A stretch of 25,795 nt of DNA. Source: a virus. Both the position numbers and the translations under genes were made by a program. The stretch is from the IMG/VR virus record IMGVR_UViG_3300033153_013843, positions 1 through 25,795 of that record. One strand, 5' to 3'. The notes under the pieces were generated by a model that did no database searches, was not told the DNA's origin, and worked only from the letters and a program-made list of their open reading frames with translations. Below are positions 1-25,795 of this stretch, in pieces; the first letter of the stretch is position 1; the number at the start of each line of letters is the position of its first letter.

Positions 1-78
1 TGGGGAAAGAGCAAAAAGAAAAAGAAAATAACAATGGCTCTGTATAAAAAGAAAAATTGCAGATTAATAACCAAATGA
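1..78 (+). CDS. 3' end of an unidentified upstream gene (partial)
   Basis: The frame is open from the first base of the window and stops at TGA 76-78. It encodes at least 25 residues, very lysine-rich, with a run KSKKKKK near the left edge. The stop overlaps the ATG at 75 in an ATGA arrangement, the same 4-base coupling used repeatedly downstream, which supports a real gene end. An internal ATG at 34 exists, so a tiny separate gene is not excluded. Nothing identifies its function. It may belong to the same early or recombination group as the SMC-like ATPase that follows. Confidence 0.45.
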   Translation, partial: WGKSKKKKKITMALYKKKNCRLITK

Positions 79-260
79 CTAAAAAAATATATTGCAAAGG
101 ATGTGGAAAATATCTTGGCGAAATGAGAGATGCTACACTGCATAAAAAAATAGTTTTTCTTTGCGATAATTATGAAACAAAGAGGTTGGCATCCGATATG
201 AAAAATAAAACGGAACCAAAAGCCCCATATGAAGATTTATTTGGAAGGATATTTAAATGA
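75..260 (+). CDS. small zinc-finger protein
   Basis: This is a 61-residue protein read from ATG 75. That start is preferred over TTG 57 because it overlaps the upstream stop as ATGA. Near the N-terminus it has a CKGCGK knuckle (CxxC) with a further cysteine in FLCDNYE about 24 residues later, suggesting a small zinc-binding fold. The rest is basic and polar with no signal peptide or membrane segment. It ends with a 4-base overlap with the next gene, so the two are probably co-translated. Function is unknown; such small zinc proteins are common in phage early regions. Confidence 0.6.
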   Translation: MTKKIYCKGCGKYLGEMRDATLHKKIVFLCDNYETKRLASDMKNKTEPKAPYEDLFGRIFK

Positions 261-493
261 GTACAAAGCGATTAATGGAAATTAAAGGCCAAATTGATGA
301 GGCTAAAAATAAACTTTCCGAAGTGTCCGGTCAAATTAAAAGCGAAACAGATCGAATAGAACAACGATTTGATGTCGGAACTTTAAAAGATGCAGAAAAG
401 AAATTGAAAGAAATTGGCAGCGATTTGGATGAAAAAGAAACCGGGTTCAAGAAAGGTTTTGAAAAATTAGAAAATAGTTATAATTGGGATTAA
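257..493 (+). CDS. small coiled-coil protein
   Basis: A 78-residue, highly charged protein that looks almost entirely alpha-helical, with heptad-like spacing (EIKGQIDEAKNKLSEV, DAEKKLKEIGSDL). It has no cysteine, signal peptide or membrane segment. The start ATG overlaps the preceding stop (ATGA), and its stop TAA directly abuts the ATG of the SMC-like ATPase fragment at 494. That position suggests it contributes coiled coil to, or partners with, that ATPase, but this is inference. No family was recognised. Confidence 0.6.
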   Translation: MSTKRLMEIKGQIDEAKNKLSEVSGQIKSETDRIEQRFDVGTLKDAEKKLKEIGSDLDEKETGFKKGFEKLENSYNWD

Positions 494-1153
494 ATGAACC
501 TTCAAAACTTACGAAATAAATTCGAGAGAAAAAAAGGACAAGCAAGCCAAATTCAATCTGATTTAAATCATGCTGTTTCTAATTGCAAATCAATTGAAAA
601 AGAAATTTCCTATTCTGAAAAAGCCCAAACCATTATCCAAACCGTGGCCGCTGCAACCCAAAAAGAATTGGAATACAGAATAACCGAACCCGTATCCTTG
701 GCCCTTGCATCTATATATGATAATCCATACAAAATGGCTGCCAGTTTTGATATAACAGGAAGAGGTACCACAGAGTGTCATCTTGGCTTCGAGCGAAATG
801 GAAACATTATAAAACCATTGAATGCAAGCGGAGGTGGCCCAATAGATATTGCTTCATTTAGTCTTCGCATTGGCTCATGGTCATTAGCACAACCAAGATC
901 CAGGCCGGTGATTATCACGGATGAACCTTTCAAATGGGTTGATAAGAAAAAAAGACAAGAAGATGGAATCACCACAATGCATTTAGCTGGGCAGATGTTA
1001 AAAGATATTACTCGATCGCCCCCAGAGGGGCTTGGGCTCCAAGTTATCATGATCAGCCATATAGATGAACTCATCAATTGTGCAGATCAAATCATTGATG
1101 TGTCTATTAAAAAGGGAATAAGCGAAATAGAAATAAAAGATGGACAAAAATAA
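494..1153 (+). CDS. SMC/Rad50-type ATPase, C-terminal half
   Basis: A 219-residue protein. Residues 1-60 look like a short coiled coil. The remainder resembles the C-lobe of an SMC/Rad50/RecF-class ATP-binding head: a signature-like ASGGG loop at 111-115 followed by PIDIASFSLRI, a Walker B strand VIITDEP at 139-145, and an H-loop VIMISH ending at H189. There is no Walker A P-loop, so the nucleotide-binding N-lobe must come from another protein, presumably encoded upstream of the window. The family handles DNA ends in recombination and repair (T4 gp46 is a phage example). It overlaps the next gene by 14 bases. The split head is unusual; the domain assignment is firm, the exact role is not. Confidence 0.7.
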   Translation: MNLQNLRNKFERKKGQASQIQSDLNHAVSNCKSIEKEISYSEKAQTIIQTVAAATQKELEYRITEPVSLALASIYDNPYKMAASFDITGRGTTECHLGFERNGNIIKPLNASGGGPIDIASFSLRIGSWSLAQPRSRPVIITDEPFKWVDKKKRQEDGITTMHLAGQMLKDITRSPPEGLGLQVIMISHIDELINCADQIIDVSIKKGISEIEIKDGQK

Positions 1154-1415
1154 TGTTCCTAAAAAAAGTTGGAAAACAGCCGAAGAAGAATGGAGGACAT
1201 GTATATGTCCAATGTGCGAAAAAAAATATGAAAAAAGGGTATTTTATACTGGCCCAGCAAAATTTCCTCCATTCAGGTGTGATGAATGCAAATCCAGGGA
1301 AGAGCCATTATTATCTGGGGTATCGGAATATGAACATAATATTCCAGAAGATATATTGACAGGAGAATCAAAGCCGCCGATGATAAAAAAATATAAAGGA
1401 TTTATAAACAAGTAA
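1140..1415 (+). CDS. zinc-ribbon protein
   Basis: A 91-residue protein starting inside the end of the ATPase gene. It carries two cysteine knuckles about 25 residues apart, CPMC and CDEC, the usual arrangement of a four-cysteine zinc ribbon. The first knuckle lies in TCICPMCEKKYEKR. Flanking sequence is polar and charged, and no signal peptide or membrane segment is seen. It could bind nucleic acid or protein; no named family was recognised. The strong ribosome binding site of the following protease gene begins just after its stop. Confidence 0.6.
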   Translation: MDKNNVPKKSWKTAEEEWRTCICPMCEKKYEKRVFYTGPAKFPPFRCDECKSREEPLLSGVSEYEHNIPEDILTGESKPPMIKKYKGFINK

Positions 1416-1420
1416 ACAAA

Positions 1421-1424
1421 GGAG
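1421..1424 (+). promoter_or_regulatory. Shine-Dalgarno deciding the start of the ClpP-like gene
   Basis: GGAG at 1421-1424 lies 6 bases before ATG 1431, while the in-frame ATG 1425 touches it directly. This favours 1431, which also gives a clean signal peptide. Confidence 0.6.
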
Positions 1425-1430
1425 ATGATC

Positions 1431-2198
1431 ATGAAAAAAACAACACTGGCAATTTTATTTTCTTTAGTATTGGTTTTAGTATTTATTTTACCTGGGTTTG
1501 CCGACGAGGAAGGCACAGAAGAGATGCTTAAAATCGCAGAAAAAACTGTCTCTATTTGCCCAAAAACAAAGATGAAAGATGGTTGTATGACATGCCATTC
1601 AATTCCCGATTGGACCCTGAAGGAAAAAAAACCGAACGCCAACAGGTCGCTTCCAGGCTATCCTATTATCGGAATTGAAGATGAAGGCAAAACTGCCGCT
1701 ATGTTAATTACAGACATTACATCGGCAGAGGCGGAAAGGTTTTTTGATTATGTCAGATGGCATCCAGAAATAGATAAATGCATATTTGAAATTCACTCGC
1801 CAGGCGGGTCTCTTTTTGAAGCATGGCGTATTGTTGGCATGATGGAACTATGGAAATCTAAAGGGATGATTATTGAGACGAGGTGTTATGGGTTTGCAGC
1901 GAGTGCTGGGTTCATTATTTTTGTAAACGGTACACCCGAACATAGGTTTGCATCAGCAACATCGGAACTTATGTGGCATGAATTATATACATTTGCAATG
2001 TTCAAAGTTAGTCGGCCATCAGATACAATGGATGAAGCTATTGTTTTAAGACACTTGCAAGATACAGCAAGCAATTTCTTGGCAGAGAGATCAAAACTGA
2101 ATGCAAAAGAATGGGATAAAAAAGTACATAAAAAAGAATTTTGGTGTAATGGTCAACAGGCAATTAAGTTCGGACTTTCTGATGGATATCCAAAATAA
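1431..2198 (+). CDS. secreted ClpP-like serine protease with CxxCH motif
   Basis: A 255-residue protein with a clear Sec signal peptide (MKK, hydrophobic residues 5-21, likely cleavage after GFA at 24), so it acts outside the cytoplasm. Residues about 90-250 resemble the ClpP/crotonase protease fold: SPGG at 123-126 (oxyanion-forming turn), a nucleophile-type FAASAGF with Ser159, and MWHEL with His183 where ClpP has its catalytic His. The ClpP third residue, Asp, is not obvious; the region before AIKFGLSD reads KKEFW. Between signal peptide and protease domain lies GCMTCHS (C52, C55, H56), a textbook c-type heme attachment motif, though it could instead form a disulfide or metal site. Nearest relatives may be periplasmic ClpP/SppA/NfeD-like proteases. 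No partner ATPase is encoded nearby. Confidence 0.7.
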   Translation: MKKTTLAILFSLVLVLVFILPGFADEEGTEEMLKIAEKTVSICPKTKMKDGCMTCHSIPDWTLKEKKPNANRSLPGYPIIGIEDEGKTAAMLITDITSAEAERFFDYVRWHPEIDKCIFEIHSPGGSLFEAWRIVGMMELWKSKGMIIETRCYGFAASAGFIIFVNGTPEHRFASATSELMWHELYTFAMFKVSRPSDTMDEAIVLRHLQDTASNFLAERSKLNAKEWDKKVHKKEFWCNGQQAIKFGLSDGYPK

Positions 2199-2205
2199 AA
2201 GGAAA

Positions 2206-2334
2206 ATGAAAAAATTTCGCAAATTATTGAAAGAGGCTTTCTTCACAATACTTTTAATACCCCTTTGTCTAATTGGCTGCATACTTTTAATTGCAACAAG
2301 GATATGTCGATGGTGGGAAAAAATCACAGAATAG
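2206..2334 (+). CDS. small single-span membrane protein
   Basis: Read from ATG 2206 this encodes 42 residues: a basic N-terminus (KKFRKLLKEA), one hydrophobic segment about residues 12-28 containing LIGC, and a basic aromatic tail ICRWWEK. ATG 2206 follows AGGA by two bases, a tight spacing; ATG 2182 is an alternative with a poorer site. It sits 7 bases after the protease stop and overlaps the cytidylyltransferase start by 25 bases. It may be a membrane peptide or, because of LIGC, a minimal lipoprotein. Its function is unknown; holin-like roles are possible but not supported. Confidence 0.45.
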   Translation: MKKFRKLLKEAFFTILLIPLCLIGCILLIATRICRWWEKITE

Positions 2335-3056
2335 TAGCAATCATTCAGGCTCGAATGGCTTCAAGCCGATTACCCGGAAAAGTATTGTTGCCATTAGGCC
2401 CAGATGATAATTCAGTTCTATGGTGGATGTTGAAGCGGACCTCGTTAGCTAAATTGGTTGACGAAGCAGTGATTGCAACAACTCTAAATCATTCAAATCA
2501 ACCGATTCGAAAAGCATTTTCACAACAAACATGGAGTTGGGCAGGAAATGAAAATGATGTAATGAGTAGGGTTCTTTGGGTTGCTAAAAAAACAAATGCA
2601 GATATTATTGTAGATTTGAGTTCGGATTGCCCACTTGTAGATCCAAGACACATTGATTATTTAATTGAAACTTTATTAGATTATGAACGAGAATATATGT
2701 CTAATTGTATTTATCGAAACTGGCCAGATGGACTGGATATTCAAGTTTATTTAACCAAAACTTTACAAGAATGCAAGAGGTTATTTGCCCCAAAACAACA
2801 CTGTGGATGGAATATTGCACAACAAACAAAGACATTCGATATAGATCATTGGGATGCTCCATCAGATATGCATTGGCCAGAATTAGGACTAACCCTTGAT
2901 ACCCCAGAAGATTATAAATTATTGAAAATTATATTTGATAAATTTGGCCATAATCCTAATTTTTATGTTGAAGATATAATTTATTATTTAAGGGAATATC
3001 CAGAATTAGTTGAAATTAATAAAAAGGTTCGACGCAAAATGCCAGAAGAGGGATAG
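2310..3056 (+). CDS. SpsF-type cytidylyltransferase (CMP-sugar synthetase)
   Basis: A 248-residue cytosolic enzyme of the SpsF/NeuA-related nucleotidyltransferase family. Its expected role is activating a nonulosonic acid with CTP to the CMP-sugar. The N-terminal strand and nucleotide loop IIQARMASSRLPGK (11-24) is diagnostic. SSDCPLVDP (104-112) corresponds to the metal-binding D/GDCPLIDP motif, WPDGLDIQVY (138-147) to the usual P-DG-D-E segment, and LTLDTPEDY (194-202) to the family's C-terminal signature. Length fits the family (about 240-250). ATG 2310 is chosen because AAGGA lies 7 bases upstream and the protein then begins just before the first strand; TTG 2265 has no such site. It is the first sugar gene in the run and partner to the NeuB-type synthase. 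Sugar identity (pseudaminic, legionaminic or other) cannot be told from sequence. Confidence 0.82.
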   Translation: MVGKNHRIVAIIQARMASSRLPGKVLLPLGPDDNSVLWWMLKRTSLAKLVDEAVIATTLNHSNQPIRKAFSQQTWSWAGNENDVMSRVLWVAKKTNADIIVDLSSDCPLVDPRHIDYLIETLLDYEREYMSNCIYRNWPDGLDIQVYLTKTLQECKRLFAPKQHCGWNIAQQTKTFDIDHWDAPSDMHWPELGLTLDTPEDYKLLKIIFDKFGHNPNFYVEDIIYYLREYPELVEINKKVRRKMPEEG

Positions 3057-3528
3057 AAATATTTTAATAAAAAACAAAACAATAATTTTATTGATACTTT
3101 TGTTTCTCGTTATTGGCTGTGCTGGTCAAAAAATAAGAATAGGAAAAACAATTAATTTCATTGGCCCTAAAAACGATTCTTCTGTTTATTGGATTGATAC
3201 AGATATAAAAAATTATAAATCTTTTGAAATAAATATGCATACTTTTATTTTTAAAAATAAAATTAGGCCTGGAATCGGATGTAGACTTGGAATAGAAAGA
3301 AAAATAAATAATTTTACTATTTTATTTCATGGCGGGGTATCATTGATCCCAAATGGAGGGGACATTCCCGGCCTTGCTAAATCCCCTATTTATGGAACTT
3401 TACGAGCGGGAACAAGATACAAACCGTGGAAAATTGGAATATTTATAGATCATATTTCTTCACCTTTTCATGGCGGAAAAGATGGAGATGACGGTAAAAC
3501 ATTATTTCTTTTAGAGAAAGAATTTTAA
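3010..3528 (+). CDS. probable lipoprotein with outer-membrane-like strands
   Basis: The frame encodes 172 residues from TTG 3010, but the start is doubtful. No ribosome binding site precedes 3010 and the first 17 residues overlap the cytidylyltransferase gene. GAGG at 3048-3051 instead lies upstream of ATT 3061, which would give the cleaner start. Either way KNKTIILLILLFLVIGC is a lipoprotein signal with lipobox VIGC (Cys37 counted from 3010). The mature part alternates hydrophobic and polar residues (RPGIGCRLGIERK, GTLRAGTRYKPWKIGIFIDH) like an outer-membrane barrel. The HISS segment faintly recalls the HxS of lipid A deacylase PagL, but the partner Glu is not evident, so I do not call it. 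Location in a Gram-negative envelope is the safest statement. Confidence 0.6.
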   Translation: MKLIKRFDAKCQKRDRNILIKNKTIILLILLFLVIGCAGQKIRIGKTINFIGPKNDSSVYWIDTDIKNYKSFEINMHTFIFKNKIRPGIGCRLGIERKINNFTILFHGGVSLIPNGGDIPGLAKSPIYGTLRAGTRYKPWKIGIFIDHISSPFHGGKDGDDGKTLFLLEKEF

Positions 3529-3729
3529 GTGAAAATAGCATACATAAATTCATTAATCAAGCAAATTGAAACAAGAAAAAAAAGAATAGTTCAGGCAAGG
3601 GATGAATTACAAGTACTATCAGAAAATCTTGAAGAATGTGTTCGTGATATGAATTGGGGAATTGGGGCTCTTGAAGATGGAATCAAAAACATAAAAGAGG
3701 CGATTGAGGAAATTAGTCAAAATTTATAG
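3529..3729 (+). CDS. small coiled-coil protein
   Basis: 66 residues from GTG 3529, which directly abuts the preceding stop TAA. The sequence is helical and charged with heptad-like leucine and isoleucine spacing (LIKQIETRKKRIVQARDEL, IKNIKEAIEEI) and has no cysteine cluster or membrane segment. The start is weak (GTG with only a degenerate AGAAAGAA upstream), so expression may rely on coupling to the lipoprotein gene. The family and function are not recognised; it could be a small structural or regulatory adaptor. Confidence 0.5.
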   Translation: MKIAYINSLIKQIETRKKRIVQARDELQVLSENLEECVRDMNWGIGALEDGIKNIKEAIEEISQNL

Positions 3730-3739
3730 GAAATTAATT

Positions 3740-3850
3740 ATGAATAAAAGACATGAAAATGAAGCATATGATGTTTTTCAAAAGAGAAGAAAAAAAGCAA
3801 ATAAAAATCGTCGAATTAGAGAAAAGAACAAGGCGAGGAGCATTAAATGA
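3740..3850 (+). CDS. 36-residue very basic peptide
   Basis: ATG 3740 is preceded at good spacing by AGGAAA (3728-3733), and the stop TGA 3848-3850 overlaps the oxidoreductase start at 3847 as ATGA. The peptide is about 40 percent Lys/Arg (QKRRKKANKNRR in the middle) with no hydrophobic segment. A ribosome binding site together with an exact 4-base overlap suggests a real coupled micro-gene. Alternatively it is a leader reading frame whose translation feeds ribosomes to the next gene. The function is unknown, and the charge suggests nucleic acid binding at most. Confidence 0.45.
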   Translation: MNKRHENEAYDVFQKRRKKANKNRRIREKNKARSIK

Positions 3851-4890
3851 AAACTTATAATGTAGTGGTAATTGGTTGTGGATCAATAGGAGCAATGAAA
3901 TCAGATAATATAGATTATCCGGGATCGCCTAATATTCTGACACACGCAAATGCAGTGAAACGGCACCCGAGAACAGAATTATTAGCGCTTATTGATACGG
4001 ATAAAGAAAAGGCAAAAAAAGCCTTTATAAAATGGAATCCTAAAACTGTTGCTGGATCATTTAATTTGCTAAAACAATCAGGATATGAAGTTCCTGATAT
4101 TGCAATCATAGCCGTACCAACAGAAACTCATTATGAAATATTGCATCAAATATATATAAATAATGTTAATAAAATGCCAAAACTTATAATTGCAGAAAAG
4201 CCTTTTTGTTCAGAATTAAATCAAGCACGATCAATTGCAGAATCATATTCTGATTTAGGTATTCCCATCGTAATTGATTATATCCGCCGCTATGCACAGG
4301 GATATAAAGATATCAAAAAGCAAATTGATTTTGGGGCATTTGGCAAGACTTTAAATTGTCGAGTGCTTTATACAAGAGGTATGAAACACGAAGGTTGCCA
4401 TGCTTTGGATTTAATGCGGTATTTCTTTGGAGAATGTAACAGAATTGCCACAAATGAAATATATGATTGCTTATTCACGGGAGAAGGGAAAAATCTATTT
4501 GGGAAAGCGATTATTGATAGAGATGAAAAAGATCCCACTGAATTTGAATGTTATGGATTTGAAAAATGTGATCATGTGGTATTTATGCCCTGTGATGGCA
4601 GAAAATACGGGATTTTTGAAGTCGATATTTGCTTTGAAAAATGCCGTTTAAGATTTATTGATAATGGCCTCTATATTGAAAAATATCCAATTAATGAAGA
4701 AAATGAATGGGGACACAAATCACTTGATTATAGATTGACAAATGTTACTCGACAAGAAACTGGATTAAATATCGCGCTATATAATCTGATAAATAATGCA
4801 GTAAATTTTCTTGATGGAAAAGAGGGTTTAATTTGCACAAATAAAGATGCAATTAAAGTTCATGAAATATTGAACGGGGAAGTAAAATAA
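3847..4890 (+). CDS. Gfo/Idh/MocA family oxidoreductase
   Basis: A 347-residue NAD(P)-dependent sugar oxidoreductase. The Rossmann fold starts at residue 4 with VVVIGCGSIG (glycine loop 10-15), the acidic end of beta2 is LLALIDTD (46-52), and the family's catalytic-lysine motif appears as AEKPF (116-120, Lys118). Around residue 185 GCHALDLMRYFFG matches the conserved G-H-D-L...G helix of the C-terminal domain. Length matches the family (330-390). Members oxidise or reduce sugars and their nucleotide derivatives. Here it sits between a CMP-sugar synthetase and an aminotransferase, so it probably supplies a keto or otherwise modified sugar, but the substrate cannot be assigned. The start is coupled to the preceding 36-residue frame. 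A 192-base gap follows. Confidence 0.85.
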   Translation: MKTYNVVVIGCGSIGAMKSDNIDYPGSPNILTHANAVKRHPRTELLALIDTDKEKAKKAFIKWNPKTVAGSFNLLKQSGYEVPDIAIIAVPTETHYEILHQIYINNVNKMPKLIIAEKPFCSELNQARSIAESYSDLGIPIVIDYIRRYAQGYKDIKKQIDFGAFGKTLNCRVLYTRGMKHEGCHALDLMRYFFGECNRIATNEIYDCLFTGEGKNLFGKAIIDRDEKDPTEFECYGFEKCDHVVFMPCDGRKYGIFEVDICFEKCRLRFIDNGLYIEKYPINEENEWGHKSLDYRLTNVTRQETGLNIALYNLINNAVNFLDGKEGLICTNKDAIKVHEILNGEVK

Positions 4891-4895
4891 TAATT

Positions 4896-5061
4896 CCCAC
4901 AATGGGTTGCTTCAGATTTTTCATTTTTACCGTGTAGTGTTCCGAGCGGTTCCCGATTATCTTTCTGAAGTGTAAAATGCATGAGGATAATTAGGAAACC
5001 TCCAAAGAAAGGAATCAACGGTCTGGCTTCACACTGCATCGGAACTAAGGGCCGTTGATTT
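4896..5061 (+). ncRNA. candidate structured RNA in the gap before the membrane peptide
   Basis: The 192-base gap 4891-5082 is locally richer in G and C than its neighbours and is full of complementary segments. These are: (a) 4948-4961 with 4986-5000, about 13 pairs with one bulge and one mismatch; (b) 5013-5021 with 5052-5060, a perfect 9-base repeat AATCAACGG/CCGTTGATT, extendable with G-U pairs; (c) 4939-4945 with 5039-5045, perfect 7 bases (GTTCCGA/TCGGAAC), which crosses (b) as a pseudoknot; (d) 4910-4915 with 4965-4970 (CTTCAG/CTGAAG), competing with (a); (e) a small CCCA-CAA-TGGG hairpin at 4896-4906. Helix (b) is followed by a T-rich run (5059-5068), so part may act as a terminator. 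The structure was drawn by hand and no known RNA family was recognised. It could be a leader of the downstream genes or a free small RNA. Confidence 0.35.
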
Positions 5062-5082
5062 AATTTTTAAAAGGAAGAAATT

Positions 5083-5241
5083 ATGCCTTGGCAAATAATA
5101 GCAATTGCCTCTTTTGGATTAGGATTTTATTTTGCCATTTATATTTTAGATATATATTATCACAAAGCTATGAAAAATATAATTGATGAAATACATAAAT
5201 GTTATTTAATAGGATTAAAAAAGAGAGAGAGAAATGAATAA
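5083..5241 (+). CDS. 52-residue single-span membrane protein
   Basis: ATG 5083 follows AAGGAAG (5071-5077) at a good distance and the frame runs 52 residues to TAA 5239-5241, overlapping the next start by 8 bases. Residues about 4-25 form one strongly hydrophobic, aromatic segment (IIAIASFGLGFYFAIYIL), followed by a charged helix ending KKRERNE. The topology would be a short N-terminus and a longer basic C-terminal tail in the cytoplasm. The overlap ties it to the outer-membrane-like protein that follows. The function is unknown, and no holin or spanin signature is certain. Confidence 0.5.
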   Translation: MPWQIIAIASFGLGFYFAIYILDIYYHKAMKNIIDEIHKCYLIGLKKRERNE

Positions 5242-5944
5242 ATTTTTAAGACGGTTTATTTTAGCATTATTTGTAACGGTTTTATCTGGAGCAAATTATG
5301 TTTGTGTAAGAGCAGACGACTGGCAACTATCTACTGATATTTATAAAACGGTTGCTTCGGATGTTGAATCAATTGTACAAAGCGGGGCCGGATTACAAGT
5401 ATCGTTACATCGAAAAAGCCTCTTTTTATACCTATCAAAAGACGTAAATCAAGTCAGGTTTGCTGGGCAGGGTGGGCCCGATGTCAACTTGTGGTCGGCT
5501 GGAATCGGTATGCAGCATAAAGCCGGTAAACACTTAACCATATCTTTAGATATCGGATGGTATGAACCTATTTTTAAAGAGAATGGTGAGCCACAATCTT
5601 ATTATTCGTCATCGTTTGCGGAGGGATTAAACCGCTATCTCAATAATTTTCTCATGCCGGATTATGGAGGACAGACGTTTTATCCGGTTTGGGATTATTA
5701 CTCTTTAGAATATCACGGAAGTATAGGCGGTAAAATCAGCCTTGCTTTTGAATATCCGATAACCAAAAGGGCCTCTTTTAATTTAACAGGCGGATATAGA
5801 TATTTAAAACTGCTCGAAAATGTAAAGGGAGAGGATTATGATGGCGGATATGCAAGGCTGGGGGAAGCTGGTTGTTGGACAATTAGATATGATAGAAATT
5901 TCTCTGCATGGATAATTGGTGGGGCTTTTGTTTATAGATTTTAA
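5234..5944 (+). CDS. outer-membrane beta-barrel-like protein
   Basis: 236 residues with a signal peptide (basic MNKFLRRF, hydrophobic 8-20, likely cleavage after VRA at 27). The mature chain consists of alternating polar/apolar strands rich in Tyr, Gly and Trp (GLQVSLHRKSLFLYLSK, KISLAFEYPITK, RASFNLTGGYRYLKL) and ends in FVYRF. A C-terminal phenylalanine is typical of the outer-membrane insertion signal. It therefore very likely sits in the outer membrane of a Gram-negative host as an 8- to 10-stranded barrel. No enzyme motif is evident. Such a barrel inside a phage sugar cassette could alter the receptor surface of a lysogen, but that is inference. ATG 5234 has purine-rich GAGAGAGA upstream. 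Confidence 0.65.
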   Translation: MNKFLRRFILALFVTVLSGANYVCVRADDWQLSTDIYKTVASDVESIVQSGAGLQVSLHRKSLFLYLSKDVNQVRFAGQGGPDVNLWSAGIGMQHKAGKHLTISLDIGWYEPIFKENGEPQSYYSSSFAEGLNRYLNNFLMPDYGGQTFYPVWDYYSLEYHGSIGGKISLAFEYPITKRASFNLTGGYRYLKLLENVKGEDYDGGYARLGEAGCWTIRYDRNFSAWIIGGAFVYRF

Positions 5945-5958
5945 AAAAGGAAAATAAA

Positions 5959-7251
5959 ATGAAACAACTTGCGATAAACGGCGGACCAAAAATAAGAACA
6001 GAATTATTTCCGAGCCAAGATACCTTTGATTGGCATGAATATAATGCCGTTACTGATGTCATGTATAGTGGCAGATTATCAAATTATAGAGCCAATTGGA
6101 CAGATGATTTTTATGGTGGGCCAAAAATAAAAGAACTTGAAGAAAATTGGTCACATAAATTTGGCTCAAAATATTCCATTGCCGTTAATTCGGCAACCTC
6201 TGGCCTTATTGCTGCCTGTGGAGCAATTGGTTTGAAGCCCAGTGATGAAGTGATTGTAACTCCATATTCCATGACATGTAGTGCTACAGTTCCTCTTGTC
6301 TTTGGGGCTCTGCCAGTATTTGCCGACATTGAAGAGGATTATTTTTGCCTTGATCCTGAGGACATCAAAAGAAAAATCACTAAAAAGACAAAAGCAATTA
6401 TTGTCGTTTCTTTATTTGGCCAGCCCTATAATCAAGAAATAAATAAGATTGCAAAAGAACATGGAATATATGTTATTGAAGATGCTGCACAAGCGCCTGG
6501 GGCAATGTATAAAGATAAATATACCGGAACACTTGCTAATATTGGGGTATTCTCTTTTAATTATGGCAAGCATATTAATAGCGGGGAAGGAGGAATAATA
6601 ACGACAGATAACGAACTTCTTAATTTTAGATGCAGGTTATTGGCAAATCACGGAGAGGCCGTTATAAATGATTTAATGAATGACGAAAAACAACGAACAA
6701 ATGGGCTCAAAAATATTATCGGCTTTAATCTCCGAATGACGGAACTTACGGCGGCTGTAGTTATTGAACAACTTAAAAAATTTGATGACCTTTTAGAAAA
6801 AAGATTAAAAAATGTAATTCATCTTGATGGGATATTAGATGAAATAGACCCCATTAATATAACTAACGAAGGAAGATGGGGCACCTATACAAGTCCTGCT
6901 CATACTTTTTATGCACTTTCTTATATCTGGAATAACACTAAACTTCATAGGGATAAATATATCGAAGCAGTCAAAGCAGAATTAATGCCAAGAAAAGATA
7001 GAGATACAGAGGGGGTTCCAATTGGTTGTGGATATATAAAGCCTATCTATTTGATGCCATTATTTCAGGCTAGAACTCATTGGGCTCTTAAAGAAGGATC
7101 ATACTACAAAGGACTTTGCCCTGTTGCCGAAGATCTATGGAAAAATAAATTATTTCTGACATTATTACATGCTCCAAATTCAACTATTGGGGACATGGAT
7201 GATGTTGGCAAAGCATTTGTAAAGGTATGGGAAAATAAAAATGAACTTTAA
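5959..7251 (+). CDS. DegT/DnrJ/EryC1/StrS aminotransferase
   Basis: A 430-residue PLP-dependent sugar aminotransferase. Residues 8-45 contain the start typical of the family (GGPKIRTELFP). Cofactor-site motifs are NSATSGLIAA (77-86), VIEDAAQ (172-178, Asp175 binding the PLP ring nitrogen) and FNYGKHINSGEGG (200-212), with Lys204 as the internal aldimine lysine. It transfers an amino group, usually from glutamate, to a keto-sugar. In a pseudaminic or legionaminic route this follows the 4,6-dehydratase (PseB-type, encoded at 9840). It is longer than the usual 370-400 residues, with extra sequence around 300-360, so it is not a textbook PseC and might act on a different keto-sugar such as the product of the neighbouring oxidoreductase. 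ATG 5959 follows AAAAGGAAAA. Confidence 0.88.
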   Translation: MKQLAINGGPKIRTELFPSQDTFDWHEYNAVTDVMYSGRLSNYRANWTDDFYGGPKIKELEENWSHKFGSKYSIAVNSATSGLIAACGAIGLKPSDEVIVTPYSMTCSATVPLVFGALPVFADIEEDYFCLDPEDIKRKITKKTKAIIVVSLFGQPYNQEINKIAKEHGIYVIEDAAQAPGAMYKDKYTGTLANIGVFSFNYGKHINSGEGGIITTDNELLNFRCRLLANHGEAVINDLMNDEKQRTNGLKNIIGFNLRMTELTAAVVIEQLKKFDDLLEKRLKNVIHLDGILDEIDPINITNEGRWGTYTSPAHTFYALSYIWNNTKLHRDKYIEAVKAELMPRKDRDTEGVPIGCGYIKPIYLMPLFQARTHWALKEGSYYKGLCPVAEDLWKNKLFLTLLHAPNSTIGDMDDVGKAFVKVWENKNEL

Positions 7252-7330
7252 GGGAATAATCATTGCATGTTTATCATCAATGATATTATGGATAATAATA
7301 ATAACATCATGTAGATTAATTTTCCAATAA
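7241..7330 (+). CDS. 29-residue hydrophobic peptide
   Basis: ATG 7241 overlaps the end of the aminotransferase gene by 11 bases and the frame runs to TAA 7328-7330. The peptide has one hydrophobic segment (GIIIACLSSMILWIIIITSC) and a short polar end. The terminal IITSC could be a lipobox or simply part of a membrane helix. The ribosome binding site is weak (GGGA at about 7230), so expression would depend on coupling. It is listed because similar micro-proteins recur in this block, but it may be a chance frame. Confidence 0.3.
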   Translation: MNFKGIIIACLSSMILWIIIITSCRLIFQ

Positions 7331-7346
7331 AAAAAGGGAAATAAAA

Positions 7347-8192
7347 ATGGCAACCAAGTTCATTGCAGAAATTGGTTCAAATCATAATCGCGATATTGTC
7401 CGAACATTAGAATTAATTAACAAAGCAAAAAATATTGGGGCATGGGGAGTAAAGTTTCAGTTGTTTAGGGCAAAAAAATTATATTCTCCGGAATTTAAAA
7501 CACAAATCAAAAAAATGAAAAAGTGGGAATTGCCAAAAAACTTTATTAATCTCATTAAAATGAGATGTCAAGAACTTGATCTTAAATTCATATGTACTCC
7601 TTTTGATCTTGAAGCGGTAGACTTTTTGAAGGATCATATTGATATCTTTAAAATTGGAAGTTATGAATTTCTTTATACAGATTTAATTGAGGCAGTAATC
7701 AATACCGGGCATCCGTGGATTATTTCCACGGGAATGGCAACGTTTTCACAGATGGCGGGGGTTGTAGAAAAAGAATCGAATAATCCCCCTTGCGCTCTTC
7801 TGGCTTGCAATAGTAATTATCCGGCGGAACCAGAAAATTGTAATCTTGGGATAATCAGTAAAATGAAAAATTATTTCTTTCGTTGTCTCGTTGGGTGGAG
7901 CGATCATACAGTTGAACCCGGAGTTATTTATAAGGCTGTTTCTCTTGGTGCCAAAATGATTGAATTTCATTTTGATTTAGAAGATGGAAAGGGATTTGAA
8001 AGTAAAATTGGACATTGCTGGAAACCGAGTCAAATTAAAGATGTAATATATAATATTAAGATCGGGGAAATTGCCGGGCAGGCTAATAATTCTAATGAAA
8101 CAGAAGCTAAAAAATGGAGAACAGATCCGAAAGATGGAATGCGGCCATTGAGAGAATTTAGAGAGGAATTGCTAAAATGCAACATTCAATAG
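7347..8192 (+). CDS. neuB: NeuB-family nonulosonic acid synthase, lacking C-terminal domain
   Basis: 281 residues forming the TIM-barrel catalytic domain of the sialic acid/pseudaminic acid/legionaminic acid synthases, which condense phosphoenolpyruvate with a 6-carbon N-acyl amino sugar. Motifs in order: AEIGSNHN (7-14), GVKFQ (34-38), CTPFD (83-87), FKIGS (101-105), STGM (127-130), NSNYP (155-159), GWSDHT (183-188) and EFHF (206-209). His187 and His208 match, including their 21-residue spacing, the metal-binding His215 and His236 of the meningococcal enzyme. Full-length NeuB proteins are about 340-350 residues and end in an antifreeze-like SAF domain that closes the partner active site. Here the chain stops soon after the barrel, at RPLREFREELLKCNIQ. 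ATG 7347 follows AAAGGGAAA. The sialidase-like gene overlaps its last 16 bases. Confidence 0.88.
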   Translation: MATKFIAEIGSNHNRDIVRTLELINKAKNIGAWGVKFQLFRAKKLYSPEFKTQIKKMKKWELPKNFINLIKMRCQELDLKFICTPFDLEAVDFLKDHIDIFKIGSYEFLYTDLIEAVINTGHPWIISTGMATFSQMAGVVEKESNNPPCALLACNSNYPAEPENCNLGIISKMKNYFFRCLVGWSDHTVEPGVIYKAVSLGAKMIEFHFDLEDGKGFESKIGHCWKPSQIKDVIYNIKIGEIAGQANNSNETEAKKWRTDPKDGMRPLREFREELLKCNIQ

Positions 8193-9256
8193 TTTATAAA
8201 CAAAAAGATAGATATGCCAGTTTTCCATTGCTGACAAAATTAGAAGACCGAGTTTTAATTGGATTTTTTATTGCGCCCGCACCAGATCACACAGGAATAT
8301 ATAGATGGGAATATATGGAATCTGTCAATCAAGGAGATACTTGGCAAAAATGGCAAAAACCAAATAAATCTCTTTTTTATGATTGGCCATCAGTTTCTTC
8401 AAGAGAAATTTCAGATAGATTTGTATATCAATTAAATAAAGAAAAAATTATAACTGGATCATATGGATTTAGAGAACAATGGAATTTTGATAAAGATATA
8501 AAAGAAATTCATAAAAGCAAAAGTTTATTTATTCGATCTTCTAATGATAATTGGAAAACCATGAATCACAGATTTTATGAAATCCCAAATGCCGATATTG
8601 TCTGTACATTTCCAAGGTCATTGGAACCAAGGGAATACGACCCTATAAGACTAATTCCTGCCTATGTTGTTTTAAAAAATGGATTAAATCGGGCATTAGC
8701 CTGGCAATCCGAAGATTTTGGCAAAACCTGGCGATTATATAATATGTTTCCAAGCGAAGTCAATGCTAATGAAATAGCGTTTATTTGGGCATCGGATAGG
8801 ATTCTTGCCCATATACGCAGCGATAGACATCCTTATATCATGGAAAGCTGGAGCGAAGACAATGGTAAAACCTGGACATATCCAACCAATGTATATATAG
8901 AAGATAATAATTTTAGAGGCAATGTAGTTGGCGGACCATCACATCTATTAAGATTAGAAGATGGTAGAATTTTATGCACCTATGGATATCGCTTGAATAA
9001 AATGGGAATAAAAGCTATTGTATCGGAAGATGAAGGCAATACTTGGACAAAGCCGATTATTTTAAGATCTGACGGCGGTTATAGAAGTAGTTTATATAAA
9101 AAGAAATGGTTTTGGCAACAAGAAATTCATCCAGGAAATGACATAGGTTACCCCGTTTCGATTCAACTTGATAATGAAGAAATCTTGACCGCTTATTATA
9201 TAACAACAAAAGATCAGATTACGGGGATCGAAACAACAAAGTGGAAAATTAAATGA
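8177..9256 (+). CDS. BNR/Asp-box sialidase-like protein
   Basis: 359 residues with four Asp-box (S-x-D-x-G-x-T-W type) repeats: SVNQGDTW, SEDFGKTW, SEDNGKTW and SEDEGNTW, the hallmark of six-bladed sialidase propellers. Other family-like segments are RYASFPLL near residue 12 (in the place of the FRIP arginine), RGNVVGGPSHLLRLEDGRILCTYGYR, and near the C-terminus DIGYPVSIQLDNEEILTAYY. No signal peptide is visible, so unless secreted in another way it acts in the cytoplasm or is released by lysis. It might cleave or bind the nonulosonic sugar made by its neighbours; the catalytic Tyr/Glu pair could not be placed with confidence. Its ATG lies inside the end of neuB with GAGGAA about 8 bases upstream, so the two are translationally linked. 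Other Asp-box proteins that are not sialidases exist. Confidence 0.75.
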   Translation: MQHSIVYKQKDRYASFPLLTKLEDRVLIGFFIAPAPDHTGIYRWEYMESVNQGDTWQKWQKPNKSLFYDWPSVSSREISDRFVYQLNKEKIITGSYGFREQWNFDKDIKEIHKSKSLFIRSSNDNWKTMNHRFYEIPNADIVCTFPRSLEPREYDPIRLIPAYVVLKNGLNRALAWQSEDFGKTWRLYNMFPSEVNANEIAFIWASDRILAHIRSDRHPYIMESWSEDNGKTWTYPTNVYIEDNNFRGNVVGGPSHLLRLEDGRILCTYGYRLNKMGIKAIVSEDEGNTWTKPIILRSDGGYRSSLYKKKWFWQQEIHPGNDIGYPVSIQLDNEEILTAYYITTKDQITGIETTKWKIK

Positions 9257-9354
9257 AAGGATTTTTGATATGGTTGGCAATTATGATAGGATCATTTTGT
9301 TTGACTGTAATTATGTTTGCTATATTAGCAGAATTCAATATAATATCATTATAG
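9253..9354 (+). CDS. 33-residue membrane peptide
   Basis: ATG 9253 overlaps the stop of the sialidase-like gene as ATGA and the frame runs 33 residues to TAG 9352-9354. Nearly the whole peptide is hydrophobic (FLIWLAIMIGSFCLTVIMFA), giving a single membrane span with only one lysine at the N-terminus. The exact 4-base overlap and the position between two coupled genes argue that it is translated. Its function is unknown. Confidence 0.4.
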   Translation: MKGFLIWLAIMIGSFCLTVIMFAILAEFNIISL

Positions 9355-9361
9355 GAATAAA

Positions 9362-9646
9362 ATGAGAGACAATACAGATAATTTACGAAAAAATAAATGG
9401 TTACAACAAGAAATAGATTATCTGATTGAAAATTACAATCATAAAAGTAACAAAGAAATTGGGATAGTTATTAAAAAATCCAAAGATGCGGTTGCGGCAA
9501 AACTTTGCTCATTGGGTTTAACAAGAGCAAATAAAAAATATATATCAGAAATAAGAAATACTCATGAAAATTCAATACAGAGAAAAAAATTATTTGCAGG
9601 GTGGGATAAATTATTTGCTCCTCCTAAAATAGAGGAGGAAATATGA
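9362..9646 (+). CDS. Myb/SANT-like helix-turn-helix DNA-binding protein
   Basis: 94 residues. Residues 10-55 match the pattern of small Myb-like HTH domains found in phages: WLQQEIDYLIENY, then KSNKEIGIVIKKSKDAVAAKLCSLGLTR, i.e. W, acidic helix, N-Y, then the recognition helix with A-V-K-L-LGL. The C-terminal 40 residues are polar and end in an acidic tail KIEEEI. It is likely a small transcription regulator or a DNA-binding accessory factor. The ribosome binding site is AGGAAT at 9353. It overlaps the next gene by 4 bases (ATGA) and the pair sits between the sialidase-like gene and pseB, so it may control that part of the cassette, though no operator could be identified. Confidence 0.65.
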   Translation: MRDNTDNLRKNKWLQQEIDYLIENYNHKSNKEIGIVIKKSKDAVAAKLCSLGLTRANKKYISEIRNTHENSIQRKKLFAGWDKLFAPPKIEEEI

Positions 9647-9843
9647 AATATAAAGATTATAATGATTTAAAAGAAGGATTAAAAAATTTACCCGTAACTT
9701 GGTATCCTGCATTGATAATCGAAATGGCATGTGCGGCATATAAACGAAAAGTATTTGTGCCAGGTGGGGCATCAAAGCTTATTAGAGAATTAGAAGAAAA
9801 ACATAGATGGCGATATGGTTTTAAAATAAAGGAGAAGGAATGA
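9643..9843 (+). CDS. small protein of unknown function
   Basis: 66 residues with a strong ribosome binding site (GAGGAGGAAAT) and 4-base overlaps at both ends, with the HTH gene before and pseB after, so it is almost certainly expressed as part of the operon. It is a mixed helical protein: an acidic N-terminus (YKDYNDLKEGL), an apolar middle (WYPALIIEMACAAYKRKVFVPGG) and a basic end. No motif was recognised. It could be a partner of the preceding HTH protein. Confidence 0.6.
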   Translation: MKYKDYNDLKEGLKNLPVTWYPALIIEMACAAYKRKVFVPGGASKLIRELEEKHRWRYGFKIKEKE

Positions 9844-10844
9844 AACATAAAGAAGTATTAATAACTGGCGGAACTGGATCACTTGGTAAAGAGCTTATAA
9901 AACAATTAATAAAACAAAAATGTACAAAGGGAATTCGAATATTTTCAAGGGATGAATTAAAACAATGGGAATTAAGAAAAACATTTGATCCGGCTTGGCA
10001 AATTTCTTTTCTCATTGGTGATATCCGAGATTATGAACGATTAAAAATGGCAATGAAAGGGGTAGATATTGTTATCCATTGTGCCGCACTCAAGCAGGTA
10101 CCATCATGTGAATATAATCCAATAGAGGCGATTAAAACAAATATAACCGGTGCCGAAAATGTTGTCCGTGCCGCATTAGAAAATAATGTCGAAAAAGTGA
10201 TGAACATTAGCACAGACAAGGCGGTGTACCCGATCAACCTTTATGGAATGACAAAAGCAGTTGCCGAAAAACTATTTACACAAGCCAATATATATTCTGG
10301 CAACAGGCAAAAACCAATGTTTGCATCATGCAGATATGGTAATGTTATTGGTTCAAGGGGTAGTATATTCCCTTTATTTACAAAACAAATTAAAAAACAA
10401 GGATATATCACTATAACACATAAGGAAATGACAAGATTTTTTATACCATTAGAACGAGTTGCAGAATTTGTTATTGATAGAATAGAAGATATGAAGCCCG
10501 GCGAAATATATATTCCAAAAATGCCTTCTGCTCATATTCAAATGATTGCAGAGGAATTTATTAAAAAAGCCATTACCCCTGATATTGATGATTTTGGCGA
10601 TGGTGGTATTCCTAAAGTTGAAAGCAAAATAAAAGAAATCGGCATTCGGCCAGGCGAAAAAATCCACGAAACATTAATAACCAAAGAGGAGGGAAAAAGA
10701 GTATTTCATAATGGAATTTTTGGTCATTATACAATTGCACAACAAAATAATATTAAACATCCCATTTTTGGATATCAAAGTGATACTAATCCTGAATGGC
10801 TATCAAGAAAAGATATAAAGGGAATTATTGATGAAACTATATGA
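9840..10844 (+). CDS. pseB: UDP-GlcNAc 4,6-dehydratase (PseB/FlaA1/CapD type)
   Basis: 334-residue short-chain dehydrogenase-type nucleotide-sugar dehydratase. It starts with the NADP-binding LITGGTGSLG (7-16), then GDIRD (60-64) and HCAALKQVP (80-88). The catalytic stretch is STDKAVYP-NLYGMTK (Thr125, Asp126, Lys127, Tyr135, Lys139), followed by RYGNVIGSRGSIFPLF and MTRFFIP, all hallmarks of soluble PseB-type enzymes. Length (about 330) matches soluble PseB rather than the membrane-bound CapD forms. The reaction removes water from UDP-GlcNAc to give the 4-keto-6-deoxy sugar, with C5 inversion in PseB, the first step to pseudaminic acid. The DegT-type aminotransferase (5959) and the GNAT (10831, overlapping by 14 bases) fit the next two steps. 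PseB versus LegB-like or FlaA1-like stereochemistry cannot be settled by eye. Confidence 0.88.
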   Translation: MKHKEVLITGGTGSLGKELIKQLIKQKCTKGIRIFSRDELKQWELRKTFDPAWQISFLIGDIRDYERLKMAMKGVDIVIHCAALKQVPSCEYNPIEAIKTNITGAENVVRAALENNVEKVMNISTDKAVYPINLYGMTKAVAEKLFTQANIYSGNRQKPMFASCRYGNVIGSRGSIFPLFTKQIKKQGYITITHKEMTRFFIPLERVAEFVIDRIEDMKPGEIYIPKMPSAHIQMIAEEFIKKAITPDIDDFGDGGIPKVESKIKEIGIRPGEKIHETLITKEEGKRVFHNGIFGHYTIAQQNNIKHPIFGYQSDTNPEWLSRKDIKGIIDETI

Positions 10845-11424
10845 AAATGATGATATTTATGTAAGGCCATTTACAAAAAACGATATGACAGAACTTTATT
10901 TTAGCTGGTTTTATGACCAAGAAATTACTCGTTTTAATTCGCATGGATTATTTCCTTATTCAGATAAACAAAAGGCAGATTTTATTAAATCCTTAGATAC
11001 TAATATTGTATGGGCAATAATGGCAAAAAATAAAAAAGATGCAATTGATGCAATTAATGAAGGTAACCCCGGTGAATTTGTTCATTCAACATATTACAAT
11101 GATATCCACATTGGCAACATATCCCTACAATCAAGCAACTGGATAAATCGGTCGGCAGAATTCGCAGTAATAATTGGAAATAAAGATTATTGGGGAAAAG
11201 GAATATGCACAACAACCGGGAAATGGCTATTTGATCATGGATTTAATAAACTAAATTTAAATAGAATATGGTCCGGAACTGCTTCCGTTAATACAGGCAT
11301 GATAAAAGTATTCAAAAAACTCGGCATGAAAGAAGAAGGTAGATTTAGAGAAGGAATATATCTTGCCGGTGATTATTGTGATGTTGTTTGCTATGGGAAA
11401 TTAAAAAATGAGCATAATAGATAG
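10831..11424 (+). CDS. GNAT-family N-acetyltransferase (PseH-like role)
   Basis: 197 residues of the RimJ/RimL-type GNAT fold. Features are the N-terminal DIYVRPFTKNDMTELYFSWF, the central HIGNISLQ strand, FAVIIGNKDYWGKGICTTTG (strand beta4 and the acetyl-CoA pyrophosphate loop, Q/RxxGxG-like as WGKGICT) and C-terminal NRIWSGTASVNTGMIKVFKKLGMKEEGRF. It probably acetylates the 4-amino group of the UDP-amino-sugar made by the dehydratase and aminotransferase, as PseH or LegH does; a protein substrate is the alternative. ATG 10831 is preferred to TTG 10828 because AAGGGA lies about 8 bases upstream. Its start overlaps pseB, so the two are coupled. Confidence 0.8.
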   Translation: MKLYENDDIYVRPFTKNDMTELYFSWFYDQEITRFNSHGLFPYSDKQKADFIKSLDTNIVWAIMAKNKKDAIDAINEGNPGEFVHSTYYNDIHIGNISLQSSNWINRSAEFAVIIGNKDYWGKGICTTTGKWLFDHGFNKLNLNRIWSGTASVNTGMIKVFKKLGMKEEGRFREGIYLAGDYCDVVCYGKLKNEHNR

Positions 11425-11611
11425 ATTTTTTCGACATCTTGGAAAACATGAAACTATTTGTAAAGTTGCTGGAAATATTAAAGAACAAAAGAAATGCCCG
11501 GGCCATTTCCCCTCGGCTATGAGTTGTTTTATAGGCACTGGTCGCTGTTCTTTTTTATATTATGAATATTTATGTAATTATCAAGGAGATTTCTATGAAC
11601 ATAATAAATAA
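11408..11611 (+). CDS. small cysteine-rich protein
   Basis: 67 residues overlapping the GNAT gene by 17 bases and the next gene by 17 bases. It has five cysteines (positions about 18, 30, 40, 47 and 56) in KKCPGHFPSAMSCFIGTGRC and nearby, suggesting a small metal-binding protein. GGGAAA lies roughly 8-10 bases before the ATG. No family is recognised, and double overlap makes it less certain than its neighbours. Confidence 0.4.
   Translation: MSIIDRFFRHLGKHETICKVAGNIKEQKKCPGHFPSAMSCFIGTGRCSFLYYEYLCNYQGDFYEHNK
11583..11588 (+). promoter_or_regulatory. Shine-Dalgarno deciding the start at 11595
   Basis: AAGGAG at 11583-11588 lies 6 bases before ATG 11595, ideal spacing. The in-frame ATG 11562 has no such site, so the shorter protein is preferred. 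Confidence 0.6.
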
Positions 11612-11798
11612 AATATTTAAACGAAATAAACCAATAAATATAATAGATGAAATAGAAAAAACAAGATCGGAAAATAATAAAAATTGGATGAATCTGCTTC
11701 GGCTTGCCAAAAAATATGCCCCAGAAGAGGCAAAAGAGATATTCAATAAAATTATCGAATGTGATATGAAAATTAGCAGATTAATGAAGGAGATTTAA
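11595..11798 (+). CDS. small helical protein upstream of maf
   Basis: 67 residues, charged and helical (INIIDEIEKTRSENNKNWMNLLRLAKKYAPEEAKEIFNKIIE), with no membrane segment or cysteine cluster. It is preceded by a near-perfect ribosome binding site and its stop overlaps the maf start (TAATG), so it is co-translated with the glycosyltransferase. The YAPEEAKEIFNKII stretch is reminiscent of a single TPR-like helical hairpin, but one repeat is not enough to call. Its function is unknown; it may be a small partner of the Maf protein. Confidence 0.55.
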   Translation: MNIINKIFKRNKPINIIDEIEKTRSENNKNWMNLLRLAKKYAPEEAKEIFNKIIECDMKISRLMKEI

Positions 11799-13186
11799 TG
11801 CAAAAAATTCTACAGAAAAATCTCGGAGTCCTACAAAAGATAAATCCTGCCTTAACAGAATGGCTCAAAAAAGAAAAATCCATTGACTGGATACAAAAAA
11901 TAAAAAGCCAAAATGGAGACGATAATTTTCTTATTGAATCAGGCAGCCAATTCACCCCTGCCTATTCAATGAAAAATCCAGTGAAAGAGGCTAAAAAAGC
12001 TGTCAAAAAAATGGATCTTCATAAAGAAAATGTTTCTATCTTGCTCGGGATAGGCCTTGGATATCTTGTTAATGAAATTCTAATCAAGATGGAAAAAGGG
12101 CATAAACTAATTGTTATTGAGCCCGTGGCGGATATATTAAAATTAACCTTGAGTAAATTTGATTTCACTAAGTATTTTGAAAATGGTTCATTGCTTTTGG
12201 TTACCCCAGGTGGCACCGATACTATAGGGGCCAAATTAACTTTTGCTTTGCATTTTTTAAGTAGTCAATCCGTGATAGAGGCGTGGCCATTTACAATTGA
12301 ACTCTATACTCAAAAAAGATCAGATGAATATAAGGATTTAACGAAACTTACTTTGGATGTTCTTAATCAAATTCTTTGTAATACCGGAACGATTGCGGGA
12401 GCCGCAGGCGGAATCATTGCCGATAACGATATGCGATGTATGCCATATTTAATTAGACATCGAGGGGTGGCCGAATTAAAAAATTTATACAAAGGCAAAC
12501 CTGCCATTTTAGTAAGTACTGGTCCCTCTCTTGCTAAAAATATTCATCATTTAATTGATATACAAGACAAGGTTATTATTATTTGTGTTGGGCAGGCATT
12601 GAGGGTTTTGCTTGCTTATGATATTCGACCGGATTTTGCTTGTACGGTAGATTTTGGAGAAGTTAATTATGTTCATTTTAAGGGATTAATGAATTGTGGA
12701 ATACCCCTTGTAACAATAAATAGAACATATGCAAAACTAATAAAAGATTGGCAAGGACCAAAATTTGTTGCGGCAACTCCAGTTCCGGGATTCGAAAAAA
12801 TGGCAACTGGAATATTAACGGATAAGGGATTCATCGAAGCCGGAGGATCTGTTGCTCATTTATGTTTTGGCCTCGCACAATTACTTGGGTGCAATCCAAT
12901 TACATTTATTGGGCAAGATTTGGCTCTTGGAGAAACTTCTCATATCGCACAAGCAGATGCTGGAGGAGAAGTATTTGTTGACAAAAATGGATTAATTGGA
13001 TGGAAAGTAAAGGATCAACGATGCCATTTATTTAGTGATGATTTACACGGGATGGGTTATGTTCAATATGTGCCTGGATATTATGGGCGGCCAGTTATGA
13101 CAAATGCAGGGTTAATGTCATTTTTGACTGTATTCGAAGGAATGGTAGAAAGATATTCGAAAGGGGATAAAAATGCCACTTTATAA
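11798..13186 (+). CDS. Maf/DUF115 glycosyltransferase, N-terminal and catalytic part
   Basis: 462 residues of the motility-accessory-factor (MAF_flag10, DUF115) family, enzymes that put pseudaminic or legionaminic acid on serine or threonine of flagellins. An N-terminal Rossmann-like domain has SILLGIGLGYL (80-90) and LIVIEP (104-109). The DUF115 core has KPAILVSTGPSL (234-245), PDFACTVDF (278-286), AGGSVAHLCFGLA (348-360) and FIGQDLA (370-376), then VPGYYGRPVMTNAGLMSFLTVFE near the end. Intact Maf proteins continue from that last segment straight into a TEGG-containing motif and a helical C-terminal region. Here the frame instead runs 7 residues past Lys455 to a stop at 13184-13186, overlapping an HNH gene. 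The missing motif starts the protein encoded at 13890, so this is the first piece of a split glycosyltransferase. It has an AAGGAG site before ATG 11798. Confidence 0.85.
   Translation: MQKILQKNLGVLQKINPALTEWLKKEKSIDWIQKIKSQNGDDNFLIESGSQFTPAYSMKNPVKEAKKAVKKMDLHKENVSILLGIGLGYLVNEILIKMEKGHKLIVIEPVADILKLTLSKFDFTKYFENGSLLLVTPGGTDTIGAKLTFALHFLSSQSVIEAWPFTIELYTQKRSDEYKDLTKLTLDVLNQILCNTGTIAGAAGGIIADNDMRCMPYLIRHRGVAELKNLYKGKPAILVSTGPSLAKNIHHLIDIQDKVIIICVGQALRVLLAYDIRPDFACTVDFGEVNYVHFKGLMNCGIPLVTINRTYAKLIKDWQGPKFVAATPVPGFEKMATGILTDKGFIEAGGSVAHLCFGLAQLLGCNPITFIGQDLALGETSHIAQADAGGEVFVDKNGLIGWKVKDQRCHLFSDDLHGMGYVQYVPGYYGRPVMTNAGLMSFLTVFEGMVERYSKGDKNATL
13161..13166 (+). promoter_or_regulatory. Shine-Dalgarno of the inserted HNH gene
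   Basis: AAGGGG at 13161-13166, 6 bases before ATG 13173, lies within the last codons of the first maf fragment. It marks the left side of the presumed insertion. Confidence 0.5.
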
Positions 13187-13868
13187 ATATGGAAAGGGAG
13201 TATGGGCCAATACAAAAATACAATTATGTTCTTGTGGCTGTGAAATGGTTCTTCCTAAACGTAAAAGAAAATATGGAAAAGAAGTATTTATAAGAGGTCA
13301 TCGAAAAAGAGGATATAAAGGATATGAAAAATATATTAAAAAAATTGAAGAAGAAAGATTAAAAAAATGGAATACCGGTAAATCATGGCCATCTATTAAA
13401 GATGTAGTAAAATACAATAAAGATCAAATAAATAAAGGTCAGTTCAAAGCAACAATAAAAAATGCACACGAATGCTGTTGGGCTTGTGGCAGAAAAGATC
13501 TTCCATTAGAACGTGCCCATGTTATTGCAAGAAGACATACCAATGGCAATAATCATCCACAAAATATATGGCTGTTATGTCCTGGTTGCCATTTAATTCA
13601 ACCCGATAATGTTCCAATTAAAGCCCAATTAAAATGGATAAAACAAATACCAAAATATGATAAAGATATAACTTTTCATAAACGTATTTATAATACTATG
13701 CTTGGAATGTCATTGAGGTGGGATATACCTGTAAATAATCAAGGATTACAAGAAATTTTTACTTTGTGGGTTAGGCTACAAATGAAACTCAATTTATTAA
13801 CCTTTTGTGAAAAAGAAGACTTAGCTTATTTAGAACAAGATAATAGATTAAATTTTTTATCTAACTAA
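13173..13868 (+). CDS. HNH endonuclease (free-standing, splitting maf)
   Basis: 231 residues. The N-terminal 50 are basic and hold a CSCGC cluster (Cys19, 21, 23), a likely zinc/DNA-binding element, followed by a charged helix. The HNH nuclease module is residues 101-140: CWACG (Cys102, 105), ERAHVIARR with His116, NHPQNIWLLCPGCH with Asn131, Cys136, Cys139 and His140, i.e. H-N-H plus a structural Cys4 zinc site. It would cut double-stranded DNA with its metal-bound His-Asn-His centre. It starts within the end of the first maf fragment and stops 21 bases before the second, leaving no room for a group I intron; it is also not in frame with either piece, which excludes an intein. It therefore looks like a stand-alone homing-type gene that invaded maf. 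Confidence 0.82.
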   Translation: MPLYKYGKGVWANTKIQLCSCGCEMVLPKRKRKYGKEVFIRGHRKRGYKGYEKYIKKIEEERLKKWNTGKSWPSIKDVVKYNKDQINKGQFKATIKNAHECCWACGRKDLPLERAHVIARRHTNGNNHPQNIWLLCPGCHLIQPDNVPIKAQLKWIKQIPKYDKDITFHKRIYNTMLGMSLRWDIPVNNQGLQEIFTLWVRLQMKLNLLTFCEKEDLAYLEQDNRLNFLSN

Positions 13869-13889
13869 TTATAAAACAAAGGAAAATCT

Positions 13890-15380
13890 ATGAATAAACT
13901 CGTAATCAATTCAACCGAAGGCGGGGCCCATATCAAGGGTGCAAAAAGAATATCTCTCAAAAATGTCATCAAAAAATATTGCCAAAATCCTATTGATAAA
14001 TCAATAATAACCCCACTTTTATCCCATGCCGACAATGCCAACGAACTAATCGAAAAGGTCATTCCTTTACTCAAACAAGATATTGATATTTTAAATGAAA
14101 TAATAATCAATAGTAGAAAGGGAATAGCAGTTAGTCATGGCATTAAAACCCTGATAAATCGCCCTGAATATAACCGATTATTGCCTAAAAAAACAGAAAA
14201 GATGTTCGGTAAGCTAAACCAAAAAGCCATACAAAAATCACAAGGAAATCAATTATTGGTAAATCAACTGTTTTTTAAAATGGCAATTGATAGGCTAAAA
14301 AAATGTAGACTCAAAACAATGATGATTATGTCAAATAAAAATTTCATATTCTCTGAATTTGCTCATATTGCTGCTGTTAAAAATCCCTTGGTTAATGTGG
14401 CTATATACGGGGCAACCAGACAAATTGCTACACGAGGATTAAAAGTTGACCCCACTATCAATCATTTTTTAAAGAATAAAAAAGATGCAATAATTCGAAC
14501 AGAACGCAATATGATTATTCTAAACGCCGCCAAAACCGCCTCTGAATCTTTAAAAAAATCATATAGAAAAACTTTAAAACTTCTGAAAAAATATGATAAA
14601 ACAAAGGACGATAATCTATTAACTTCATTTGAAAAAGAACCTATTGATTTAAAAGATGCTGAAGATTATTTCAAAGCAGGCAACTGGGCACATCCTCTGT
14701 TAGATGCTAACAAAGTATTAAAAGAAAATAAAATTTCACAGTATAAAAAGGCTAAAAAGATATACGATAAAGCATGGAATATGAGATACAAAGCAATCTA
14801 TAAAGCTAAAGAAGACGAAAAAGAACATCACGATAAAATGATCAAATTAGTTAAATATAATGAATTACTTGAAAATGCAAAAGATGTTGGTAGATTAGAT
14901 AAAGATTTTGACAAAGCATTAAAATTAATGAAAGAAGCAATTGAATTAATGCCAGATGAACAAGAAGCAAGATGGGGATTGGCCACTGCCTTACATCATG
15001 CGCAAAAAATAGAAGAGGCCGTCGAAGAATATAAAAAACTTATTGAAGATTTTCCCGACAATAATACATTTCGGTTTGAATATGGACAAGTTTTACTTCT
15101 TGAAAATGATTTAAAAGAAGGACTTAAACAAATCGGAATAGTCATGGAAAAGACAGATGAATTTGATAGTTTTTTGGCCCGATTAGGCGAAATATATGAA
15201 CACGCCGGAATGGATAAAGAGGCCCTTGTAGCTTATAATGCTTATTTAAAAAAATATCCATATGACTACAAAATATGGAATAAAAAAGGCGATTGCCTCA
15301 CTGCATTAAATAGAAAAGCAACCGCCAAAAAAGCCTATCAGAAGGCACTTGATATTAAACCCGATTTAGAATTACAATAA
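13890..15380 (+). CDS. Maf glycosyltransferase C-terminal part with TPR repeats
   Basis: 496 residues beginning NKLVINSTEGGAHIKGAKRISL. In intact Maf/DUF115 proteins an INATEGGA-x-I-x-G motif of this kind follows about a dozen residues after the F-E pair that ends the catalytic domain. Joining Lys455 of the first fragment to Asn2 here restores that spacing exactly. Residues about 20-320 are helical and basic like the Maf C-terminal region. Residues about 330-496 form around four TPR units (ALKLMKEAIELMPDEQEARWGLATAL, EEAVEEYKKLIEDFPDN, KEALVAYNAYLKKYP, KKAYQKALDIKPD), a protein-binding surface that could recruit the acceptor or the first fragment. It has its own site (AAAGGAAAA) before ATG 13890. 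Whether the halves reassemble is not known. It is the last plus-strand gene before the convergent tail genes. Confidence 0.75.
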   Translation: MNKLVINSTEGGAHIKGAKRISLKNVIKKYCQNPIDKSIITPLLSHADNANELIEKVIPLLKQDIDILNEIIINSRKGIAVSHGIKTLINRPEYNRLLPKKTEKMFGKLNQKAIQKSQGNQLLVNQLFFKMAIDRLKKCRLKTMMIMSNKNFIFSEFAHIAAVKNPLVNVAIYGATRQIATRGLKVDPTINHFLKNKKDAIIRTERNMIILNAAKTASESLKKSYRKTLKLLKKYDKTKDDNLLTSFEKEPIDLKDAEDYFKAGNWAHPLLDANKVLKENKISQYKKAKKIYDKAWNMRYKAIYKAKEDEKEHHDKMIKLVKYNELLENAKDVGRLDKDFDKALKLMKEAIELMPDEQEARWGLATALHHAQKIEEAVEEYKKLIEDFPDNNTFRFEYGQVLLLENDLKEGLKQIGIVMEKTDEFDSFLARLGEIYEHAGMDKEALVAYNAYLKKYPYDYKIWNKKGDCLTALNRKATAKKAYQKALDIKPDLELQ

Positions 15381-15429
15381 AGTTTTCCCTTTGATGTTGA
15401 AAAATTTCCAGTTAACTTTAAATTATTAC

Positions 15430-17361
15430 TTATTTAGCAATCCAGCCAACATCCCCTATACCCGATTCTTTTACATAAATAGATGTGTCTGCCCCGCCTT
15501 CTGTTCTCATATAAATAGAACCAATAGGAGCAGCAAAATTACCCTCGGGAGTTCCAGAACCAGAAACTAAAGTTGGCCCAGAATGAATACCTACGGTAAC
15601 ATATGCACTACCAAAAATATCTCTTATGCCATCTACTCCATCTGTAACATTGCCGATTTGCTTATATTCGTCATTGAAAGTTGACAATGTATAACCGCCA
15701 ACATCGCCGCCAGATAAATTTTCAAAGCTACACCCTGTCACTGCCCCTAAATTATGAATGCCAGCCCAGATTATTCCCCATGCTGCAACGGGAGAATCAT
15801 TAGTAAAAATACAATTTGAAATAATGGTTGTTCCTGAATTTACAGGGGAAACTACTCCACCACCATCTGCATCGCTCCGACAATTTCTAAAATTACAACC
15901 AGTAATACTAACATGCGCATTTGTACTGTTTATTTTAATCGCTGTTTGACCAATATATGCAAAAGAACATCCAGTGATGCTAACCGTTGTAATAGTATCT
16001 TCGAGAAGTTTAATCCCATCATTTTGATAATTTCCAATAAAACAGTTGTTTATTTCAATACCACTGATTACTCCATTATTTTCATCAAGCGACATACAAG
16101 TTAAAGTACCAGCAGCAGAAGTAACCCCATCAAAATAAATATTGCTAAACAAACAAACCGATACATTTATTGAAGCGGCATTAGCTTCAAACTGTACACT
16201 TGAATCATATGCGCTAACTACATACCCATTAGTAAACATCAAACCATCAGAAGCATTTATTTCAATACAGTAATCAATCTGATAGGCTCCGCTTATAATA
16301 AAATCGCTAAATGTAGATGTCCAAGGTATGGTATAAGTGGTATCATCGTTATACTGTGCCCTGATCCTCAATAAAGCGCTTTCATTTATCAATGCTTCAC
16401 CCAAAGTGCCATAAAGCCTAAATCGAGTTAAATTACAACTCCTTATACCAACTAAATCAATTCCAAAAGGATGTTTAAGTGTAACAATACCATCGAGTTT
16501 AAATCCACCGTGTTTTATAATTTTAATTGCCGCTCCATCTGTCTGAAAGGCAGCAGAAGCTGTTATTATAAAATTAGTTATACTACAACCTGACCCAAAA
16601 ATAGCGGAGTCTCCGGCATCAGAAGTTGTAAACACTATCGCATCTGATGCTGCACCAGCGATGTTATTAAGAATAGTCGGTTTAGACCCTTCTTCTCCGA
16701 TTAAATTCTTATTGTTGGCAGCTATTGTAATAGTGCTTGTAATTCTGTAGTAACCGTAAGGAAATTTAGTTGTTCTAAATGCCGCAATGGCGGCATTTAT
16801 GGCTGCTGTATCATTTGCTGTGCCATCACCTACAGCCCCCCACCATTGAGGATAGGTTCCTTCGAGAAAGCTTGTTCCGAAATCAACATTAATACTTGAA
16901 CCAAATACCTGATATAGCCCTGTTTTAAATGGCCCATTGATTGTAAGCGCCCCTGGACCATCAATAACAGCGCCGTTTTCAATTTCTAATGTAATATTAG
17001 AAGGTATAATTACATTTGTCGTAAGTACATAGGCGGTTTCGGCACTGATCCTATTATGCCTTAGATATATTATAGCTTTGTTTGTGCCAATGATATCGAT
17101 GAGGGCTTTAATTGATTTATCATTCCCGGTTAACCCTTGATCAACCTCGCTATAATCTACATAATAAAATGATCCTGCAATTGCAGATATTAATTGATCA
17201 TGAGTATCAGTAGATGCAATCTTTAAAGTTATGCCCCTTTCTTCAATTAAATTAGAAATCTCTTCTTGTATAGCATTGAGCCAATCTTCCTCAACACGAG
17301 TTCCAGGTGGACCATTTGCAAACATATTAAGTACATTATATGGTCCTTCTGTTCTATGCAT
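15430..17361 (-). CDS. tailspike/tail fibre with beta-helix domain
   Basis: 643 residues. Residues 1-60 form a virion-attachment type domain (MHRTEGPYNVLNMFANGPPG, then WLNAIQEEISNLIEERGI and TLKIASTDTHDQLISAI) also present in the next upstream gene. From about residue 165, PQWWGAVGDGTANDTAAINAAIAAF marks the start of a pectate-lyase-like right-handed beta-helix, as in many depolymerase tailspikes. The repeats that follow (VSITGCSFAYIG, VSITGCNFRNC, TIISNCIF, AVTGCSF) are helix rungs. The end, GSIYMRTEGGADTSIYVKE-DVGWIAK, is a common tail-fibre terminus. It should bind, and perhaps cut, a surface glycan on the host. The ribosome binding site is AGGGAGAT upstream of the start at 17361. No separate chaperone gene is seen after it. 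Confidence 0.85.
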   Translation of the reverse strand: MHRTEGPYNVLNMFANGPPGTRVEEDWLNAIQEEISNLIEERGITLKIASTDTHDQLISAIAGSFYYVDYSEVDQGLTGNDKSIKALIDIIGTNKAIIYLRHNRISAETAYVLTTNVIIPSNITLEIENGAVIDGPGALTINGPFKTGLYQVFGSSINVDFGTSFLEGTYPQWWGAVGDGTANDTAAINAAIAAFRTTKFPYGYYRITSTITIAANNKNLIGEEGSKPTILNNIAGAASDAIVFTTSDAGDSAIFGSGCSITNFIITASAAFQTDGAAIKIIKHGGFKLDGIVTLKHPFGIDLVGIRSCNLTRFRLYGTLGEALINESALLRIRAQYNDDTTYTIPWTSTFSDFIISGAYQIDYCIEINASDGLMFTNGYVVSAYDSSVQFEANAASINVSVCLFSNIYFDGVTSAAGTLTCMSLDENNGVISGIEINNCFIGNYQNDGIKLLEDTITTVSITGCSFAYIGQTAIKINSTNAHVSITGCNFRNCRSDADGGGVVSPVNSGTTIISNCIFTNDSPVAAWGIIWAGIHNLGAVTGCSFENLSGGDVGGYTLSTFNDEYKQIGNVTDGVDGIRDIFGSAYVTVGIHSGPTLVSGSGTPEGNFAAPIGSIYMRTEGGADTSIYVKESGIGDVGWIAK

Positions 17362-17380
17362 AATATAATCTCCCTATATT

Positions 17381-17749
17381 TTAATCAAAAGCACCATTAA
17401 GATTAATCCAGGTTCCATTGACGTATCCTTGAAATTGATCAACATCTGAATTAAGAATAACTCTACCATTTATAAGCGGCAGAGCATTTCTTTCGACTGT
17501 GGTCATTTCGGTAAAAATTATACTACTATGTGTTAAATGAACAGCCGCGGCTAATATTATTAAATCGATAGCGGCTTTTAGTTGTACAGAAGTTTCTGTA
17601 CTTGCCGTTTTTAAAACAAGCCCCGCCTGTTCAATTACATAGGCAATTTCTTCTTGTACGGCATTAAGCCAATCATCATTTACAGTAGTTGCCGGAGGAC
17701 CATCCGAAAATAAACCAGAAACATTACTTTCTCCCTCTGTTCTGTGCAT
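17381..17749 (-). CDS. short tail appendage protein, paralogue of the tailspike N-terminus
   Basis: 122 residues starting MHRTEGESNVSGLFSDGPPA with WLNAVQEEIAYVIEQAGLVLKTASTET, clearly homologous to the first 60 residues of the tailspike encoded next. The remainder (FTEMTTVERNALPLINGRVILNSDVDQFQGYVNGTWINL) resembles the small carboxyl module that often ends phage tail fibres. Start 17749 is chosen over 17785 because AGGGGGAT (17753-17760) lies just upstream and the homology begins there. It may be a short fibre, an adaptor through which the large spike attaches, or what remains of a second spike that lost its middle. Confidence 0.72.
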   Translation of the reverse strand: MHRTEGESNVSGLFSDGPPATTVNDDWLNAVQEEIAYVIEQAGLVLKTASTETSVQLKAAIDLIILAAAVHLTHSSIIFTEMTTVERNALPLINGRVILNSDVDQFQGYVNGTWINLNGAFD

Positions 17750-17760
17750 AATATCCCCCT

Positions 17761-18357
17761 CTAAACAACAACCGTTACTCCCCAAGCATATGTGGGATCA
17801 AATCTCCAAATATTGGTATCATTTTCAAGCCCGGTACTTTGTTCTGGCTCGACAAAACCAACAATCATAATACTTGTTTGAGATGCTGTTGTAATACTTC
17901 CGGGCGCATCAGAATACAGATAAACTGGCCATCCTATTCTATCATCGGCAAAAGAGAGGCTGAAAGCAGATTTATAAACAAGCCCTTTTCTTAAAACATT
18001 GCCAAAAGTACTTATTGCATAGCTATCACCAGCTACTCCCAAAACAACTGGCCTTTCTGAATTTGAACCAACGATACCACTTGCCAAAGTCCACTGTCCT
18101 GATGGACCTCTTTCAAGAATATTCCCCATCGAGCATGCTTCGGAAATTAATTGGGAATAATCAATCCACCCTTTTATACCATCTCCAGTTGAAAAATGTT
18201 GTGCATCTGGATTTTTCCAAAAATCGCCAGGATTAACAAATTCAGTTTCCATCAGTGTAATCAAAAAATCCCTCAAGTCTTGTGCAGAAATTTGCCCTGT
18301 TACATTATCCGCAAATAATGCTAAAAGTGCCGTTCTTGTTCTTTGTGTATCAGCCAT
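17761..18357 (-). CDS. tail fibre-associated structural protein
   Basis: 198 residues beginning ADTQRTRTALLALFADNVTGQISAQDLRDFLITL, an N-terminal helix pair seen in phage tail-tip or fibre proteins. A beta-rich C-terminal half (VVLGVAGDSYAISTFGNVLRKGLVYKS, VYLYSDAPGSI, IMIVGFVEPE) follows. It lies directly downstream of the gp48 homologue, where Mu encodes its fibre genes, and directly upstream of the two MHRTEG proteins, so it is most likely a connector or fibre subunit. No enzymatic motif is evident and I do not recognise a named family. Confidence 0.65.
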   Translation of the reverse strand: MADTQRTRTALLALFADNVTGQISAQDLRDFLITLMETEFVNPGDFWKNPDAQHFSTGDGIKGWIDYSQLISEACSMGNILERGPSGQWTLASGIVGSNSERPVVLGVAGDSYAISTFGNVLRKGLVYKSAFSLSFADDRIGWPVYLYSDAPGSITTASQTSIMIVGFVEPEQSTGLENDTNIWRFDPTYAWGVTVVV

Positions 18358-18372
18358 TTACTTTCTCCTCTT

Positions 18373-19221
18373 TTAAGGTGTATTATACTCATTAAAATCA
18401 AATGCGTCTTTATAAAATGCCCCTCCAACCAATACATCAAAACTACGATGCATTTCGCTATATAAAATAGCATTAAAATCGAGGGTAAATCCTTCTCCAA
18501 ATGCTGCATCAATTTGTCTTTCAAAAAAATAACTATAGCTTTTATCAAATGCTCCTTGTAAATATTCATCGGGCTCATGAGATATGGAATTAAAAGCGAA
18601 ACTACAGGATTCACTAAAAGCTGCCTCATAAGCAAAAAGAATTGAAGTATGTGCCTGTTTTCTCAAATTAAGAAAACACACAATTGCTGCATATTCGTCG
18701 GAAACCTCAATTAATTGATCTTGACATGCCCCTTCGCCACAAGTAAAATATTTCCATTGCCACCCATAATTACAAGCTACTTTCCACCAAAATAATTTTT
18801 GATTATCCCCGCAAGGATCTCCACTAACCCCAATACCACTCCAAAATGGTGTATACTCGGTTATTTTAATTATATAGCCATCGGTAAATATTTCGAGCAA
18901 ATCAATAAAATGACTTTTATTTTGTTTGCCATGCAAAACCAATTTTGCATTAGCTTTATTTCTTCTTAACTGAATTGTGTCTGCAAGAGGGAAGCATTCG
19001 GGCAACCCTAAATCGTTTTCATGATTAGTAAGCAATTCATCTGTTGTTAATGTATTTTGTTCTGGCAAGAGATCGCTTGATCTTTCGTCTACTCGTGTAA
19101 ATTCTTCCGCTTCACCATATAAGAATTCCGTTAGAATAGAACCATCGTCCTTATTCCATGCTTTTCCACGAGGCAATAAAGATTGTAAAAGTCTTAAATA
19201 TTCAAGGGCTGTTCGAGCCAT
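18373..19221 (-). CDS. Mu gp48-like tail protein (DUF2313/YmfQ)
   Basis: 282 residues. The N-terminus ALEYLRLLQSLLPRGKAWN, followed by an acidic helix and LLPEQNTLTTDELLTNHENDLGLPECF, is typical of the Mu gp48/YmfQ family that closes the baseplate module, linking J-type wedge protein to fibres. Mu gp48 is under 200 residues. Here the last 90 or so form an unusual extension rich in Phe, Tyr, Ala and Glu (SYSYFFERQIDAAFGEGFTLDF). Start 19221 is preferred to 19236 because the ATG overlaps the gp47 stop (TAATG) and GGAGAG lies upstream. Confidence 0.82.
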   Translation of the reverse strand: MARTALEYLRLLQSLLPRGKAWNKDDGSILTEFLYGEAEEFTRVDERSSDLLPEQNTLTTDELLTNHENDLGLPECFPLADTIQLRRNKANAKLVLHGKQNKSHFIDLLEIFTDGYIIKITEYTPFWSGIGVSGDPCGDNQKLFWWKVACNYGWQWKYFTCGEGACQDQLIEVSDEYAAIVCFLNLRKQAHTSILFAYEAAFSESCSFAFNSISHEPDEYLQGAFDKSYSYFFERQIDAAFGEGFTLDFNAILYSEMHRSFDVLVGGAFYKDAFDFNEYNTP

Positions 19222-20312
19222 TAATAATCTCTCCAAGTAATTGTACCAAGGATATGAATCTGTGTCCTTGTCGCCTCTATATCTGTTGACGGAATATTCA
19301 ATTTATGATTTTCTTCTTCATCGGCAATAGATATCGCCTCTGTAATAGATGATATAGTTATTATTTCTCCTGGTCCGGCACCCTGTAAAAATAATTCCTG
19401 TAATTCGAGCCTAACAGAATTCTGTGCAGCAACAGTATTTGGATCGAGATTAATATCCATGTCAATAGTTAATTCAGTTAATTCAATTATAAATAACCCT
19501 GGTTCAGCAGTTACAGGAATGCCAATAGTTCCACTCCATTCGTGTTCGTGTTCGATTAAATAATCACGCACTTCTTGCCGTTTTACTGCATCTGGTACTA
19601 TTGAAGAATCTCCATCGCAGACAAAAGCAATGCCAACCGTTCCTACCCCATGATATAGAGGAAAAACCCAAGCACGTGTAACCCCAGGAACTTCTAAAGT
19701 CCAGTTTAAAAAATCAATCTCGGTGCCTCCATAAGGAGGATTTCTTTTTCGCAATAATATTCTTTCCCGCAATGCATCGTCAGTTTCTTCATCTTCCCCG
19801 CTTGTTAAACCGCCAGAATTGACCGTAGTAGATGTATTGACCCCGACAATGGGACTGATAAAAGTAAGTATAATACCAGGGTCATCATTGCCATCGCCTC
19901 CGGCAACTGTAGCAGTAACCTCAAGATCCGCTACTCCGCTTGATATAGCAATTTCTGTATCGGTCGTATATATATTTTCATTAGCAGATTGAAGTTCTGA
20001 TCCCGCAGGGATAGTCGTTCCATTTGTACCTGTAGCCAATGTTGTTCCAGTTGCGGCACCCGCTTTTCTGCGCGATAATCCATATTCAAAAGCATGAGCA
20101 TCGAGCCCCGCTTCATCTGCCGTAGAGATGAATAATTGTCTCGCTTGATAATCTAAATATTCATATAAGAGATGAAAAACCCCAGCATTAACTCTTGCAA
20201 TAACGCTTAATGTTGATCTCCTCAAAAGGGATGTTGCCCCTGTAATTCGAGTCTGAAAATCTGAAACTATGCGATCAACTATTGTCTGAAGAGAATTTCT
20301 TGTGAATGGCAT
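19221..20312 (-). CDS. baseplate J family protein (Mu gp47-like)
   Basis: 363 residues spanning the full family length. Recognisable parts are the helical N-terminus (VNAGVFHLLYEYLDYQARQLF), a beta insertion with GTTIPAGSELQSANENIYTTDTE, the core GGLTSGEDEETDDALRERILLRKRNPPYGGTEIDFLNW, and EVPGVTRAWVFPLYHGVGTVGI, all standard for Mu gp47/P2 J. It forms the wedges of the contractile tail baseplate around the hub. It is preceded by the gp46 gene and followed by an overlapping gp48 gene, the same order as in Mu. Confidence 0.93.
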   Translation of the reverse strand: MPFTRNSLQTIVDRIVSDFQTRITGATSLLRRSTLSVIARVNAGVFHLLYEYLDYQARQLFISTADEAGLDAHAFEYGLSRRKAGAATGTTLATGTNGTTIPAGSELQSANENIYTTDTEIAISSGVADLEVTATVAGGDGNDDPGIILTFISPIVGVNTSTTVNSGGLTSGEDEETDDALRERILLRKRNPPYGGTEIDFLNWTLEVPGVTRAWVFPLYHGVGTVGIAFVCDGDSSIVPDAVKRQEVRDYLIEHEHEWSGTIGIPVTAEPGLFIIELTELTIDMDINLDPNTVAAQNSVRLELQELFLQGAGPGEIITISSITEAISIADEEENHKLNIPSTDIEATRTQIHILGTITWRDY

Positions 20313-20313
20313 A

Positions 20314-20799
20314 TTATCCTCTTAATCCCTGTGCAATCCATTGCGCTTCATATTTGAAGGAAAGTATTGTCCCATCTGGTTTGTGAATTTGTACTAATAA
20401 TGCCAATATATCATGGCCGACCGATCCTGATCTTTCAGCACTTACGTCAATTTTTTTTACCACTTTGTCTTTGATAAACCATTCTAACGCTTCTTTTGCG
20501 TATTCTTTTGCCTTGATTAAAGCGTTTTCTAATGTTTTTTCTCTGCTTAATAACCATAATCTTGACCCTATTTGATCATTTTCTATATTTGGAACTAAAT
20601 CCCCCCACCAACCTCGCCTATCTGGATTATTTGAATCCGGCAAAATATCATCAGGCTTTGCTCTACGATCTGTAAATAAACTTATAATCACAGCTGTTTC
20701 TAATCCCGCATCGGATTCTAAGTCTTGAATAGAAGTATCAAAAGAAAAATTCCCTTCCATTAAATTCGAATCCCAAATTATTCTAATGTCTCCAGCCAT
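20314..20799 (-). CDS. Mu gp46-like baseplate protein
   Basis: 161 residues. SIQDLESDAGLETAVIISLFTDRRA and especially DRRGWWGDLVPNIENDQIGSRLWLLSREK match the Mu gp46 family, the counterpart of the W/gp25-like wedge protein. The C-terminal half is a charged helix followed by strands ending KYEAQWIAQGLRG. It lies one base before the gp47 start and just overlaps the spike gene, as expected for a co-translated baseplate block. Confidence 0.9.
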   Translation of the reverse strand: MAGDIRIIWDSNLMEGNFSFDTSIQDLESDAGLETAVIISLFTDRRAKPDDILPDSNNPDRRGWWGDLVPNIENDQIGSRLWLLSREKTLENALIKAKEYAKEALEWFIKDKVVKKIDVSAERSGSVGHDILALLVQIHKPDGTILSFKYEAQWIAQGLRG

Positions 20800-21374
20800 T
20801 AATTTGCCTTTGTTTTTTCTGTTGTATCTATATTTTCAACCATCAAAGTATTCGGGACACCTGTTCCCCCATATACAGAAAGATTATGTGTATGGGTATT
20901 ATAAATATCCATTGCTAATTTATTCAATAATTTATTTATAGGCCCCGATGGGTCACCAAGATCCACAGTTGTCCCATCAATTTTTATTGTAGTTCCTATT
21001 ACTTCAAGTGCTCCTCCAGATTTAAAATGAATTCTAAATGGGCTTGTTTTATCATCTTTGTGATAAATTGCTATCTCGCCTTCGGCTAAATCTGTTGGCC
21101 GATAACGTCCATCATGAACACATAAGGCAATTCCATGATCTCGATTTCCATTTAAAAAACCAATAAAAACTTCTGCTCCTGCAAGAGGATGGCTTTCAAA
21201 TCCATATTCTTGAAACCGTTCAATACTACTTATTGTTTCATCAGCCAAAGCAAGAACCTGAATTCTTTGTGTCCCCTCTGAATTCTCAACAGCCTTTAAT
21301 ACCGCTCGACCTAACATCAAAAATATTTTATTTGTAATTGGTCTAATTAATCTTTTAAAATCCAAAAAATTCAC
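20799..21374 (-). CDS. baseplate spike protein V (Mu gp45-like)
   Basis: 191 residues. The OB-fold segment (IQVLALADETISSIERFQEYGFESHPLAGAEVFIGFLNGNRDHGI) is the hallmark of Mu gp45. It is followed by the triple beta-helix stem (LEVIGTTIKIDGTTVDLGDP). Near the end NTHTHN supplies the HxH motif that in related spikes binds an iron ion at the membrane-piercing tip. The trimer punctures the outer membrane. The C-terminal extension after HxH is longer than in minimal spikes. Confidence 0.9.
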   Translation of the reverse strand: MNFLDFKRLIRPITNKIFLMLGRAVLKAVENSEGTQRIQVLALADETISSIERFQEYGFESHPLAGAEVFIGFLNGNRDHGIALCVHDGRYRPTDLAEGEIAIYHKDDKTSPFRIHFKSGGALEVIGTTIKIDGTTVDLGDPSGPINKLLNKLAMDIYNTHTHNLSVYGGTGVPNTLMVENIDTTEKTKAN

Positions 21375-21378
21375 AATA

Positions 21379-22479
21379 CTAATGTCCCTCGTCTAATCGA
21401 TGCCAATCAAAGCCCGTTGTCATTTCCTTCGTGGGATTTATAGGCGGTAATTCAAATGTCTTTGGAGAAACCAATGTCAATCTTGTTATTGTTCCCGATT
21501 CATTATTCAAAGTAAAATTGGTGGAAGCTATAAGCAAAGTTTTATTAATTTCAAGAAATGAATCTTTCGCCTTCACCAAAGCATTTAAGGGCCAGACTTT
21601 TCCATTTGACTGTGTCCATCCCTGTACTTCATAATCAATACTTCTCGAATTTCCTGCGCGATTAACACATTCCCATTTTGCCAAATCTTGACAATATTTA
21701 GTACTACAGGAGGATTCTGGCCAAATAACTATTTTACGGGCGGGACGAGATTTCATAAGAACCAAATCTGTATATTGTCCTTTTGCATGTGCAGCATCCT
21801 CTACGGTACCAAAAAAACTATTTTCTCCTTGCCCTTTTACAATATATGTTGAAAATCGTTCTTTATCGGATTGATTGATACTACCTGATTTAACATTCTT
21901 TCCTAATTCAAGAATATCATTTGCCCACTGCGTTCCGGTTCCAGTTAAAACTAATTGTCCATCCCCATAACTGACTGGCAAAATTCCCTTCGGTTTACAT
22001 AATCTAAAAATAGTATCAAATACAGTTTCCCCAGGGTTTATTTTGAATAAATCCTTTGGGGTTTTTTCATGGGCTTTTACGCTTACAGAATTATCAACAT
22101 CAACCGAAATCCCAAATGGATTACACAATGCCTTGATTACTGTAATTATTTTTTGTCCTTTCCATTCCTGATTAGTTTCCGCAAAAGAACAATCAACTAA
22201 ATCTCCGGTTTTATCTCGGCCACTAATCTGAATATTATGACTAATAGCATCATATGAAATTGGAATATCTTCAATATATCCTGTGATAATAACCTGGTCA
22301 TCTATAAGAACTGTACATTCATCGCCTAATGCAAGCCCCCATTTTTCGGCATTGCCCGGAAATATATTAGTCCCAGCAAATCCAAAAGTACCAGTCATCT
22401 GATATAAAGATTTCTCAATACTGACACTTGTCCAGCCTTCAAATTTTTTACCCCTTACATTTAAGGATACTTCAGGCAC
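21379..22479 (-). CDS. baseplate hub protein P (Mu gp44-like)
   Basis: 366 residues with the gp44/gpD-like hub architecture: an N-terminal strand set (FEGWTSVSIEKSLYQMTGTFGF), DDQVIITGYIEDIPISYD, the ISGRDKTGDLVDCSF loop, PGETVFDTIFRLCKPKGILPVSYGDGQLVLT and a late QGWTQSNGKVWPLNALVKAKD segment. It sits between the N and V homologues as in Mu. It has one 8-base overlap with the gp43 gene. It forms the tail-tube end cap to which the spike docks. Confidence 0.92.
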   Translation of the reverse strand: MPEVSLNVRGKKFEGWTSVSIEKSLYQMTGTFGFAGTNIFPGNAEKWGLALGDECTVLIDDQVIITGYIEDIPISYDAISHNIQISGRDKTGDLVDCSFAETNQEWKGQKIITVIKALCNPFGISVDVDNSVSVKAHEKTPKDLFKINPGETVFDTIFRLCKPKGILPVSYGDGQLVLTGTGTQWANDILELGKNVKSGSINQSDKERFSTYIVKGQGENSFFGTVEDAAHAKGQYTDLVLMKSRPARKIVIWPESSCSTKYCQDLAKWECVNRAGNSRSIDYEVQGWTQSNGKVWPLNALVKAKDSFLEINKTLLIASTNFTLNNESGTITRLTLVSPKTFELPPINPTKEMTTGFDWHRLDEGH

Positions 22480-23950
22480 TCAATACCTCCAAAATTTGTC
22501 CTCCTGGTAAAAACCCCGGATGTTTTACTAATGATATATTACGAGTAATTATTTCTTTTTCTCGATCCAGATCTTCGTAATGATCATATGCGACCGCCAA
22601 AGATGATATTGTTTCGGGTGGTACTTTGTACTCAACTATATTTGCCAACGAAGCTCCGATTGCTAACATGGATTTAACAAATATAGGGCGCAAAGACCTT
22701 AATGCTTCATAATTATCTGGATCTGCTATTTTTATATTAAAAGCAACACAATCCGCATTAACAGCATCATTACCTAATTTTAATAATTGTGCATCGATTA
22801 CTTCTAAAATCTCATCCATCATTTCAACAACTGAATTATGGCTTGTATAATCAATGCGTATAGCAGTCCGTATGGCAGTTGTTATACCGGCCAATCTTGC
22901 CATATTTACAACTGCCTCTTGATTTCCTGTGAGGCGGGCTTTAGAAAAGGTTGTCACTGAAATTACTTCAAGTGTTCCCCCATATTGACTTGAATTATCA
23001 TTTCCAGTAGCTTCGCCATAACGACTTATCGCAAGGGCGGCTCTCATTGCCGTTCTACCAAAATCTTCTGTTATGGTTGCAGAGACAGATAATGTGCTGC
23101 CAATAAAACCCCCAATTTTAGGAATACTTAATTGCGCCCCAGACCAAGGCCCATTATTAATCCCTCGCGCCATTGATCCGCAAGACCCAAATAACTGTTG
23201 TATTAATATATCTCCATACATCCCAGATAAGCTTAATAATCCATTAAACATGCCAACAATACTATTCCCCAATGAACAAGTATTATTTATAACATTTAAT
23301 CCTATCCCAAGAAATTCGGCTGAAAGATGAGATAATGCATTAGCTAATTGAGCAGGCCCTAATCCTTGGATTGAAGCCATAGCGGATTTTAACATTGTAT
23401 TTAATTCACCAACCGAATCTAATATTGAATTGCCTACAAAATCAGGATAATCAAAATCATTATAAATATAACCAAAGGCATCAAGGCCAAGATTGAGCGA
23501 ATCTTCAACTGCATTATCAACTGCATCAACATGATTAATTGCTTCAGCTGGATATGGGACTTTTGTTTCTTCTGCCCTGACAAAAGTCATTGAAAAGCGG
23601 GCAACTCCACCCTCATTAAAAGACTCCGACAACCTTACTTTGCCAAGTAAACTGGCAGTTATTTCGCCTAAAAAGGGATGAATTAAAGTACCTGAACCAG
23701 ACTTCTTTAATTCTTCAATAAGGAGGTCACGCTGAGCAAAATAATCATATTCATTGTCCTTATGTTGAACAATATAGCCCTCTATTGAAAATTCATCTGT
23801 ATCTAATCCCAGATCCTCAACATAAGGTTCATCGCGAAGCGGGTATTGATGAATAACATTTCTACGACCAATACTTGTATTGGTAGAAATGACTTTAAAG
23901 TTTGCTGCCCTAAATGAAGCGGGCCATAAATTATCGCGCCAAGATGCCAT
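22472..23950 (-). CDS. DNA circularisation/tail protein N (Mu gp43-like)
   Basis: 492 residues. The N-terminus, WRDNLWPASFRAANFKV followed by RRNVIHQYPLRDEPYVEDLG, is diagnostic of the N-terminal domain of the 'DNA circularisation protein N' family, despite its name a tail/baseplate component in Mu-like phages. The middle is a long helical region with small residues, and RYGEATGN lies in the second half. It is placed directly after the tape measure gene and before gp44, the Mu order, so its role at the tail hub is likely. Confidence 0.9.
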   Translation of the reverse strand: MASWRDNLWPASFRAANFKVISTNTSIGRRNVIHQYPLRDEPYVEDLGLDTDEFSIEGYIVQHKDNEYDYFAQRDLLIEELKKSGSGTLIHPFLGEITASLLGKVRLSESFNEGGVARFSMTFVRAEETKVPYPAEAINHVDAVDNAVEDSLNLGLDAFGYIYNDFDYPDFVGNSILDSVGELNTMLKSAMASIQGLGPAQLANALSHLSAEFLGIGLNVINNTCSLGNSIVGMFNGLLSLSGMYGDILIQQLFGSCGSMARGINNGPWSGAQLSIPKIGGFIGSTLSVSATITEDFGRTAMRAALAISRYGEATGNDNSSQYGGTLEVISVTTFSKARLTGNQEAVVNMARLAGITTAIRTAIRIDYTSHNSVVEMMDEILEVIDAQLLKLGNDAVNADCVAFNIKIADPDNYEALRSLRPIFVKSMLAIGASLANIVEYKVPPETISSLAVAYDHYEDLDREKEIITRNISLVKHPGFLPGGQILEVLSA

Positions 23951-25639
23951 TTAATGCGCCCCTACATATCCAATTGATGCTACATTCACTGCCGAATCCC
24001 CTTTTGATTTTACCTTTTCAATAGTTGCCGCCGTACCAGAATCAGCGGTTAATTTTATATTTATATCTGTTTGGGATTTACTTCCGGCAATAGGTTGTCC
24101 GCCCGATGGTGTCTTTTTTGGGCTGCTATTTCCAATGCCCATTGGATTCAATAAACCTTTTCCGACATCATAAATAAATTTAAGCCAATCCATCATTTTC
24201 ATATTACTAAAATGAAATTTAAGATCTTTCCAATATCCAATAACCATTCCTATTGCGGTACCAAGGGCTAAAAATGCGGCAGATATTGCTGTAATTACAG
24301 CAATGACAGGAGCCCCGATTGCTATAATCGCCCCAACCCCACTTGCAATGAATCCAATTGCTATTAATAAAGGGCCGATGGCTGCAACCAAGGCCGCTAT
24401 GACGACAATAATAACCTTAGTTGTTGGACTTAATTTTCCAAGCCAGTCAACCACAGGTTCTAAAAATTTAATAACCTTTAATATTGCAGGGACTAAAATA
24501 TTTCCAAAAGACACCGCCAAAAGAATTGCTCTATTTTTAGCCATTCGCAATTGAGATTCAGCGGTCGCATATCTGAGTTTCGCCTCTTTTGTTAAGGCTA
24601 AATTTTCCATCCATGCTTTTGAACTTCTTTCTAAAGCTCCGCGAAATTTATCCCCCCCTGCTGCGGCTGCCAATAATGAACTTGCAACTCTTATCCCATC
24701 TAATCCTAATTGATCTAAAATTACATTTACATTAAGCCCTTTCTTTTCTACTCTTTTTAAACCCTCGGTAAATAAAAGTATTGCTTCGGCAGCATCTTTT
24801 TTCCATAGTTTTTCAAATTCACCTACGCTTTTACCAGATACAAAAGCAAAACCTTGCATCTTTTTGCTACCTGTTCCAATTTCTTTACCAATTCTCATCA
24901 TAACTTGAGAAAAAGCCGTACCACCTGCTTCAGCATTAATTCCAACAGAAGTTAAAGCCGCCGAAAGCCCCATTATTTGATGAGCAGATAGCCCGGCAAA
25001 TACCCCCGCTTTGGCCAGTCTGCCTCCCATCATAACAATTTCTTGTTCATTTGCAGCCATATTATTACCAAGATCAACAATTACTGACCCAAGTTTATCA
25101 AAGTCATTTGAAGATACCCCAACAACATTTGCAAATCTGGCAAGAGAAGTTGCCGCTTCTTCCGCGGACATATTTGTGGTTGCCCCTAAATCGGCCATAA
25201 CTTTTGTAAACTTCAACATATCTTCTTGCTTAATTCCCAATTGCCCAGCGGCTTCGGCAATTCCAAAAATTTCCGTAGTGGCAAGTGGTATTTTGAGGGA
25301 TAAATCTTCCAGTTCTTTTTTTAATTTTCGAAACTGCGGCTCTGTAGCTTCAACAGTTTTTCGAACCCCCGTAAAAGCACTTTCAAATTGAATAGCCGAT
25401 CTTGCAGCCAATCCCCCTAAGAGAGTAAGTGGCAAGGTCAATTTCATAGACATACTCTTGCCTATGTCCTTCATTTGTTTGCCAACTTTTTTCAAAGATT
25501 TGCCAAGTGCTTTAAAAGATCGTGTGGCCTTTTTTATAGGCTTTGCCAGTCCTTTTAAAGAATTGCCTATATTGCGGATGGGTTTTGTGGCTTTATCAAT
25601 AACTTTAAAAATTACTGAAAGATCAAAAGTCTTTGCCAT
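23951..25639 (-). CDS. tail tape measure protein
   Basis: 562 residues. The first 75 are basic coiled coil (FKVIDKATKPIRNIGNSLKGLAKPIKK). The TP901-type core follows with FESAFTGVRKTVEATEPQF, LEDLSLKIPLATTEIFGIAEAAGQLGI, GLSAALTSVGINAEAGGTAFSQVMMRIG and the LLAAAAGGD region. A long hydrophobic stretch (about residues 400-465, VIIVVIAALVAAIGPLLIAIGFIA onward) would be the membrane-active part used in DNA entry. At 562 residues it would predict a rather short tail if the usual length rule holds. A ribosome binding site lies in GGAGATCGGGAA before the start. Confidence 0.92.
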   Translation of the reverse strand: MAKTFDLSVIFKVIDKATKPIRNIGNSLKGLAKPIKKATRSFKALGKSLKKVGKQMKDIGKSMSMKLTLPLTLLGGLAARSAIQFESAFTGVRKTVEATEPQFRKLKKELEDLSLKIPLATTEIFGIAEAAGQLGIKQEDMLKFTKVMADLGATTNMSAEEAATSLARFANVVGVSSNDFDKLGSVIVDLGNNMAANEQEIVMMGGRLAKAGVFAGLSAHQIMGLSAALTSVGINAEAGGTAFSQVMMRIGKEIGTGSKKMQGFAFVSGKSVGEFEKLWKKDAAEAILLFTEGLKRVEKKGLNVNVILDQLGLDGIRVASSLLAAAAGGDKFRGALERSSKAWMENLALTKEAKLRYATAESQLRMAKNRAILLAVSFGNILVPAILKVIKFLEPVVDWLGKLSPTTKVIIVVIAALVAAIGPLLIAIGFIASGVGAIIAIGAPVIAVITAISAAFLALGTAIGMVIGYWKDLKFHFSNMKMMDWLKFIYDVGKGLLNPMGIGNSSPKKTPSGGQPIAGSKSQTDINIKLTADSGTAATIEKVKSKGDSAVNVASIGYVGAH

Positions 25640-25795
25640 TTATTTTCCCGATCTCCACTTGGCTATTTGTTCGGCGCCTTCATTCCAAAAAATTAAATCA
25701 TCCATATCCATATTCCAAATTGATTCTGAAGAAAATTTAAAAATATATCCAATTGTCCAAACTATTTCTTTCCAGTCTCCGGGGATAGTGATTCC
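25640..25795 (-). CDS. gp41/gpE-like tail assembly protein, C-terminal part
   Basis: Reading leftwards from the window edge the minus strand is open for 51 residues to TAA at 25640-25642, immediately before the tape measure start. The stretch ITIPGDWKEIVWTIGYIFKF is followed by SIWNMDMDDLIFWNEGAEQI, which has the W-x-M-x-x-x-D-L-x-x-W pattern of the small E-type tail assembly chaperones that precede tape measure genes. Its 5' part lies beyond the window. Confidence 0.7.
   Translation of the reverse strand, partial: GITIPGDWKEIVWTIGYIFKFSSESIWNMDMDDLIFWNEGAEQIAKWRSGK

Follow-up and report, generated by a model that had tools for sequence, protein, structure and literature searches.

A phage family of exported-looking ClpP-fold proteins with a conserved cytochrome-type Cys-His module

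ClpP-type proteases generally count as cytoplasmic machines, and those encoded by phages are mostly read as head proteases. The fold also has an envelope-located relative, the signal peptide peptidase SppA (S49), which uses a Ser-Lys dyad and, to our knowledge, carries no CxxCH motif.

The gene family described here starts from a 25,795-base virus record of the IMG/VR type, which was analysed over its whole length and is called the window below; the bacterial viruses that carry the family are known solely through environmental DNA. With ClpP (S14, PF00574) the family shares the fold and the G-x-A-x-S and M-x-H active-site motifs, but it differs in its signal-peptide-like start, its cysteine module and the Glu or Asn that stands in for Asp; the window protein (P0001) also scores far under the cut-off of the clpP model TIGR00493 (31.1 vs 308.6 bits). 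An exported protein would lack ATP, unlike canonical ClpP, a tetradecamer with a partner AAA+ ATPase. The phage head maturation protease (phrog_94, NF045542) is likewise a phage-encoded ClpP fold, whereas our family looks exported. Profiles of SppA match 12 of the 15 family members weakly (best E 5.1e-6), yet the family has Ser-His-Glu where SppA has its dyad. Like c-type cytochromes such as NapB, the proteins look exported and contain CxxCH (a weak match); they differ in having a single CxxCH, an invariant Cys-Pro and a fused peptidase, and no cytochrome domain over cut-off. PADLOC returned one defence model, cas_RFas, in 2/15 members (E 0.0011 at best). Phage spanins (Rz/Rz1) are envelope proteins encoded near the endolysin, according to PMC9239132, and our family differs from them in having an enzyme fold.

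The gene and its parts are listed in Table 1. A first-pass annotation of the window had proposed a signal peptide, a C52-M-T-C55-H56 motif and a ClpP-like domain in its product. The start of the protein is indeed signal-peptide-like, as judged by hydropathy only, with two lysines, a hydrophobic core at about residues 6-20 and, in an AXA-like scan, G-F-A preceding D25. The motif is present in the translation exactly as described, and the ClpP-like domain was borne out by PF00574 (59.6 bits vs a cut-off of 20.2). No well-defined cleavage site stood out behind this segment, so that some members could remain anchored in the membrane.

Table 1. Positions of the ClpP-like gene, its parts and the adjoining small ORF in the window
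Feature	Position	Strand	Basis or remark
Exported-looking ClpP-like product (255 aa plus stop) bearing the CxxCH module	1431..2198	+	translation, Pfam
Shine-Dalgarno-like AAGGAG	1419..1424	+	6 bases before ATG at 1431
Signal-peptide-like segment, residues 1-24	1431..1502	+	hydropathy, AXA-like scan
Cysteine module, residues 41-75 (C43-P44, C52-x-x-C55-H56, P75)	1551..1655	+	conservation, dN
CxxCH (C52 M T C55 H56)	1584..1598	+	translation, alignment
ClpP domain, residues 117-251	1779..2183	+	PF00574 E 4.8e-16; predicted fold
Ser158, predicted nucleophile	1902..1904	+	invariant 15/15
His183, predicted catalytic base	1977..1979	+	invariant 15/15
Glu236, at position of catalytic Asp	2136..2138	+	Glu 13/15, Asn 2/15; alignment to 1y7o
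Single-span membrane peptide ORF, 42 aa, stop included	2206..2334	+	7 bases past stop of ClpP-like gene

In the AlphaFold2 model of the window protein the ClpP domain is mostly confident, and residues 23-66 have pLDDT under 50. The N-terminal module of a second member was also modelled at low confidence, with block means of about 45-63. All 50 PDB matches listed by Foldseek belong to ClpP; for 8r04 chain G the rmsd is 2.1 over 172 columns. Among the 50 listed matches to viral models, names of the ClpP type prevail and many entries are unnamed; the few other names include putative tail protein and crotonase.

The predicted active site required a correction. Ser159, named earlier as the active-site serine, is an alanine in the translation, and the predicted nucleophile is the preceding residue, Ser158, within G-F-A-A-S-A-G. 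The proposed His183 is found, like Ser158, in all 15 members. The remark that there is no clear catalytic Asp holds, as Asp never occurs at the third triad position, but Glu236 aligns there. In a profile alignment to the ClpP structure 1y7o it pairs with the residue which we take to be the catalytic Asp of ClpP. Across the family the position holds Glu in 13/15 members and Asn in the other two.

The consistent lack of Asp, together with the two Asn-bearing members, would fit a catalytically dead ClpP-fold protein that serves in binding or as a scaffold. Against this stand the invariance of Ser158 and His183 and the presence of Glu, a usable acid, in most members. Furthermore, in PMC9765437, Listeria ClpP1 is described as having Asn at the third triad place, and its active triad is lined up only in complex with ClpP2. 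As this Asn-bearing protein is active with its partner, a missing Asp need not mean a dead enzyme. We consider the dead protein quite unlikely and expect that the family members are probably active peptidases.

The first relative of the window protein was found at 76-78% identity and two further ones, identical to each other, at 40%; all of them keep the three cysteines and the histidine of the N-terminal module. Family scans used the active-site motif alone and then two ClpP-core patterns, so that cysteines played no part in selection. Members that have lost the pattern stretches escape these scans, so that divergent ones, with or without CxxCH, may be missed. The resulting family comprises 14 full-length genes, the window gene included, and one fragment (L033). 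One member that was cut at the edge of its locus (L024) was completed as L066, and there are near-copies within the set (L035 and L070; L032 and L033). Because all 13 full-length relatives of the window gene were recovered by the ClpP-core patterns alone, the conservation of CxxCH is not a selection effect. PF00574 matched 15/15 members at E up to 1 and was over its cut-off in each of the 13 records searched, one of which is a SAR86 genome.

Every one of the 14 full-length proteins carries the Cys-Pro, the CxxCH and, by hydropathy, a signal-peptide-like start. Invariance in the N-terminal region is confined to C43, P44, C52, C55, H56 and P75, and the spacing of the Cys3-His set differs between members. 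The third invariant cysteine, C43 of the Cys-Pro, had been absent from the first-pass annotation, which also did not foresee the phage origin of the family, the Glu in place of Asp or the lysis genes beside the gene in 6/13 records. The linkage of an exported-looking ClpP fold to a heme-type motif, which it had singled out, turned out to be conserved. The refuting case that the annotation had named, a homologue with the protease domain but no CxxCH, did not turn up within the family, where 14/14 full-length proteins have the motif. Distant ClpP relatives lack it: the motif occurs in none of the 24 ClpP-like rows called outside the family (22 loci of ordinary phage ClpP, L006 and the second ClpP in L041; 5 rows are flagged duplicates).

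The family is also set apart by score and by phylogeny. A profile of seven members gave at least 232.9 bits for full-length rows and 134.6 for the cut L024, and the next ClpP reached 70.0; L024 in its completed form (L066) scored 330 bits with profile A4. In a tree of 34 ClpP domains the 15 family rows form one side of a 99/99 branch, at which, as the tool warned, long branches meet.

Between the window gene and its relatives L002 and L039, dN was 0.13 in residues 41-75, vs 0.57 in residues 24-40 and 0.47 in residues 76-114. For the CxxCH module dN/dS was about 0.08 in the comparison with L002, a value from a short stretch with high dS (1.6). The cysteine module behaves as a discrete constrained unit on flexible, fast-evolving linkers. 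Sixteen of the loci together hold 249 other ORFs of 100 aa or more, and CxxCH is present in three of these; the one in the window was checked by Pfam and gave HNH at 21.3 bits, just below the cut-off of 21.4. A chance motif is ruled out by the conservation in all full-length members, the counts outside the family and in other ORFs, and the dN constraint.

We are all but certain that a distinct phage family with exported members is real. Judged from its sequences, it is a variant of the ClpP kind, exported by look and bearing a cytochrome-type Cys-His module, with a putative chemistry and task that are taken up below.

The module might carry heme. The residues between the cysteines of CxxCH are hydrophobic or Ala, followed by a mostly polar one, which is the heme type. 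When the N-terminal profile was compared with the PDB at E up to 10, 73 sequences matched, the best being the diheme cytochrome NapB (E 0.0062). The 60 that were listed bear, with one or two exceptions, labels of c-type cytochromes or heme enzymes; at least one entry, 1cb0, is no heme protein. Below NapB no listed match has an E better than 0.3, variants of a single yeast cytochrome c account for many of the entries, and all matches rest on the CxxCH core itself. No cytochrome domain exceeded its Pfam cut-off in the 15 members: the best was NrfB-like, at E 0.13 and in 2/15 members, with 13.2 bits vs a cut-off of 27 on the window protein. No Met or His other than H56 is invariant in the N-terminal region, which leaves C43 as the one candidate for a second ligand.

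C43 would equally suit a Cys3-His metal site. In the alternative reading no heme is attached, and the module would instead be a zinc or Fe-S site or hold a disulfide with a structural or regulatory role, with the rest of the reading intact. It draws on the third invariant cysteine, which makes up a Cys3-His set of variable spacing, on the fact that CxxCH is found in zinc proteins too (the other CxxCH ORF of the window is HNH-like) and on the missing cytochrome domain. It sits less well with the PDB matches, which are nearly all cytochromes and not zinc proteins, albeit weak and biased by the motif, and with the exported location, which disfavours bare thiol clusters. We give this alternative somewhat less than an even chance. 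Covalent heme on the N-terminal module is plausible on the basis of these motif and profile data, with the scales about level.

The tblastn matches listed from phage records and plasmids rose no higher than general ClpP strength. In phage records, tblastn with five members gave best scores of 70, 51, 58, 56 and 67 bits among the matches listed (the best 40 of 58, 20 of 38, 6 of 398, 6 of 13 and 6 of 586 records), at identities of up to 32%. A plasmid search with one query reached 59 bits at best, with 16/16 matches listed. Profile A3 at 1e-15 had 0 matches in 398 Pseudomonadota genomes, a search that included no positive control. With profile A4 no family member was found in 369 Gammaproteobacteria genomes, some of which also belong to the former set; the best score, 59.5 bits, lies in the range of ordinary ClpP, vs 286 to 370 bits for the positive control in 13/13 phage records. 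A scan of genome contigs with A2 and narrow patterns recovered only a SAR86 ClpP. That a cellular gene was caught in a virus contig is not supported, with no member in either the Pseudomonadota or the Gammaproteobacteria genomes. The GC content of the family loci runs from 0.34 to 0.60, with CxxCH invariant throughout, and this range suggests several hosts.

In the window, four minus-strand genes match tail and baseplate families by PHROG profiles. On the plus strand an ATPase-like gene (phrog_15167) and then a small gene with CxxC pairs lie upstream of the ClpP-like gene, and a NeuA-like gene (PF02348) comes after it. The placement between the small CxxC-bearing gene and the NeuA-like gene recurs in the sister contig L002; the small gene had no Pfam match at E < 0.03. 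An Rfam search of the window returned no match. The 42-aa membrane peptide ORF has a close copy in the sister contig L039 (10710-10835) and a sole phrogs match at E 0.047. It is possibly a small lysis-type peptide, and whether it belongs to the system of the ClpP-like protein is uncertain.

Positions 2265-13186 of the window make up a nonulosonate-type sugar cassette with NeuA-like (PF02348), Gfo/Idh, DegT aminotransferase, NeuB, BNR-repeat, Polysacc_synt_2 dehydratase and Maf/MptE-like glycosyltransferase genes, a large part of which L002 and L069 have in common with it. Judged by eye, 5234-5944 encodes a signal-peptide-bearing barrel-like protein and 3010-3528 a small lipoprotein-like one; neither of them matched Pfam at E up to 1. 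At 11798-15380 the HNH-like gene is flanked by the Maf/MptE-like gene and a TPR gene. Since a single 950-aa ORF of a sister contig (L069 3361-6210) starts like the Maf/MptE-like gene, the window may have had a fused gene here that was split by the HNH gene.

By its best PHROG name the window protein would be a head maturation protease of the phage (phrog_94, E 3.1e-19), and NF045542 matched 15/15 members at E up to 0.01, with a score below cut-off shown for P0001 only (49.2 bits vs 120). However, G008 has a head protease of its own (phrog_94 E 1.1e-56) between the portal and major head protein genes, and there the exported protein is a second gene elsewhere. A signal-peptide-like start in every full-length member also argues against this assignment, and the scans showed no head gene among the neighbours of the ClpP-like gene in the window. 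We rejected the head protease identity, which we hold to be highly improbable, on the missed NF045542 cut-off and the separate gene in G008, the sole record showing this. As a separate observation, the record that holds the family member L032 (G005) also encodes a second ClpP-like protein, P0004 (L068 8353-9072, minus strand), with a lipobox-like start and without CxxCH; its gene lies close to a terminase gene.

Lysis genes are generally nearby and co-transcribed, as stated in PMC9239132. Thirteen records, with those of L033 and L035 not included, were searched for two endolysin families (PF00959 and PF13539); with two families covered and the records fragmentary, an absence is weak. Endolysins were detected in six of them, PF00959 in four and PF13539 in two. 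The endolysin is directly upstream of the ClpP-like gene in G004, G008, G012 and G013. In G007 the order is endolysin, DUF5658 protein, phrog_1544 protein and ClpP-like gene, with two membrane-protein genes thus lying between, and the lysozyme gene of G011 lies on the opposite strand at a distance of about 3.2 kb. A holin-type gene overlaps the start of the ClpP-like gene in G010 (PF11351 24.9 bits vs a cut-off of 24.8; phrog_3427 holin, E 3.4e-9). Its product also matches phrog_1544, a family named unknown function, members of which adjoin the ClpP-like gene in L031, L036 and L025. Altogether the ClpP-like gene is in a lysis block in 6/13 records; no adjoining lysis gene was seen in the remaining seven, which include the window and L002. 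In L070 and L035 it comes after a tail sheath gene.

In L066 the stretch directly upstream of the family member (6074-8415) encodes a trypsin-like protease that looks exported and a radical SAM/SPASM protein. Such company, and in the window and L002 the sugar cassette with its lipoprotein-like and barrel-like genes, would suit an accessory protease of the moron type, exported and with the host envelope as its target in the course of infection and not in lysis, for example against superinfection or in surface remodelling. The lysis-block position in the six records speaks against it, and we regard the accessory role as rather unlikely. Because the gene adjoins holin and endolysin genes in several phages, an envelope role at or near lysis is the job we find most likely, a judgement that we hold at about even confidence.

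The best explanation starts from the fold assignment by sequence and model, the conservation, the family and the gene neighbourhood, from which we infer export, activity, the cofactor and the lysis role. A phage-encoded ClpP-fold serine peptidase would be exported by Sec. After export, the N-terminal Cys-Pro ... Cys-x-x-Cys-His module would take up a cofactor, most likely covalent heme attached by the host cytochrome c maturation system. The ClpP domain, with its predicted Ser158-His183-Glu236 triad, would then cleave proteins or peptides of the envelope with no Clp ATPase involved, and would do so at or near lysis. Taken as a whole, this reading of an exported ClpP-fold peptidase with an N-terminal cofactor module and a lysis-stage envelope job stays tentative, a little short of an even bet. 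In a bolder version, which we think improbable, a ClpP-type protease with covalent heme would be a lysis-stage effector. Its one heme c, the iron of which would be bound by His56 and perhaps by the thiolate of the invariant Cys43, would let the envelope's redox or energy state switch the peptidase, so that it acts only after the holin collapses respiration.

A word-based search of open-licence PMC papers did not find the pairing of a serine peptidase with heme c, which is no claim of its being unpublished. If heme is attached, serine peptidase and heme c would be combined in one protein. In about half of the records the family has lysis genes as neighbours, a hint that phages may possess in it an unrecognised means of attack on the bacterial envelope. 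A conserved exported ClpP-fold phage family of this kind, with a cytochrome-like module, would represent an envelope enzyme that has so far gone unrecognised.
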